Origin: Roseibium sp. TrichSKD4
GTDB taxonomy: Bacteria > Pseudomonadota > Alphaproteobacteria > Rhizobiales > Stappiaceae
Assembly: GCF_000148725.1 (NCBI RefSeq)
Contig: NZ_GL476311.1
Coordinates: 193,501-257,500, forward strand
DNA: 64,000 nt
Reading direction: 5' to 3'
A program made the translations under genes and the position numbers. Positions 1-64,000 of this stretch are shown here, one piece after another (the stretch's first letter is position 1; each line of letters begins with the position of its first letter). The notes under the pieces were generated by a model that saw only the letters and a list, made by a program, of their open reading frames with translations, had not been told where the DNA came from and did no database searches.

Positions 1-707
1 TGCCCCTTGCCTCCCGAGGACAGATTGGCATTGGAAAGCAGAGCAATGACCTGACCTTTTTCCGGGACGCAATCCAATGACAGGTTCTGGCTAGCAAGGC
101 ATGCTGCGCATCTTGGATCGGCCAAAAGGCCCGCATCCAGCTGCTCAATCATGGTTTTGAGACTGTTCACGCCGTCGCCAGTACCTATGGGCGCGGAGCG
201 CTTGATCACACCCAGCACCTCATCCTTCAGAACCAAAACGCGGAAATCTTCGCCGGGTATGGCCTTTTGCAGAAGAAGCAAGCGGTGGCGTTGCAGCAGG
301 CGTGTGCAGGCCGTCTTCAGCTGTTCCGGTGTCTCCAGTCGTTCGACATCCTGGCCTTCCTGCCCAGTGTTGGGCTTCAGGAAAACCGGAAACCCAACCC
401 TTTCGGAGAACTGGATGGCAGAGTTTGATGCGTTCTTTCCGCTTAAAACGACGCCTTCGGGAATGATCAAACCGTCTGATTGAAACAGTTTGAGGCTTGC
501 CGCCTTGTCATCGGCTATTTCTGAAGCGCCGAGGGGGTTCAGGTCAAAATGCGTGCCACGAAAGAACCGTCGCTGACCCGCAGGGTTTTCCACGAGCCCG
601 CTATGGCCATAGTCATCTAGTCTGGTCAGCTTTAAGTCGCGACGGGCGCAATACGCCTCCAACAAAGTCCAGACGAGGGATTGTGGGCGTGGCGGGGTGT
701 TGTCCAC
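1..707 (-). CDS. ATP-grasp ligase (cyanophycin synthetase-like), 3' end outside window
   Basis: An open frame runs on the minus strand from a GTG at 707 off the left edge, so about 235 N-terminal residues are visible and the C-terminus is missing. The visible part ends in an ATP-grasp core: FPVFLKPNTGQEGQDVE is the phosphate-binding lysine/glycine region and GEDFRVLVLKDEVLGVIKR is the GxDFRVLV-type strand. Ahead of it are a small alpha/beta lead-in and a segment like the 'DK..T..L...G+.+P.G' part of cyanophycin synthetase and D-Ala-D-Ala ligase relatives. The substrate is unknown. The GTG lies 7 bases past the lolA stop, so the two are probably cotranscribed. The GTG has only a weak ribosome site, so the exact start is uncertain. 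Confidence 0.7.
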   Translation of the reverse strand, partial: MDNTPPRPQSLVWTLLEAYCARRDLKLTRLDDYGHSGLVENPAGQRRFFRGTHFDLNPLGASEIADDKAASLKLFQSDGLIIPEGVVLSGKNASNSAIQFSERVGFPVFLKPNTGQEGQDVERLETPEQLKTACTRLLQRHRLLLLQKAIPGEDFRVLVLKDEVLGVIKRSAPIGTGDGVNSLKTMIEQLDAGLLADPRCAACLASQNLSLDCVPEKGQVIALLSNANLSSGGKG

Positions 708-714
708 TTGCGGC

Positions 715-1359
715 TTAGTTGCCCTGACGCTGGCGCGTGTTGGCCAGATAGTCGATGCGGAAGAGGTCCGGGTTGGTCGGACCGTTGGACACAACGTTAT
801 AGACAGCGACAGAAGTGTCGAAACCTTGGGCGTCTGTTACGGTCCATTGCTTGAGTTCGTAGGTATCCGCCTCGAAAATTAGCGTCAGAATGCCGGAATT
901 GAAGGTTGTTTTGTCTTCCAGAACAACGGTGACAAGATCGGATTCCACGATGACATTCTGGATCGTGGCTTCGCTTTGCAGATTGATGTTTTCAGCCAGC
1001 AGGAACCGAAGCGGTGTCTGACCGAGTGGCCAGATGTCCTGTGTTGCAAGCTTCCGGTCTTTGACCGAGACTGACTTGCCGTCGGCGATAATGTCCAGTT
1101 TGGCAGGAGGACTGTAGTAGAACCGCACCTTACCCGGACGCGCCAGATAAAACTTGCCTTCCGACTGTGATCCGTCGGGTCCAAACTGCACGAAGTCGCC
1201 GTGCATTGTCTTCACTGAGTTAAAATAGGTGTTCACGTCGTTGAGGGTTTTTTTCTGCGCGTCCGTCAGGGCAAAGGCCTGAGCGGATAATGCAAGGCAG
1301 AGCCCGGCAACAGCAGAAATTTTCGTGGCGGCTTTTGCAAGTGTGCGAAGAGGCATCAT
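715..1359 (-). CDS. lolA: Outer-membrane lipoprotein carrier LolA
   Basis: A 214-residue protein with a typical Sec signal peptide: basic start, hydrophobic run to about residue 28, then an AFA-type cleavage site. The mature part has the LolA fold signature: an early 'FNSVKTMHGDFVQ' helix, 'GKFYLARPGKVRFYYSPP' strands and a C-terminal 'DLFRIDY'. LolA accepts lipoproteins from the LolCDE complex and carries them across the periplasm to the outer membrane. Length matches the family. It follows ftsK by about 85 bases on the same strand, a gene order common in Alphaproteobacteria. Confidence 0.93.
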   Translation of the reverse strand: MMPLRTLAKAATKISAVAGLCLALSAQAFALTDAQKKTLNDVNTYFNSVKTMHGDFVQFGPDGSQSEGKFYLARPGKVRFYYSPPAKLDIIADGKSVSVKDRKLATQDIWPLGQTPLRFLLAENINLQSEATIQNVIVESDLVTVVLEDKTTFNSGILTLIFEADTYELKQWTVTDAQGFDTSVAVYNVVSNGPTNPDLFRIDYLANTRQRQGN

Positions 1360-1444
1360 TCACCCTGTGATTCGATCCGGTGCCAACGGCTCCTTCATAC
1401 AGAAGCCGTGTGGCAAAGCTTTGGCAAAATCAAGCAGGTTTGGT

Positions 1445-4231
1445 TCAGAAATCTTCCTCAACACCGTTTTGAACCAGGATTTCCCGTTTTCCGGCATGAT
1501 TGGCTGCACTGATGAGGCCTTCCTGCTCCATCCGCTCAATCAGGGAAGCTGCCCGATTGTAGCCAATGGACAGTCGGCGCTGGATGTAAGAGGTAGACGC
1601 CTTCTTGTCACGCAGCACAATGGCAACCGCCTTGTCGTATAGGTCGTTGCCGTCGCCACTGCCGCCAGCGGCCGCGCCGCCATCATAGGGGCTTTCGCCG
1701 CCGTCTTCCTCTTCCGTCACCGCTTCAAGATATTGCGGCGTGCCCTGCCCCTTCAGGTGTTTGACGATTTCTTCCACTTCATCATCGGAGACAAACGGGC
1801 CGTGGACACGCTGGATGCGACCACCACCAGCCATGAACAGCATGTCACCCATTCCAAGAAGCTGTTCAGCGCCCATCTCGCCAAGGATGGTGCGGCTGTC
1901 GATCTTGGAGGTCACCTGGAAGGAAATCCGGGTCGGGAAGTTGGCCTTGATTGTACCGGTGATGACGTCAACGGATGGACGTTGAGTTGCCATGATGAGG
2001 TGAATACCGGCGGCGCGAGCCATCTGCGCAAGGCGCTGGATGGCCCCTTCAATATCCTTGCCGGCCACCATCATGAGATCAGCCATCTCGTCGACGATCA
2101 CGACGATATATGGCATTTGCTCAAGCGGCAGTTCCTCTTCCTCGTAAATCGGCTCCCCGGTATCGCGGTCAAATCCGGTCTGCACAGTCCGGGTGAAGTT
2201 CTCACCCTTTTCCAGCGCCTGTTTGATGCGCGTGTTGTAACCGTCGATGTTCCGAACGCCCATCTTGGACATTTTCTTGTAGCGCTCTTCCATCTCGCGG
2301 ACGGTCCATTTCAGCGCAACAACAGCCTTTTTCGGATCAGTAACAACTGGAGTTAGCAGATGCGGAATGCCGTCATAGATCGACAGTTCCAGCATCTTCG
2401 GATCAATCATGATCATTTTACACTGGTCCGGATTGAGCCGGTACAGCAGTGACAGGATCATGGTGTTGATGGCAACCGACTTACCAGAACCGGTCGTACC
2501 GGCCACCAGCAAGTGGGGCATGCGGGCCAGATCAGCCACTACACCTTCGCCATTGATGGTCTTGCCGAGGCCAAGGGCTAGCTTGGACTTTGATTTCTCA
2601 AAATCATGAGAGGCGAGCATCTCACGTAAGTAAACTGTCTCCCGGCGCGCGTTAGGCAGCTCAATCCCGATCGCGTTTTTGCCCGGAATAACTGCCACAC
2701 GAGCGGAAATTGCGCTCATGGACCGAGCGATATCGTCAGCAAGGCCGATGACGCGGGACGACTTGATGCCTGGGGCCGGTTCCAATTCATAGAGGGTGAC
2801 AACCGGGCCTGGGCGTACTTCCAGAATTTCGCCACGAACGCCGAAATCTTCCAGAACACCCTCCAGAATGCGAGCATTTTGTTCCAACGCATCTGCCGAA
2901 AGTCCGGGTGTTTTGCTACCGGGTTTGGGCTCTGCCAAGAGGCGGAGCGGAGGAAGCTCGTAGTCTTCAGGGGCGCCCAGAAGTGACGGCTGGGCTTCCT
3001 GAACGGCCCGCTTGCCTTCCTTTGGACGGGGCGCAGGCGGTACAACCCGGCCTTTTTGCTCAATGTCCGGCTTTGGTCCGGCAATGCCAACCGGGATAGG
3101 TGGCTGATTGGCAGCGGCTGGTTGACCCGACACGTGCCCCTTGTCGATCAATAGCTCGTCCGGGTGGAAGGTCTCGCCTTCTTCACCGTAAGGCTCTGTC
3201 TCCTGATAGTCTTCTTCATAATCGCCCTGATGGGCTGTACGACGATCTGCTGTTGGTTCTTCGTAATAGTCGCCGAGCCCATCATCTTCTTCCGGCGGCA
3301 TCAAACGAGCGGCGATGGCGCGTCGAATGGCGTTCAGGCGACCGCCTTTTTTCGGGGCTGGATCGTCTTCGAACTCTTCCTCATAGGTTTCATCCGCGTG
3401 ATCGTAATCATCTTCATGGTGCGCTTGATCTGTTGTCGGTTGGCCCATCATCCGACGGAAGAATGCCACGATCATCAGGCTCCAGTGGCCAATCCAGCCG
3501 ATGGTGGCACTGATCAACAAGCCGATACGAGACTCGCCGTCGTCTTCGTCTTCATCAAGGCCGAGATCTTCTTCCAGAGACCGGCCATGACCTTTGGGGG
3601 TGGAACGAGAGGATTTGGCAGGTGCATCCACGATGTCACCACTCATCCATCCCGCAGATTTTAAAAGCAGGAAGGCGGCAGGTACACCGAGGCCAAGCAC
3701 ACCCACTATGGTGGCGGCCCCTTCTGTCAGGTTTTGGGTCAGCGCACCGGGTAGCATATGAACGGCGTCGCCGAGGAAGCCGCCAAGGCCTGTCGGCAAT
3801 GGCCAGCTTTCGGGCACGGGAAGCGCTGCCAGTGCACCGCCGGTTAGGGCTGTGCCAAGGACCCAGAAGAACAGTCGTTTGCTGCGAATGCCGGTTTCCA
3901 GACCGGCCAGTAACCGCCAGCCCCAAAAAACAACTGGGACCAGAAAGACCGCCGTTGCAAGACCAATGGTCTGCATCAAAATGTCAGCGACCATCGCACC
4001 GGGTGTGCCAAGGGCGTTTTGGGCTGGGTGGCCAGTGGCGTGATTGAGGCTTGGGTCATTCACGGACCAAGTGGCCAGTGCCGCTGCCAGCGCAGCTGCC
4101 AGTGCAATAACGCTCAAGCCAGCTGCGCCGACAAGATTTCGGCGCATGAACCGCTTGAGCGGACTTTCAGTATCCATCAGGTCGACGCTGGAGCGTCGGT
4201 TTGCTGTGCGTACGGTGCCCGCGCGCTTCAT
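1445..4231 (-). CDS. ftsK: DNA translocase FtsK
   Basis: About 928 residues. The N-terminal ~190 hold four or so hydrophobic segments (septal membrane domain), then comes a long acidic, Pro/Glu/Asp-rich linker (roughly residues 200-420), then the RecA-like motor with Walker A GTTGSGKS and Walker [13 protein letters not shown]. The C-terminal ~65 residues ('[21 protein letters not shown]') form the gamma winged helix that reads KOPS DNA signs. FtsK pumps chromosome ends across the division septum and activates XerCD at dif. The ATG at 4231 is chosen because it overlaps the stop of the upstream aminotransferase (ATGA); an in-frame ATG 18 bases earlier is possible. Confidence 0.96.
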
Positions 4232-5451
4232 GCTGCACCTCCCAGCCAATCGGCAAGTCGTTCCAAGGCGATAACTGTTTCGTCATAGGGGGCAACGAGG
4301 CCCACTCGGATATAATTTCTTCCCGGATTTCTGCCATCCGCCTGATCTAAGGCGAGATAGCTCCCGGGCAGCACTTTCACGCCCTTTTCAGCCCAAAGGG
4401 CTTCGGTCACCTTGACCCCGTCTCCCCATTTGGAAACGTTCAGCCAAAGGAAAAAACCGGCTTCCGGAGTGACCGGTCCCAAAATGGGGCCAAGAATACG
4501 TTCGGCTGCCTCGAATTTCTCATTATAGAGGCGGCGATTTTCCTCAACATGCGTTTCGTCACCATAGGCGCGCACCGCGATTGCCTGGTGCGGCATGGGT
4601 ACTTGAGGTGCAGCAAGTCCGCGAAATCTAGACCAGTTGGAGAGAAAATCGGGGTCTCCTGCTGCAAAGCCGCAGCGCAGCCCGGCAAGGTTGGAGCGTT
4701 TGGACAGAGAATTCAGAACAATAATGTTTGCAAAACCCTCACCCATGGCCTTGGCTGCCTCAAGAACACCCGGTGGCGGAGTTTTGCGATAGATTTCCGA
4801 ATAGCATTCGTCTGCGAAGATATAAAAGCGATGCTTGCGTGCGAGTTTGATTAGTCTTTGCCAGTATTTGAGGTTGGCGACCGAGCCTTCCGGATTGGTT
4901 GGAGAGGCGATGTAAAAAGCAACGCAGCGGTCAAGAAGGTCTTCGTTCAGGCTGTCGAGGTCGGGCAGAAACCGCCCGTTTGGCGTGGCATCCAAAAACA
5001 CTGCTGCTGCATCGGCAACATGGGCTGCTGCAGCATAGGTCTGGTAAAACGGGTTGGGGAGAATCACCACCGGGTGATCCATCGGTTTGGCCAATTGATC
5101 GCGGGCGGCGATGGCACCGAAGGACAAGCCTTCGCGGGAGCCGTTGAGTGGCAAAACCCCACGCTCGGGGTCAATCATCCCGTCGAGATTATAACGTTTG
5201 TCGAGCCAGCCCGCGATCGCCTGCCGAAACTCAGGTGTTCCTGTAATCGCTGGATAGCGGCTGAAATCTGCCAGATTTTCTGCCAAAACCTCACCCAGAA
5301 ACGACGGCATGGCGTGTTTCGGCTCGCCAATGGTCATGGCGATAGGGGACAGGGCAGGCTCACGCCCGGCCAAAAGGCTTGCAAGGCGCTGAAAGGGATT
5401 TGAACTCGGCAGGGCAGCACCGCGCCGATAGGCAATCGAAGTCTGGTCCAT
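4228..5451 (-). CDS. dapC: Class I/II PLP aminotransferase, succinyldiaminopimelate transaminase-like
   Basis: A 407-residue fold-type I aminotransferase. '[12 protein letters not shown]' is the substrate-binding NPxG-type loop, '[14 protein letters not shown]' carries the PLP-binding Asp/Tyr and '[14 protein letters not shown]' has the Schiff-base lysine. Overall it most resembles DapC-type enzymes that aminate N-succinyl-2-amino-6-ketopimelate for lysine and peptidoglycan synthesis. The stop codon overlaps the ftsK start, so the two are translationally coupled. The specific substrate is inferred from family resemblance; other class I aminotransferases are possible. Confidence 0.85.
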
Positions 5452-5604
5452 GAACTCAGCTTTTACTCAACAACATGCGTACGCGAAGCAAAGAATACCC
5501 GGCGTTTGGTTAAATGCTCTTTAACCATGGGGGTGAGCGTGCCGTTTGTTTTGTAAAAGTTGGATCGTCTTTTTTAGCAGGACATACCGTGTCGGCGTCT
5601 GCGA

Positions 5605-5865
5605 TCAGAAGTCAACCGTCAGGCCCTTGATTTCCCAATCATCATAACGGGTTGGTTCCAGTCCGCCGCGGCCATCGACTTCCTTTTCCATGGCATTGTG
5701 CCGGGCGTCGATGTCCTTGCGCCGAGCTTCAGCTTCTTTCAAGGCGCGCTGGGCAGCAGGTGGTAAATCGTCAAATTTTTTCTTTGGGGCCGCTGATACA
5801 TCATTCGCAAGGCTCGGTGCGGTTTGAGAATATGCACTGGTCTCGGGAGATTTTGTCTCATCCAT
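5605..5865 (-). CDS. DUF1674 / SDHAF4-like small protein
   Basis: A protein of about 86 residues with a polar, disordered N-terminal half and a conserved C-terminal block, GRGGLEPTRYDDWEIKGLTV, which is the hallmark of DUF1674. Mitochondrial SDHAF4 belongs to this family and shields flavinated SdhA during succinate dehydrogenase assembly; a similar role is the best guess here, but no sdh genes are nearby. The ATG at 5865 is chosen because AGAGGA sits in front of it; a longer frame from 5913 lacks that. It diverges from htpX, with a shared 126-base promoter region. Confidence 0.82.
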   Translation of the reverse strand: MDETKSPETSAYSQTAPSLANDVSAAPKKKFDDLPPAAQRALKEAEARRKDIDARHNAMEKEVDGRGGLEPTRYDDWEIKGLTVDF

Positions 5866-5991
5866 CGCGATGGTTCCTCTGCCATATTTTCCTAATCTTG
5901 CGAAATGCACCAAACGTCACCAAATTTGGTGTGACATTGCGTTATATAGAGCGCGAACCAGTGAAACGAAACAGGGCACTCGGACACATCC

Positions 5992-7029
5992 ATGAATTAC
6001 ATTCGCACAGGCATGCTTCTTGCCGCGATGACGGCGCTCTTCATGGGAATTGGTTTCATGCTCGGCGGGACTGGCGGCATGATGATCGCGTTTGCCGTGG
6101 CAGCCGCGATGAACGTGTTCAGTTACTGGAATTCCGACAAGATGGTGCTGCGTATGCACCATGCGAAGGAGGTGGACGCTCGCACGGCACCCGAGCTTTA
6201 CGGTATGGTGGAGCATATGGCACGAGGCGCCAACATGCCTATGCCGAAGGTCTACATCATCGACAATCCGCAGCCGAATGCGTTTGCGACTGGCCGAAAC
6301 CCGGAAAATGCAGCTGTTGCGGCCACTACCGGGCTCTTGAACATGCTATCGCGCGAGGAGGTGGCGGGCGTGATGGCGCACGAACTGGCGCATATCAAGA
6401 ACCATGACACCTTGATCATGACGATCACGGCTACGATTGCAGGTGCGATCTCCATGTTGGCCAATTTTGCGCTGTTCTTTGGCGGGAGTGACAATCGCAA
6501 CAATCCGCTTGGGTTTGTAGGTCTTATCTTGATGATGTTCCTTGCGCCGATGGCCGCCGGGATTGTGCAAATGGCGATTTCGAGAACCCGTGAATATGCG
6601 GCGGATCGGATGGGGGCAGAAATTTGTGGGAACCCGATTTGGCTGGCGTCTGCGCTTGCCAAGATTTCTGGCGGCGTTGCGCGCATTCACAATCAGGATG
6701 CTGAACACAATCCTGCAACTGCGCATATGTTCATTATCAATCCGCTTTCGGGCGAGCGCATGGACAATCTGTTTTCCACGCACCCGAACACACAAAACCG
6801 GATCAACGAGCTGCAAAAAATGGCTCAGTCGGGTATGCGCGGCAGTGCAGACCCGTTTCGCCAAACATCCTATCACTCTGCCCCAGCGTCGTCCGTGCAA
6901 CAGCCGGGGCCTTGGGGTGGGCGTGTTGGTGGTGATGAGCGGTCATCTGAACCGCCTCGCCGATCTGGTTCTGGTCGTGGGTCTGTGCCACCAACGGGCG
7001 GCAACCGTCAGAAAGGGCCTTGGGGCTGA
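5992..7029 (+). CDS. htpX: Membrane zinc metalloprotease HtpX
   Basis: A 345-residue M48-family protease. Two hydrophobic segments occupy about residues 5-45, the zinc motif HELAH is at 130-134 with the third ligand Glu in '[14 protein letters not shown]' near 200, and further hydrophobic stretches lie between them. The last ~55 residues are a Gly/Pro/Ser/Arg-rich tail, a common alphaproteobacterial extension. HtpX degrades misfolded inner-membrane proteins alongside FtsH. It diverges from the SDHAF4-like gene. Confidence 0.95.
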
Positions 7030-7155
7030 TGCTTCTGACACGCTTGCGGAAAGGCAGCGTGTGACGTTAAAGACCTTAACTATGGCACCGCGCCGTGGAT
7101 GTGTTCGTCTGCGGCGCTTGTCTTTTGCAGATTAAAACGCCGATTGGGGATCTCC

Positions 7156-8532
7156 TTGGCTCGTCCGTTCAAACCAAAGCAGAACAAAAAACCGCAAACG
7201 GACGCTCAGCGCCCGCAGGACAAGCCGGGCTTTGCCGCCCGCAAAGTGGCTGCCGACATTCTTGGCAATGTGGTTCACAAACACCGCCCGCTGGATGGTG
7301 AGCTTGAATTGAAGTCCGGACATTCAGGATTTCGGGCGTTGGAGCCAAAAGACCGCGCGCTGGTGCGGGCCATTTTAGGGGCAGCCTTACGCCACCGGGG
7401 TGAAATCTCGGAAATTCTGACGCGGTTGCTGGATCGCGATATCCCGGAAAAAACCGGCCGTGTGCTTGATATTCTTCACGTTGCGATTGCCCAGATGCTT
7501 TATCTGGATATTCCCGACCGGGCGGCGGTATCGCTTGCTGTCGATCATGCATCTGCGGACAGCCGATCCCGCGTTTACAAGGGGCTGGTCAATGGCGTCT
7601 TGCGCCGTTTGGGCCGTGAGCGGGACATGATGACGGAAGATCTCGATGGTGAGGTTTTAAATACACCGGAGTGGCTGTTCACGCGCTGGGTCGAGACTTA
7701 CGGGGAGGAGACAGCCCGCAAGATTGCCGCTGCCCACCAGCATGAAGCTGCGCTGGATATCTCAGTAAAGTCTAACCCCAAAGTGTGGGCAGAGCGTCTT
7801 GAGGGTGTTTTGCTTGCCGGAAAGACCATTCGTTTGTCCCGAAAAGGCGCCGTTGATGGCCTTGTGGGATTTGAAGAAGGGGCATGGTGGGTTCAGGATT
7901 TGGCAGCTTCTCTACCCGCGCGACTTTTAGGCGATGTCTCCGGGCAAACCGTCGCTGATCTTTGTGCGGCACCTGGTGGCAAAACTGCGCAATTGGCGGC
8001 GAGTAGCGGCAAGGTGACAGCTGTTGACATTTCCAAGGGTCGATTAAAGCGCCTCTCCCAGAATATGGACCGGCTGGGTCTTCCCGTTGAAACGGTGGTT
8101 GCTGACTTAAGGAAATATGACCCGCCAGAGCTGTTTGATGCGATCCTTCTGGATGTGCCGTGTAGTGCGACGGGCACGATCCGCCGCCACCCTGATGTGC
8201 CGTGGTTGAAGGGGGAACGCGATATCGAAACTCTGGCAGAGATCCAAAAGGAATTGCTTGAGCGGGTTGCAGGTTGGCTGAAGCCGGGTGGTCAGATGGT
8301 CTACTGCACGTGTTCGATGGAGCGGGACGAAGGCGAAGCGCAGATTGAAGCGTTTTTGAAGGCGCATCTGGATTTTCGGCTTGTGCCGGTTGCAGGTGAT
8401 GAGATTGGCGGGCTTAACGCCTGTATATCCCCGGAAGGTTATGTGCGGACTTTGCCGTTTCACAGTGTTGATCCAAATTCGGAACTCACTGGTCTCGATG
8501 GCTTTTTTGCTGCTCGCTTGCAACGCTCTTAA
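7156..8532 (+). CDS. rsmB: 16S rRNA (cytosine-5)-methyltransferase, RsmB type
   Basis: The N-terminal ~130 residues form a NusB-like RNA-binding domain. The rest is a class I SAM methyltransferase: 'ADLCAAPGGKTAQLA' binds SAM, 'LLDVPCSATGTIRRHPDV' has the release cysteine and 'MVYCTCSMERDEGEAQ' the nucleophilic cysteine. RsmB methylates C967 of 16S rRNA. The start is uncertain. A TTG at 7156 with GGGGA upstream starts a basic 'ARPFKPKQNKK' leader, while an ATG at 7099 gives 19 more residues without family resemblance. Confidence 0.9.
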   Translation: MARPFKPKQNKKPQTDAQRPQDKPGFAARKVAADILGNVVHKHRPLDGELELKSGHSGFRALEPKDRALVRAILGAALRHRGEISEILTRLLDRDIPEKTGRVLDILHVAIAQMLYLDIPDRAAVSLAVDHASADSRSRVYKGLVNGVLRRLGRERDMMTEDLDGEVLNTPEWLFTRWVETYGEETARKIAAAHQHEAALDISVKSNPKVWAERLEGVLLAGKTIRLSRKGAVDGLVGFEEGAWWVQDLAASLPARLLGDVSGQTVADLCAAPGGKTAQLAASSGKVTAVDISKGRLKRLSQNMDRLGLPVETVVADLRKYDPPELFDAILLDVPCSATGTIRRHPDVPWLKGERDIETLAEIQKELLERVAGWLKPGGQMVYCTCSMERDEGEAQIEAFLKAHLDFRLVPVAGDEIGGLNACISPEGYVRTLPFHSVDPNSELTGLDGFFAARLQRS

Positions 8533-8659
8533 CGCCGCATAAACTCTATTTTCGCAATACTTGATTAAAGGGAGTCCTCCCTTTGATTTTAGTTAATCGC
8601 GTCATAATGAGGGCAAGCGCTATTTTTCGTCTGGGACATTTCTTTTACCGGCTGGTGTT

Positions 8660-10453
8660 GTGACAATGGGAACGGCGTCAGAGAAGAGCCAGATTTGGCG
8701 ACTTCTTGCCTCCCACATGTGGCAGCAGGCATCGCGCTGGGTGCATGGTGGAATGGTCTTCCGTATGCGGCCCTCGTCAAGCGTGCCGACCCGGTTGATG
8801 ATTTCCCCGCAGGATTTGCGCACGGCTGACGTCATGAACGCCGCTGATATATATGGCGGGCGTTTTCTCTTTTCCGGGCACTTGGTGGAAACACAGGGGC
8901 ACTCGCCGTTTGAAGAAGCTGGTGAAGCGCTTGACTGGCAACGGGAGCTGCACGGTTTTGGCTGGCTTCGTGATTTGCGTGCAGCCGACAGCAAGATTGC
9001 ACAGAAAAATGCTCGCGTCTTGATCGATGATTGGATCAAGCTATGCGGCAGCCGTCACCCGGTTGGCTGGGAAACGCCGGTCGTGGCCCGGCGGATTATG
9101 TCCTGGCTGGCGCATTCCCCCTTTATTCTGACAGAAGGGGATCACGAGTTTTACCGTCGTTTCCTGAAGTCGCTGGTCAAGCAGGTTGGGTATCTCCGGC
9201 GTACCATCAATGAAACGAAAGATGGTGTAGAGCGTTTGCAGGCGGCAATTGCCATTGCAGCTGCCTGTGTCTCCATGGCTGGCCAGGGGCGTTTTGCTCG
9301 CAGCAGCATGCGCCGCCTTGATCAGGAGTTGTCGCGCCAGATCCTGCCAGATGGCGGGCATGTGTCGCGCAATCCCGGTGCCATGATCGAAATTCTGGCC
9401 GATCTCCTGCCGGTTCGGCAGGCATTTGTCATGCAAGGTCTGGAATTGCCGCAAGGCATGTTGCAGTCTGTTGATCGTATGATGCCGATGATGCGGTTCT
9501 TCCGCCATGGCGATGGGGCCTTTGCCCATTTCAACGGTATGGGTTCTACCCCGAATGATCTTGTTGCCACCATCATGGCCTATGATGATGCCCGAGGTGC
9601 GCCGCCAACCAATGCGCCGCATGTCGGATATCAGCGCCTGACCGGTGAAAACTCCATTGTCCTAATGGATGCAGGCAAACCGCCGCGACCGGAACTGTCC
9701 GAAGAAGCGCATGCTGGGTGTCTGTCATTTGAGTTCTCGTCCGGGATACACCGACTAATCGTCAATTGCGGCGTGTCTTACTTGTCTAATGAGGTCTGGC
9801 GGCAGGTCAGCCGGTCCACTGCGGCTCATTCAACGGTTACCATCGAGGATACGTCATCCTGTCGGTTCCTCTCCGAGCAGCCGTTTGGCAAATGGTTGGG
9901 CAGTCCAATTATATCTGGTCCAACGCATGTTGATGTTGAGCGCACCGATACATCCACTAGCTCACGTGTGACGGCCTCCCACGACGGCTATCTGTCTTCC
10001 TTTAACGTCATCCACGAGCGTGATCTTCGCTTGTCTGCGGATGGAACGATGCTGGATGGTTTGGACAAATTCTTGCCCAAAGGGCCAATTGGGGCTGAGC
10101 CGTTCTATGCCATCCGGTTTCACGTTCATCCGCAAATCAAATGCAGCTTGTTGAACAGCGGTTCGACGGTGGTGCTGCTGTGTCCGGACGGGGAAGCTTG
10201 GGAGTTCGATGCGCCAGGCAATGAGCTGAATTTGGATGAATCCATCTATCTGTCAGATGTTTACGGGCATCGGAAGACGTCGCAAATCGTCATCTATGGT
10301 GTTTTGCAGGAAACCCCATCTGTTGCCTGGCAGCTGCGGCGAACCGCGGTTGCCCGTTTGAGCCGACGCGGGATCAGTGCTTTCGATGAGACGGAACTGC
10401 CGCTCGAGGCACCTGCTGATCTGCCGAGTGAGAGCGAAGACAAACCTGATTAA
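8660..10453 (+). CDS. Heparinase II/III family protein
   Basis: A 597-residue protein with an N-terminal all-alpha (alpha/alpha toroid) part and a C-terminal beta-sandwich typical of heparinase II/III-like proteins. Recognisable are 'GGRFLFSGHLVETQGHSPFE' near residue 70, 'LPDGGHVSRNPGAMIEILADL' near 230 and 'AHSTVTIEDTSSCRF' near 390. Members of this bacterial subfamily are widely found next to rsmB and purH in Alphaproteobacteria. Their substrate is usually unproven and could be an acidic surface polysaccharide. No clear signal peptide is seen. The start is GTG at 8660 or the ATG two codons later; neither has a strong ribosome site. Confidence 0.87.
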   Translation: MTMGTASEKSQIWRLLASHMWQQASRWVHGGMVFRMRPSSSVPTRLMISPQDLRTADVMNAADIYGGRFLFSGHLVETQGHSPFEEAGEALDWQRELHGFGWLRDLRAADSKIAQKNARVLIDDWIKLCGSRHPVGWETPVVARRIMSWLAHSPFILTEGDHEFYRRFLKSLVKQVGYLRRTINETKDGVERLQAAIAIAAACVSMAGQGRFARSSMRRLDQELSRQILPDGGHVSRNPGAMIEILADLLPVRQAFVMQGLELPQGMLQSVDRMMPMMRFFRHGDGAFAHFNGMGSTPNDLVATIMAYDDARGAPPTNAPHVGYQRLTGENSIVLMDAGKPPRPELSEEAHAGCLSFEFSSGIHRLIVNCGVSYLSNEVWRQVSRSTAAHSTVTIEDTSSCRFLSEQPFGKWLGSPIISGPTHVDVERTDTSTSSRVTASHDGYLSSFNVIHERDLRLSADGTMLDGLDKFLPKGPIGAEPFYAIRFHVHPQIKCSLLNSGSTVVLLCPDGEAWEFDAPGNELNLDESIYLSDVYGHRKTSQIVIYGVLQETPSVAWQLRRTAVARLSRRGISAFDETELPLEAPADLPSESEDKPD

Positions 10454-10551
10454 CGCGGTGTCAGACCGCAAACAGTGCGTTTTGCCATCTTTTGATTTGT
10501 TCGTCTTCGTGATAGGGCGAGGCCAACTCCCAACCTCCCAGCTCGCGAGGC

Positions 10552-12174
10552 ATGTTGATGGCGATCTCTTCCAAGGCCGTTCCTGTTCCCGATTTTGTTC
10601 CTGTTAAACGCGCCCTTTTGTCTGTTTTTGACAAGACGGGCTTGGTCGAGTTCGCAAAGGCGCTTTCCGAGCGCGGCGTTGAGCTTGTGTCGACCGGTGG
10701 GTCTTACAAGGCGCTCAAGGATGCAGGCCTTGCGGTCATGGATATTTCGGAAGTGACCAAGTTTCCGGAGATTATGGATGGCCGCGTCAAAACGCTCCAT
10801 CCGATGGTGCATGGCGGTCTTTTGTCGATCCGGGATGATGAAGATCACCAAAAGGCCATGGCAGATCATGGCATCACAGGCATCGATCTGTTCTGCGGCA
10901 ACCTTTATCCATTTGAAGATGTTGTTGCCGAGGGCGCAGATTATGCGACCGGCATTGAGAACATTGATATTGGCGGACCGGCGATGACCCGGGCGGCTGC
11001 CAAGAACCATGCTTATGTCAGTGTTGTGACCGATCCGGCGGACTATGACACGGTCATATCAGAGCTGGATGCCAATGGCGGCAAGGCCCCGATCGCCCTT
11101 CGTAAAAAATTGGCCTTGAAGGCATTTGCCCGGACCGCTGCTTATGATGCGGCAGTCTCCAACTGGATGGCGGACCAACTGGATGAGGACACCCCGGCGC
11201 ACCGCGCAGTTGGTGGCGCTTTGGCAGAGGTGATGCGCTATGGCGAAAACCCGCATCAGTCTGCCGGTTTTTATGTGACAGGTGAAAAACGTCCGGGTGT
11301 TGCAACGGCGCGCCAATTGCAGGGCAAGACGCTTTCTTACAACAACATCAATGATACAGACGCTGCCTTTGAGTTGGTGTCCGAGTTTGATCCAGCCTGG
11401 ACAAGCGCGGTGGCTATCATCAAGCATGCCAATCCGTGTGGTGTTGCAGAAGCTGCGACACTCGAAGAGGCTTACAAATTGGCGCTGCGTTGTGATCCGG
11501 TGTCCGCCTTCGGCGGCATTGTTGCCCTCAACCAAAAACTCGATGCCAAAACGGCAGAAGAGATGGTGAAGGTGTTCACAGAGGTGATCATTGCGCCGGA
11601 TGCAGATGAAGCTGCACAAGAAATAATTGCGGCGAAAAAGAACCTGCGCCTGCTTTTGACCGGTGGTTTGGCTGACGCGCGGTCTAAGGGGCTTGCTGTA
11701 AAGTCTGTGGCGGGCGGCCTTTTGGTTCAGTCACGCGACAATGGCGTGATTGATGATCTGGCTCTCAAGGTTGTTACCAAACGGGCGCCAAGCGAACAGG
11801 AACTCAGCGATCTGAAATTCGCATTCCGTGTTGCAAAACACGTCAAGTCCAACGCCATTGTTTATGCCAAGGATGGAGCAACTGTTGGTGTTGGGGCAGG
11901 CCAGATGAGCCGAGTGGATTCAGCCCGCATTGCGGCCCGCAAGGCGCTTGATGCGACAGAAGCTGCGGGTTTGAGCGATCCGCTGACCAAAGGCTGCGTT
12001 GTTGCCTCCGATGCATTCTTCCCTTTCGCGGACGGATTGTTGTCTGCAGCAGAAGCTGGGGCGACAGCGGTCATTCAGCCGGGTGGCTCCATGCGGGACG
12101 AGGATGTGATCGCAGCGGCCGACGAAGCAGGTCTTGCCATGGTCTTGACTGGTATGCGTCACTTCCGTCACTAA
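10552..12174 (+). CDS. purH: Bifunctional AICAR transformylase / IMP cyclohydrolase PurH
   Basis: About 540 residues. The N-terminal MGS-like IMP cyclohydrolase domain begins '[17 protein letters not shown]' and includes '[13 protein letters not shown]'. The C-terminal AICAR formyltransferase domain has the diagnostic 'KHANPCGVA' near residue 300. It carries out the last two steps of de novo IMP synthesis. It starts at ATG 10552 or the ATG two codons on (10558), after GCGAGG. Its stop lies 6 bases from the end of the convergent transporter gene, and no hairpin is seen between them. Confidence 0.97.
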
Positions 12175-12180
12175 GCCGGG

Positions 12181-13572
12181 TCAAGGCCCTACTTTCGGCT
12201 GACGAACGCGGGTCAGCACGAGGCAGCCGAAGATGAAAAAGGCCAGGATGGCGGACATGCCCGCCGCCTGACTGTTTGTGAGATAGGTCACGAGGCTGAC
12301 GGTCAATGGGGCCAGAAAGCTGGTTACCTTGCCGGAAAGGGCGAGCAGCCCGAAAAACTGCGCCAGTTGTTCGCGTGGTGCGAGACGTACCAACAAGCTG
12401 CGAGAGGCTGATTGAAGCGGACCGGCAGCAACGCCGATCAGTCCACCTAGCACCAGAAACATTTGCTCTGGTAGTGAGCCGAAGAGCGTTCCGTCCGTAG
12501 CTGGCGGCGCTGGGACGATGAACAAAATGGTGTTCCGGTCCACGGACACAAGCCCCAGACCGCAGACGATCAGCAGACTGAGGGCTCCCATCAGAACGAG
12601 TTTGGGTCCAAACCTGTCGTCCAACCGCCCTCCGATGATCGCGCCAAAGGTCCCGGTGATGGTGAGCAATATTCCGAAAATTCCGATTTGGATTGTGCCC
12701 CATCCCAATTGCCCGGCGGAGTAAATGCCGCCAAAGGCGAACAGCGCCACAAGTCCATCCTTGTAGATCATGTTTGCAAGCAGAAAGAAAAAGACAGGCC
12801 TGTTTTGCCGCGCGTGGGCAATGCTGTCTTTCAGGTTTGCAAGGCCGTTGCGGATGGCTGGACCGAGAGAGGACTTCTTTGGAACGTCCGGAACGAACAG
12901 GAATAGGGGCAGCAAAAAGACAATATACCAAATCGCCGAAAATGGGCCGGAGGCCCTGTCGCCTTCTCGTGTTGCGGCGTCCAACCCGAAAATTGGGTCC
13001 AAACCCAGGAGTGTGAGACCCGATTCAGGATTGGCGGCCATGAAGCCAAGCGCAATCACCAGGCTAACCAACCCGCCTGCATAGCCCGTCGCCCATCCAG
13101 CGCCGGAAAGGCATCCGATCCGGTTCGGCGGAACAAGATCTGGCATCATGGCGTTGTTGAAGACGGTGGCGAACTCAATCGCAAGAGTGGCAAGCCCGAA
13201 GGCGACAAGGGCGATCAGGATTGCATTCTCACTGTCCGGTATCGCAAACCACAAAGCAAAACACGCCAGCACGAAGGGGATGGAGAAGACGAGGATCCAA
13301 GGTTTTCTGTGTCCAGTCGCATCAGCCACCGCGCCTAAAATCGGAGCCAGAAGGGCAATGGCGAGCCCGGCGGCCGCAGTCGCATATCCCCACAAGGTTT
13401 GCCCTTCAGCCGGTGTGGCTGCGAGACTGGAGGCAAAGTAGGGGGCGAAAACAAAGGTGGTGACGAGCGTGGAAAAGGGTTGGGCTGCCCAATCAAACAG
13501 CGCCCAGGACACAAGTGCCTTGCGGGATATATTTGGATGTCCATCATCTGAAGGCGCTGAAGAGGTCGTCAC
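12181..13572 (-). CDS. MFS transporter, UMF1 family
   Basis: About 463 residues with 12 hydrophobic segments. The first helix carries 'ALFDWAAQPFSTLVTTFVFA', the signature of the UMF1 / vacuole-effluxer Atg22-like MFS group. Substrates of bacterial members are unknown, though eukaryotic Atg22 exports amino acids. The GTG at 13572 is chosen because GGAG lies 7 bases upstream; a longer TTG start at 13584 would put the start inside the hairpin that terminates the upstream gene. It is convergent with purH and downstream of the glutamate dehydrogenase gene. Confidence 0.85.
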   Translation of the reverse strand: MTTSSAPSDDGHPNISRKALVSWALFDWAAQPFSTLVTTFVFAPYFASSLAATPAEGQTLWGYATAAAGLAIALLAPILGAVADATGHRKPWILVFSIPFVLACFALWFAIPDSENAILIALVAFGLATLAIEFATVFNNAMMPDLVPPNRIGCLSGAGWATGYAGGLVSLVIALGFMAANPESGLTLLGLDPIFGLDAATREGDRASGPFSAIWYIVFLLPLFLFVPDVPKKSSLGPAIRNGLANLKDSIAHARQNRPVFFFLLANMIYKDGLVALFAFGGIYSAGQLGWGTIQIGIFGILLTITGTFGAIIGGRLDDRFGPKLVLMGALSLLIVCGLGLVSVDRNTILFIVPAPPATDGTLFGSLPEQMFLVLGGLIGVAAGPLQSASRSLLVRLAPREQLAQFFGLLALSGKVTSFLAPLTVSLVTYLTNSQAAGMSAILAFFIFGCLVLTRVRQPKVGP

Positions 13573-13580
13573 GAAAAACT

Positions 13581-13623
13581 CCAAAAAGAAAACCGGCCCG
13601 AAGCGCGAGGCTGCAGGCCGGTT
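13581..13623 (-). terminator. Intrinsic terminator of the glutamate dehydrogenase gene
   Basis: The arms AACCGGCC (13591-13598) and GGCCGGTT (13616-13623) pair perfectly around a 17-base loop. Read on the minus strand the hairpin is followed by TTTTCTTTTT. It sits between the dehydrogenase stop (13661) and the MFS start, so it should separate the two transcripts. Confidence 0.75.
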
Positions 13624-13660
13624 CTTAGCACAGTTTCAGATGGTCGCATGGACCCTTAAT

Positions 13661-16600
13661 TTATCGTCCGCTTGCTGCTTCGGATAGAAGGCTCGCTGCA
13701 ACAGAGAACTTGGAGACGCTGAGATCACCGTCCAAGATATCTGCCATGGAGCGTGTGGTGCGCTCGACAGCTTGCTCGTTTACTTTCAACCAGGCACCAA
13801 AGCTGCCTTCCTTGATGGCTTTTGCGCAAAGGCTGCGATGCGCTGCCGCTAAGGTGGCGCGTGAGCGATCAAGCGCCAGTCCATCATAGTAGTCGTTGAT
13901 GTCGAAGCTGCTGGCTAGCTCTTGCATGGCTCCAATCCTGAAGTGGGCGGCCACCTCGAAGTAGGCCTTGCCAGCTTTCATAAGATCCGCGCCGGTTTCT
14001 TCCGAAATCAGGACAATATCCGGAATGGAGGCTTCCGCCGGGAGCCAGGCAATCCGGTGTGCGAGCGGCTTAGGCAGACCTGCTGCCGTCAGCTCTTCAC
14101 CGGTCTTGACGAGATCATCCCGCTGGCTCTCGGTTACGATGGTGTCCAGCTTGCCTTTCAGCTTGCTGATACCGGACATGAACCGCTCAACAACAGCGGA
14201 AATGCCTTTTTCGAAAGAGACATTCCGCTTGAACCAGACAACGCGCTCCAGAAGCAGATCCTGCACCCGGCTGTAGAGGCCAAGCTGCACTGTGCCATCG
14301 ATCTTGGTGTCGAGAGCGTCGATCTCTTCATAGAGTTCTGTCAGGCCAAAGCTGTTGCGTGTTGCCACGAAACACTGAGCGATTTCGCTGGTTGTTGCAC
14401 CGGTCTGATCTAAAAGGCGGGTCATGAAGGTTGGGCCGCCACGGTTGATCATCGAGTTTGCAAGCATTGTCGCGATGATTTCGCGGCGCAGACGGTGTCC
14501 GGTGATTTCTTCCTCGTAATCCTTGGCCATTTGGTCCGGGAAGTAGCGGAAGAGTTCGCGGGCGAGATAGCTGTCATCTGGAACTGTGCTTGCCAAAAGC
14601 GCGTCATACAGCGTGAGCTTGGCATAGGCTAGAAGTACCCCGACTTCCGCACGTGTTAGGTGTTGATTGTTGACCCGCATGTCGGCAAGAGTGACTTCAT
14701 CAGGCAGTTGTTCGACCCGGCGGTCCAGAAGGTCCGCCTGTTCCAGCTGCCGCATCATGCGGATTTGATAACCGAAGTCTTCCATGCCCCTGCGCTCGCT
14801 CATGGAGATGGCGAGGGTCTGGAGGTAGTTGTTACGAAGCACCAAATCTGCCACTTCGTCGGTCATCGCCGCCAGAAGGATGTTGCGGTTCTCCAGTGTC
14901 AACTTTTGCGCTTTCATGGCTGCGCCAAGGGCGATCTTGATGTTGACCTCCATATCCGAGGAGTTCACCCCGGCGGAGTTGTCGATCGCGTCTGAGTTAC
15001 AGCGGCCACCATTGCGGTGGAACTCGATGCGGGCCAGTTGGGTGAGACCAAGGTTCGCCCCTTCACCGATGACCTTTGCGCCGACTTCCGGAGTGGTGAT
15101 ACGGATCATGTCGTTGGCGCGGTCACCTGCATCGGCATCTGTTTCGGTTGTGGCGCGAATGTAGGTGCCGATGCCACCGAACCACAAAAGATCAATATTC
15201 ATGCGCAGGATGGCCATCATGATTTCCTGCGGAGTGGCCTTTGCTGCTGTGAGGCCCAAAAGCTTCTTCATTTCCGCAGAAACCGGAATGGACTTGGCCT
15301 GACGGGAGAACACGCCGCCGCCCTTGGAGATCAGCTTGGTGTTGTAGTCTTTCCAGGACGAGCGCCCCAGATCGAACATCCGCTTGCGTTCTTTCCAGGT
15401 TTTGGCCGGATCGGGATCCGGATCGATAAAGATGTCCCGGTGATCAAAGGCTGCGACCAGTTTTGTGGCCTTGGAAAGCAGCATGCCATTGCCGAACACA
15501 TCGCCGGACATGTCGCCGACACCGGCGGCTGTAAATGGTTCGGTTTGAATGTCGCGGTTCATTTCGCGGAAGTGACGTTTAACCGCTTCCCATGCCCCGC
15601 GTGCCGTGATGCCCATCTTCTTGTGGTCGTACCCGGCAGAGCCGCCGGATGCAAAAGCATCGCCAAGCCAGAAGTCACGTCCTTCAGAGATGCCGTTGGC
15701 GGTGTCGGAGAAAGTTGCCGTGCCTTTGTCGGCTGCGACGACGAGATATGGATCGTCGCCATCGTAGCGCTGAACCTTTTTCGGTGGAACGACGATGTCC
15801 TCGTCCAGATTGTCCGTCACATCCAGCAGGGAGTTGATGAACACCTTGTAGCTTTCAGTGCCTTCCTTGAACCAGGCATCCCGGTCGCTCATGTCCGGAA
15901 GCTGTTTCGGCACAAACCCACCTTTTGCTCCAACCGGAACAATCACGGCGTTTTTGACCTGTTGGGCTTTCACAAGGCCCAGAACTTCTGTTCTGAAATC
16001 TTGCGGGCGGTCAGACCAGCGCAGGCCTCCGCGTGCGACCATGCCAAAGCGCAGATGCACGCCTTCGACACGTGGGCTGTAGACGAAGATTTCGCGGAAG
16101 GGTTTCGGGTCCGGCAAATCCTCGATTTTGCGGGATTCGATCTTGAACGCGATGGTCGGCTTTGGCTGCCCTTTCTTCTCCTCCTGGAAGAAGTTGGTGC
16201 GCAGGATCGACTCGATTGCGTTCTGGAAGCGGCGCACGATGCGGTCATCATCAAGACTGGCAACTTCATCCAGTTGCGCCATCAACTCGCCGTTCAGCTT
16301 CTCAATCGCCTTGTCGCGTCCCTTGGACTTGGACGGATCAAAGCGAAGGTGGAACAGCTCGACCAGTTTGCTGGCAATGGCCGGATAGTTGTTGAGCGCG
16401 GTCCACATATAGTCTTCTGAGAAGCGGATGCCTGCTTGACGCAGATATTTGGACAGCGCGCGAATGGCGGCAATGTCCCGCCAGGAAAGACCAGCGCTCA
16501 TGACGAGCTGATTGTAGCCGTCATTTTCAGCCTGACCCAGCCATATCGCCATGTAGAGATCTTCCAGACGCTCTTTCAGATCGTCCGTGAATTCAAAGGT

Positions 16601-18469
16601 GCCGTTTGAGCGCTGTTCCAACGACATTTCATGGAGATAGCTGAGCGGGCGCGCTTCCGGAGTGATGCGATAGGTGCGCTCGTTGATGACGCGGAAGCCC
16701 ATATTCTCCAAAAGCGGCACACGGGCTGACAGCGGGATTGGCGCAGCGTGATTATAGACCTTCAGCGACAGGCGCTCCTGTTGGGCGTCACTTGTGCGGA
16801 AGAAAGTGATGGCGGTGCGGGTCTTGTCTGAAAGGGTTTCGACCTTTTGCAGGTCAGATAGCGCAGTTGCTGCGTTGTAGACTTCCTTGTAGCCGCCGTG
16901 GAAGGCCAGCGCATAGCGGTCGGACAGTTCGCGAGCCTTCGCAGGATCAAATTTTTCTTTAAGCGCGTCGCGCAAGCTGTCCGGCCAAGTACGGATCATC
17001 TCCGCAACGGCCTTTTCCAGTTCGTCCTGATCGGGCTTGGGGGTTGGACCCTTGTCGCGGCCAACAATGTAATGCACGCGGGCCAACGGGCCTTCCATAT
17101 ACGTCACGTACCATGCGGACAGCCGACCATCATAAATGTTGGCGAGATAGGTGCCGATATTGAGCCGGACCTCGGTGGTGTACCGATCGCGGGGAACGAA
17201 ACACAGGATCGAGACGTAGCGATCAAATCGGTCCAGGCGCGGCAACACCCGGATTCGCGGACGCTCATCAAGCTGCAGGATGGCGAGGGCAAAGTCGTAG
17301 AGAGTGTCTTTGTCGATCTGGAACAGCTCGTCGCGGGGGAATGCTTCCATGACATTGGAGAGCGCGCGTCCGGAATAGCTTTCCTGACTGTAACCTGCCT
17401 TGGCAAGCACGCTTGCTGTCTTGCGGCGCAAGAACGGGATCGTGTTGGTTGGTTCGGTGTAGGCTGTGGAGGCATAAAGGCCGACGATCCGAAGTTCACC
17501 GATCATCTTGCCGTCGTCGTCAAATAGTTTAGCGCCGACATAATCCATATGAACGCGGCGGTGGACCCGGCTTTTGACGTTGGCTTTGGCGATGATCAAA
17601 GGTTCTGGATTTTGCAGGAATTCCCGGATTTCCGGGGTGATCTGAACAAACTCTTTTCCCCGGCGCAGCACGCGAACTTCCGGATCATTCAGCAGCCCAA
17701 GGCCAGTTCCATCATTTGGGGAAAGTTCCCCATCGACCACGCCGCCGTCGAATTTATATTCGCGCATTCCAAGGAAGATGAAGTTGTCCTTCGTCATCCA
17801 CTCCAGAAAATGAATGGCTTCCCAGAGTTCGTCGCTGCTGCCGTCAAGCTGGGCAGTCTTGTAGCTGTCAATGGCTTCTTGCAGGCGTTCGCGCATGGGC
17901 AAGAAGTCGTTCACCACAGAGCGGACATCCTGAAGCACGGCATTCAACCGTTCTTCGAGAACCTTGCGTGCTTCCGGATTGTCGATCCGGTTAACGTGAA
18001 TGTGGATCAGGCTTTCCTGGCGGTCCTTATGCTTGGGTGTGCGCTTGCGTTCTTTTGCGGACTTGAGTTTTCCTTTTGCATCACGCTCAACGATGAAAAT
18101 CGGGTGCAGAACGAGGTGTACCTCAAGTTTGCTCTCCTGAATCTCGTCCATGACCGAATCAACCAGGAACGGCATGTTGTCATTGACGACCTCAATGACA
18201 GTTAGTTCAGAAGCGCGGGCATCTTTGATCTTCAGATCCGGGTTGGTGATGCTCACCCGGTGTGTGCCGTGTTCGTGAACCTGAAAGTCATCCCACGCAA
18301 TTTTTGCAAATTCGATAAGTTCTTCAACGCTGTAGCTGACAAGGTCCTCTGCTGCTCCACGCGTGTAAAAAGCCGTAGCGAACTCAGCGAGCGCTTCGTT
18401 TTCTTTCTTGAGCTTGGCGATTGTTGCGGCAATCAATTTGGCTTTGGCGGGCTCGCGTTTGTCCGGCAT
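13661..18469 (-). CDS. gdhB: NAD-specific glutamate dehydrogenase, large (180 kDa) type
   Basis: About 1602 residues, the size of the L_180 class of NAD-GDH. The N-terminal ~700 residues are regulatory with ACT-like segments. The catalytic core in the centre shows 'GMVARGGLRWSDRPQDFRTE', 'VPVGAKGGFVPKQLP' with the catalytic-site lysine, and 'DMSGDVFGNGML' for the nucleotide-binding part. The enzyme deaminates glutamate to 2-oxoglutarate. The ATG at 18469 is preceded by AGGGGA; an upstream in-frame start at 18523 lacks that. It has its own terminator just downstream. Confidence 0.95.
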   Translation of the reverse strand: MPDKREPAKAKLIAATIAKLKKENEALAEFATAFYTRGAAEDLVSYSVEELIEFAKIAWDDFQVHEHGTHRVSITNPDLKIKDARASELTVIEVVNDNMPFLVDSVMDEIQESKLEVHLVLHPIFIVERDAKGKLKSAKERKRTPKHKDRQESLIHIHVNRIDNPEARKVLEERLNAVLQDVRSVVNDFLPMRERLQEAIDSYKTAQLDGSSDELWEAIHFLEWMTKDNFIFLGMREYKFDGGVVDGELSPNDGTGLGLLNDPEVRVLRRGKEFVQITPEIREFLQNPEPLIIAKANVKSRVHRRVHMDYVGAKLFDDDGKMIGELRIVGLYASTAYTEPTNTIPFLRRKTASVLAKAGYSQESYSGRALSNVMEAFPRDELFQIDKDTLYDFALAILQLDERPRIRVLPRLDRFDRYVSILCFVPRDRYTTEVRLNIGTYLANIYDGRLSAWYVTYMEGPLARVHYIVGRDKGPTPKPDQDELEKAVAEMIRTWPDSLRDALKEKFDPAKARELSDRYALAFHGGYKEVYNAATALSDLQKVETLSDKTRTAITFFRTSDAQQERLSLKVYNHAAPIPLSARVPLLENMGFRVINERTYRITPEARPLSYLHEMSLEQRSNGTFEFTDDLKERLEDLYMAIWLGQAENDGYNQLVMSAGLSWRDIAAIRALSKYLRQAGIRFSEDYMWTALNNYPAIASKLVELFHLRFDPSKSKGRDKAIEKLNGELMAQLDEVASLDDDRIVRRFQNAIESILRTNFFQEEKKGQPKPTIAFKIESRKIEDLPDPKPFREIFVYSPRVEGVHLRFGMVARGGLRWSDRPQDFRTEVLGLVKAQQVKNAVIVPVGAKGGFVPKQLPDMSDRDAWFKEGTESYKVFINSLLDVTDNLDEDIVVPPKKVQRYDGDDPYLVVAADKGTATFSDTANGISEGRDFWLGDAFASGGSAGYDHKKMGITARGAWEAVKRHFREMNRDIQTEPFTAAGVGDMSGDVFGNGMLLSKATKLVAAFDHRDIFIDPDPDPAKTWKERKRMFDLGRSSWKDYNTKLISKGGGVFSRQAKSIPVSAEMKKLLGLTAAKATPQEIMMAILRMNIDLLWFGGIGTYIRATTETDADAGDRANDMIRITTPEVGAKVIGEGANLGLTQLARIEFHRNGGRCNSDAIDNSAGVNSSDMEVNIKIALGAAMKAQKLTLENRNILLAAMTDEVADLVLRNNYLQTLAISMSERRGMEDFGYQIRMMRQLEQADLLDRRVEQLPDEVTLADMRVNNQHLTRAEVGVLLAYAKLTLYDALLASTVPDDSYLARELFRYFPDQMAKDYEEEITGHRLRREIIATMLANSMINRGGPTFMTRLLDQTGATTSEIAQCFVATRNSFGLTELYEEIDALDTKIDGTVQLGLYSRVQDLLLERVVWFKRNVSFEKGISAVVERFMSGISKLKGKLDTIVTESQRDDLVKTGEELTAAGLPKPLAHRIAWLPAEASIPDIVLISEETGADLMKAGKAYFEVAAHFRIGAMQELASSFDINDYYDGLALDRSRATLAAAHRSLCAKAIKEGSFGAWLKVNEQAVERTTRSMADILDGDLSVSKFSVAASLLSEAASGR

Positions 18470-18605
18470 TTGTTTTCCCCTTGACCCCTTGTGTCGTGTG
18501 CGGTGGGATTTCCTTAGCGTCATCGTCAGCCGTATATGTGACTATGATGTTTACGCTGATACCTTGAACTGGGTTTTCCGGTGTTTTTGTGAATGGAGAG
18601 ATAAT

Positions 18606-19172
18606 TTGTCCAAGAAAATCACGGCTTTGGATATTAACAGTGCGGAACCTTTGAGCTCTGAGACCAAAGCCTATTTCGACCTCTGCCAGGAAAAGCTCGG
18701 TCTGGTTCCTCATGTTCTTCTTGCGTACTCCTTCGATGAAACGAAACTGCGCACGTTCACGGAAATGTACAACGATCTGATGTTGGCCGAGAGCGGCCTC
18801 AGTAAACTTGACCGTGAAATGATTGCCGTAGCAGTCTCTGCCGTCAATCGTTGTTTTTATTGCCTCACAGCTCATGGTGCTGCAGTGCGTCAACTTTCCG
18901 GCGATCCTATGTTGGGTGAAATGCTGGTCATGAACTATAGGGCAGCCGACCTCGACACGCGTCAACGCGCCATGCTGGACTTTTCCGTGAAGCTGACCGA
19001 GCGTCCGGCCGAGATTGAAGAAGGTGACCGTCAGGCTTTGCGTGATGCTGGCTTTTCGAATCGAGATATTTGGGACATTTCTTCGGTTGCCGCCTTTTAC
19101 AACATGACCAACCGGGTGGCGGCCGCGAGCGACATGCGTCCGAATGATGAGTATCATTCAATGGCGCGTTGA
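18606..19172 (+). CDS. Carboxymuconolactone decarboxylase / AhpD-like peroxidase-related protein
   Basis: A 188-residue protein with the AhpD-like motif 'NRCFYCLTAHG', which contains the CxxC redox pair and nearby histidine. Downstream 'MLDFSVKLTERP' and 'DIWDISSVAAFYNMTNRVA' complete the CMD fold. This subfamily is annotated as uncharacterised peroxidase-related enzymes; it probably reduces peroxides or disulphides. TTG 18606 is chosen because GGAGAG precedes it and the protein then begins at the family boundary. The gene diverges from the glutamate dehydrogenase. Confidence 0.88.
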   Translation: MSKKITALDINSAEPLSSETKAYFDLCQEKLGLVPHVLLAYSFDETKLRTFTEMYNDLMLAESGLSKLDREMIAVAVSAVNRCFYCLTAHGAAVRQLSGDPMLGEMLVMNYRAADLDTRQRAMLDFSVKLTERPAEIEEGDRQALRDAGFSNRDIWDISSVAAFYNMTNRVAAASDMRPNDEYHSMAR

Positions 19173-19269
19173 GCTTTCAACGCATTGAAGCCGGTGACAG
19201 AACGGACAAGAAGGTGTAAATCCACCCTTCGAACAATTCTGAACGGACAAATGGAGAGGGAGCCGGGCG

Positions 19270-20217
19270 ATGGTTGCGCGCGTGTTCATTGATGGTGAAG
19301 CAGGAACAACGGGTCTACAAATCCGTGAGCGCCTCGCCGTCCGCCGCGACATCGAGCTGCTGTCGATCCCTGATGAGCTGCGCAAGGACACATCGGCGCG
19401 GGCGGATTACCTGAACAAGTCCGATATCGCTATTTTGTGCCTGCCGGATGACGCGGCGCGGGAAAGCGTGTCTCTCATTGAAAACGACACGACGCGGGTG
19501 ATCGATGCGTCTTCGGCTCATCGGGTGGCGGATGGCTGGACGTATGGATTTGCGGAAATGGACCGCACTCAAGAAGAAGCTATCCGGACCTCCAAACGGG
19601 TGACCAATCCGGGATGTTGGCCGCAGGGCATGATTGCAGGTCTTCGGCCGCTGATTTCTGCGGGCCTTTTGCCCGCTGATTTCGCTGTGACAGTCAATGG
19701 CATTTCCGGGTATTCCGGTGGCGGCAAGGGACTTATTGCCGATTATGAGGCAAATGAGAGTTCGGCCAACATGTTCGCGCCTTATGCGCTTGGATTGAGC
19801 CACAAACACTTGCCAGAGATGACCCATTACACGGGCCTGACGTCTGCACCGCTCTTCACCCCAGCAGTTGGGAACTACTACAAGGGCATGTTGACAATGG
19901 TGCCTCTGTGCTTTGGCGGTTTGGATAAGGTACCAAGTGGCGCCGACATTCATGCAGCGGTCAGTGATCACTTTGCAGCGGCCAATGGCTTCGTGGAAGT
20001 GGCTCCGCTGACGGACATTCAGAAGAGTGATGAGCTGGACCCGCAAGCGCTCAATGACACCAACCGCTTGCGGCTTCATGTATTTGCAAATGACCAACGG
20101 GCACAGGCGGTCCTGATCGCTGTTTACGACAATCTGGGCAAGGGCGCGTCCGGAGCAGCGGTTCAGAACCTGAACCTTATGCTCGGGGTGGAGCAGTCCA
20201 CCAGCCTTGCCGCCTGA
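19270..20217 (+). CDS. argC: N-acetyl-gamma-glutamyl-phosphate reductase, type 2
   Basis: A 315-residue enzyme. 'FIDGEAGTTGLQIRERL' at the start is the shortened nucleotide-binding loop of type-2 ArgC, 'TNPGCWPQGMI' holds the catalytic cysteine, and 'SGYSGGGKG' follows. The enzyme makes N-acetylglutamate semialdehyde in arginine synthesis. A 28-base gap separates it from leuD on the same strand, so the two could share a transcript although the pathways differ. Confidence 0.95.
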   Translation: MVARVFIDGEAGTTGLQIRERLAVRRDIELLSIPDELRKDTSARADYLNKSDIAILCLPDDAARESVSLIENDTTRVIDASSAHRVADGWTYGFAEMDRTQEEAIRTSKRVTNPGCWPQGMIAGLRPLISAGLLPADFAVTVNGISGYSGGGKGLIADYEANESSANMFAPYALGLSHKHLPEMTHYTGLTSAPLFTPAVGNYYKGMLTMVPLCFGGLDKVPSGADIHAAVSDHFAAANGFVEVAPLTDIQKSDELDPQALNDTNRLRLHVFANDQRAQAVLIAVYDNLGKGASGAAVQNLNLMLGVEQSTSLAA

Positions 20218-20245
20218 CACAGAATAACAACGGGAACCAATCGCC

Positions 20246-20851
20246 ATGGATAAATTCACCACGCTGACCGGAGTGGCTGCTCCGTTGCCGATCGTCAACA
20301 TCGACACGGACATGATCATCCCGAAACAGTTTTTGAAGACTATCAAGCGCACAGGCCTTGGTACGGCTCTCTTTCACGAAATGCGTACAAATGATGATGG
20401 CTCGGTCAATGCCGATTTCATTCTTAATCAACCAGCTTATAAGGATGCTAAGATCCTCGTTGCTGGTGATAATTTCGGCTGCGGCTCTTCCCGTGAGCAC
20501 GCACCTTGGGCGCTTCTGGACTTTGGTATTCGCTGTGTGATTTCCACCAGCTTTGCCGATATCTTCTACAACAACTGCTTCAAGAACGGCATTTTGCCGA
20601 TTCAGGTTTCGGAAGAGCAGCTTGAAAAGCTTCTGGATGATGCATCGCGTGGTGCCAACGCGACCTTGACCGTTGATCTGGAAGCCCAGGTGATCAAGGG
20701 ACCGGATGGCGGGGAGATTTCCTTTGAAATCGATCCCTTCCGTAAGCATTGCCTGCTGAACGGACTTGATGACATCGGATTGACGCTTGCCAAAAGCGCT
20801 TCCATTGACAGCTTTGAAGGTCAAATCGCAGACAGTCGTCCGTGGGCCTGA
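20246..20851 (+). CDS. leuD: 3-isopropylmalate dehydratase small subunit LeuD
   Basis: A 201-residue swivelling-domain protein. '[16 protein letters not shown]' near the start and '[16 protein letters not shown]' in the middle are standard LeuD motifs. It partners LeuC, which is not in this window, to isomerise isopropylmalate in leucine synthesis. A strong intrinsic terminator follows immediately. Confidence 0.96.
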
Positions 20852-20878
20852 GTGATCGCTTGAAAGGTCAAGTCAAGA

Positions 20879-20906
20879 AAGCCGGCGGAAACGTCGGCTT
20901 TTTTTA
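20879..20906 (+). terminator. Intrinsic terminator after leuD
   Basis: The hairpin AAGCCGGCG-GAAA-CGTCGGCTT has one G-T wobble and a GNRA-type GAAA loop, and runs into a T-tract of about seven bases. It closes the argC-leuD transcript. The IS element begins only a few bases later. Confidence 0.9.
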
Positions 20907-20912
20907 GCGGAT

Positions 20913-22558
20913 ATTTCCCAAGTAACTGTGTGTTGCGACGAGGTTGACCGTTTTCACGGACGTTTGCAACTCTGACGGCAGCGTTGTCGGGGCGATTATC
21001 GATTTTGACGGTTACGTAAGCGCGGTTTTTGAGCTTTTCGTGGACTTTATCCCGTTTGGGCTGCGACAAGACACAGCTGTGGAGCCGCATTTGTGTTGGT
21101 TTCGTTGTTTGGAGCGTCATGCAGGCCTCGGCGGGGGCTTGAGGGCGCGGATTGCGGCGAGGATTCGTCCGAAGACGTAGCCTGATACAGCCACCTCTGC
21201 CAGTTGGAACGTGATTTTGCGCGCATGGCGTACGACCTTTGCCCCGATTTTGATGAGGCGGCTCTGGATACTTGTCAGCGACCAGTCGGCGACCTCTTCC
21301 GGGAGGTCTAGCCCTTGCAGGAAGACACCAAGGTTATACGCCAATGCGTGAAGCTGAAGCCGGACCTCATTGTCACAGAACCGCTTGCAGGACAGGCGGG
21401 TCCAAGTGATGGCGTTCTTGCCTTCTTTGATGTGCTGTTCGGCTGTGCCGCGCTGATTGTAGAAGCGGATGATCCATTCCGGCTCCATCGGCAAGTTGGT
21501 GACGACAAAACCCACGCGAGGGAATAGATCACCGGGATACCATTCGATCTTGGCAACCACCTGACGGGGCTTGCTCCATGAAGCAGCCTGATACTCAAAA
21601 ACCTCATAGAAGCGCTTGATCTTTGTCTTTGAGGGACGTCCCACGGGGCGGGTCAGCTGATGGCTGATCTTCTCTTCCAGCACAGCGTTCTTTTTGAGGC
21701 GGATGGCGTAGCGGTACCCTTCAGCCTCTAAAGTCTCGTAAAGTTCCGGAATGGCAAAGGCGGCATCAGCGCGAAAGAAGCGCATGATGTCGCGCTCTGC
21801 ATAGCGCGCAATGACGGGTATCAGAAGAGCCTTCCAGTCATCCGCGCTGTGGACGCTGCCATTGCGCAGGGCACAGCGTTCCAAGTGGCCAAACTGATTG
21901 AAGATGAACAATGGGTGATAGCAGTTGCAGCCGAAATGCCCGTTCCATGCGGTTCCCTCCTGAGCGCCATGGGTGGGGCTGACAGAGCTATCCATGTCCA
22001 AGGTGATGTAGTTCAGTCCTTGGCGACCATGCACCGCATCAATCCATTGACCGGGCATATCGGCCAAGGCTTCCCTGTTGGCGGCAGTCGCGAGCACCTC
22101 AGTCTCAAAGCGGCCCATCTGGGAGGAGGATGCCGCCTGAGTGTCAACGGCACGGCCCCCGATAATCTGGCGCATTACCGGGTCACGCGACAGACGCACG
22201 GCATCATTCACATCTTCATAGCCCGCAAGGCGACCAAATATCGATTGGCGCAGCAGGCCCATCAAGGTGTGAACGCCATTCTTACCTTTGCGGGTATCCC
22301 GAAGGAACCGAACCGCTTTGCCGAAAAGGCCAAGGGCGTCATCAAGCTCCCGGTAAAGCAGAAGACCGCCATCAGAACTGATCTTTGAACCGTGGAATTC
22401 CAACCGCACCCGAGGGTCAAAATCCAGCCGAAAATCGCTCTCAGAACCCGCACCCGTTGGGTGTGCCATTTTTCAGCCCTCCGTCATCAAGTAACACGCT
22501 GTAATATAAAGAGAAAAATAGGATAGAAGAAGCTAAATCAGCTGACTACTTGGGAAAT
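20913..22558 (-). mobile_element. IS1380-family insertion sequence
   Basis: Perfect 12-base terminal inverted repeats ATTTCCCAAGTA (20913-20924) and TACTTGGGAAAT (22547-22558) bound a ~1.65-kb element. It contains one intact transposase and about 200 bases of non-coding DNA beyond the transposase stop. Adding one base of slack extends the repeats outward by about four more bases. No convincing 4-base target duplication is visible next to the repeats. It sits between the leuD terminator and the 3' end of the metalloprotease gene. Confidence 0.85.
21117..22469 (-). CDS. IS1380-family transposase (DDE)
   Basis: An intact 450-residue transposase. 'SSDGGLLLYRELDDALGLF' near residue 32 is typical of IS1380. 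The DDE core includes 'LDMDSSVSPTHGAQEG' (first Asp), 'FRADAAFAIPELYETLE' (second Asp) and 'RGTAEQHIKEGK' (Glu). The frame is uninterrupted, so the element may still be active. Confidence 0.93.
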   Translation of the reverse strand: MAHPTGAGSESDFRLDFDPRVRLEFHGSKISSDGGLLLYRELDDALGLFGKAVRFLRDTRKGKNGVHTLMGLLRQSIFGRLAGYEDVNDAVRLSRDPVMRQIIGGRAVDTQAASSSQMGRFETEVLATAANREALADMPGQWIDAVHGRQGLNYITLDMDSSVSPTHGAQEGTAWNGHFGCNCYHPLFIFNQFGHLERCALRNGSVHSADDWKALLIPVIARYAERDIMRFFRADAAFAIPELYETLEAEGYRYAIRLKKNAVLEEKISHQLTRPVGRPSKTKIKRFYEVFEYQAASWSKPRQVVAKIEWYPGDLFPRVGFVVTNLPMEPEWIIRFYNQRGTAEQHIKEGKNAITWTRLSCKRFCDNEVRLQLHALAYNLGVFLQGLDLPEEVADWSLTSIQSRLIKIGAKVVRHARKITFQLAEVAVSGYVFGRILAAIRALKPPPRPA

Positions 22559-22572
22559 CCGGGTTTAGAAAC

Positions 22573-25075
22573 TTACGGCGAATTAGGAAGGTTCAGGACC
22601 CCAAACCTTCTGGATGCGGCGGTTTTCAGTTTGGGTGCCTTCCCGCCGAAACCTCCGCCTCCTGATAATATCAACGGGCTCCAAGCCGAGTTTCCAACAG
22701 CAAGTTCCAGACTTCCATTTCCATCCACATCTCCGATGGCAAGTGAGGTGATATACTGTCGGTTCGATAGTGGGTAAAAACCAAAGCCGAACTCTCGCCA
22801 AAGGGTGGGGTCTCGAAAAGAGTTGTTTTCGACAAATCTCAAGCGATCTTCTTCACTGTTAAAATTCTTTCTCGGACGGCGGATGACTATAAGATCGTCG
22901 TCAAGGTCTCCGTCATAATCCACGAATTTGACCCTGTGGGCGTAGTGATTTTTGCCCCACTTCAGCCCCTGCTTCCCCTTGAAGATATAGTCTTTTGCCA
23001 ATGGGTCGAATTGGTAGATTGAAACCCGGTTGTTTACAAAGGAACGTCGGCTTATCGCGATCCATGGGTGTATCCATTGACCCGCTATAGGTGTCGGATT
23101 GCTGACACTAATATCCGTCGCATAATTTTCGTCGCCCCAGCCGTGGCCACCTTCAAAGACTTTAGTCAGATTTTTGGTTTTGCCGATCTCTGGTGTATCT
23201 GGCATTTCGAAAATCGCAAATCGCGGCGTACCGGTCTTTTTTGCGTCTGTGGTCACCAGAAACTCAAGTTTGCCATTGCGGTTCGTGTCGCCCAAGGAGA
23301 CGCGCGTTACCTTTGTGCCGGGGAGCAATTGCCCGTTTATATCGAAGACTTGCTCAAACTGCCTGCTTGCCGGGTTGCGCTTCATTACGAGAAGAGGGCC
23401 AACGGTTGCCGTTTCCGATGTTCTTCCAGAAGGCAAACTGGCCGCATTGGTTACTAAAATGAGTTCGTCTCTTTGATCTGCGTCTAGGTCTTTGAACAGG
23501 ACTTGTCGTACATGAAGGTTTTTCGGCCAAGTATCGCCAAAGGTTTGAGCGACTTTGACCTCACCCCTGTTCGGCTCAAGATTGGGATCGTCATTGATAT
23601 AGTCGTACAAAGCGGCACGCATATTGACGGACTGGCGCCGGGAGACTGCAAACTCCAACTCCGGGTCGTCATCTATATTGCCGACCGAGACCGACAATCC
23701 AATGGCTCCGTCTCCCCATCCACGACCGTCATCATATTTGCCGCGTAGGTTTTTCCAGTCGTTCCATGATTCAACAATCTGGATGCGCGCAAGGCCTTCT
23801 TTGTCTGCATTTCGAACGGTTATGATTTCTGCTTGCCCGTCTCCAGTGATATCCCCGATCGCAATGTCGATCGTCGAAATCCGTGGCTCCCACTCCAGCC
23901 CTCCGAGATGGTTCAAAAAACCTGGATACATTTCAAGAAGGCCGAGGATGTCAGTACGGCTTAGTTCGTTTCCGCCCATCTCCTCCGTTTTGCAACCAGA
24001 TTTGCAGGTCAGAGTGTTCCTGCCTTCAATGGCAAAGGCGTCGGACCGGTAATGCATGATGGAACTTGCGTCATAATCTCCATGAGTATGAGCGAGTGTT
24101 TTTTGATTGAAGTTATGTGCTTTGTCTAAATGCTGGAGATGCTCTTCATGAAAATCAACATGAAGGTGCCGATCTGGTCGATTGTGTTCATGATAGACAC
24201 CCAGAGCATGTAGAAACTCGTGTTTTACGGTCCTATCTCCTGGTTTGATGCAGCTTTTCTTTAGTTCGAGCTGCTGCATTCGCCCCTGCATGCCGATAGA
24301 TGACGAGCCACAAGCACTTGGATCTGTACCCTCGACAATTCGGACAAAGTTTTGCTTTTCCGGTGACGCGAACTGATCATGAGGAGAGGGTGTATGTTCA
24401 ATAAAGCGGACATTTGTGACGGCCTCGATTTCCCGAAGTTCACTTCGGATGAAGTCCTTTTGCTTTCCATTGAAGGTTGCGGTTGGATCAAAGTCATAGC
24501 GCAGCACACCGTTCGGCCAGAGCATCGTAGGGTCATTTACCCAAGCGAGAGGTTGTCTTTTGGTCTGGAAGCTGGCGATTTGGTTTGGATTGGACCGGGA
24601 TAATTGCGGTGATTTGGGTGCGCGTCCGGCAAACTGTGGCAAGCCTTTATAATAACTCTTGGGACTTTCACTTGTATTATGTCGCAGAAGCTCGTCCAAC
24701 GGGCCGAGAGCTATGTCCCCAAAAGCGTAGGCTTTTCCGTTTTTTACCCGTAGAGTTATTTTTTGTTTCTTGCCGGTGAATGGCAACCGGATGTTTGCTT
24801 CGATCAATTTTCCAGATTTGACATTTAGAGTGTGGGAATAGCGTCGTTGTGATTGGCTGTCTGAGCAGGTGTGATTGATCGACTTGAAAAGCCGTTCGTG
24901 TCCGGGTGATGCGATGGCTACAATGTACTGTCCAGCTTCAGTGTTCCGGATCACACTTTGAGAGAATGTGCCCTTGTGAACCGTTGTTTGAACGCCTTTT
25001 AACTTCACAGGGATGATCCGAGTTGTGACCTTCCAGTCATCAAGCTCATCATAATTGGTCCGCCCTGAACAACGT
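22573..25075 (-). pseudogene. Astacin-like metalloprotease with FG-GAP/VCBS-like repeats, 5' end lost at IS5-family element
   Basis: The frame encodes at least 811 residues. Its centre has the metzincin zinc motif HEFLHALGVYH followed by the Met-turn region 'SIMHYRSDAFAIEGRN', which is astacin-type (peptidase M12A). The ~430 residues after it are FG-GAP-like units with 'IGDITGDGQAEI', 'VGNIDDDPELEF', 'LKDLDADQRDELI' and 'IGDVDGNGSLELAVG', probably a calcium-bound beta-propeller. No signal peptide exists. The reading frame continues upstream of the first listed start (GTG 25008) into the IS5-family sequence, so the secretion signal seems to have been removed. The only starts left are internal. 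By eye the DNA is more AT-rich than its neighbours. It may be expressed only as a fragment, if at all. Confidence 0.75.
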
Positions 25076-26425
25076 CTAAGCCATTGATGTTGCGCGTGGC
25101 CGAAGCAATACGCAAATATTCGATTTGACCGGTTTGGGGATGGGGTTTGTGATCCAGAGCAGCAAAATGATCAGTGCATTGAGGATCAGACGCAGGTTAT
25201 GACCGGCTGCGGCCAGCAGGGCGTTGATGGCATCGCCATTTTTGCCATTGAGGAAGTTCCGGTCAAGTCGTCCATCTGTTTTCATGTGGCCGATGGTGGC
25301 CTCGATCGCTGATCGTCGTTTCAGCTCACGCTTCATCTGTGCCGTCAGCCCGCGCTTCTGGCCGGAGATCATGACCTTGGCGTCGCCCTCATAATCATGC
25401 CCCCGATAGCCACGGTCCACATAGACACGCTCAGCTTTGGTGCCGCAGACTTTCTCAGCCTGACTGATGGTGTCATTCAAGGTGTGCCCATCATAGGGAT
25501 TGCCCTCAAAAGCCCTCGCCGCAAGAACCAATCCTTCCCGATTGGTCGTGGCAATGCCAACCTTGGCCCCGAACTCGTAAGGTGTTCGCGCCTTGCCCTT
25601 GGCAATACAGGCCACTTCCGGCGCATGCATGGAATAAATCTTGTTTTTGTCCTTGGGGGTCTGGGCCAGAAGCCGCTCCACCAGTCCCAGCAGACGGGAG
25701 AACCGGTGCTCAAGACCTTCGTTGCCTGCGATCTTGCGGGAGATGTCGCGATAGACCCGGCCCAGATAGGTCTTCAGCTTTTTGAGTTCCCGGCGCATCC
25801 GCTTGAACTGTTTGGCATGGGCATAACGGCCCGCCATCAAGGCCGCCTTTTTGGCAACTCTGGTATGGCTGCGACGCAAGATGATGCCGGCCCTCTTGGC
25901 CTGGCGCACCAGAAGCTGCAAGGCCTTGTGATAAAGACGGCTATCGGTGGGATGGGCAATGGCTTTGGGTTGAACGGTCGTATCAACCAAGACCCGCTCA
26001 AGGCTGCTCTTCTTGATCGTCCCGCTCTCAATCGCAACACCTACCGTAGCAGAAAGAAGCTTTTCCATTCCCTCAGGACCAATCCGTTTGCGCCAGCGGG
26101 TCATGGTTGAGGGATCAATGGGGAATTGGTGCTGGAAAAACTCAAAACCGCAGAAAGACTGCCAGTAGGGGTTTTCAACCCAACGCTCAACCGTCTCTTC
26201 ATCGGAAAGATCGTACATGTGCTTGAGAAAGTGCAGCCCGGCCATCAGACGCGTTGGTTTGGCCGGTCGTCCCAAGGGGCGATAATGCCTGCCGAACTCC
26301 GCATCAAATTCATCCCAAGGCATCAGACCAGACAGCCGCACCAACGAATGGTTCATATCGATGATTGCGGCCAGGCGTTCCTTGAACAGATCGCCACACC
26401 GTTTGTTGCGTTTTGAAGGTCTCAT
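25076..26425 (-). CDS. IS5-family transposase
   Basis: A 449-residue transposase, uninterrupted. It has the IS5-type N-terminal domain ('MPWDEFDAEFGRHYRPLGRP'), 'VLVDTTVQPKAIAHPTDSRL' with the first catalytic Asp, 'VYVDRGYRGHDYEG' with the second and 'RRSAIEATIGHMKTDGRLDR' with the Glu. The last ~15 residues look unlike a normal family tail and may be read from flanking DNA, which would fit a clipped 3' end of the element. Matching terminal inverted repeats were not found, so the element borders are not defined. Codons and base composition resemble the host more than the adjacent protease does. Confidence 0.9.
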   Translation of the reverse strand: MRPSKRNKRCGDLFKERLAAIIDMNHSLVRLSGLMPWDEFDAEFGRHYRPLGRPAKPTRLMAGLHFLKHMYDLSDEETVERWVENPYWQSFCGFEFFQHQFPIDPSTMTRWRKRIGPEGMEKLLSATVGVAIESGTIKKSSLERVLVDTTVQPKAIAHPTDSRLYHKALQLLVRQAKRAGIILRRSHTRVAKKAALMAGRYAHAKQFKRMRRELKKLKTYLGRVYRDISRKIAGNEGLEHRFSRLLGLVERLLAQTPKDKNKIYSMHAPEVACIAKGKARTPYEFGAKVGIATTNREGLVLAARAFEGNPYDGHTLNDTISQAEKVCGTKAERVYVDRGYRGHDYEGDAKVMISGQKRGLTAQMKRELKRRSAIEATIGHMKTDGRLDRNFLNGKNGDAINALLAAAGHNLRLILNALIILLLWITNPIPKPVKSNICVLLRPRATSMA

Positions 26426-26762
26426 GAGAATATGCCAGAAAATGCGTGCTTCGGATCAACTAACCGGCATATTCACACATCCAAAACCCAATGGGTATCC
26501 ATACTCTTCAATCAGTTAAGGGGTTTTTCAGCGCGAACTAATTGCTCCCGACAGTATGTATCATGCTACATGCAGCAATTGCTGGCTGTATTAGCCACGT
26601 TGAAAATATAGTTACTGACGAGAAGAAAAGTGTTTTGCTGAGTATGCTTTTGAAGTTCATTTCTTATCCAAAATTCAATCTATATCAAAATTTTGGATGC
26701 AGATTAATTACTATGTGATGTAGAGTAAAGCAGTAGTTGGTAAATGGTAATGTTGTGATCTT
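26426..26762. other. AT-rich stretch without genes beside the IS5-family transposase
   Basis: This 337-base stretch has no plausible gene on either strand. It includes the presumed 5' flank of the transposase and then markedly AT-rich DNA. A perfect inverted repeat ATCCAAAATT / AATTTTGGAT (26666-26675 and 26689-26698) lies downstream of the cyclic-nucleotide-domain gene, but it lacks the GC-rich stem expected of a terminator. Confidence 0.5.
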
Positions 26763-27266
26763 CTAGTCGGTTTCTTTATTTCGAGATTTGATATGGGACG
26801 ATACATCGTCCAGCTCGACCATTTTCGCACCAATTGGACGCAAGGCATTTACGGTTTTCTGATACCGTGCAGCATGCATGTCGAACAGTTGTTGGGCTAG
26901 TTCCGGATATTCCTGGATCATCCGTTTGAACAGGGCCCGGCGGATGCGGATTACCCGCACGTTGCCAATCGCGATGGCACGGCAGGGGCGCCGCGTTTCG
27001 ATTAAAAGTGCGCTTTCGCCGAGAAGGCTGCCCTTTGGAGCCTTATCCGTTTCTGAAAAGCCCTTTTCGCCGCGTTTTTGCAAGGAGACCTCGCCGTCGG
27101 CGATGACAAGACCGCCATCGGCACGTTCCCCTTCGTCGAAAAGGGTCTGTCCGTCCAGATACTCAAGAGCCTCTGCACTGAACGCCAAAAGCCGAAGCTG
27201 GTCATCCTGAAAATCGGCCAGCATTGGGATTTGACGTAAAACGGCTATGTCTTGTGCGAGACTCAT
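26763..27266 (-). CDS. Cyclic nucleotide-binding domain protein without DNA-binding domain
   Basis: A 167-residue Crp/Fnr-like sensor. It has the CNB beta-roll ('LFDEGERADGGLVIADGEVSL' region, then 'KGSLLGESALLIETRRPCRAIA', close to the phosphate-binding cassette) and a C-helix. The helix-turn-helix normally found after the C-helix is absent; the last ~35 residues are polar. It lies 25 bases downstream of an OmpR-type regulator on the same strand and probably forms an operon with it. It may act by protein contact or as a ligand-sensing partner; no function is established. Confidence 0.82.
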   Translation of the reverse strand: MSLAQDIAVLRQIPMLADFQDDQLRLLAFSAEALEYLDGQTLFDEGERADGGLVIADGEVSLQKRGEKGFSETDKAPKGSLLGESALLIETRRPCRAIAIGNVRVIRIRRALFKRMIQEYPELAQQLFDMHAARYQKTVNALRPIGAKMVELDDVSSHIKSRNKETD

Positions 27267-27291
27267 AGGCAAAGGTTTCGCCTATTTCGCC

Positions 27292-27975
27292 TTATGGCAC
27301 AAGCTTGTATCCACCAGCTTCTGTGACCAAAAGCTCTGCATTGGATGGATCACGCTCGATTTTTTGCCGCAGACGATAGATGTGGGTCTCGAGAGTGTGG
27401 GTGGTGACACCTGAATTGTAGCCCCAGACTTCATGGAGAAGCACATCTCGGGTGACGGGCTTTTCGCCGTTGCGATAGAGGAACTTCAGGATTGACGTTT
27501 CTTTTTCGGTCAGGCGGATTTTGCCGCCGCCGTCTTCCTCCATAACCTTTCCGGCCGGTTTGAAGGAATAACGCCCAATGACGAAAGTTGCGTCTTCGCT
27601 TTGCTCGTGCTGGCGCAGATGGGCGCGAATGCGTGCCAGAAGAACTGCAAACTTGAAGGGCTTGGTGACATAGTCATTTGCCCCGGCTTCAAGACCTAAA
27701 ATAGTGTCGCTGTCGCCGTCTTGCCCGGTCAGCATGATAATGGGCGCTTTGAACCCATTTTTGCGCAACAGCTTCACGGCTTCTCGGCCATCGATATCCG
27801 GCAAGCCAACATCCATCAGCACCAGATCGACGTGCTCTTCCTTCGCCATGCCAATGCCATTGGTCGCAGTGTCGGCTTGGTAGGTTTCAAACTCGTCATA
27901 AAGAGACAGCTGTTCAACCAGCGCTTCGCGCAACTCGGTATCGTCGTCGACAATCAATATTGTGCGGGCAGTCAT
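27292..27975 (-). CDS. OmpR/PhoB-family response regulator
   Basis: A 227-residue regulator. The receiver domain has acidic residues in 'LIVDDD', the phospho-acceptor Asp in 'LVLMDVGLPDIDG' near residue 55, the Thr in 'IIMLTGQDGDSD' and the Lys in 'ANDYVTKPF'. The C-terminal winged helix carries 'GYNSGVTTHTLETHIYRLRQKIE'. No histidine kinase gene is nearby, so it is an orphan in this window. It is followed by the CNB-domain gene and diverges from the L,D-transpeptidase gene across about 200 bases. Confidence 0.92.
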   Translation of the reverse strand: MTARTILIVDDDTELREALVEQLSLYDEFETYQADTATNGIGMAKEEHVDLVLMDVGLPDIDGREAVKLLRKNGFKAPIIMLTGQDGDSDTILGLEAGANDYVTKPFKFAVLLARIRAHLRQHEQSEDATFVIGRYSFKPAGKVMEEDGGGKIRLTEKETSILKFLYRNGEKPVTRDVLLHEVWGYNSGVTTHTLETHIYRLRQKIERDPSNAELLVTEAGGYKLVP

Positions 27976-28175
27976 TGGCTTGCTCCTCGCGGTCCTTGAA
28001 ACTCTGGCTGTTCAACTACAGCCCTATCTTGTTCATTCTTCAACACTTTGTGTGAACGAAAGTCTCCGCACACAAGTCTCATCCCCGTCAAATCTACTTC
28101 ACGCAGCTTTTAACAATGGTTTATCTGTGATTGTTAATGACAAAGTGGTGTGAATTGCGAAGCAGCAGGTGAAAT

Positions 28176-28700
28176 TTGGAAACTGGCGGGATCATTGATG
28201 TTCGGGCGCTGCCGTCCGATAAACGCAAAGGCCTCTTGCGGTTTGGCGGGTTCACGTTTCCGTGTGCGCTGGGACGATCCGGGATTACCCGGTTCAAACG
28301 CGAAGGCGATGGTGCGACACCATCTGGCACGTTTGAATTGCTGAATATCTATTTTCGGGCAGACAAGGGGCCGCGCCCGCGTGCTCATTTGCCTCTGGAC
28401 GTGATCCAACAGAGCGATGGCTGGTGTGATGATCCGGCCCACTCACGCTATAATCGACCTGTGCAACTCCCCTTTTCCAGGAGCCATGAGAAAATGTGGC
28501 GCCAGGACCGGCTTTACGACATTGTGGTGGTTCTGGATTGCAATATGCACCCGCCTATTCGCGGTAAAGGCAGCGCCATCTTCTTTCACATTGCGCGGGA
28601 AGACTATCGCCCGACAGAGGGCTGTGTCGCCATTGATCCAATGCATATGAGAACGCTGCTTGCCGAGGTCCGTCCCGGTACGGTGATGCGGATCGGCTAA
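28176..28700 (+). CDS. L,D-transpeptidase family (YkuD) protein
   Basis: A 174-residue YkuD-domain protein. The active-site block 'IFFHIAREDYRPTEGCVAID' contains the His and the catalytic Cys in the HxxxxxxxxxxGC arrangement. Such enzymes cross-link peptidoglycan 3-3 or anchor outer-membrane proteins, but no signal peptide or membrane segment is evident here. This places it with the short 'ErfK/YbiS/YcfS/YnhG-like' proteins whose location is unclear. The TTG start is weakly supported by the preceding CAGGTG. Confidence 0.82.
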   Translation: METGGIIDVRALPSDKRKGLLRFGGFTFPCALGRSGITRFKREGDGATPSGTFELLNIYFRADKGPRPRAHLPLDVIQQSDGWCDDPAHSRYNRPVQLPFSRSHEKMWRQDRLYDIVVVLDCNMHPPIRGKGSAIFFHIAREDYRPTEGCVAIDPMHMRTLLAEVRPGTVMRIG

Positions 28701-28830
28701 CCAATCGGTTTATTGCAAGGCTGCTTTGCGCCGATGTACTGGTATTTTGTCAAGTTTTCCGCCATATAAGGCTCAAGTTTGCTGCGCGATGGCAGCCACC
28801 CTTTCAACCCGGATTGATGAGAAGAGCGAC

Positions 28831-29754
28831 ATGGCGTCCGCCCGCGTGCCCTTTTTGAAGATGAATGGTCTTGGCAATGATTTTGTTGTCTGGGACGCGC
28901 GTAGCTCTGCGTTCAACCTTCCGAAAGAGAAAATTGCGGCGCTGGGCAATCGCGACACGGGCATCGGGTTCGACCAGATGATCACCGTTGAGCGCTCTCC
29001 GCTTGGGGTCGATGCGTTTATGCGCATCCATAATTGCGATGGAAGTCAGGTGGATGCCTGCGGAAATGCAACGCGGTGCGTGGGTCGGCTTTTGATGGAA
29101 GAAAAGAGCACGGACCGGGCCACCATTGAGACCAAGGCCGGGCTGTTGAACGCTTTTGCGACCGCAGTTCCACGGACCGTAACCGTTGACATGGGAAAGC
29201 CGCGCCTGAACTGGGATGAAATTCCGCTGGCTGAAGAGTTTTATGATACACGGGCGATTGAGCTGCAAATCGGCCCGATTGATGCGCCATATTTGCATAC
29301 ACCGGCAGCCATTTCCATGGGCAATCCTCATGCAATTTTCTGGGTGAAGGATGTCGAGGCGCATGACTTGGGCACGATTGGCCCCCTGCTGGAACACCAT
29401 CCGGTCTTTCCGGAAGGCGCGAACATTTCGCTCGCTCATGTGTTTGCCGAAAACCAGATCCGACTGAAAGTGTGGGAACGCGGTGCAGGTCTGACGCAGG
29501 CGTGTGGAACAGCTGCCTGTGCGGCGGCTGTTGCGGCCGCGCGAGACGACAAGGCTGGGCGCAAGTCCACCATTCATCTTCCCGGCGGCCCTATTGAAAT
29601 CGAATGGCGCGAAGGCGACGATCATGTTCTCATGACCGGGCTCACGGAAGTCGAGTTCGAGGGTGAAGTTGACCTTGATACGCTTGAGTGGCAGCGAACC
29701 GGACCTGGAGATGATGCGCAAGATGCCGTGACCGGTGCAGGGGCGGCGGAATGA
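28831..29754 (+). CDS. dapF: Diaminopimelate epimerase DapF
   Basis: About 307 residues. The two catalytic cysteines sit in 'VDACGNATRCVGRLL' and 'TQACGTAACAAAVA', and 'FLKMNGLGNDFVVWD' is the classic DapF start. It converts LL- to meso-diaminopimelate for lysine and peptidoglycan. The ATG at 28831 is chosen because it fits this family start; the longer frame adds unrelated residues. Its stop overlaps the mtaB start (ATGA), and ftsY follows, so dapF-mtaB-ftsY form an operon. Confidence 0.97.
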   Translation: MASARVPFLKMNGLGNDFVVWDARSSAFNLPKEKIAALGNRDTGIGFDQMITVERSPLGVDAFMRIHNCDGSQVDACGNATRCVGRLLMEEKSTDRATIETKAGLLNAFATAVPRTVTVDMGKPRLNWDEIPLAEEFYDTRAIELQIGPIDAPYLHTPAAISMGNPHAIFWVKDVEAHDLGTIGPLLEHHPVFPEGANISLAHVFAENQIRLKVWERGAGLTQACGTAACAAAVAAARDDKAGRKSTIHLPGGPIEIEWREGDDHVLMTGLTEVEFEGEVDLDTLEWQRTGPGDDAQDAVTGAGAAE

Positions 29755-31130
29755 CCATTGATGTCGTTACATTTGGTTGCCGCTTGAACGCTTATGAATC
29801 GGAAGTCATGAAGCGGGAGGCCGATGCTGCTGGTCTGAAGGATGCAATTCTGATCAACACCTGTGCGGTGACGGGTGAGGCTGTTCGTCAGGCGCGCCAA
29901 GCGGTGCGCAAGGCAAAGCGAGACAATCCCAACGCCAAGGTGATTGTCACCGGCTGCGCCGCCCAGACCGAAACCGCGACTTTTTCCGAAATGGAAGAGG
30001 TGGATCTCGTGCTCGGCAATACGGAAAAGCTGGAGCGCAAAGCCTATGAAGAGGTGGCAGCGTTCGGTGTTTCCGAGACGGAAAAGGTGCGTGTCAACGA
30101 CATCATGAGTGTGACGGAGACCGCTGGTCATCTGATCGACGGTCTGGAAGGGCGCGCTCGTGCGTTTGTTCAGGTGCAAAATGGGTGTGACCATCGCTGC
30201 ACCTTCTGTATCATTCCTTATGGCCGAGGGAATTCCCGTTCCGTACCGATGGGCGTTGTGGTTGACCAGATCAAGCGACTGGTTGGCAATGGATACAACG
30301 AGATTGTCATCACCGGCGTCGACATAACCTCCTATGGGGCGGATCTTCCGGGCAGCCCGAAATTGGGCACTTTGATTGCCAAGATTTTGACGCTTGTGCC
30401 GGATTTGAAGCGATTGCGCCTGTCGTCCATCGATTCCATTGAGGCTGATGAAGAGCTGATGCATGTTATCGCCAATGATCATCGGCTGATGCCCCATTTC
30501 CATCTGTCGCTTCAGGCCGGTGATGACATGATCCTCAAGCGGATGAAGCGCCGTCACCTTCGCGCCGATACGATCCGCTTTTGCGAAGACGTTCGAGCCA
30601 TGCGCCCGGACGTTGTTTTTGGCGCGGATATCATTGCCGGGTTTCCCACCGAGACCGAGGCGATGTTCGAAAATTCTCTGAAGATTGTCGATGAATGCGG
30701 GCTAACGCATTTGCATGTGTTTCCATTCTCACCGCGTCCGGGAACACCGGCAGCACGTATGCCGCAGCTTGAGCGTAAGATCGTCAAGGAGCGCGGCGCG
30801 CGTTTGCGGGCCAAGGGCGAAGAAGCGTTGCTGAAACACCTGCAGGCAGAAGTCGGCGGCGTGCGCAAGGTCCTCATTGAGAAGGAAGGCTTGGGTCGAA
30901 CGGAGCAGTTTACCCAGGTCGAAGTCGATGGCGGAGCCGCCGGAGATATTGTAGAGACACGCATTAAAGGGCAAACCGGCCGCCACCTTCTGGGTGACAT
31001 TCTTTCCAACGCGGCAAAGCGCCCGGTCAAATCGGATTCAGGACAGGTTCATGAGCGAAAAAAAGCGCGGATTTTTCGGGCGTCTCTTCAAGGGGAAGGA
31101 AGCCGAAACGGACGACGCGGTTCGCGATGA
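29751..31130 (+). CDS. mtaB: tRNA t6A37 methylthiotransferase MtaB
   Basis: A 459-residue MiaB/MtaB-class radical SAM enzyme. It has an N-terminal UPF0004 domain with 'TFGCRLNAYESEVM', 'INTCAVTGEA' and 'VTGCAAQ' (three auxiliary-cluster cysteines), a radical SAM motif CDHRCTFC and a C-terminal TRAM-like region. It makes ms2t6A at tRNA position 37. Its last 80 bases overlap the ftsY start in another frame; the extra C-terminal ~25 residues are basic and probably not conserved. Confidence 0.95.
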   Translation: MTIDVVTFGCRLNAYESEVMKREADAAGLKDAILINTCAVTGEAVRQARQAVRKAKRDNPNAKVIVTGCAAQTETATFSEMEEVDLVLGNTEKLERKAYEEVAAFGVSETEKVRVNDIMSVTETAGHLIDGLEGRARAFVQVQNGCDHRCTFCIIPYGRGNSRSVPMGVVVDQIKRLVGNGYNEIVITGVDITSYGADLPGSPKLGTLIAKILTLVPDLKRLRLSSIDSIEADEELMHVIANDHRLMPHFHLSLQAGDDMILKRMKRRHLRADTIRFCEDVRAMRPDVVFGADIIAGFPTETEAMFENSLKIVDECGLTHLHVFPFSPRPGTPAARMPQLERKIVKERGARLRAKGEEALLKHLQAEVGGVRKVLIEKEGLGRTEQFTQVEVDGGAAGDIVETRIKGQTGRHLLGDILSNAAKRPVKSDSGQVHERKKARIFRASLQGEGSRNGRRGSR

Positions 31131-32382
31131 GCAGCCAGTTGAAGCAGATGTCGCGCAAACGACGGAACACCCGGCTGAAGATGTTGCAGCAGAGATCTCT
31201 GTAGAACCGGTTGCGTCTCTGGAAACCGTTGATCCGGTTCTGCAGGCGAGTGAAACGCCGGACTTGGTGGAACCTGACTTTGTTGAACCTGCTCTGGGCG
31301 CGCCTGATGCAGCGCCTTCAGATGTCGAACCACCAGCTCCCGAAGCGCCTGAAGTCATCAGTGAGCCGGTCGATATACCGCAGAGCGAACCCGTTTCTGT
31401 TGAGGTGCCAGCGGAAATGACACCTGCCGAGCCTATTGTCGCTGATTCCTCTGAGGCCGAACCGAAGCTCAGCTGGTTTCAAAAGCTGAAAAAAGGCCTG
31501 TCCCGGTCGTCTTCAGCGCTGACGGACGGCATTTCCTCCATTTTCACCAAGCGCAAGCTGGATGCCTCCATGCTGGAGGAGCTGGAGGATATTCTCATTC
31601 AGGCCGATCTTGGGGTGGATACAGCGATGGCCATCACGGATCGTTTGTCCGATGGGCGCTATGACAAGGAAATTGCGCCGGACGAGGTCCGGGCCATCCT
31701 GTCTGAAGAGGTTGAAAAGGTGCTGGCTCCTGTCGCGCAACCACTCAATCTGGAGACCGGCAAAAAACCTCATGTGGTCTTGATGGTTGGTGTCAATGGC
31801 ACTGGCAAGACAACCACCATCGGCAAACTGTCCCAGAAACTTGCGGCAGAGGGCAAGAAGGTCATGCTGGCGGCGGGAGATACATTCCGTGCAGCGGCTG
31901 TTGAACAGCTCAAGATCTGGGGTGAACGCACCGGGGCTGAGGTAATTGCGCGTGATACGGGCGCAGATGCTGCCGGTCTCGCCTTCGATGCCATGAAGGA
32001 AGCGATGGCCAAGGATGTGGATGTCCTGCTGATCGACACGGCAGGCCGCCTTCAGAACAAGGCGGAATTAATGGATGAGCTTGAAAAGGTCATCCGCGTG
32101 ATCAAGAAGCATGATCCGGAAGCCCCGCACACAGTGCTCCTGACACTGGACGCCACCACCGGTCAAAACGCGCTCAATCAGGTTGAGATATTCGGCAAAG
32201 TGGCCGGGGTAACCGGTTTGGTCATGACAAAGTTGGACGGCACCGCGCGTGGCGGCATTTTGGTCGCCATTGCTGCAAAACACCAAATGCCGGTGCACTT
32301 TATCGGCGTTGGCGAAGGTGTCGACGATCTGGAGCCCTTCTCCGCCAAGGATTTTGCGTCTGCCATTGCTGGACTGGCTTAA
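31051..32382 (+). CDS. ftsY: Signal recognition particle receptor FtsY
   Basis: About 443 residues. The N-terminal ~140 form an acidic, Pro/Val/Glu-rich A domain, and the NG domain follows. GTPase motifs are '[15 protein letters not shown]' (G1), '[11 protein letters not shown]', '[12 protein letters not shown]' (G3) and '[10 protein letters not shown]' (G4). FtsY docks the SRP-ribosome complex at the inner membrane. The ATG at 31051 follows AGGACAGG. The low-complexity, repeat-like A domain suggests loose constraint. Confidence 0.97.
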
Positions 32383-32402
32383 AATTCTCAGATGAATCCC
32401 GT

Positions 32403-32445
32403 CCGGGACCTGATGATCATAAAGGTCCCGGCTCATGGCCGGGAC
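32403..32445. repeat. Three-arm alternative hairpin after ftsY
   Basis: Arm A CCGGGACC (32403-32410) pairs perfectly with GGTCCCGG (32424-32431). The same central arm, as GTCCCGGC (32425-32432), also pairs perfectly with GCCGGGAC (32438-32445). The two hairpins exclude each other. It lies between the convergent ftsY and cupin genes. The T-run after it is weak, so it may end transcription in both directions or be an inverted-repeat remnant. Confidence 0.6.
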
Positions 32446-32454
32446 GGTTGTTTC

Positions 32455-32904
32455 TTAGTTCTTGTCGCCCGGTTCCCAGCCCTCTGTGGCCAATTCAAAT
32501 CCATCGAACTGAAACCCCGGCGCGACAGTGCAGCCGACGAGGGTCCAATCGCCGAGAGAGCGGGCCTGTTGCCAGGCATCGCGTGGGACGATGCCTTGCG
32601 GTCGCTCTCCAGCCAGAAGATCCGGTCCAAGGGTCAAAACGTCTTTCGATTGGCCGTTTGCGCTGATTGAGAGTTCCAGCGGTGCGCCTGCATAATAGTG
32701 CCACGTCTCTACCGCATCCACTTTGTGCCAGCGGGATAAAACACCTTCCGGAAGCAGGAAATAGATCAGTGTTGACGCAGCACGTTCTGCTTTATCGGCG
32801 ATTTCATCGCGAAAGGTCTCGGCATAGAACCCGCCCTCTGGATGCGGCTGCATATCCAAAATCTTGATGATCTGATCGGCAGAAAGTGTGTTTGAGATGG
32901 TCAT
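32455..32904 (-). CDS. Cupin superfamily protein (DUF985)
   Basis: A 149-residue single-domain beta barrel. Motifs are 'MQPHPEGGFYAETFRD' near the start, 'IYFLLPEGVLSRWHKVDAVE' and 'WHYYAGAPLELSI', typical of the DUF985 / YML079-like cupins. The catalytic role is unknown; relatives are sugar or small-molecule binding proteins. It is convergent with ftsY. Confidence 0.88.
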   Translation of the reverse strand: MTISNTLSADQIIKILDMQPHPEGGFYAETFRDEIADKAERAASTLIYFLLPEGVLSRWHKVDAVETWHYYAGAPLELSISANGQSKDVLTLGPDLLAGERPQGIVPRDAWQQARSLGDWTLVGCTVAPGFQFDGFELATEGWEPGDKN

Positions 32905-32982
32905 TTATCGTCTTCAAAGAATGGGCCGGGAATACTTGGCAGGCCGGCCCTGAGATTACAGGGCCAGCCTTTGCCAATGCGC

Positions 32983-33192
32983 TTAACGGCCTGCCGGATA
33001 ATGGGCCAGGTCGTCAATCATTTCTCTAAAAGCGCCCAAAACTTCGCAATGTAAGGTCTGAACGTCCAGTTTATGGCCTCCGCCTTGGTCATGCGGGATG
33101 CATTCAGCTTGTTGAAGCACCCGGTTCACCACGGCCTCGGCCCGTTGTTCCGCAGACGGCGCGCTGGGGGCGCAGTCCTGGAGTTTGCTCAT
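32983..33192 (-). CDS. Small hypothetical protein
   Basis: About 69 residues, start ATG 33192 after AGAGAG. It contains 'AEQRAEAVVNRVLQQAECI' and 'EVLGAFREMIDDLAHYPAGR', which look helical, and two cysteines. I do not recognise a family. It is short and could be spurious, but the ribosome site and position in a gap on the same strand as its neighbours favour a gene. Confidence 0.45.
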   Translation of the reverse strand: MSKLQDCAPSAPSAEQRAEAVVNRVLQQAECIPHDQGGGHKLDVQTLHCEVLGAFREMIDDLAHYPAGR

Positions 33193-33307
33193 CACTCTCT
33201 GCCCTATTCAGATTGAGACCTTCCACATATGGGGAGGGACATTTGTGATAGGAAGTCAGGTGTAGCCTGTTTTTTCAATAATTTGCGGTTGAGAGGTGGT
33301 TTCCGCT

Positions 33308-34090
33308 TCACGCGTTGTCTTTCCGGGTTCTGATTTCCGTAAATACGGCTGCATCGCTTTTGCCTGTCATGCCAAGTGCCGCCTTGAGGGATGGCTGGTC
33401 GGCGCGGAGGAACGGATTGGTTGCCTTTTCCAGTTTCATCGTTGTTGGCAAGGTCGGCAGTTGATCAGACCGAAGCGCTTCGATCACGGCAGCGCGGGCC
33501 CTCAGGTCCTGATTTTCTGGTTCTACGCGTAGCGCAAACAATGCGTTGGCTAGGGTGTATTCGTGGCCGCAGTAAATCGTTGTTTGATCTGGCAGCATGC
33601 GCTTCAGCTTGGAGAGCGAGGACCACATCATTTCCTTGTCCCCTTCGAAAACGCGTCCGCAGCCAAGGGCAAACAGAGTGTCGCCGGTATGTGCCATGTT
33701 CAGTTGCGGAAAATACCAGGAGATCTGGTCCAGCGTGTGGCCCGGTGTGCCAATGGCCTGAACCTCCAGCGGACCGCACAGCACCTTGTCTCCATCTTCC
33801 ACGCCCTTGGACATGCCTTCGATCTTGTCGCGGGAGAGCTCTGGCCCAATGACAACCGCGTTGGTTCCGGTTTTCAGATCGCCGATACCCTGAACATGGT
33901 CCCAGTGATGGTGGGTGACCAGAATATGCGTCAGGGTCCAGCCCCGGTCTTGCAGTTCCTTTTTGTATGGCATGGCATCCGGCACATCGATGGCAATGGT
34001 CGTCTTGGATTGCGGTTCGTGGATCAGCAGGCCGAAATTGTCATTCAGGCAAGGAAATTGGTGTATCTGAACGCTGTCTGCGAGAGGCAT
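33308..34090 (-). CDS. gloB: Hydroxyacylglutathione hydrolase (glyoxalase II)
   Basis: About 260 residues of metallo-beta-lactamase fold. The metal motif is THHHWDH, followed by 'GTPGHTLDQISWYF' and 'YCGHEYTLANALFAL', and a C-terminal helical domain typical of GloB. It hydrolyses S-lactoylglutathione to lactate and glutathione. The ATG at 34090 has an excellent GAGGAG site seven bases upstream; the longer frame to 34144 does not. It diverges from the methyltransferase. Confidence 0.95.
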   Translation of the reverse strand: MPLADSVQIHQFPCLNDNFGLLIHEPQSKTTIAIDVPDAMPYKKELQDRGWTLTHILVTHHHWDHVQGIGDLKTGTNAVVIGPELSRDKIEGMSKGVEDGDKVLCGPLEVQAIGTPGHTLDQISWYFPQLNMAHTGDTLFALGCGRVFEGDKEMMWSSLSKLKRMLPDQTTIYCGHEYTLANALFALRVEPENQDLRARAAVIEALRSDQLPTLPTTMKLEKATNPFLRADQPSLKAALGMTGKSDAAVFTEIRTRKDNA

Positions 34091-34222
34091 CCGGTTTCTC
34101 CTCGGTCGGGCCATATCTATTTTCACAAGACTGTGGCAAAGCATGGCAGATTGGACAAGGGTGGTCTTGCCTTGTCTGCTAGTTCAGGTTTCATTTGTAT
34201 CAACCTGTAGACCGGAATTTGC

Positions 34223-35014
34223 ATGTATCTCGACGTTGCCGATCTGAGAACGTTTTATGAATTGCCCATGGGACAGCTGCTGCGCGGCTTGATCGGGCAG
34301 CATATTCGCAATTTCTGGCCGGACCTTGAAAAGCAGCGGCTGATCGGCATCGGGTATGCAGGACCGTTCATGCGTCCGTATCTTGGCAATGCTGAACGCT
34401 GTATTGCGGCCATGCCTGCCCAACAGGGCGCTGTTCCCTGGCCGCGTGAGGCCGATACTGCCTCCAGTCTTGTTCTCGATGGATGTTTGCCGTTTTCCGA
34501 TGCAGCGTTTGATCGGGCAATGATGGTGCATGTGCTGGACCACAGCAAGGATGCTGCGGAGGTTTTGCGCGAGGCTTGGCGGGTGCTTGCGCCTGGAGGC
34601 CGGGTTATCGTGATCGTCCCCAATCGACGCGGCCTTTGGGCGCGCTCAGAGCTTTCCCCGTTTGGATATGGGCGACCATATTCGCGCAGTCAGTTGAAGG
34701 AACTGATGCAGACATGCCAGTTTGAGGTTCTGCGCGATGAAGAGGCGCTTTTCATGCCGCCGACACGCGCCGGCTATATTCTGCGTTCTGCTACCACCTG
34801 GGAGGCCATTGGCCGCAAGTTGTGGCCGGCTTTTGGCGGGCTATTGATCATGGAAGCGGAGAAAAAGGTGTTCCGGCCGGTGCCTATTGACGGCAAAAAG
34901 AACCCGTTGCGCGTGCTGCGTCCGGTTTTTGTTCCCGATGGAGCTCCCGCCGGATTGAAGCCGATACGCCGGTCCGGTGCTGATGCAGTCAGGGTTATGC
35001 GCACCTCTCGCTAA
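34223..35014 (+). CDS. Class I SAM-dependent methyltransferase
   Basis: A 263-residue Methyltransf_11-type protein. Motif I is unusual ('RLIGIGYAGPFM', with GxGxAG instead of DxGxGxG); 'LPFSDAAFDRAMMVHVLDH' is the motif II to III region and 'VLAPGGRVIVIVPNRRG' the post-core block. It is commonly found next to gloB in Alphaproteobacteria. Substrate unknown. Confidence 0.87.
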   Translation: MYLDVADLRTFYELPMGQLLRGLIGQHIRNFWPDLEKQRLIGIGYAGPFMRPYLGNAERCIAAMPAQQGAVPWPREADTASSLVLDGCLPFSDAAFDRAMMVHVLDHSKDAAEVLREAWRVLAPGGRVIVIVPNRRGLWARSELSPFGYGRPYSRSQLKELMQTCQFEVLRDEEALFMPPTRAGYILRSATTWEAIGRKLWPAFGGLLIMEAEKKVFRPVPIDGKKNPLRVLRPVFVPDGAPAGLKPIRRSGADAVRVMRTSR

Positions 35015-35114
35015 GCGAGCTGATTTCCGGTCAGTGTTGAATTCTTTTGCGTTTGCCGTGCTGCCCGCCTATGACTATGCGCCGCACAAGGATTGCAAAA
35101 AGGCTTTCGTTCCG

Positions 35115-35990
35115 ATGACTCAAGCACCGGACAGTGGAACCTCCCTGACCACGCTGCGCCAAAAAATCGATGATCTTGATACCCAGTTGCATGACCTATT
35201 GATGGAGCGGGCACGGGCTGTATCCGGTATGGCAGCCGCTGCAAAAGCGGCAGGTCAGGACGTAATTGCCTTTTTTCCGGACCGGGAAGCTGATGTGGTG
35301 CGTCAGCGGGTAGAAGCCCATGAGGGGGCTTTACCGCTTGCGACCATCGAGCATATCTGGCGTGATCTGATTACGTCTTGCAACGGACTTGATCAGCCTT
35401 TCACCGTCCATCTGGATGGTAGCGGAGACCTTTTAGGTCTGCTTGACCTCGCGCGGTTCAATTTCGGGTTCTCAACCGGTGTGGAAGTGACCGGAGACCC
35501 TGCGGATGTGGTCGGCATTGTTGCCGCGTCTGAAAACGATCTTGGCATTGTGGCCTTGATTGAGCGCGCTGAAATGCCTTGGTGGCGCGGACTATCGGAC
35601 AATGGCGCGCAGATTATTGCGCGCCTGCCTTATCTGGTCCACGACGAACGCCCGGCAGATACGCCCGGCTTTGTGATTGCGCGTATGGTTTCCAGTGCGT
35701 CAGTTCCTGAGATCCATACTTATGATGCCCGCTGGAGCGGGGTTCTTCCCGGACGGTTGATGGATCAGGGAATTGAAGTGGTCAGTTTCCATCGCTCCGC
35801 GCAAGGGGTGGATGCGCTTCTGGCTGTGGCAGCAGATTTAAGTGAAGAGGCCGTCTTGACGGCGTGTCAAAATGCAGGCGCAGAACCGGATGTGTTGCGC
35901 CGTGTGGGCGGATATGCCGCTCCGATTGATGTTGAGGGAGAAGCAGATGGGGAGTTTGGTTTTGCTCCCGATGATCTGCAGGAAAGCTGA
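35115..35990 (+). CDS. Chorismate mutase, type II, with a C-terminal extension
   Basis: About 291 residues. Residues ~12-100 match the AroQ fold: '[20 protein letters not shown]' and '[15 protein letters not shown]'. The remaining ~190 residues are an extension that I do not recognise as a prephenate dehydratase or ACT domain, though the family in Alphaproteobacteria often has one. It feeds prephenate to phenylalanine and tyrosine synthesis. The start lacks a clear ribosome site. It overlaps hisC by one base (TGATG). Confidence 0.85.
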
Positions 35991-37111
35991 TGAGTGTTGT
36001 TGACATGAGCGAAGCTGTGTTGAGCCGACCGGTACCACGCCCAGGTGTGTTGGATATTGCTCCTTACGTTCCGGGTAAGTCCAAGGTGGATAGCGGCCAG
36101 ACCCTTCACAAGCTTTCGTCCAACGAAACGCCTTTGGGCGCGAGCCCGGCTGCCAAGGAGGCCTTTGCCAGCATTGGGGCCAAACTGGAGCTTTATCCAG
36201 ATGGCAGTGCTTCGGAACTTCGCTCTGCAATTGCTGAAGTTTACGGGATCAATGCGGACCGGGTCATTTGCGGAGCCGGATCTGATGAAATCCTCAGCCT
36301 GATTGCCTATGCGTATCTGGGGTCAGGCGATGAAGCGATTTATTGCGAGCATGGGTTCTTGGTCTATCAAATTGCCATTCGCGCGGCCGGGGCGACACCT
36401 GTGGTGGCGCCAGAAAAAGACCTGACGACCGATGTCGATGCCATTTTGGAGCGAGTAAGCGACCGCACCAAGGTGGTGTTTCTCGCCAACCCGAACAATC
36501 CGACGGGCACGTATCTGCCATTTTCTGAAATTCGCCGTCTTCATGAGGGCCTGCCATCTCATGTGCTGCTGGTACTTGATGCAGCGTATGGCGAGTATGT
36601 GCGCCGAAACGATTACGAGAGCGGCATTGAGCTGGCGGCGACCGCTGAAAATGTGATCATGACACGGACGTTTTCGAAAATTTACGGCCTTGCGAACCTG
36701 CGGCTTGGCTGGGGCTTCGGTCCGGCGTCCGTTATAGATGCGCTGAACCGTATTCGCGGTCCATTCAATGTCTCTGGTGCTGCGATTGCTGCAGGCGTTG
36801 CGGCGGTCAAAGACCGGGCTTTCATTGAGGCAGCCGTTGCCCATAACGATGAATGGCTCGGCTGGGTTACTCGCGAACTGACACAACTCGGCCTGAGCGT
36901 GACACCAAGCGTTGGCAACTTCATCCTCATTCACTTCCCGGATGAAGATGGCAAGCGCGCGGTAGATGCTGAAGCGCATCTGGCGTCGAATGGCTGTGTG
37001 TTGCGCCTTGTCGGGAACTATGGCTTACCCAATGCCATCCGCATGTCGATTGGGACGGAAGAGGCCAACAGGGCAGTTGTATCAGCCCTTACTTCGTTCA
37101 TGAGCAAATAA
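35990..37111 (+). CDS. hisC: Histidinol-phosphate / aromatic aminotransferase
   Basis: A 373-residue class I/II aminotransferase of the HisC type: '[13 protein letters not shown]' at the start, '[13 protein letters not shown]', and the Schiff-base region '[18 protein letters not shown]'. It lies between chorismate mutase and prephenate dehydrogenase, so it probably also (or mainly) aminates prephenate or phenylpyruvate in aromatic amino acid synthesis. The name follows family resemblance; the preferred substrate is inferred from neighbours. Confidence 0.9.
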
Positions 37112-37138
37112 AACCATCAAACCAAACTGCACGGGATT

Positions 37139-38059
37139 ATGACTGCACCACTTTTTGACCGGCTGGCCCTCATCGGGATCGGTCTCATCGGTTCTTCACT
37201 GGCTCAGGTTGTCCGCCAAAAGGGGCTGGCCAAACACGTCGCTATTTCAACCCGGTCTGAAGACACACTTCGCCGGGCCGAAGAACTGGGACTGGGAGAC
37301 AGCTATTCTCAAGATGCTGCAGTTGCCGCTGACGGTGCTGATCTGGTGATCTTGTGCGTGCCTGTTGGAGCTTATGAGGCGGTGGCTAAATGGATTGCGC
37401 CAGTCCTTCAATCCGGTGCAATTCTAACCGATGTGGGGTCCACCAAAACCTCTGTGATTGAAGCGGTTGGTCCTTATGTGCCGGATGGTGTACATTTCAT
37501 TCCTGGCCACCCGATTGCCGGTACAGAGCAATCCGGCCCGGATGCTGGATTTGCGAGCCTTTTTGAAAACCGGTGGTGCATTTTCACGCCCCCTCCGGGC
37601 ACTGATGAAGCGGCAATCGCCAAGCTCACCGAGTTTTGGCAGGAATGCGGGTCCTATGTAGACCAAATGGATCCGGAGCATCATGATAAGGTTCTGGCGA
37701 TCGTCTCTCACCTGCCGCATATCATTGCCTATAATATCGTTGGCACGGCGGATGATCTGGAAACGGTCACCAAATCTGAAGTGATCAAATACTCGGCTTC
37801 CGGTTTTCGTGATTTCACTCGTCTGGCCGCCTCAGACCCGACCATGTGGCGGGATGTGTGCCTGAACAACAAAGACGCCATTTTGGAAATGCTGTCGCGC
37901 TTCTCAGAAGATTTGTCGGCTCTTCAGCGAGCGATCCGTTGGGGCGATGGCGACAAGTTGTTTGAGCTGTTCACGCGCACGCGCAGCGTTCGCCGATCCA
38001 TTATTGAGGCCGGGCAGGAAATTGACATGCCAGACTTCGGACGTGTCAAACCTGATTGA
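37139..38059 (+). CDS. tyrC: Prephenate/arogenate dehydrogenase
   Basis: A 306-residue TyrA-class enzyme. The Rossmann start is 'LALIGIGLIGSSLAQVVRQK'; 'FIPGHPIAGTEQSGPDAGF' is the conserved His/Gly substrate block and 'VSHLPHIIAYNIVGTADDLE' the second. No ACT or chorismate mutase domain is fused. It is the last gene of the chorismate mutase-hisC-tyrC trio. Whether it prefers prephenate or arogenate cannot be told. Confidence 0.94.
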   Translation: MTAPLFDRLALIGIGLIGSSLAQVVRQKGLAKHVAISTRSEDTLRRAEELGLGDSYSQDAAVAADGADLVILCVPVGAYEAVAKWIAPVLQSGAILTDVGSTKTSVIEAVGPYVPDGVHFIPGHPIAGTEQSGPDAGFASLFENRWCIFTPPPGTDEAAIAKLTEFWQECGSYVDQMDPEHHDKVLAIVSHLPHIIAYNIVGTADDLETVTKSEVIKYSASGFRDFTRLAASDPTMWRDVCLNNKDAILEMLSRFSEDLSALQRAIRWGDGDKLFELFTRTRSVRRSIIEAGQEIDMPDFGRVKPD

Positions 38060-38082
38060 TCTGCTTGCTAGGGGATCTGCCG

Positions 38083-38697
38083 TTAGATTTTGATATCAAC
38101 CGGATTGCCCGGGCCTGAGACTGGCAAGCTGTCTGCGGTTGGGCCAGATTCATTGCCGGACGACACTGGTGTGTCTAGCTCAACTTTGGCTTTATCTGAT
38201 TGTGCAGTAAGGTTTTGGGCAATGTCGCTAACGGGATTGACCTGCGGCAAAACCGGTTTGCTCACGGTTACCGGCCTTTGGCCCTCATTCCCCTCTGCAG
38301 ACTTTGCGACCTGCTTATATTCTTGTCCCAGCTTTTCCAACTCGCGGGCGATCTGTTGTGCTTGATCTGGAGAAGCGAACATCGCCAGTTGTTTGAGCTG
38401 AGAGATGTTGTCCTTGATCCGTTGAACCTGATCACGGCGCAGGGATGTGGGTTCATTTTCAGCCGCACGCGCCGTGTTGCTGAATTGTTCTTGTTCCTCT
38501 GCCAGTTTTTTCAAAACAGACCGCGTGAGGGAAGAAACAGTTTGCCCGATATCCGACTCGCGGATGTCCGCAGCGCTGGGCGCACGGGCGCCTTGCTGAC
38601 TTGTTGGTGCATACGGCGAGAGAGTGTCGCGGTTCGAAGTAGCGTTAAGTCTCTCAGCCAGCTGCGCGGCATATTGCGCTGTACTCGATACTGACAT
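38083..38697 (-). CDS. Hypothetical protein with coiled-coil centre
   Basis: About 204 residues with no recognised family. The centre (~residues 50-140) is Gln/Glu/Lys-rich and helical ('LTRSVLKKLAEEQEQFS', 'RIKDNISQLKQLAMFASPDQ', 'ELEKLGQEYKQV'), and both ends are Ser/Pro/Thr-rich and disordered. The 'AARAAEN'-type middle resembles cytosolic or flagella/secretion accessory proteins only loosely. ATG 38697 or GTG 38712 could start it. Convergent with tyrC. Confidence 0.65.
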   Translation of the reverse strand: MSVSSTAQYAAQLAERLNATSNRDTLSPYAPTSQQGARAPSAADIRESDIGQTVSSLTRSVLKKLAEEQEQFSNTARAAENEPTSLRRDQVQRIKDNISQLKQLAMFASPDQAQQIARELEKLGQEYKQVAKSAEGNEGQRPVTVSKPVLPQVNPVSDIAQNLTAQSDKAKVELDTPVSSGNESGPTADSLPVSGPGNPVDIKI

Positions 38698-38910
38698 GGC
38701 GCTTGCTTTCACTTACACTATAATTCAATTTAAAATTGTAATTGTTAAGAATAAATTAAATTTTGATATGTGTTTGGCTTAGTCATGCAATCTGTCGTAG
38801 CGTTGATAAACCTTCTGGTTATATTATTTGGATGTCTGAAGTTATTTGTGGCCCATTTCGGCTAATAGTTTTGAGCCTACTCAAGATTCTATCCTGGTTT
38901 GTTTGGAGCC

Positions 38911-39894
38911 CTATTTCTCGCTATGCCCAAAGGCGCTCCAAAGGTCAGGTGAGTAGTCTGTTACGGGGGATGCACCTTTGGCTTTGAGGTATTCATTAAC
39001 GCCTTTGAGAGTGCCTGGTCCCCAAAGTCCATCGATTTGACCCGAATAATGGTTGTTTTCAGCAAGAATTGTCTGAATGGCGGCAACACCAACCTTGTCG
39101 ACTTTTTTCAAGGTTTTGCCGCGTCTTACTTCATCGTAATAGACGATCTGTTTTGGCGGTTTTGCACCGTTGTTTGAATTGGAATAGCGAGAAATAAAGG
39201 AGCGATAGATACCAAATTTAAAATAACTGCGGTCCTTTTGAGCGATAGTTTGCCCCTTCCAATCATATTTGAGATCATGATTTGCATAGACTCGGAAAAA
39301 ACCGTCAGTGTCATGAGACCATTTTACATGGACAAGGATATCCAGCCAACGTCCCTTGATGTCGGTATTGGCTTTCATGTCGTTTGACGGAACCACAGCT
39401 CTCATTTCTCTGGTTCGACCATAACCGGGAACTTGGTTATCGATGCTGTAGCCGCTCCGGTTCCAGCTCATCAGCCAGAGAACGTTGTTTTTCCTTTGCT
39501 GGAACTGCCCGAGATGCACCTTGGTTGGTGCAAGTAACGGGGTGTCATTGGGAATATAAATCGACCAGGCGTACCAATAAGTGTCGCCGTGTCGTTGAAG
39601 TGAATTGATTTGAGAAAGCTCATGCCGTTCCCGGTCATTTGAGCAGTCATCCCAGTCACCGCTGTTCCCGCAATCTCCGGGCCTGACTTCGAATCTAATC
39701 GCTTGTTTTCCGAAGCGAACCGGCTCCGGTGCCGTCACGATTTTGAAGCCGTGCTTCTTGAAACCGTAAGGCATGCTTTTCAGCCAGGACTTTCCAAAAC
39801 CGCTTGCCACATCATTTGGCAAAGTCGTGCGGTCCGATGCCAAAAGTTGGGCCGGGCTCAACAAAAATAGCAGAACAAGAATAAGCCGAGCCAT
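38911..39894 (-). CDS. Secreted polysaccharide lyase-like protein with peptidoglycan-binding domain
   Basis: A 327-residue protein with a clear signal peptide (hydrophobic to residue ~19, LLAS cleavage). Residues ~30-250 form a beta-jelly-roll like the polysaccharide lyase fold (Pfam PF14099-type): 'RFEVRPGDCGNSGDWDDCS', 'WYAWSIYIPNDTPLL' and 'WLDILVHVKWSHDTDGFFRV'. The last ~60 residues are a peptidoglycan-binding PG_binding_1-like domain ('AAIQTILAENNHYSGQIDGL', 'GPGTLKGVNEYL'). It probably cuts an acidic polysaccharide at the cell surface. Substrate unknown. Confidence 0.82.
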   Translation of the reverse strand: MARLILVLLFLLSPAQLLASDRTTLPNDVASGFGKSWLKSMPYGFKKHGFKIVTAPEPVRFGKQAIRFEVRPGDCGNSGDWDDCSNDRERHELSQINSLQRHGDTYWYAWSIYIPNDTPLLAPTKVHLGQFQQRKNNVLWLMSWNRSGYSIDNQVPGYGRTREMRAVVPSNDMKANTDIKGRWLDILVHVKWSHDTDGFFRVYANHDLKYDWKGQTIAQKDRSYFKFGIYRSFISRYSNSNNGAKPPKQIVYYDEVRRGKTLKKVDKVGVAAIQTILAENNHYSGQIDGLWGPGTLKGVNEYLKAKGASPVTDYSPDLWSAFGHSEK

Positions 39895-39979
39895 GATTGC
39901 GCCCTCCCGTGCGACCCTATCGCATCATATCCTGAGCCTACATAAATTGAAGGGACAGTCTAATGAGACGCTGCGTAAT

Positions 39980-40882
39980 TTAGTTTTCGCGCTCCACAAT
40001 ATAGGCAGCAAGCGATTTGAGGATGCCAGCCCTTTCGCCAAAGGGAGCCAAGACGGTTTCGGCCTTCTCCAAAAGAGCCGCCAGTTCTGCCTTGGTCTGT
40101 TCAATCCCAAGAACCCCCACCAACGTTGCCTTGCCGGCGTCTGCATCCTTTCCGGATGCCTTGCCCAGTTGCTCCGGGCTGGCCTCGACATCCAGAAGAT
40201 CGTCGGCCAGTTGAAAAGCAAGGCCTATGATTTCACCGAAATGGGTGACACGCTCCACATCTTCTTCTCTGGCATTTGAGAAAATTGCTCCGCCACGGCA
40301 CCCAAAGCGGAGCAGGGCGCCCGTTTTCATGGATTGCAGCTTGCGGATTTCTGCCTCGGATCGGTCTCGGTGTTCTGACTCTAAATCGAGCATTTGACCG
40401 CCTGCCATGCCGCCAAGACCTGCAGCTTGGGCCAACTCACGCACAAGACGGAGCTGGATGCGAGCGTCCTGATGCAGGCCGGGATTGGCGACGACATCAA
40501 AGGCAAGCGTTAAAAGTGCATCGCCCGCCAGAATGGCCGTTGCTTCGTCATAGGCAATGTGAACCGTTGGCTGACCGCGCCGCAGATCATCATCATCCAT
40601 AGCCGGAAGATCATCATGAACCAGAGAGTAGCAGTGAATGAACTCAAGTGCGCAGGCAATGTCGAGGGCTTGGGTGTCGTCCTGATCGAACAACCTTACT
40701 GTTTCCAGAAGCAAGACGGGCCGGATCCGCTTGCCGCCATTGAGGGCTCCATGGCGCATAGCGGCCAAAAGGCGTTCTGGCCTCGCGACTTCGTTCTCCA
40801 GCGGTGTGGCCGCGAGCATTTCATCTAACCGGGCTTCAACCTTTGCTGCTTGTGTCGTCAATCGCGTTTTGAGGTCACTCAT
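39980..40882 (-). CDS. ispA: Short-chain polyprenyl diphosphate synthase (IspA-type)
   Basis: About 300 residues. The two aspartate-rich motifs are 'HDDLPAMDDDDLRRG' (FARM) and 'QLADDLLDVEASPEQLGK' (SARM), with 'GGKRIRPVLLL' ahead. It condenses isopentenyl diphosphate units to farnesyl (or geranylgeranyl) diphosphate. The ATG at 40882 gives the family length; an ATG at 40912 adds ten unremarkable residues. It diverges from the cfa gene. Confidence 0.93.
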   Translation of the reverse strand: MSDLKTRLTTQAAKVEARLDEMLAATPLENEVARPERLLAAMRHGALNGGKRIRPVLLLETVRLFDQDDTQALDIACALEFIHCYSLVHDDLPAMDDDDLRRGQPTVHIAYDEATAILAGDALLTLAFDVVANPGLHQDARIQLRLVRELAQAAGLGGMAGGQMLDLESEHRDRSEAEIRKLQSMKTGALLRFGCRGGAIFSNAREEDVERVTHFGEIIGLAFQLADDLLDVEASPEQLGKASGKDADAGKATLVGVLGIEQTKAELAALLEKAETVLAPFGERAGILKSLAAYIVEREN

Positions 40883-41026
40883 GGAAAGTCCGGATTGTTT
40901 TATCGATTTCATTGATGTGTTTGAGGTTTCCCTCTCCTGAAAACTATGTAACGTCAAGGCATATTGACAAACTGACCCATAGTGATGGGACGAGAACACC
41001 CGTTTTGGGTGTGGAGGGATAATTAA

Positions 41027-42259
41027 ATGCGCTTGTTGTCGACCTTGCTTCGTAAATTTGTTCAGCGGGGCAAAATGCGTGTGTTCGATCTGGAAGGGAC
41101 AGTCCACGAGTTTGGATCAGGGGAGGATGGGCCAACTGTTGCGATCCGTTTGCACGACAAGAAGCTCTACCGCGATCTTTTCGTCAATCCAGAGCTGGCT
41201 GCCGGTGAGGCCTACATGGATGGCACGATGACCATGGAGGAAGGATCGACGATCTACGACTTCATGTTTCTGTTTTCGATCAACCGTGCACCGCTTGGAG
41301 CGAACCCGGTTCAGGGCGCATTGCGTAAATTCTGGAAGGCGTTTCGCCGCCGGCAGCAGCAAAACTCTGTTGAACGGGCGAAAGAGCAAGCGCGGCATCA
41401 CTATGATCTTTCAACTGAGCTCTACCGACTGTTTTTGGATGACGGGTTGAATTACAGCTGTGCCTATTACCGCACGCCTGAGGACAGCCTTGAAGAGGCT
41501 CAGGATGCCAAGCTGACCCACCTTGTGGCCAAGTTGAATTTGAAGCCGGGTATGGAGGTGCTGGAAATTGGCGGCGGCTGGGGTTCGCTGGCAATCCGTA
41601 TGGCGCAGGCCGGCGCAAAGGTCAGGTCTCTCAATGTGTCACCTGAGCAGGTGAAGATTGCAGAAGAGCGAGTCAAGGCAGCCGGTGTTGCCGACCAGGT
41701 CACTTTTGTTCTGAAAGACTACCGCGAGTTTGAAGGTCAGTTCGATCGTGTCATTTCGGTCGGCATGATGGAACATGTCGGCATTGGCCATCTGGACGAG
41801 TATTTCGGAAAGATCAGGGACGTTCTGACCGATGAAGGGTTTGCTGTCATTCACTCCATTGGCCGCATGACCCCTCCGGGCACCACGGGTCCCTTCATTC
41901 GCAAGTATATCTTCCCCGGAGGATATGTTCCGGCCTTGTCAGAGGTTTTTGCCTCCACTGAGCGACTTGGGCTTTGGGTCTGTGATAGTGAAATCCTGCG
42001 GTTGCACTATTATTACACGATCCGGGATTGGCGCATTCGCTTTGAAGAAAAGCGTGAGGACGCCAAGGCGCTTTATGACGAGAAGTTCTGCCGCATGTGG
42101 GAGTTTTATCTCTGTGCGGTCGAGCTGGGCTTCCTTCACGGTTCAAACATGGTATTCCAGTTGCTCCTGTCGAAGGAGCGGGATGCTGTTCCGATCCTGC
42201 GCGACTTCATTCATGAAAACGAACAGGCTCTGACGAAACGAGAGTATGCCGACGCCTAG
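41027..42259 (+). CDS. cfa: Cyclopropane-fatty-acyl-phospholipid synthase
   Basis: A 410-residue Cfa protein. An N-terminal lipid-binding region of ~110 residues is followed by the SAM domain: 'HYDLSTELYRLFLDDGLNYS', 'VLEIGGGWGSLAIRMAQAG' and 'VISVGMMEHVGIGHLDEYF'. It adds methylene from SAM to unsaturated acyl chains of membrane lipids. Its stop overlaps the mtgA start by 14 bases, so it is coupled to mtgA. Confidence 0.95.
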   Translation: MRLLSTLLRKFVQRGKMRVFDLEGTVHEFGSGEDGPTVAIRLHDKKLYRDLFVNPELAAGEAYMDGTMTMEEGSTIYDFMFLFSINRAPLGANPVQGALRKFWKAFRRRQQQNSVERAKEQARHHYDLSTELYRLFLDDGLNYSCAYYRTPEDSLEEAQDAKLTHLVAKLNLKPGMEVLEIGGGWGSLAIRMAQAGAKVRSLNVSPEQVKIAEERVKAAGVADQVTFVLKDYREFEGQFDRVISVGMMEHVGIGHLDEYFGKIRDVLTDEGFAVIHSIGRMTPPGTTGPFIRKYIFPGGYVPALSEVFASTERLGLWVCDSEILRLHYYYTIRDWRIRFEEKREDAKALYDEKFCRMWEFYLCAVELGFLHGSNMVFQLLLSKERDAVPILRDFIHENEQALTKREYADA

Positions 42260-42983
42260 AGCGCAATCCGCCAAAAAATCCAAATCGGACCGATCCGCCA
42301 AGCCGCGCTCGTTCAAGGCGCGGTTACGGCGTTGGGTGACTGGTTTGGTGGTTTTTATCCTTGTGCTGCCTCCCGTTCTCACCCTGATTTACTCCATTGT
42401 TCCGCCGGTCAGCACCTTGATGTTGGGCCGTTATGCCCAATTGCTTTGGGTAGATCGCCAATGGGTGCCGCTTGAGGAAATCTCCCCACACCTGATCCGC
42501 TCCGTCATCACATCGGAAGATTCCAAGTTTTGTGAAATCGGCGGCGTTGACTGGGATGCGCTGGGCAAGCAGATTGAAGTGCTGCAAGAGGGAGAGAGGC
42601 CACGCGGTGCATCCACATTGACCATGCAAACCGCAAAGAACCTGTTTCTTTGGAATGACCGGTCGTTTGTGCGGAAAGGTTTGGAGATTCCCCTTGCGGT
42701 CATGCTTGATGCGATGCTGACCAAGCACCGTGTTCTGGAAATTTATCTGAACATTGCCGAATGGGGTGAGGGGATTTTTGGTGCAGAAGCTGCCGCACAG
42801 GCCTGGTTCGGCAAATCGGCAAAGGACCTTTCCCGCGTTGAAGCCGCGCGCCTTGCCACGAGCCTTCCCAACCCATTCCTTCGTAACCCTGCCAAACCGT
42901 CCCGCGGACATCGGACGCTGGCGGCCACCAATTTATCTCGCGTGAAAGTCGCGGGTAATATTTTTGAATGCGTGGGCGAGTGA
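42246..42983 (+). CDS. mtgA: Monofunctional biosynthetic peptidoglycan transglycosylase MtgA
   Basis: A 245-residue glycosyltransferase family 51 protein with a basic cytoplasmic start, one membrane helix (about residues 35-57) and the catalytic region: 'VITSEDSKFCEIGGVDWDAL' contains the catalytic Glu, then 'GASTLTMQTAKNLFL', and 'VLEIYLNIAEWGEGIFGAEA' the second Glu. It polymerises lipid II into glycan strands. It overlaps cfa and is 4 bases ahead of the next gene. Confidence 0.95.
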   Translation: MPTPRAQSAKKSKSDRSAKPRSFKARLRRWVTGLVVFILVLPPVLTLIYSIVPPVSTLMLGRYAQLLWVDRQWVPLEEISPHLIRSVITSEDSKFCEIGGVDWDALGKQIEVLQEGERPRGASTLTMQTAKNLFLWNDRSFVRKGLEIPLAVMLDAMLTKHRVLEIYLNIAEWGEGIFGAEAAAQAWFGKSAKDLSRVEAARLATSLPNPFLRNPAKPSRGHRTLAATNLSRVKVAGNIFECVGE

Positions 42984-42987
42984 CGTG

Positions 42988-44295
42988 ATGATTGAAGCAG
43001 ATGTTCTGGTCGTTGGAGGAGGAACCGCTGGGTTTGGTGCCGCGGTCGCTGCCGGGTGGCAGGGGTTGCGTGTTGTCTTGATAGAGGCAACCTCCAAGAT
43101 TGGCGGTGTGATGGCGTTTTGTCCGGGCATGCCCTGGGGCGCGGCCTATCCGGTTGGGGTCATGATCGGAGGGATCATGGAAGAGTTGACAGAACGGCTT
43201 GCTGCCATGTCTCCCCCTGCTGCGGAAAAGCGCGATTGTACGCTGGAGAATTTCGGGCCTGAAATCCAGTACGACCATGACATTGCGACCTTGACCATGT
43301 TTCAAATGCTGGAAGAGGCGGGTGTGGAAGTGCTGCTCAATGCAGCGGCCTTGTCTCCAATCATGGAAGGGCAACAAATTGCCGCCGTATCTTGTTACGA
43401 TCGGCGGGGACCTTTTGAAGTGGTGCCGAGAATTGTGCTCGATTGTTCGGGCGATGGAGACCTTTCTGCAAAGGCTGGCGTTCCGTTTACCCTTGGAGAT
43501 GCATCCGGCAACATGATGGGCGTGACGTTGTCCTTTCATATGTTAGATGCGGACTGGTCGCGGGTCTTTGCCGAGGAAGATCCCTATTTTACCCGTTTTG
43601 CGGCCAGGGGGATCGTTGACGGATGTCTGCATCCAGATTTGCAGAAACTCTACCTGATGCGCGGATTTCACGAAAACACCGTGTTTTGCAATTCCGTTGT
43701 TATCCGGGGCGTAGATGGGACCGATCCGCGAGACGTGAGCCGAGCTACACAGGAAGGTCGTAGACGGTGTCTGCAGCTTTCTGAGTTTCTTCGGTCGGAT
43801 GTGCCGGGGTTTGAAAATGCTCGGATGGCCCATCTTGGTCCAACTGTCGGCGTTCGGGAGACCCGGAAACTGGAGGGGATGTATCGGGTGAGCGGTGATG
43901 ATTTGCGGAAGGCCACCAAATTCCCTGATGGAATTGTTTGCTGTGACAACCCGATTGACGATGTGATGCGGGCGGACAGTTCCATGACCCATGACGCAAT
44001 TGTCGGACTTGGCGCCTATTACAGCATTCCGTTTCGGGCGTTGGTGCCAAATGACATTCGAAATCTGATGTTTGCAGGCCGAATTCTCAGCGCAGACGCA
44101 GAAGCCTTTGCCTCAGTACGCGGTATGCCGCAATGTATGGCTATGGGGCAGGCCGTGGGAACCGCCGCTGCCATGGCCCTTGCCAACAGTATCACTGTGC
44201 AAGAGATCGATACTAGCAAACTTGTTTCCAGCTTGAGCGCGCAAGGCGTTCGCGGACTTGGAGATACTGCGCTGGGGGAAGCAAAAAATGGCTGA
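42988..44295 (+). CDS. FAD-dependent oxidoreductase
   Basis: A 435-residue protein of the FAD_oxidored (PF12831) family. The N-terminal Rossmann fold is 'VLVVGGGTAGFGAAVAAGWQ', a central 'LDCSGDGDLSAKAGVPFTLG' segment follows, and the C-terminal 'NLMFAGRILSADAEAFASVR' closes the FAD site. The substrate is not known. It starts 4 bases after mtgA, probably in the cfa-mtgA operon. Confidence 0.86.
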   Translation: MIEADVLVVGGGTAGFGAAVAAGWQGLRVVLIEATSKIGGVMAFCPGMPWGAAYPVGVMIGGIMEELTERLAAMSPPAAEKRDCTLENFGPEIQYDHDIATLTMFQMLEEAGVEVLLNAAALSPIMEGQQIAAVSCYDRRGPFEVVPRIVLDCSGDGDLSAKAGVPFTLGDASGNMMGVTLSFHMLDADWSRVFAEEDPYFTRFAARGIVDGCLHPDLQKLYLMRGFHENTVFCNSVVIRGVDGTDPRDVSRATQEGRRRCLQLSEFLRSDVPGFENARMAHLGPTVGVRETRKLEGMYRVSGDDLRKATKFPDGIVCCDNPIDDVMRADSSMTHDAIVGLGAYYSIPFRALVPNDIRNLMFAGRILSADAEAFASVRGMPQCMAMGQAVGTAAAMALANSITVQEIDTSKLVSSLSAQGVRGLGDTALGEAKNG

Positions 44296-44391
44296 AACCC
44301 AATCGCTTCTGGACATCCTTCAGCCCATGGTATAGGCCGTGGTCATAAATCGGCGCACCCTGAGCAAAAAGTTTTGTTGATGGGGTGGAAA

Positions 44392-44411
44392 ATACAGGTC
44401 TTTGCCTGTAT
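44392..44411. promoter_or_regulatory. Palindrome overlapping the putative rpmF -10 region
   Basis: The arms ATACAGG and CCTGTAT pair perfectly around a 6-base centre, and the right arm merges with a TGTATAAC-like extended -10 sequence about 90 bases upstream of rpmF. It could be an operator or a chance palindrome. No matching -35 with normal spacing was found. Confidence 0.3.
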
Positions 44412-44501
44412 AACGCCGAGCATTCCAACACGCTGCGTGATGCTACGCCCCGGGCTAACCCGGTCCGGGCCGCGCGACTATGGACCACGGAGAAGAACAA
44501 G

Positions 44502-44687
44502 ATGGCAGTCCCAAAGAGAAAAACTTCGCGCATGAAGCGCGGTTTTCGCCGTTCCACGGACGCCCTGAAGCAGCCGACATACGTCGAAGACAAGGATTCG
44601 GGCGAACTGCGTCGTCCGCATCACGTTGATCTGAAGACCGGCATGTACCGGGGCCGTCAGATCCTGACACCGAAAGACGACGTCTAA
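44502..44687 (+). CDS. rpmF: 50S ribosomal protein L32
   Basis: A 61-residue, very basic protein that starts '[20 protein letters not shown]' as L32 does. The zinc-knuckle cysteines found in some L32 proteins are absent, so this is the zinc-free (C-minus) form. ATG 44502 follows GGAGAAG. A terminator lies just downstream. Confidence 0.97.
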
Positions 44688-44718
44688 GGTCAGGGTCGCC
44701 GACAGGCGAAATGAGATC

Positions 44719-44750
44719 AGGGCTGGCCTTTTGGGTCGGCCTTTTTCTTT
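44719..44750 (+). terminator. Intrinsic terminator after rpmF
   Basis: A 10-pair hairpin with three G-T wobbles, AGGGCTGGCC and GGTCGGCCTT, closes over a 5-base loop and is followed by TTTCTTT. It ends the rpmF transcript. Confidence 0.75.
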
Positions 44751-44837
44751 GGCTTTTGACTGTTTCTTGCCTTGCTTTGGCCAATCACTTGGTGTCACTT
44801 CGCGTCAGGTTTGACGCTGATTTGGACGGAGCATCCC

Positions 44838-45260
44838 ATGCGCGTTTTTACTGCCGTTCCCTTCACCCTGTTCACCTTGCTGATTTACAACGGCTTTGCG
44901 TTTACGACAGCTGCTGCTGTTCCCGACTTCTGGGGCCAGCCGGTCATCACTTGGGGAATGGTGTCAGGTGCGTCGTTCGAATTGCTGGCCAGTGACCTGC
45001 TGATCGCTGTTGGCCTGTTTTTCCTCTTTATCGAGATCATGAAGGCTACGCGCATCGGCACCACCGCCCTGCTCGACCATATGTTCTCCGTATTTGTCTT
45101 TGTGGCTTACCTGGTGGAGTTTCTGATTGTCTCGCAAGCTGCGACGTCAGTGTTCTTCATTTTGACGATGATCGCGCTGATCGACGTAATCGCAGGCTTT
45201 TCCATTTCCATCACCGGCGCGCGTCGTGATGTGTCATTTGGTCAAGCTGAACTGCGGTAG
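44838..45260 (+). CDS. Small integral membrane protein, hypothetical
   Basis: A 140-residue protein with four hydrophobic segments (about residues 5-25, 38-62, 78-100 and 105-125). I do not recognise a family. Start ATG 44838 after GGAG. It sits alone between the rpmF terminator and an intergenic inverted repeat. Confidence 0.75.
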   Translation: MRVFTAVPFTLFTLLIYNGFAFTTAAAVPDFWGQPVITWGMVSGASFELLASDLLIAVGLFFLFIEIMKATRIGTTALLDHMFSVFVFVAYLVEFLIVSQAATSVFFILTMIALIDVIAGFSISITGARRDVSFGQAELR

Positions 45261-45284
45261 GAGCGGGCTTCTTCTCTTCAAACC

Positions 45285-45450
45285 GGCCGTCATTTCGGAC
45301 AAGTGCTGCGAAGCTGCACGATGATCCGGAATCCAGCGCTTCTGTATGAGCGCAAGCGAATGCAAAACCAGTTTATTTACCCACGCTACGCGTGAATGAT
45401 GTCGCGATTCCAGATCATCGCTTCACATGCGTTCAGCTTGCCTGGAAGGA
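45285..45450. repeat. Imperfect intergenic inverted repeat
   Basis: An inner pair CGATGATCCGGAATC (45319-45333) and GATTCCAGATCATCG (45406-45420) matches at 14 of 15 positions, and weaker complementarity continues outward to about 45289 and 45450. Such 'cggaatcc...gattcc' palindromes occur in many copies between genes of Hyphomicrobiales. It lies between the membrane protein gene and the convergent yciB gene. Confidence 0.55.
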
Positions 45451-45475
45451 CGCAGTAGCGTCTATCCCTTCTAGC

Positions 45476-46120
45476 TCAGCCCTCTTTCTCGCTCTCGTCC
45501 ATGATCGCGTGTTTCTGGATCAGGGGAAGCTGGGTCATGGTGAAAATGAGTGTGATGGGCATCACACCGAACACTTTGAAATTCACCCAGAAATCGGTCG
45601 AAAAATTGCGCCAGACGATCTCATTGATGGCGGCCAGCACGAAAAAGAAAAGGCCCCATCTGAAGGTGAGCTTGCGCCAGCCTTCATCGGTTAGTTTGAA
45701 GGCGCTGTCAAAAACATAGCCCAAAAGGGATTTGCCGAAGAACAGCCCGCCCAGCAGGATCGCGCCGAACAGGCAGTTCACGATGGTTGGTTTCAGCTTG
45801 ATGAACAGCTCGTCATGCAGCCACAGCGTCAGGGCACCAAACACCAGAACGACAACACCGGACACCAGCGGCATGATCGGCAGGCGCTTGGTGAGCCAGA
45901 GAGAAACAGTCAGCGAGATGGTGATTGCGACCATAAAGGCAGCGGTTGCCAGAAAGATCGGCTCTCCGACTTTCTGCAAGATCGGAAAGCTCTCCGCGAT
46001 CTGTTCGCCGCGGGAATTGAATAGGAAGAAAACACCCAGCGGCCCAAGCTCCAGCGCCAATTTGAGCAGTGGCGCCATTTCCTTGCGGGTCGGTTCGTTC
46101 GGGGCGTGTTCAAGTTCCAT
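45476..46120 (-). CDS. yciB: YciB-type septation / inner membrane-spanning protein
   Basis: A 214-residue YciB/IspZ protein with about five membrane segments. '[15 protein letters not shown]' near residue 22, '[20 protein letters not shown]' and '[20 protein letters not shown]' are conserved. It takes part in division and cell-envelope upkeep at the septum. An extended N-terminal tail of ~15 polar residues precedes the first membrane segment. Confidence 0.9.
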
Positions 46121-46221
46121 GAGATCTCCGGGGCCTGTGTGCTCCGAGGAGATAGGGGCTTTGGACCTTCCGGGTCAAGGGCGGGGCGATTGACTTTGGG
46201 GTGAAGGGCAATTTCCCAATG

Positions 46222-46251
46222 AAAAAAGGCGCCCCGGTTGAAGCGCCTTTT
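46222..46251. terminator. Bidirectional terminator after phaB
   Basis: The arms AAAAGGCGC (46224-46232) and GCGCCTTTT (46243-46251) form a hairpin. Read on the minus strand it follows phaB and runs into six T residues, so it should end the phaB transcript; the other direction has a shorter T-run. Confidence 0.85.
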
Positions 46252-46274
46252 GTAATCGGTAAACGCCGGACAGT

Positions 46275-47003
46275 TTAGCCGTTGGCGATGTACTGGCCGC
46301 CGTTGATGGTCATGACCGCGCCGGTCATGAAGGCCGCTGCATCAGACGCTAGGTAGACGACTGTCTGGGCGATTTCCTCCGGATGGCCGAGACGACCGAC
46401 CGGAATGCCGGAGATGATGGAATCCAGTACTTTTTGCGGCATGGCGGCAACCATGTCGGTGTTGATGTAGCCCGGGCATACGCAGTTGACGGTGATGCCC
46501 TTGAAAGCGTTTTCCTGAGCCAGCGCCTTGGTGAAGCCGATGACGCCAGCTTTGGCTGCGGAATAGTTGGTCTGACCCATCTGGCCCTTTTGGCCGTTGA
46601 TGGAGGAGATATTGATGATCCGGCCTGATCCGCGCGACCGCATGCCGTTGATGATCGGCTGGGTCATTGTAAACATGGAATCAAGGTTGGTGGATATGAC
46701 TTCACGCCACTGCTCGAAGGACATCTTGTGGAACATGCCGTCGCGGGTGATGCCAGCGTTGTTGACCAGAACCTCAACCGGTCCAAGCTCGGCTTCGACT
46801 TGAGCGATACCAGCGACGCAGGCTTCTGCGTTAGAGACGTCCCATTTGAAGACGTGGATTCCGGTTTCTGCCTCGAAAGCCTCCGCTTTTTCCGTGTTGC
46901 CGGCATAGGTGGCAGCAACGGTGTATCCGGCGTCCTTCAATCCACGGGAGATCGCTTCTCCGATGCCGCGGGTTCCGCCCGTAACCAGTGCGACCTTACT
47001 CAT
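46275..47003 (-). CDS. phaB: Acetoacetyl-CoA reductase PhaB
   Basis: A 242-residue short-chain dehydrogenase. 'ALVTGGTRGIGEAIS' is the cofactor-binding loop, 'NNAGITRDGMFHKMSFEQW' the NNAG motif and 'YSAAKAGVIGFTKAL' the catalytic YxxxK. It reduces acetoacetyl-CoA to (R)-3-hydroxybutyryl-CoA with NADPH for polyhydroxybutyrate. It lies ~160 bases downstream of phaA with its own candidate operator. Confidence 0.95.
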   Translation of the reverse strand: MSKVALVTGGTRGIGEAISRGLKDAGYTVAATYAGNTEKAEAFEAETGIHVFKWDVSNAEACVAGIAQVEAELGPVEVLVNNAGITRDGMFHKMSFEQWREVISTNLDSMFTMTQPIINGMRSRGSGRIINISSINGQKGQMGQTNYSAAKAGVIGFTKALAQENAFKGITVNCVCPGYINTDMVAAMPQKVLDSIISGIPVGRLGHPEEIAQTVVYLASDAAAFMTGAVMTINGGQYIANG

Positions 47004-47032
47004 GTATACCCTCCACTTTCCGCTAATTCCAG

Positions 47033-47061
47033 TACCGGTATTCTTGTAAAAACTACCGGTA
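47033..47061. promoter_or_regulatory. Paired TACCGGTA palindromes upstream of phaB
   Basis: Two perfect 8-base palindromes TACCGGTA occur at 47033-47040 and 47054-47061, centres 21 bases apart, i.e. two helical turns on the same DNA face. They lie 30-60 bases upstream of the phaB start codon. Spacing and symmetry suggest an operator for a dimeric regulator; which one is unknown. It does not look like the published CTGC-N3-GCAG PhaR site. Confidence 0.5.
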
Positions 47062-47161
47062 GCAATTCCTCAAAAGTCATGGCGGGTAGATAGTCCATTC
47101 GCCATGACTAAAATCAAAAGTTGTCTTCGCCTTTGGGCTAATGTGCCGCTAAGGCTATGCC

Positions 47162-48343
47162 TTAACGTTCAAGGCACATGGCAACGCCCATGCCGCCGCC
47201 AATGCAAAGGGTGGCGAGGCCTTTCTTTGCGTCACGACGCTGCATTTCATGCAGCAGGGTGCAAAGGATACGTGCACCAGAAGCGCCAATCGGGTGGCCG
47301 ATCGCAATCGCGCCGCCATTGACGTTCACCTTGTCGAGATCCCAGCCCATGTCCTTGTTGACGGCACAGGCCTGAGCAGCAAAGGCTTCGTTTGCTTCTA
47401 CCAGATCCAGGTCCTCTGCTTTCCAGCCAGCTTTTTCCAGCGCCTTTTGGGAAGCTGGGATCGGGCCGGAACCCATGATCGCCGGATCAACGCCCGCTGT
47501 GGACCAAGAGGCAATGCGTGCAAGCGGGGTCAGGCCGCGCTTTTCTGCTTCCGCTGCGCTCATGACAACAAGAGCCGCCGCACCATCGTTGATGCCAGAG
47601 GCGTTGCCGGCAGTCACAGAACCTTCCTTGGTGAAGGCCGGGCGCAGCTTGGTCACACTGTCCAGCGTTGCGCCATGGCGAATGTACTCGTCATCTTCAA
47701 CGACGATGTCGCCCTTGCGGGTCTTGATGGTGAACGGTGTGATCTCGTCCTTGAACTTGCCAGCCTTTTGGGCAGCTTCAGCCTTGTTCTGAGAGGCAAC
47801 AGCAAATGCATCCTGCTCATCGCGGGTGATCTGCCACTTCTCGGCAACATTTTCTGCGGTCTGACCCATGTGGTAGCCGTTGAAGGCATCCCACAGACCG
47901 TCCTTGATCATTGTGTCGATCATCTTGTAGTCGCCCATTTTGTAGCCTGCGCGCATTGGGGCGCAGTGGGGCGACATGGACATGTTTTCCTGACCGCCAG
48001 CAACCATGATGGTGGCATCGCCGGTCTGGATTTGTTGCGCGGCAATAGCAACGGTGCGAAGGCCTGATCCGCAGACCTGATTCAAGGTCCATGCAGATGC
48101 AGATTCAGCGATGCCCGCCCCAATGGCAGCCTGGCGGGCCGGGTTCTGGCCTTGGCCAGCTGTCAGAACCTGACCGAAGACGACTTCGTTCACATCCGCG
48201 CCGTCGACCTTGGCTTGGTCGAGGGCTGCCTTGATCACGTGGGAGCCGAGCTCATGGGCCGGAACATTGGCAAAAGAACCATTGAAGGAGCCAACCGGCG
48301 TGCGGGTGGCACTGACAATTACAACATCATTGGAAGCGCTCAT
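47162..48343 (-). CDS. phaA: Acetyl-CoA acetyltransferase PhaA
   Basis: A 393-residue thiolase. '[16 protein letters not shown]' has the acylation cysteine, '[18 protein letters not shown]' and '[13 protein letters not shown]' the other catalytic His/Cys. It joins two acetyl-CoA to acetoacetyl-CoA, the first step of PHB synthesis. The ATG at 48343 follows GGAG. Confidence 0.95.
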
Positions 48344-48641
48344 AAAATTCTCCGGCGTTTGAACCTGACTGACCGATGTGTCTACACCCGTTTCGTCACG
48401 GTGTTGGATCATCAGTCTTCGGATCGGACTAGAAACCCTGCTTGCCGGAGTGTCAACACTCCATAAGACGTGAACTTGGCAGTTTTCGCACCTGCAGCAT
48501 TCCCCTTTGGTCTTAGTGCATAAAAAGGCTGGTCACATCTTGTGCTATTGGCTTAGTCTGAAAGATGGAGGGGGCGGCGCAGCAATCGAAGACGCCGTCA
48601 TTTGCGACCGGGCCCATGGCCCCACGAATGCGGAAGACAGG

Positions 48642-49220
48642 ATGGCAAAAACCAACGAGCCGACAGTTATCAAGAAGTATGCGAACCGCCGACTTTATAA
48701 CACCGGCACGAGCACGTATGTGACGCTCGAAGATCTGGCTGTCATGGTCAAGGGTGAAGAAGACTTTGTGGTTTTTGATGCAAAGTCGGGAGATGACATC
48801 ACCCGCTCGGTTCTCACGCAAATCATCTTTGAGCAGGAAGGCAAGGGTCAGAACCTCCTTCCCGTCACGTTCTTGCGGCAGCTTATTCGCTTTTATGGCG
48901 ACAGCATGCAGGGTGTCGTTCCAAGCTTCCTTGAATACTCCATGACGTCACTGACGAGGGAGCAGGAAAAAATGCGCTCGCAAATGAGCGAGACTTTCGG
49001 GGCGACGGCATTTGAGGCGATTGAGGATCAAGTCAAACGCAACACGGAAATGTTCGAACGGGCCATGAAAATGTTCATGCCGTTTCCGGCTGGCGAAAGC
49101 GGCAGCGGAGCAACGGCCGACAGTGAGACTGCCGAAAAGCCGTCATCCGATCTGGATGAAATGAAACAGCAGCTTGCGGCCATGCAGGCGAAAATCGACG
49201 CGCTTGGCGATAAATCCTGA
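48642..49220 (+). CDS. phaR: Polyhydroxyalkanoate synthesis repressor PhaR
   Basis: A 192-residue regulator. 'VIKKYANRRLYNTGTSTYVT' is the N-terminal PHB-accumulation DNA-binding domain, followed by 'VFDAKSGDDITRSVLTQIIF' and a helical C-terminus. PhaR binds both PHB granules and DNA and represses phasin and pha genes until PHB is made. It diverges from phaA across ~300 bases that contain both promoters. A longer in-frame start at 48507 is not needed. Confidence 0.95.
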   Translation: MAKTNEPTVIKKYANRRLYNTGTSTYVTLEDLAVMVKGEEDFVVFDAKSGDDITRSVLTQIIFEQEGKGQNLLPVTFLRQLIRFYGDSMQGVVPSFLEYSMTSLTREQEKMRSQMSETFGATAFEAIEDQVKRNTEMFERAMKMFMPFPAGESGSGATADSETAEKPSSDLDEMKQQLAAMQAKIDALGDKS

Positions 49221-49227
49221 CTTTTTT

Positions 49228-49262
49228 GATCGCGCAGATTGCGTTTCAGCAGCTGCGCGATC
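49228..49262. terminator. Convergent hairpin between phaR and the HbpS-like gene
   Basis: Perfect arms GATCGCGCAG (49228-49237) and CTGCGCGATC (49253-49262) form a strong 10-pair stem with a 15-base loop. There is no T-run after it in either direction, so it may act as a weak or Rho-helped terminator or an mRNA end protector. Confidence 0.4.
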
Positions 49263-49280
49263 CAGATAGCCCGAAAGGGT

Positions 49281-49712
49281 TTACCCGCAATCGGCTGTGA
49301 AGCCGATGGCTTCAATTCCGGCAACCGCCGCAGCTTCATCGTTGTCGGAGGTGTCGCCAGTTACGCCAACGGCCCCCAGCGTTTCGCCGTCTGCGTCCCT
49401 CACGAGAACTCCGCCAGGAACTGGAATGATGGCTCCGCCTGATGCGCCATTGAGGGCTTGCACGAAATGCGGCCGGGTTTCCGCGTTCGCTTGCAGCCAT
49501 CTTGTTCCGGTGCCAACGGAAAGCGCTCCGATGGCCTTGCCAGTTGCGATTTGGGGACGCAAAATCGAGGAACCATCCTGTCGGGCGAGTGCAATCGTGT
49601 GACCGCCTGCATCCAAAACGGCTACCGTGAGCGGTTTGAGCTCAAGCTGCTCTGCTTTTTCCAATGCGGAAGAAATGATGTTCTGTGCGTTCACAAGTGT
49701 CAGTTTGCCCAT
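49281..49712 (-). CDS. GlcG/HbpS family haem-binding-like protein
   Basis: A 143-residue single-domain protein. 'AVLDAGGHTIALARQDGSS', 'GKAIGALSVGTGTRWLQ' and 'GGVLVRDADGETLGAVGVTG' are typical. Family members bind haem or cobalamin or act in glycolate and glyoxylate systems. Role here unknown. Convergent with phaR. Confidence 0.86.
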   Translation of the reverse strand: MGKLTLVNAQNIISSALEKAEQLELKPLTVAVLDAGGHTIALARQDGSSILRPQIATGKAIGALSVGTGTRWLQANAETRPHFVQALNGASGGAIIPVPGGVLVRDADGETLGAVGVTGDTSDNDEAAAVAGIEAIGFTADCG

Positions 49713-49865
49713 TGGTGGGAACCTCCGTTAATGTCCGAACTGCGTCGGGGAGACTGCTAACAGATCATATGGTGTTCAACCACTGGAAAAGGTGGTTTAA
49801 GATATGTGCCAAAATAGAAATAGTGACGGTCGGACTGCACCGTCAATTCAGGTGAGGGAATACTC

Positions 49866-51461
49866 TTGAAACGCAATTTCGAAGCGCCCGGCCGGTCTCC
49901 GGTCTATGCGAGGCAGGCCGCTGTTGCGACATCCCATCCGCTTTCAACCAGCGCTGCGCTGGATGTTTTGCGCGAGGGTGGCAATGCGGTGGATGCTGCA
50001 ATTGCAGCTGTTGCGGTTCAAGGTGTTGTTGAACCTCAAATGACGGGTATTGGCGGCGATTGTTTTGCCATCGTGACAGAGCCTGATGGGCGCATGGCCG
50101 GGTTCAATGGCTCCGGAGCTGCGCCAATGGGCGCATCCCCGGAGGCACTTGAAAATGCGGGTATCGATGAAATCGATCCCATGTCCCCGCATTCGGTCAC
50201 AGTGCCGGGAGCGATCCGGGCTTGGGAAACGCTGTTGCAAGCTCACGGCACCCGGGATTTCAAAACACTCTTCAAGCACGCTATTTCCTATGCGCGCGAT
50301 GGGTTTCCGGTTGCGCCGCGAGTGCAATACGACTGGGCGAAAAATCTGGAAAAGCTCTCTGCACACAAGGCCACCGCTGCAAGTTACCTTGTTGGCGGGC
50401 GTATTCCCGAAGTGGGCGATATCCTGAAATATCCGCACTTGGCCGACACATTGGAAGCAATTGCGGAAGGTGGCGCTGAAGCCTTTTATACCGGCGCGAT
50501 TGCCGAGGACATTGTCGAGACCTTAAAAGATCTTGGCGGGTTCATGACCCCAGAAGATCTGGCGGCGTGTCATACTACAACGGTTTCTCCAGTTGTTCGG
50601 GACTACAAGGGCTATGGAATCGCCGAGTTGCCGCCCAACGGGCAAGGCATCATTGCGTTGATTATTCTGGGCATTCTCGAACGCTTTGAAATTGAGCGGC
50701 TCGATCCTATCGGACCGGAGCGCTTGCACCTTGAAATGGAAGCGGCACGGCTTGCCTATGCGGTTCGTGATCAGTTTGTCACCGATCCGGGCTTTATGGA
50801 TGTCTGTCCAACCAGTCTGTTCTCGGAGGAATATATCGACCGATTGGCCGCGCGGATCACGCCAAACCAGCGAATTGCCGAGGTTCCGGAAAACAGTTTG
50901 GCCCCCCAAACGGACACGGTTTATCTCAGTGTGGTTGATAAGGATGGTTTGTCGATCTCGTTGATCAATTCCATCTTTAACGAGTTTGGCAGCGGTATTG
51001 TTGCGCCAAAGTCCGGGGTTCTTTTGCACAATCGCGGGGCAGTGTTCAGCGCAAAGCCGGGGCTTGCAAAGTCCATTGCGGGTGGCAAGCGCCCGATGCA
51101 TACGATTATTCCAGCAATGGGTTTGAAGGACGGTCTACCGTGGTTGTCTTTTGGTGTGATGGGTGGCCATTATCAGGCATGCGGACACGCGCACCTTCTT
51201 ACCAACATCATTGACTATGGTATGGACGTGCAGGCGGCAATCGACTTCCCACGGATGTTCTTCAATATGGACGATCATAGTCTGGAAGCGGAAGCCGGTA
51301 TTCCGACGTCCACACGTCAGGCGTTGGCATCCTTTGGGCACAAGGTCAGCCCTGCCTCTGCGGCTATCGGTGGTAGCCAAGCAATCATGATTGATCGGGA
51401 GAAAGGGTTGCTGATTGCCGGTTCGGACCCACGCAAGGATGGTCACGCGGTCGGTTACTAG
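49866..51461 (+). CDS. ggt: Gamma-glutamyltransferase family protein
   Basis: A 531-residue Ntn-hydrolase. 'AALDVLREGGNAVDAAIAAV' and 'GIGGDCFAIV' mark the large-subunit part, and the nucleophilic Thr for self-cleavage is in 'QTDTVYLSVVDKDGLSISLI'. Starts at TTG 49866 after GAGGG. No signal peptide is obvious, which is unlike periplasmic GGT and fits cytoplasmic acylase-like members. Its stop TAG is formed by the first bases of the adjacent repeat element, so the original C-terminus may have been slightly longer. Confidence 0.9.
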   Translation: MKRNFEAPGRSPVYARQAAVATSHPLSTSAALDVLREGGNAVDAAIAAVAVQGVVEPQMTGIGGDCFAIVTEPDGRMAGFNGSGAAPMGASPEALENAGIDEIDPMSPHSVTVPGAIRAWETLLQAHGTRDFKTLFKHAISYARDGFPVAPRVQYDWAKNLEKLSAHKATAASYLVGGRIPEVGDILKYPHLADTLEAIAEGGAEAFYTGAIAEDIVETLKDLGGFMTPEDLAACHTTTVSPVVRDYKGYGIAELPPNGQGIIALIILGILERFEIERLDPIGPERLHLEMEAARLAYAVRDQFVTDPGFMDVCPTSLFSEEYIDRLAARITPNQRIAEVPENSLAPQTDTVYLSVVDKDGLSISLINSIFNEFGSGIVAPKSGVLLHNRGAVFSAKPGLAKSIAGGKRPMHTIIPAMGLKDGLPWLSFGVMGGHYQACGHAHLLTNIIDYGMDVQAAIDFPRMFFNMDDHSLEAEAGIPTSTRQALASFGHKVSPASAAIGGSQAIMIDREKGLLIAGSDPRKDGHAVGY

Positions 51462-51760
51462 AGCACATCCACCCAAGCTTGGGCCAGTTTGATGGAGCAG
51501 ATTTTTCTGTCCAACAAGGAGAAGACCGCAGAATGATGCCCGTGCATCATTCGAGGATTTCGACGCAGATGGCCTAGAGAAGGTGCCCAAGCATGCCAGA
51601 AGTAACACTCTTCCAGAGATGGAACCATTTGAACTTGGTTTTGTCCGCCCTGACGGTGTTGCCTTTGCCTTGTGGTGTGACGGCACCACGGCGCCAAACG
51701 CGCCTTGTCAGCGCGAACACTCCCGGCGTTCAAACGATTCAAGGTTGGGTGGACGTGCTC
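51461..51760. mobile_element. MITE-like element with terminal inverted repeats and TA target duplication
   Basis: Terminal repeats beginning GAGCACATCCACCCAAGCTTG (left) and ending CAAGGTTGGGTGGACGTGCTC (right) are complementary except for two positions, and both outer flanks are TA. TA duplication is typical of IS630/Tc1-type transposition. The ~300-base interior has no credible transposase, but contains a hairpin GAATGATGC/GCATCATTC (51531-51552). It appears to be a non-autonomous element mobilised in trans. Confidence 0.7.
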
Positions 51761-51809
51761 TAACCAGCTCTTAAGGGGGCAAGCCTGCGGCGTGTCCCTG
51801 GTTTATTAA

Positions 51810-52151
51810 TTAAAGTTCCGTTGAAAGAACGTGCCCGACATCCCGCAGGCGCGGCAGGGCTGCCGTTGCGCGATAAACATTGGCGCCATGCTCTGGCTCC
51901 CGCCGACGCTTGAAGCGGGTTTGGGGAAATTCGTCACGCGTTGCGATCAAATGTGCGAGAAACACCGAATTCGGGCGATAACGGCTGTTTAACTCGGTCC
52001 GTTCTGTTTGTTCCGGAGCTTGTGTGATCGCAGGAAGGGTTTGCGGTGCCTTTGGCACAAAACGTTCGTTTTCAGTTTCCTCAACTGAACGACGCTTCTG
52101 TCTCTCTCTGAACCGCCCAACGGCGGCAACAGGTTCAACTCGCAAGGACAC
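51810..52151 (-). CDS. Hypothetical small basic protein
   Basis: A 113-residue protein. The first half is disordered; the second, 'YRPNSVFLAHLIATRDEFPQ' then 'RFKRRREPEHGANVYRATA', follows a pattern I have seen in small conserved alphaproteobacterial proteins with an 'FLA.LIAT' core. GTG start at 52151 after GAAGG. No function known. Confidence 0.65.
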   Translation of the reverse strand: MSLRVEPVAAVGRFRERQKRRSVEETENERFVPKAPQTLPAITQAPEQTERTELNSRYRPNSVFLAHLIATRDEFPQTRFKRRREPEHGANVYRATAALPRLRDVGHVLSTEL

Positions 52152-52407
52152 TACCTTCGCCTGCGCCAGACTTGGCGCGTCTTGGATGCGCGCCTGAGCC
52201 GACTGAATGCAATCTTCTAAATATATTTAATGCCTTGTTAACTTTTTTGCATTGTTTCTTTTGAAGAAAATGCTGAAATGGTTAACAAGTTGACCTGATT
52301 GTGAACAGTTTTCGGGGAAAATGGGGAAAAGCTGCTGTCCCAACCGCTAACGCTCCGGTTCCTGCGGAACCAGAGTTCAGTGCGGGTAATGCAGTTTGTG
52401 TCCTTGA

Positions 52408-54060
52408 TCAGGACAAGGGGTAAGGGATCGGTACGACGTCTGTTCGGGCGCGACTCTCAAAGACCGATGCCATGTCTGATGCCGACATGGGTTTAGCGAT
52501 AAAGTAACCCTGCACTTCCCGGCAGCCTGCCTGGCTGAGAATTTCCGCGTGTTCCGGTGTTTCCACCCCGACAGCACCAACATGTGAGCAAAATGAACTG
52601 CAGATTTCGATCAAGGAGGCGACGCGTTGCCGGCTCTTGTTTGAATGCACGATCTGGCGCACCAATTTTGCATCCAGTTTAACCTGATCGGGTTTGATGT
52701 TCAGGAGGTTGGATACAGAGCACGGAGCTCCGCCGAACCCGTCAAGGATGATTTTGGCACCGAGCGCACGCAACTTGGCGACTGAGGCGAGTGTGTCATC
52801 GATTTTACGCTCAAACAAAACAGTGTCTGAGAGCTCGAACGCAAACCGGATAGGTAAATCCCGCGCCTTGGACAACCAGTTTGGATGGTGAGACTTGATC
52901 CCGCCAAGATTAAATGAGAGTTCCGGGACATTGTGCAGAGGCGTCCGCTATTGCCGACAGTCGCTTGACGCTTTTTCAAAAATCGTCTGCTCCAAGCGGT
53001 CTAGTATTTTGGGGCTGAGGGCAAGGTTCAAGAATTGGCGTGGTTCCAAAAGTCCATGCTCAGGGTGCTGCCAGCGGGCCAGCACTTCAATCCCAGTCAT
53101 CGCCCGTGTCAGCGCATCATGCCGGGGTTGATAGTGTGGAACGATTTCGCCGCGTTCAAGTGCTTGTACCAAATCATCGCAATCAAGGGGACGTGGGGAT
53201 GGGTTCGGCTCATCGGGCAAGGTCAATGCCAGTTTGTAGCGCTGTCCGCTTTGCTTTGCCTGATGACTGGCAAGATTTGCCCCAATAAGCGCTTTCCATG
53301 CGTTCCACGCCGGTTGCCGCGCAATTCCGATGCGCGCCGAAATACAATATTCGGTGCGATCAACATAAATCGGATTGTTCAATGTATTGGCGAGCCGATG
53401 GGCGAGCCCTTGTAATTCCTGCGTACCAGGGGTCTTGACCGGCCAGACGACAATTGCGTCTGGACCAACCCGCGCGATCATGTCCCGTGTGCGGCAGCGG
53501 TTTGAAATCACGCGGGTGATTTGGACCAGCACCCGGTTTGCCGTGCGTTGGCCTGCTTCCTCAGCGATGCGTTGCAGCGCGCCGAGGCTGATATGTAACA
53601 AGGCGACCTCGGTATTATCTCTTGCTTTTGCCACTTGTTCCAGTTTTTGCAGCAGCAGCTTCTGGTTCGGCAGACCGGTGACCCGATCATGCAAGCGGGT
53701 GCCTAATGTGTTGCTTTTTTCGGGTACGGTAACCGCCGGCTTTACGTCTTTTGATGCGCGGATCAGGCCTGGGCCGAGAGCGCTTACCAAGATTGCTGTG
53801 AGCGCGAGAAGGACGACGCCTTTTTCAGCAAGCACAATCATCCAAAGTTCACTGGGTTGAACCAGTGTTTCGACCCAGTTGGTGGATTCGGGAGAGGCCG
53901 TCTCAGCGGCAAGAGCGCCATCTGGAAAAAGCAGCAAGATAAGTGCGAAAACAGGCAGCGAGCTGAGGGTTGCATGAACCCATGAACCTGAAGCGGGGGC
54001 GGTGTGAGTTTTGGATGTCGAACACAATCTGAAGGCCGAACGGTCAAACACACACCCCAT
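52408..54060 (-). pseudogene. GGDEF-EAL domain protein split by an in-frame TAG
   Basis: From ATG 54060 (after GGGGGGA) the frame reads a membrane segment (residues ~75-95), a degenerate GGDEF domain ('RVGPDAIVVWPV' in place of the GGDEF loop) and the start of an EAL domain ('VPHYQPRHDALTRAMTGIEV'). A TAG stop lies at 52950-52948. The same frame continues after it with EAL sequence ('FELSDTVLFER', 'LDGFGGAPCSVSNLLNIKPD', 'GVETPEHAEIL') to 52408. The TAG takes the place of a probable Trp (TGG). The second metal-binding Asp of the DDFG motif is also Gly here. The protein is probably a nonfunctional phosphodiesterase or was already a c-di-GMP receptor. Confidence 0.85.
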
Positions 54061-54387
54061 AATGTCCCCCCAAGAGCAGCTGCCTGGATTTTGAAGCGTC
54101 AAAATTTAGGGCGGATAGGAACCCGATCATTTTGATATCAAAAAACCTAAGCTACCCTTGCGGAGGGTGCCAAGATTGGTGATTCATCCGATTGATTGAA
54201 CCGCGTCTACTTGCAAAATGGAGCATTGCGGAGAGTCCGGCTGACAGGACTCAGTGTAACGTGCCCAGTGATTGCCTCGTTCGCATCGTCAATTTTGTCT
54301 GGTTTTTTGAAAATGGAGCTGAGAATGATCATCGCTCTAAAACAGCAGGTGGGGCAGTTGCTCATTGGAATATGAAATGAGGGCAAC
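54061..54387. other. Intergenic stretch without a visible gene
   Basis: About 330 bases between the EAL gene start and the rplT terminator. No supported gene, RNA or repeat is seen; the start side probably holds the EAL gene promoter. Confidence 0.5.
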
Positions 54388-54417
54388 AAAAAAGGCGCAT
54401 CCCCTGTGGAATGCGCC
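54388..54417 (-). terminator. Intrinsic terminator after rplT
   Basis: On the minus strand GGCGCAT and ATGCGCC (54394-54400 and 54411-54417) form the stem, reinforced by CC/GG pairs, and a run of six T residues follows. It closes the rpmI-rplT transcript. Confidence 0.88.
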
Positions 54418-54455
54418 AATTTAATTTTTCGATGACCTGTTTAGAGGCCGTCAGA

Positions 54456-54812
54456 TCAGGCGAGAGCGCCTTGAGCCTTTTCAACCAGAGCCTTGAAGGC
54501 GTCCGGCTGGTTGATGGCAAGATCGGACAGAACTTTACGGTCAACTTCAACACCAGCCTTGTTCAGACCATCGATGAAGCGGCCATAGGTCATGCCGTGT
54601 TGGCGAGTCGCTGCGTTGATACGCTGGATCCAGAGCGAACGGAAATTGCGCTTTTTGGCTTTCCGGTCGCGGTAAGCGTATTGAGCGGCCTTCTCGACGG
54701 CCTGCTTGGCAACGCGAATGGTGTTCTTGCGACGACCGTAATAACCTTTGGCGGCCTTCAGAACTTTTTTATGGCGAGCATGGGCTGTAACGCCCCGTTT
54801 CACGCGTGACAT
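54456..54812 (-). CDS. rplT: 50S ribosomal protein L20
   Basis: A 118-residue basic protein with the standard L20 start '[19 protein letters not shown]' and '[20 protein letters not shown]'. It is needed early in 50S assembly and can repress its own operon. It follows rpmI by 25 bases. Confidence 0.98.
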
Positions 54813-54837
54813 GGTGAATTCTCCTTAAGGGGCGTTG

Positions 54838-55035
54838 TTATGCGTAAGGCAGGAACTGCTTGACGATCTTTGCATCCTGATCGCTCAGCGTGGTGGTGCC
54901 ACGAGCGTTCCGGATGAACTTGTTCGTCCGCTTGATCATGCCGTGACGCTTGCCGGCCTGTGCGGTTTTCACCTTGCCAGATGCTGTCACCTTGAAGCGC
55001 TTCTTGGCGCCGGATTTGGTCTTCAGCTTGGGCAT
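54838..55035 (-). CDS. rpmI: 50S ribosomal protein L35
   Basis: A 65-residue basic protein, '[20 protein letters not shown]' at the start. ATG 55035 follows GGAAAGGA. infC, the usual upstream partner, is absent in this window; acuI lies upstream instead. Confidence 0.97.
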
Positions 55036-55239
55036 TTTGCATCCTTTCCTTGGCGTGCCTGCAAGCAGACACTTCATTTATTGGTGCATTCAGAGCCGAC
55101 ACGGCATGCCCTGGTTATTGAGATGGATTTATACATTGCGGGAAAACGCAAGAAACCGCCCCAAAGAGCCGGACGACTCTGGACCGGGCGCTTATACGGG
55201 AGCATGCCCCAAAGCGCAACGGGATTCTGTCGGGTTTTT

Positions 55240-55275
55240 AAGGCAAACAACCGGCGCATGCCTGCTGTTTGCCTT
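55240..55275. repeat. Inverted repeat between acuI and rpmI
   Basis: Perfect arms AAGGCAAACA (55240-55249) and TGTTTGCCTT (55266-55275) lie just past the acuI stop. On the minus strand the following bases are TTAAAAACC without a T-run, so it is a poor intrinsic terminator; it might protect the 3' end of the DMSP operon mRNA. Confidence 0.5.
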
Positions 55276-55287
55276 AATACTCGGTGA

Positions 55288-56280
55288 TCAGGCGTTGACG
55301 TCGACGACAACGCGGCCTTTGACCTGACCTTTCAGGATGGCCTTGCCGAGGTCCGGCAGATCAGACAGCGTGGCTGGCTGAATCATTTCATGAAGCTTGT
55401 CGAGCGGCAGGTCGGTTGCCAAACGGTTCCATGCGCGCACACGGGCATCATAGGGCTTCATGACGCTGTCAATGCCAAGAAGGTTTACCCCGCGCAGCAG
55501 GAACGGGATGACTGTTGCTGGCAAATCCGCACCACCTGCAAGGCCAACCGCCGCGACAGAAGAGCCGTATTTCATCTGTCCGAGAACGCGGGCAAGCATG
55601 GCTCCGCCAACAGCGTCCACACATCCGGCCCAGGTTTCTGCTTCCAGTGGGCGTTTGACGGTCTCATTGATTTCATCACGGGCGATGACACGATCAGCAC
55701 CAAGGCCTCGAATGTAATCTGTTGTTTCAGGGCGGCCCGTCACGCCGACCACTTCATACCCCAGCTTGGCAAGAATGGCGGTGGCGACAGACCCGACGCC
55801 ACCTGCTGCACCGGTCACCAGAACTGGGCCGTTTTCCGGTTTCAGGCCATGATCTTCCAATGCCATGACGGCGAGCATTGCAGTGAAGCCGGCTGTGCCA
55901 ATGGCCATAGCATCGCGCGTGGTCAACCCGTCTGGAAGCGGAACCAGCCATTCGCCTTTTACGGATGCCTTTTGGGAGTAGCCGCCCCACCAAGCCTCAC
56001 CAACGCGCCAACCAGTGAGCACTACCTTGTCACCTGGCTTGTACCATTCGTCTTCAGAACCCTCGACGGTTCCCGCAAAGTCGATACCCGGAACATGTGG
56101 GTAATTGCGCACCAAGCCACCGCCCGGCCCAACGCACAATCCGTCCTTGTAGTTGACGGTCGAATATTCGACAGCCACCTTCACATTCGCATCCGGAAGC
56201 TGGTTGTCTTCCAGATCAGTGACAGCCGCGCTGGTCTTGCCGTCCTCGTTCCTGGTGACGAGCAATGCTTTGAAAGTCAT
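55288..56280 (-). CDS. acuI: Acryloyl-CoA reductase AcuI
   Basis: A 330-residue MDR-family oxidoreductase. 'EYSTVNYKDGLCVGPGGG' and 'GIDFAGTVEGSEDEWYKPGD' mark the N-terminal domain, and 'VLVTGAAGGVGSVATAILAK' the NADPH Rossmann fold. AcuI reduces acryloyl-CoA to propionyl-CoA, which detoxifies acrylate from DMSP lysis. It is 35 bases downstream of the dmdB-like gene, starts after GAGGAAATG, and closes the operon. dmdA-acuI pairing is known from roseobacters. Confidence 0.92.
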   Translation of the reverse strand: MTFKALLVTRNEDGKTSAAVTDLEDNQLPDANVKVAVEYSTVNYKDGLCVGPGGGLVRNYPHVPGIDFAGTVEGSEDEWYKPGDKVVLTGWRVGEAWWGGYSQKASVKGEWLVPLPDGLTTRDAMAIGTAGFTAMLAVMALEDHGLKPENGPVLVTGAAGGVGSVATAILAKLGYEVVGVTGRPETTDYIRGLGADRVIARDEINETVKRPLEAETWAGCVDAVGGAMLARVLGQMKYGSSVAAVGLAGGADLPATVIPFLLRGVNLLGIDSVMKPYDARVRAWNRLATDLPLDKLHEMIQPATLSDLPDLGKAILKGQVKGRVVVDVNA

Positions 56281-56315
56281 GGTGACATTTCCTCAATATT
56301 GGCCTTCAGTTCAGG

Positions 56316-57956
56316 CTAGGTATCATCTGCGCCTTGGGCAGCATCTTGTGCGCGCTGGCGCAGGACAAACTTTTGAATTTTTCCGGTGGCCGTTTTCGGC
56401 AACTCGCCAAAAACAACCTCTTTGGGGCGTTTGAAGCCCGCCATGTTCTGGCGACTGAAGTCGATCAACTCTTCCGCGCTGATGTCTGCATCCGGTTTTA
56501 GCTCCACGAAGGCGCAAGGCACTTCGCCCCATTTCTCATCCGGTTTGGCGACAACCGCGGCGGCAGCCACGGCCGGGTGCTTATAAAGTACACCTTCCAC
56601 CTCAACGGACGAGATGTTTTCGCCGCCAGAGATGATCACGTCCTTGAGGCGATCCTTGATCTGAATATAGCCATTGGGATGGCGCACAGCCGCATCACCA
56701 CTCTTGAAACGTCCACCTGCAAATGCCTGGGCAGTGGCGTTCGGGTCTTTGTAATAGCCCTTCATCACGGTGTTGCCCTGCAGGACAATCTCACCTTGTG
56801 TTTCTCCGTCCCATGGCACTGGTTGGCCGGTTTCCCGGTCAAGGACATCGGCCTCTTCGGTCATGGGGAATGCAACACCCTGCCAGCTTTGGACCTCTGC
56901 CTGCTCAGAAGCACTGAGGTCGTCCCATTCCTCGCGCCACAGGCATTGGGTGACATGGCCATAGGTTTCGGTCAGCCCATAAACCTGCATGACTTCAAAG
57001 CCGAGGGCTTTGGTGGCCTCCAGCACGGCAGCCGGCGGCGGAGCTCCTGCCGTCATGACTTTTACCGGATGTTGGAGCGGACGTTTATCTTCGTCGGCTG
57101 CGTTGATCAGCATGGACAAAACGATTGGCGCGCCGCCCAGATGGGTAACCCCATGTTCTTCAATGGCAGCGAAAATGTTCTTGGCCGTGACGGCCCGCAG
57201 GCAGACAAATGTTCCTGCCAGCAGGGTCATAGTCCAGGCATGTCCCCATCCGTTGCAGTGAAACATTGGAACGGAATACAGATAGACCGGGTGGCGGGGC
57301 AATTCCCATGCGATCGGTGTTCCGAGCGACATCAAATATGAGCCACGGTGATGATAGACCACGCCTTTCGGCCTGCCTGAAGTCCCAGATGTGTAGTTCA
57401 GGGACAGGGCCTGCCATTCATCGGTCGGTCCCTGCCAAGCGAAACCGGCGTCCCCGTTTTCAATCAGGTCCTCATAGGTCTGAGTGCCCAAACGTTTTCC
57501 GCCAGGTCCTGCCGCATCCACGATATCTATGACCAGAAGCGGCCGGTTGGCACTTTGAATGGCCGGTCCCATCACTTTGTGAAACGCGGTGTCAGTTACG
57601 ATGGCTTTTGCGTCCCCGTGATCAAGAATGTAGGCGACCGTATCCACCTCCAGCCGGGTGTTGATGGTGTTTAATACGGCCCCGATCATTGGCACGGCGA
57701 AGTGGAGTTCGAACAACTCGGGTGTGTTAGCGGCCATGACGGCCACCGTATCGCCTTGACCTACGCCGAGCCTTTGCAAGGACGAAGCGAGCTTGCAGAT
57801 CCTCTCATAGGTTTCTCGCCAGCTCGCCTGATAGTCGCCGTAGATCACGGCGACGCGGTCCGGGAAAATCGAGACTGTCCGTTTCAAAAATGAAAGTGGC
57901 GACAGGGCAACATGGTTTGCGTCGGTCTTCTCGAACGCCTCGAAATTCTCGCGCAT
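56316..57956 (-). CDS. dmdB: Acyl-CoA synthetase, methylmercaptopropionate-CoA ligase (DmdB)-like
   Basis: A 546-residue ANL ligase. The AMP-binding loop is 'LNYTSGTSGRPKGVVYHHRG', with 'YGLTETYGHVTQC' (A5), 'GGRFKSGDAAVRHPNGYIQI' (A7) and 'LPKTATGKIQKF' with the A10 lysine. DmdB makes MMPA-CoA, the second step after DMSP demethylation; the assignment rests on position next to dmdA and overall similarity to that class. ATG 57956 follows GGAGGACTGAG and is 1 base from the dmdA stop. A longer start overlapping dmdA is less likely. Confidence 0.85.
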   Translation of the reverse strand: MRENFEAFEKTDANHVALSPLSFLKRTVSIFPDRVAVIYGDYQASWRETYERICKLASSLQRLGVGQGDTVAVMAANTPELFELHFAVPMIGAVLNTINTRLEVDTVAYILDHGDAKAIVTDTAFHKVMGPAIQSANRPLLVIDIVDAAGPGGKRLGTQTYEDLIENGDAGFAWQGPTDEWQALSLNYTSGTSGRPKGVVYHHRGSYLMSLGTPIAWELPRHPVYLYSVPMFHCNGWGHAWTMTLLAGTFVCLRAVTAKNIFAAIEEHGVTHLGGAPIVLSMLINAADEDKRPLQHPVKVMTAGAPPPAAVLEATKALGFEVMQVYGLTETYGHVTQCLWREEWDDLSASEQAEVQSWQGVAFPMTEEADVLDRETGQPVPWDGETQGEIVLQGNTVMKGYYKDPNATAQAFAGGRFKSGDAAVRHPNGYIQIKDRLKDVIISGGENISSVEVEGVLYKHPAVAAAAVVAKPDEKWGEVPCAFVELKPDADISAEELIDFSRQNMAGFKRPKEVVFGELPKTATGKIQKFVLRQRAQDAAQGADDT

Positions 57957-57957
57957 C

Positions 57958-59091
57958 TCAGTCCTCCTGATCGGAAAACGGCTTTTCCCAGACAGTCGCC
58001 GTGCGAATGCCGTCCGGTGTTTCCACTTCCACCCGCGTACCATTGTCCCAATGGGTCATGCGGACCATGCCGATGGCGACATTGGTTCGAAAGTCGGGTG
58101 ACCAGGCTGCCGAGCTGACGTTGCCGACCTTTTTGCCACCGGCAAAGATGGGCCAGAGGTCTTTGCAGGGCGGAACGGGGTCGCCATCAATCGCCAGATG
58201 CCGGATTTGGCGCACCGGGCCTTCAACAGCAACACGCAACAAGGCGTCACGGCCCACACAGCCAATGGCCTTTTGGGTCTGACAGAATTTGCCGAGGCCA
58301 CACTCGTGTGGTGTGTTGTTGCGGGTCATGTCGTTGCCGTAAGACAGCAGCCCGCTTTCAATCCGCTCGATCAGATTGGGGCAGCCTGCGCGAACGTTGA
58401 GGTCTTCGCCTGCCTTCATGAAGGCATCCCAAAGCGGCTCGCCGTTGTGGCTACCGTCGACATAGAACTCAAATCCGCCCTGCTTGGAATAGCCAGACCG
58501 CGCCAGCACCATGTGTTGACCCTGGAACTGGACATACTCATAGCGAAAGAATCCGATCGAGCGGATTTGATCGCCAAAGACGCGTGCAACCAGATCTTCA
58601 GCCTTCGGGCCCTGGATGGCGAGCGGAGACACATCTGGCTCATCCACATCCACCTCAAGACGCAAGGCGTAGGCCAGCCCCTTGATCCAGTAGAGCAAAT
58701 CGCTGTCGGCAATGGACACCCAATACCGGTCTTCGGCCAGCTTCAAGGCTACGGGGTCATTCAGCATGCCGCCGGTTTCATCCACCATTGGGGTGTAGAA
58801 ACAACGACCAACCGTAAGGTTGCTGAGATCGCGCGGCGTCAGCATCTGGGCCAGACGGCCGGCATCCGGACCGACCAGTTCCACCTGTCGCTCACACGAC
58901 ACGTCCCACAGTTGGACGTGTTTCTTCAGGTGATGATAATCTGCCTCCACCGACTCAAAAACAGTCGGCAGAAGCATGTGGTTATAGACCGTGTACGCCT
59001 TTACCCCCGCCTCGGTAACTCGGCGGGTGAACGGAGTGGAACGGGTGCGGCGGGATACCGCGAGAAAGGGAAGCTGAACCGCTTGCTGCAT
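57958..59091 (-). CDS. dmdA: Dimethylsulfoniopropionate demethylase DmdA
   Basis: A 377-residue GcvT-fold, tetrahydrofolate-dependent enzyme. Diagnostic stretches shared with the SAR11 and roseobacter DmdA are SRRTRSTPFT (residues 13-22), KAYTVYNHMLLPT (31-43), 'WDVSCERQVE' (62-71) and GCPNLIERIESGLLSYGND (236-254). It moves one methyl from DMSP to THF, giving methylmercaptopropionate. It is 17 bases downstream of the DUF1326 gene and 1 base upstream of the CoA ligase, so it is inside a tight operon. The length is in the DmdA range, slightly longer at the N-terminus. Confidence 0.94.
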   Translation of the reverse strand: MQQAVQLPFLAVSRRTRSTPFTRRVTEAGVKAYTVYNHMLLPTVFESVEADYHHLKKHVQLWDVSCERQVELVGPDAGRLAQMLTPRDLSNLTVGRCFYTPMVDETGGMLNDPVALKLAEDRYWVSIADSDLLYWIKGLAYALRLEVDVDEPDVSPLAIQGPKAEDLVARVFGDQIRSIGFFRYEYVQFQGQHMVLARSGYSKQGGFEFYVDGSHNGEPLWDAFMKAGEDLNVRAGCPNLIERIESGLLSYGNDMTRNNTPHECGLGKFCQTQKAIGCVGRDALLRVAVEGPVRQIRHLAIDGDPVPPCKDLWPIFAGGKKVGNVSSAAWSPDFRTNVAIGMVRMTHWDNGTRVEVETPDGIRTATVWEKPFSDQED

Positions 59092-59108
59092 GTCCCCGAA
59101 CCTTGTCT

Positions 59109-59735
59109 TTATGCTGCGTCAGCTGCGGCTGGTCCGGACCAGTCGATTTGACAGATTTCAGCGCTGCGCCCATCAAAGTCCCACACGCGCCCGTAAGCAC
59201 GCACGCGGCCCTGTGTGGCTGTGGCAACAGTGATGTCGGATCCCATCCAGTATTCGGTGTTGGTGACGACAATGTCTTCGTCAGGATTCGACCCGGTGAC
59301 CGGGACAACTTCACCCTTGATGGCCTTGCCGACGATCAAACGGCGCTTTTTACCTTCGTTTTCGTAAGTCACCGGCGCGCGTTCGGCACCGAGGAATTCG
59401 CTGACGAGTACGCGGAACAGGCCGGTTGTGCCCTTGGCTTCGCCGGAGAAGATCTTGACCAATGCGTCAAAGGCTTCATCGCTGGCGCGCTCATCAATGT
59501 AAGCGGCCGCTTTCCAGTTCCCACGTGCCATCAGGCCCGGAATTTCCAGAACCAGGCCCACATTCAGGCCGGACAGGTCGATGCCTTCATAGTGGCCCTC
59601 GTCGATGCGAACACCGGACCAAGCCTGACAATATCCTTCCGTGGGCGGGTGCTTGCCAAGCGAAACAACACACGGACAGAAGACCGTGCAGTTGCAGTTC
59701 AAAATCAGTTCGCCCTTGATCGACCATCCGGTCAT
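59109..59735 (-). CDS. DUF1326 Cys-rich protein
   Basis: A 208-residue DUF1326 protein, with no signal peptide. The N-terminus has a putative metal site: Cys14, Cys16, Cys20 and Cys22 in 'CNCTVFCPC', then His29 and Cys36. The rest is mostly beta ('GLNVGLVLEIPGLMARGNW'). DUF1326 genes often pair with DUF2182 genes, as here, and the pair is usually described as metal-binding, but no role is proven. It is 12 bases downstream of the DUF2182 gene and 17 upstream of dmdA, so it is translated with the DMSP enzymes. Confidence 0.88.
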   Translation of the reverse strand: MTGWSIKGELILNCNCTVFCPCVVSLGKHPPTEGYCQAWSGVRIDEGHYEGIDLSGLNVGLVLEIPGLMARGNWKAAAYIDERASDEAFDALVKIFSGEAKGTTGLFRVLVSEFLGAERAPVTYENEGKKRRLIVGKAIKGEVVPVTGSNPDEDIVVTNTEYWMGSDITVATATQGRVRAYGRVWDFDGRSAEICQIDWSGPAAADAA

Positions 59736-59747
59736 GGCGTGCTCTCC

Positions 59748-60542
59748 CTATGTCAGAGGTCCGTATTCGATAAAGAGTGTGAGCGCGGCTGCAAAAAGCA
59801 GGGCCGCGCCAAGTGGCGCGCTTACCCGCGCGCCGATTTGTGGAAGTTTTTCCAGAACCATCAGAACTGTAGCCAGTCCCATGAAGGCCAGATTCATCGT
59901 GCCAGCAACAAACGCGAGCAGCATGAGCGCCCAGCAGCAGGCAAGGCAAATCGCGCCGAGACGCAGGCCCATCATGAAGGCGCCACTCACCCCCTCGCGC
60001 CAATTGGCCATGAAGAACATCAGCGGACTGCGGCAGCTGTTAAGGCAGGCTTCTTTCAATGAACTGAATTGGTAAGCTCCAGCCAGCGCGAGCAAAAACG
60101 CATTGAACAACGGAAGCAGGCTCCGTCCTTCCATGTCGAGAATATTCGCGCTCGCCAGCAGGATTTGCGCTCCGGCGGCGAGTAGGGAAAAGCCAAACCA
60201 GATCAAGAGGTATCCGCCAAACAGAGAAACGAACCCGCGACTTCCAAGATGCGCGGCGGACGGCAGCTCGCTGTAAGTTTTCAGAGCTGGAAGGGAGGTT
60301 GGTGCCATCATGGCGAAGGACATCAAAGCCCACATCGCAAAGGCGACCGGATATCCGGCAGTGCTTGCACTGGTCTGGCATAGGGCGAGAAGGGCCTGCA
60401 TAGCTCCGCCCTGCCAAACCGGGCCGGACAGCTCCAGACCTGGTTGCATGGCAAACAGGATCGCCCAAGCAAGCAAAATGCTGCTGAAAAACAGCAGCCA
60501 GCCTGCCTGCCGATCAACATATTGGCGCAGCCAGAAGTGCAC
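59748..60542 (-). CDS. DUF2182 predicted metal-binding membrane protein
   Basis: About 264 residues with six or so membrane segments. Family signatures are 'WALMSFAMMAPTSLPALKTY', 'EACLNSCRSPLMFF' with two cysteines, and 'LGAICLACCWALMLLAFVAG' with three. The GTG at 60542 is chosen because GGGAGGA lies just upstream; a longer TTG start (60599) would put the start inside the upstream operator. First gene of the operon, divergent from gntR. Confidence 0.86.
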   Translation of the reverse strand: MHFWLRQYVDRQAGWLLFFSSILLAWAILFAMQPGLELSGPVWQGGAMQALLALCQTSASTAGYPVAFAMWALMSFAMMAPTSLPALKTYSELPSAAHLGSRGFVSLFGGYLLIWFGFSLLAAGAQILLASANILDMEGRSLLPLFNAFLLALAGAYQFSSLKEACLNSCRSPLMFFMANWREGVSGAFMMGLRLGAICLACCWALMLLAFVAGTMNLAFMGLATVLMVLEKLPQIGARVSAPLGAALLFAAALTLFIEYGPLT

Positions 60543-60590
60543 ACGTTCCTCCCGTAACGTCTTTGCAGTTACGCTGTCCTGCTTAAGACT

Positions 60591-60620
60591 AAATGTCAAA
60601 CATTTAATTGTCAGACATTT
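60591..60620. promoter_or_regulatory. Tandem 15-bp palindromes, candidate GntR operator
   Basis: AAATGTCAAACATTT (60591-60605) and AATTGTCAGACATTT (60606-60620) lie directly next to each other. Both have a TGT-N3-ACA core; the second core TGTCAGACA is a perfect odd palindrome. FadR-type GntR proteins are known to bind operators of the TNGTNNNACNA form. The sites lie between the divergent gntR and DUF2182 genes, 49 bases upstream of the latter's start. Confidence 0.7.
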
Positions 60621-60631
60621 ATACTTTTACG

Positions 60632-60660
60632 TTGACCCATGTCGCGTGTAGGCCTAAATT
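60632..60660 (+). promoter_or_regulatory. Candidate promoter of gntR
   Basis: TTGACC (60632-60637) and TAAATT (60655-60660) are separated by 17 bases and lie 22 bases upstream of the gntR start. The palindromic operators lie just upstream of the -35, so they could mediate control of both directions. Confidence 0.4.
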
Positions 60661-60681
60661 TGGCGGAATTCCAGAGGACTT

Positions 60682-61473
60682 GTGTGGAGAGATCTGTTGG
60701 TGATTGAATTCAGTTCCATTCGAAAAGAAGGCCTGTCGGTTCAAATCGCCAATGCCATTCGCACTGCTATCATCGATGGTCATCTGGTTGTCGAAGAGCG
60801 GCTGCCGAGTGAAGCCGAGCTGTCTGAGAGGTTCGAGGTCAGCCGGTCAACGGTTCGTGAAGCGCTCAAGCGGCTTGCGGCTCAAAATCTTATTCGAAGT
60901 GAAAGAGGGTCGTCCGGTGGAGCTTTCGTGAACCGGATCACCCATGATGAGGCACAAGAAAGCCTCGTTACAACCTTGCGCTTGATGATTGGCATGAACA
61001 ACATCGCGTTTGAAGAGGCAATTGAATCTCGCTTTACGCTTGAATCAGCGTGTCTCGGATTGGCGGCCAATCGGCGCAGTGATGACGATTTGGCTGACCT
61101 TCGGGCAGAACTGCAGCACCAGAGGTCCGGGTCTATCAGTGATGAAGATTTCTGCGCTTCTGATGTTGCCTTTCACAGCATTATTGGGCGGTCGACCGGG
61201 AACCCATTGCTCGCCTTTCAAATGGCTGGGGCGGTTGAGGCGATGCAGCCTTTGATGAATATGCTTGTCTATCGCTTGCGGGATCGCCAGCGAATTACGG
61301 ACCTCCATGCGGCAATAGCTGATGCACTTGAAGCCAAGGATGCAGATGCAGCGTGGCAGCACCTGGAGGCATTGGCGTCTTATACCCGCGAATTGGCTGA
61401 TCAACGACGGGCCCCTCGGCTCAACGGCCCCAAAGTGGGAAATGGTGCCGCTCCTGAACCGGCGAGCGTCTAG
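60682..61473 (+). CDS. GntR-family regulator, FadR subfamily
   Basis: A 263-residue regulator. The winged helix (residues ~10-75) has 'LPSEAELSERFEVSRSTVRE' and 'LAAQNLIRSERGSSGGAFV'. The C-terminal ligand domain is FCD-like, with 'ESRFTLESACLGLAANR' and 'VAFHSIIGRSTGNPLLAFQM'. FCD regulators sense carboxylates or acyl compounds. It probably controls its own promoter and the divergent DMSP operon via the tandem palindromes. The GTG at 60682 follows AGAGGA; GTG 60700 is a second choice. Confidence 0.92.
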   Translation: MWRDLLVIEFSSIRKEGLSVQIANAIRTAIIDGHLVVEERLPSEAELSERFEVSRSTVREALKRLAAQNLIRSERGSSGGAFVNRITHDEAQESLVTTLRLMIGMNNIAFEEAIESRFTLESACLGLAANRRSDDDLADLRAELQHQRSGSISDEDFCASDVAFHSIIGRSTGNPLLAFQMAGAVEAMQPLMNMLVYRLRDRQRITDLHAAIADALEAKDADAAWQHLEALASYTRELADQRRAPRLNGPKVGNGAAPEPASV

Positions 61474-61548
61474 CCGCCGGCTTCCGAACTAGGTTCGACT
61501 AAACCGGACGACAAAAATCGCCGTATACCCCGCGAAAGCGAGGTAAGC

Positions 61549-61926
61549 GTGATTACGGTTTATTATGACGGGAAATGTGGATTGTGTTCGCGGGAAATTG
61601 GCTATTTCCGAAAGCGGACACCCAAGCGGCCAATCGTTTTTCATGACATTGCCAAGCAGCCGGATGTGTTGGAACGTCTCGGGATCTCGCAAGCAGATGC
61701 GCTATTGTATTTTCATGTTGAGGACGAAGACGGGCAGCTTCAGTCCGGTGTCAGAGCATTCGCGTTGATGTGGGGCCAATATCGGGGATGGCGTGTGTTG
61801 GCCAAACTTGTTGTCTTGCCTGGCGTGCGACCTTTCGTTGACATGATTTATCGAAAGTTCGCGCATATGCGCTTCGCGCGCTACCCGCATTGCAAAGCCT
61901 CTCTGGCTTTGGACGCGCAAAACTGA
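61549..61926 (+). CDS. DCC family (DUF393) thiol-disulfide oxidoreductase-like protein
   Basis: A 125-residue protein. It begins with 'VYYDGKCGLCSREI', the DxxCxxC signature that gives the family its DCC name, and continues as a thioredoxin-like fold. The partner is unknown. Starts at GTG after GAGG. Same strand as gntR and 75 bases downstream. Confidence 0.88.
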   Translation: MITVYYDGKCGLCSREIGYFRKRTPKRPIVFHDIAKQPDVLERLGISQADALLYFHVEDEDGQLQSGVRAFALMWGQYRGWRVLAKLVVLPGVRPFVDMIYRKFAHMRFARYPHCKASLALDAQN

Positions 61927-62064
61927 GAGCTGCAGACAGACCCATGAGATATTAATTGCCCATGGGTCGTCACAAACTCGTCACACCGGTATAGTACGAG
62001 CAGCCTTCCTTGATGCGGAGAGGCGTGCCTCCGGCATCGCTTACCCTTCGCTGAGCGCTTCATC

Positions 62065-62799
62065 ATGCGGTATGCCATCTATTTTGCCGGCCCGACCGGT
62101 GATCCTTTGATGGACTTGGGAAACCAATGGCTTGGTCGGAATGTTTTTTCCGGTGCGCCCTTGGTACAGCCCACTGTGTCGGATGTTCTGCCCACCCGTC
62201 TTGCAGAGCTGACTGCTGATCCTCGTCGCTATGGCTTCCATGGAACGTTGAAAGCGCCCTTTGCGCTCGCAAACGACAAAACCGAAGCGGATCTTGTTGC
62301 TGCCTGTCAGGTCTTTGCCGGCTCGGTTGCACCCTTTGAAACTACGGGGCTTCATGTCAGCAAGCTTGGCAAGTTTTTGGCACTTACCCCAATCGGGGAA
62401 GATGAGGAATTACAATCTTTTGCTGGCTTGTGCGTGCGAACATTTGAACAGTTTCGCGCGCCGCTGCCTGCCAATGATTTGGCACGTCGACGCCAATCTG
62501 GCCTGAGCCATCGACAGGATCGGCATCTCGTCGCTTGGGGATATCCGTACATTTTCGACGAGTTCCGGTTTCACATGACTTTGACCGGCAAACTGCAGGA
62601 CAGTGATGAAGCTGACGCATTGGAGCGGGCTGCGAAGATCCACTTCTGCGAAGTGGTCGGATTGCGCCGCACTTGCTCCACGGTTGGCCTTTATGTCGAA
62701 CCAGAACGCGGTGCCCCGTTTCAGGTTCACACCATTTTCGACTTAACCGGGACAGTGCCGCCTGAGCAGTTGGCTGTCCGATCCGAGGAGGTCCAATGA
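62065..62799 (+). CDS. DUF1045 phosphonate-metabolism protein (2H phosphoesterase-like)
   Basis: A 244-residue protein with two HxTL motifs, 'YGFHGTLKAPF' near residue 55 and 'FRFHMTLTGK' near 170, as in 2H phosphoesterases. The family is usually found in phn gene clusters, and its substrate is probably a cyclic or linear ribose phosphate of the C-P lyase route. Its stop overlaps the phnM start (ATGA). Confidence 0.88.
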   Translation: MRYAIYFAGPTGDPLMDLGNQWLGRNVFSGAPLVQPTVSDVLPTRLAELTADPRRYGFHGTLKAPFALANDKTEADLVAACQVFAGSVAPFETTGLHVSKLGKFLALTPIGEDEELQSFAGLCVRTFEQFRAPLPANDLARRRQSGLSHRQDRHLVAWGYPYIFDEFRFHMTLTGKLQDSDEADALERAAKIHFCEVVGLRRTCSTVGLYVEPERGAPFQVHTIFDLTGTVPPEQLAVRSEEVQ

Positions 62800-63941
62800 G
62801 CGTCCCAGCTGCCGTCTTTAAAAATGCCCTATTGATCCTTTCTGATGAGGTTCACGAAGGAAGCCTGAGAGCTGATGCTGAGGGCCGGATCACTGATATA
62901 GACGGGCCGACAGCGACCGCCGGATATGACTGTGAAGGCGATTACTTGTTGCCTGGTTTGGTGGAGCTTCATACCGATCATTTGGAATGCCACTACGCGC
63001 CGCGCCCGAAGGTGCGATGGAATCCGGTTTCTGCGGTTCAGGCCCATGACGCTCAAATCGCCTGTTCCGGCATAACGACCGTATTCGATGCCCTTCGGGT
63101 TGGCATGGACGATGATGCTGACCTTCGAGCTCCGGATATGCGCGCCCTTGCTGATGCGATTGAAACGGGATTGGCCGAACATCGGTTGCGCGCAGACCAC
63201 TTCCTGCATCTGCGCTGCGAAGTGTCTGCCCCGGATGTGTTGGATGCTTTCACCTTTTTTGAAGGTGATGATCGCGTTCGCCTGATTTCCCTGATGGACC
63301 ATACGCCCGGTCAACGTCAGTTTGTGTCTCTGGATTCTTTCCGCGCTTATTACATGGGTAAGAAGGGCTACAATGATGCGCAAATGGATGCGTTCATTGA
63401 AGAGCGCAAAGCCCGTGCAGACAAAAACGCCCCGGAAAACCGGAAGAAAATTGCAAGGTATGCGCAGGCGCGAAATATCTCCATTGCCAGCCACGATGAT
63501 GCAACGATGGATCACGTGGATGAGGCCGTTGATCTGAAAACGGCGATTGCAGAATTTCCAACGACAGTTGAAGCTGCCAAGGCCTCCAAGGCCAACAATA
63601 TGGCGGTGTTGATGGGTGCTCCGAATGTGGTGCGTGGCGGGTCGCACTCCGGCAATGTATCTGCGAGAGAGTTGGCGGAAGAGGGGTGTCTGGACGTTCT
63701 GTCTTCTGATTATGTTCCAATTTCACTTGTGCAGGCTGCCTTCCAGTTGGCAGAGGAAGTTGACGCCATCACGCTGCCAAAGGCCATCGCAACTGTTACC
63801 TCCACCCCAGCAGAAGCCATTGGATTGACGGACCGGGGGCGTCTTGAAGTGGGCCGCCGAGCCGACCTTGTTCAGGTGCGGGTCGTTGGCAATGTGCCTA
63901 TTATTCGCGGCGTGTGGCGCGAAGGGCGGCGTGTGGCCTGA
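62796..63941 (+). CDS. phnM: Alpha-D-ribose 1-methylphosphonate 5-triphosphate diphosphatase PhnM
   Basis: A 381-residue amidohydrolase. 'LLPGLVELHTDHLECHYAPR' holds the HxD/H metal motif, and 'ISIASHDDATMDHVDEA' and 'LSSDYVPISLVQAAF' carry other ligands. PhnM removes pyrophosphate from the C-P lyase intermediate. The core lyase genes phnGHIJ are not in this window and may lie elsewhere. Confidence 0.95.
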   Translation: MSVPAAVFKNALLILSDEVHEGSLRADAEGRITDIDGPTATAGYDCEGDYLLPGLVELHTDHLECHYAPRPKVRWNPVSAVQAHDAQIACSGITTVFDALRVGMDDDADLRAPDMRALADAIETGLAEHRLRADHFLHLRCEVSAPDVLDAFTFFEGDDRVRLISLMDHTPGQRQFVSLDSFRAYYMGKKGYNDAQMDAFIEERKARADKNAPENRKKIARYAQARNISIASHDDATMDHVDEAVDLKTAIAEFPTTVEAAKASKANNMAVLMGAPNVVRGGSHSGNVSARELAEEGCLDVLSSDYVPISLVQAAFQLAEEVDAITLPKAIATVTSTPAEAIGLTDRGRLEVGRRADLVQVRVVGNVPIIRGVWREGRRVA

Positions 63942-63944
63942 TTG

Positions 63945-64000
63945 ATGGACAAGGGTGCAGGCACGTCCGGCAAGTTGGGACCGGGAGCTCTTGTTTTGGT
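63945..64000 (+). CDS. phnN: Ribose 1,5-bisphosphokinase PhnN, start only
   Basis: Only the first 18 codons are present (ATG 63945, 3 bases after phnM). They read to 'LGPGALVLV', the strand that leads into the kinase P-loop in PhnN. The assignment leans on position after phnM, where phnN is usual. Confidence 0.6.
   Translation, partial: MDKGAGTSGKLGPGALVL

Follow-up and report, generated by a model that had tools for sequence, protein, structure and literature searches.

Most of the DMSP flux passes through demethylation (PMC3338564), and in the marine sulfur cycle this reaction is a major flux. The closest described system is the roseobacter dmdA–acuI operon (Todd et al. 2012, PMC3338564), in which dmdA lies directly or nearly upstream of acuI. 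In R. pomeroyi this operon is induced by DMSP and by acrylate, and not by MMPA, and the accessible text of the paper treats dmdA–acuI as a two-gene unit. Two further systems bear on the genes described here. MtoX is reported, in the accessible part of the source, as a periplasmic, copper-dependent methanethiol oxidase, and in the mtoX–SCO1–mauG cluster a copper chaperone gene is linked to a gene of DMSP-derived sulfur (PMC5739008). PpoB2 of Marinomonas mediterranea (PF09948/COG5486) is encoded with a tyrosinase and transfers copper to it, according to the available text (PMC2855505).

The window, a stretch of 64,000 nucleotides from Roseibium sp. TrichSKD4 (contig NZ_GL476311.1), contains a minus-strand series of five genes (60542–55288) in the order DUF2182, DUF1326, dmdA, acyl-CoA ligase and acuI, with a GntR gene divergent from this cassette (Table 1). 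The intergenic gaps are exactly 12, 17, 1 and 35 bases, the last two flanking the single ligase gene that separates the co-oriented and closely spaced dmdA and acuI. All six genes and the gap sizes agree with the preliminary description, and its proposal of a single transcript also stands, as one probable transcription unit, given these gaps and a simple consensus scan in which same-strand terminator-like matches occur only inside genes and none between the cassette genes. The window differs from the roseobacter operon in that the DUF2182–DUF1326 pair leads it and the ligase lies between dmdA and acuI; in the accessible text on the roseobacter operon (PMC3338564) neither the pair nor an operator is mentioned. 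By comparison across loci, DUF2182 and DUF1326 are members of the predicted dmdA–acuI operon; the earlier view of the pair as lying outside the textbook pathway is borne out.

Table 1. Features of the DMSP cassette and its divergent regulator (window positions)
Feature	Position	Strand	Support
DUF2182 / PF09948 'PpoB2 copper chaperone' membrane protein, 264 aa	59748..60542	-	4.6e-57
DUF1326 / PF07040, 208 aa	59109..59735	-	5.4e-54
dmdA, DMSP demethylase	57958..59091	-	NF009133, 642.7 bits vs cut-off 410
Acyl-CoA synthetase, AMP-binding, NF006020 (PRK08162) subfamily	56316..57956	-	852 vs 677 bits
acuI, acryloyl-CoA reductase	55288..56280	-	TIGR02823, 446.6 bits vs cut-off 297.25
Predicted GntR operator, tandem TGTCAAACA-N6-TGTCAGACA	60594..60617	.	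pattern searches of gntR upstream regions and genomes
GntR/FCD-family regulator, divergent from cassette	60682..61473	+	family match; position conserved across loci

The dmdA product belongs to the DmdA family by its NCBIfam equivalog score, and its best PDB relative is 3tfh (367.9 bits). The acuI product, over the TIGR02823 cut-off, lies just under that of the NF051456 equivalog (431.6 vs 440), and its closest PDB chains are those of AcuI (5gxf/5gxe, 572 bits). The label 'dmdB-like' fails for the ligase, which passes NF006020 and reaches only 316.7 bits for the 3-(methylthio)propionyl-CoA ligase equivalog NF005426 (cut-off 822), so that DmdB is ruled out. Another gene scores 711–830 bits for NF005426 in all 15 relatives searched, above the cut-off in two of them. 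The window ligase is possibly an acrylate–CoA ligase, and it would supply AcuI with an acyl-CoA, perhaps acryloyl-CoA, and not MMPA-CoA.

To place the window among related genomes, we used 244 Rhodobacterales genomes drawn evenly from the order, some possibly incomplete, with genes called by a simple codon log-odds caller, for which some starts are missed or trimmed. Of these genomes, 138 have a DmdA above the cut-off. The preliminary description took a pair rarely near dmdA elsewhere as an outcome that would refute it, and this is not what the genomes show: DUF2182 adjoins dmdA, within about 6 kb, in 121 of these 138 genomes, against an estimated chance expectation of about 0.4 genomes (a 12 kb span placed at random in 4 Mb), and the adjacency is therefore not due to chance. 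The presence of PF09948 likewise follows that of dmdA (two-by-two counts 127/11/23/83, p=5e-31; here and throughout, Fisher tests are uncorrected for kinship). Both pair genes lie upstream of dmdA, within 4 kb, at 55 of the best 80 of 362 dmdA loci, and the pair is present at all 15 Roseibium/Labrenzia-type loci found. Among the matches listed and the loci read, a pair of cassette type occurs in 121/138 genomes with dmdA vs 16/106 without, where the reading left out four dmdA-less PF09948 genomes (G029, G079, G144, G169).

In those 16 of the 244 genomes, which have the pair without DmdA over the cut-off, acuI is nearby in 15, and of the 17 Rhodobacterales rows without dmdA on the DUF1326 tree, 16 have acuI close to the pair. 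Judged from these loci, the pair usually keeps the company of gntR and acuI where dmdA is absent or present in a divergent version. In two dmdA-less genomes (G121, G237), acuI is oppositely oriented and lies beyond the pair and gntR. On the DUF1326 tree, 14 changes of the dmdA label are seen, at least seven of them on supported branches; this is a single-gene tree, to which cassette transfer could contribute besides loss or gain of dmdA. Conversely, 17 of the 138 DmdA genomes lack the pair beside dmdA and 11 of the 17 lack any PF09948, so the pair is dispensable; one of the 17, G153, was left out of the reading and has no PF09948. G192 retains only a deletion remnant of the pair, and in G242 the DUF2182 match is in two pieces, so the gene may be broken.

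This dispensability would fit a stand-alone housekeeping copper module that sits upstream by happenstance and is merely co-expressed, as would the occurrence elsewhere of separate 'type-B' pairs, which have no conserved neighbours and in particular none shared that point to copper or thiols. Such hitch-hiking is, however, unlikely in view of the adjacency in 121 of 138 genomes and the repeated dmdA-label changes on supported branches, and at least 10 of the genomes read carry a separate type-B pair alongside the cassette.

PF09948 and PF07040 occur in exactly the same 150 of the 244 Rhodobacterales genomes, and by this comparison DUF2182 and DUF1326 are an obligate pair. Among Pseudomonadota PF09948 is infrequent, with 17 of 150 genomes having a match, 16 of them over the cut-off. 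The window DUF2182 is of the same Pfam family as PpoB2 (193.4 bits vs a gathering score of 28.7), but it is partnered by DUF1326 and DMSP genes and not by a tyrosinase, and the window cassette contains no copper enzyme gene. Its alignment shows invariant W71, M74, M79, P81, Q158, K163, C170, C199, C202, C203 and M216, and the AF2 model has a pLDDT of 91.1. With invariant Cys and Met inside its membrane helices, and in line with its family, DUF2182 may bind Cu(I). DUF1326, a soluble protein, has an acetoacetate-decarboxylase-like fold with five cysteines, invariant in a 34-sequence alignment (C14, C16, C20, C22, C36), at one end of the cone-like fold, which suggests that it too may bind Cu(I).

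Acetoacetate decarboxylases use a catalytic Schiff-base lysine. DUF1326 shares 5–10% identity with the superfamily in the rows compared and differs from it in having the five-cysteine cluster in place of an invariant lysine; none of its lysines is invariant or even 90% conserved among the 34 sequences. This lack argues against a role in sulfur or acid metabolites, in which DUF2182 would move methanethiol, MMPA, acrylate or DMSP and DUF1326 would bind or convert them, or its cysteines trap acryloyl-CoA. The pair also occurs apart from DMSP genes, and PpoB2, the sole PF09948 member with a reported function that our literature search found, transfers copper; we thus consider a metabolite role somewhat unlikely.

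Our preferred reading, held tentatively, is that the window carries the Roseibium form of a widespread dmdA–acuI operon led by a two-protein copper(I)-handling module. While operon membership comes from comparison of loci, we infer the copper or thiol function. DUF1326 and DUF2182 would bind Cu(I) and either deliver it to the membrane or carry it away through it; the module would keep copper safe while thiols are attacked by acryloyl-CoA and, when dmdA runs, compete with methanethiol. Against this reading stand the absence of a copper enzyme from the cassette, the dmdA genomes without an adjacent pair, the gntR upstream regions and genomes without the operator, the failure of DMSP lyases to predict the pair, the lack of neighbours pointing to copper or thiols at type-B pairs, and the position of acuI in G121 and G237. 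The pair, two uncharacterised and copper-binding-like proteins, heads the operon in most sampled DMSP-demethylating Rhodobacterales; our literature search, with subscription papers and preprints outside its scope, found no account of DUF2182–DUF1326 in a DMSP operon. If a copper pair is ordinary in this operon (about seven in eight sampled dmdA-bearing Rhodobacterales), then copper, thiol or electrophile stress would be built into DMSP use, and studies in strains lacking the pair would miss this link. For two nearly unstudied Pfam families, this also means a strict partner, a well-defined genetic setting, a predicted operator and a phenotype open to test.

The preliminary description had proposed, as one hypothesis, that the pair handles metal or thiol stress caused by methanethiol. 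Metal handling remains probable, but a methanethiol-based explanation of the pair is weakened by the pairs without dmdA, the failure of MMPA to induce and the lack of association with MtoX. Genomes with MtoX and with dmdA overlap strongly (76/62/9/97, p=4e-15, uncorrected for kinship), but when only the 138 dmdA genomes are taken, a pair at dmdA is not associated with MtoX (69/52/7/10, p=0.30; p was 0.02 with an adjacency list short of 13 genomes and became 0.30 after their inclusion). As the pair persists in 16 dmdA-less genomes and does not track MtoX, a role in methanethiol alone is unlikely. In favour of methanethiol, eight of the 244 genomes have MtoX no more than 6 kb from DUF2182, with mtoX adjoining a window-type cassette, and two others have it next to a dmdA copy; the pair is also far commoner with dmdA than without.

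These neighbouring genes, the genome overlap and the copper dependence of MtoX would also suit a pair that, as a chaperone, supplies copper to MtoX, the remover of DMSP-derived methanethiol. We regard this as rather unlikely, as pair and MtoX are not associated among dmdA genomes, a strong MtoX is missing from 52 of the 121 genomes in which the pair adjoins dmdA, and R. sediminis, the closest window relative found, has only a weak SBP56 match (154 bits). According to the accessible part of its description, moreover, mtoX is often accompanied by a SCO1/SenC chaperone gene of its own, and that cluster differs from the cassette in chaperone family and in regulator (IclR in R. pomeroyi) (PMC5739008).

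In the window, the predicted tandem operator sits between gntR and the cassette. DUF2182 is assigned a GTG start five bases behind GGAGG; the alternative TTG at 60599, the start in the ORF list, falls within the operator. Sites of this type are present in 77 of 88 gntR upstream regions, the other 11 having none at the stringency used, and their density is 4.2 per kb upstream of gntR vs 0.11 over whole loci. The full pattern was found in 29 of 34 chosen genomes and in none with the reversed control, five genomes being without it at this stringency; the 34 were picked by hand from the 80 loci and leave out site-less Roseobacter loci (L038, L040, L043, L044, L047, L048, L053 and others), so 29/34 is not a natural frequency, and the result is the uniqueness of the site. 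In all 29, the best site is at gntR, and there is only one other site besides. The same operator type occurs at loci with and without the pair, and gntR is divergent in the loci studied in either case. Comparison of loci thus shows the pair, dmdA and acuI to be co-oriented behind one predicted operator, beside a divergent gntR. By analogy with R. pomeroyi, in which alone inducibility was measured, the regulon would switch on with acrylate or a derivative.

A more specific proposal makes the pair a missing part of DMSP catabolism, in which DUF1326 captures a copper-thiolate and delivers it to DUF2182, a new kind of Cys/Met membrane exporter, and GntR senses acrylate. The captured species would be Cu-methanethiol, or Cu-glutathione freed as acryloyl-CoA consumes thiols. 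This would cover most sampled dmdA-bearing Rhodobacterales and a GntR operator found essentially once per genome, but we think it quite improbable.

A link of the pair to acrylate-producing DMSP lyases was also considered and rejected, since PF16867 lyases fail to predict the pair (46/62/60/76, p=0.9, from an earlier count of 108 adjacent genomes). The split into DddL-like and DddQ-like lyases was made by score only; the lyases classed as DddL-like are less frequent in genomes with dmdA (22/116/38/68, p=0.0005).

The preliminary description proposed searching for the DUF2182-DUF1326 pair near dmdA in other genomes; this search was run, and the association is far broader than that description supposed. 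In the best 80 of 362 dmdA relatives from one scan of genome contigs, DUF2182 and DUF1326 lay upstream on the same strand within 4 kb in 55/80 loci, and the Roseibium/Labrenzia-type loci (L001-L012, L014, L022, and L036) had the upstream pair in 15/15 cases; four of the 25 loci without it (L016, L021, L034, and L060) end too soon upstream. A less biased sample of 244 Rhodobacterales genomes had DmdA over the cut-off in 138 and PF09948 (DUF2182) in 150 (both, 127; dmdA only, 11; PF09948 only, 23; neither, 83). Among the matches listed, 108 genomes had DUF2182 no further than 6 kb from dmdA, upstream and on the same strand in 108/108. Direct reading added 13 genomes with both DUF2182 and DUF1326 beside dmdA (Table), whose matches either were not listed or were on a different copy from the listed one, bringing DUF2182 beside dmdA to 121/138 DmdA genomes. 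PF09948 had no match in 11 of the other 17; G082 and G209 carry the cassette at another genome position, and G192 retains a deletion remnant between gntR and dmdA (L214:5700-6260), with the DUF2182 start fused in frame to the DUF1326 end. Across the phylum, PF09948 matched 17/150 genomes, 16 over the cut-off.

DUF2182 and DUF1326 are an obligate pair: the 150 genomes with PF07040 (DUF1326) and the 150 with PF09948 are identical sets among the 244 Rhodobacterales. Among the matches listed, 108 of the 121 genomes have DUF1326 no more than 6 kb from dmdA; of the remaining 13, G242 and G064 (locus L057) have it beside dmdA on direct reading, and the other 11 have it in the genome. Type A pairs have the order DUF2182-DUF1326, a DUF1326 50-91% identical to that of the window and a spacing of -1 to 240 bases (median 37.5; 80 type-A loci). 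Type B pairs are mostly reversed, with ~30-40% identity to the window DUF1326 and unstable neighbours. Searchable literature, with subscription papers and preprints outside its scope, gave no description of the pair in dmdA cassettes; its place as a common part of the cassette is a real observation, new to that literature.

In the window, the gene order and short gaps reported earlier are real (Table), and DmdA scores 233 bits above its equivalog cut-off. Roseibium sediminis (DmdA 92%) is the closest relative found among the best 80 of 362. GTG 60542 is most likely the DUF2182 start, with GGAGG five bases ahead; the alternative TTG 60599 falls within the predicted operator. In a simple consensus scan, minus-strand terminator-like matches are all intragenic. 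Downstream of gntR (61549-63941), a DCC1-like thiol-disulfide oxidoreductase (PF04134) is followed by a DUF1045 phosphonate-operon protein and phnM.

Features of the window cassette, and loci and genomes read directly
Feature	Position or members	Strand	Remark
DUF2182, DUF1326, dmdA, acyl-CoA synthetase, acuI (in that order)	60542 to 55288	-	gaps of 12, 17, 1, 35 bases
GntR/FCD regulator	start 60682	+	divergent from cassette
Predicted operator, perfect copy	60594-60617		one in window; 0 in 100 shuffles
Divergent-DmdA cassettes	L208, L209, L217, L218, L220, L221, L222		direct reading
Genomes added to the adjacency count	G013, G069, G075, G115, G190, G055, G076, G091, G164, G165, G184, G228, G242		loci read directly

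The ligase had been labelled 'dmdB-like', which is not borne out: DmdB identity is ruled out because the protein passes the NF006020 cut-off and falls 505 bits short of the MMPA-CoA ligase equivalog. All 15 relatives searched (12 Roseibium/Labrenzia, strain AO1-B, a Kiloniellaceae bacterium, and Denitrobaculum) have a separate gene scoring 711-830 bits for the MMPA-CoA ligase family, and in two of them this gene exceeds the cut-off. At L147:4673-7795 (genome G283), a ligase of the window's kind (62% to the window ligase) comes immediately after the pair, with no dmdA within the 14.5 kb read.

The Rhodobacterales type-A layout is a divergent gntR, then DUF2182-DUF1326-(DinB)-[dmdA]-(ligase)-acuI-(BCCT); the DinB label was Pfam-confirmed on two examples, and the BCCT, ChrA, and SspB-like labels were assigned from sequence. 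Sixteen Rhodobacterales genomes have a type-A pair without DmdA over the cut-off. Of these, 15 have acuI near the pair, 13 of them downstream on the same strand; acuI is on the opposite side in reverse direction in G121 and G237, and none was found near the pair in G089. A DUF1326 tree was built from 84 type-A rows, of which 62 carry dmdA beside the pair and 22 do not, five of these 22 coming from the phylum-wide genomes; along it the dmdA label switches 14 times, at least seven on well supported branches. In seven genomes the cassette DmdA is divergent (49-53% to the window) and the neighbouring DUF1326 is 79-83% identical to that of the window, an apparent in-place replacement of dmdA; G019 has this DmdA kind without the pair. 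Together, the DmdA-less pairs, label changes, and divergent cassettes indicate that dmdA is gained, lost or replaced in a cassette that mostly keeps gntR, the pair, and acuI. Many Rhodobacterales cassettes, not that of the window, carry a DinB-family gene (PF05163) between DUF1326 and dmdA or acuI (L038:9511-10014, L071:9237-9743). Some loci encode, directly ahead of dmdA, a small protein that contains Cys and has a hydrophobic N-terminus (L071:9743-10000, L080:9753-10001, L049:9735-10007); a Pfam scan gave no family over the cut-off for it. In four phylum-wide genomes (L148-L151; Pfam scan of L148 only), a type-A-like pair precedes CDP-alcohol phosphatidyltransferase and quinone-oxidoreductase-like genes.

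Upstream regions of gntR contain a tandem palindrome, consensus AAATGTCAGACnTTTAAaTGTCTGACAAAT, with sites in 77/88 loci and 4.2 per kb versus 0.11 per kb over whole loci. Allowing two mismatches, a whole-genome search of 34 genomes hand-picked from the 80 loci found the pattern in 29 (reversed control, 0). The best site adjoins gntR in 29/29 and the sole further site, in G275, is near genes unrelated to the cassette; therefore the predicted regulon looks like one operon per genome. The operator type is identical in pair-less and dmdA-less loci. PMC3338564 gives ~10-14-fold induction of R. pomeroyi dmdA-acuI by DMSP and acrylate and none by MMPA; by extension, acrylate may control the window cassette.

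The pair could be a chaperone for one enzyme, such as MtoX, described in PMC5739008 as a Cu-dependent methanethiol oxidase. In 8 of the 244 Rhodobacterales genomes MtoX is no more than 6 kb from DUF2182, and in two more it is beside a dmdA copy, a closeness that we expect exceeds chance. However, strong MtoX is missing from 52/121 genomes with the pair beside dmdA and was not found in R. sediminis, and within dmdA genomes pair and MtoX show no association (p=0.30). PF16867 DMSP lyases likewise do not predict the pair (p=0.9). Because neither tracks it, we favour, with modest confidence, general protection over a single-enzyme chaperone: the pair would guard against copper and thiol stress in cells making acryloyl-CoA and methanethiol. 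Where MtoX adjoins the cassette, it is followed by a ~220-aa membrane-like protein (L161:9624-10286, L163:2351-3004), which has no match in a Pfam scan and carries the motif YHGLNPGMGW.
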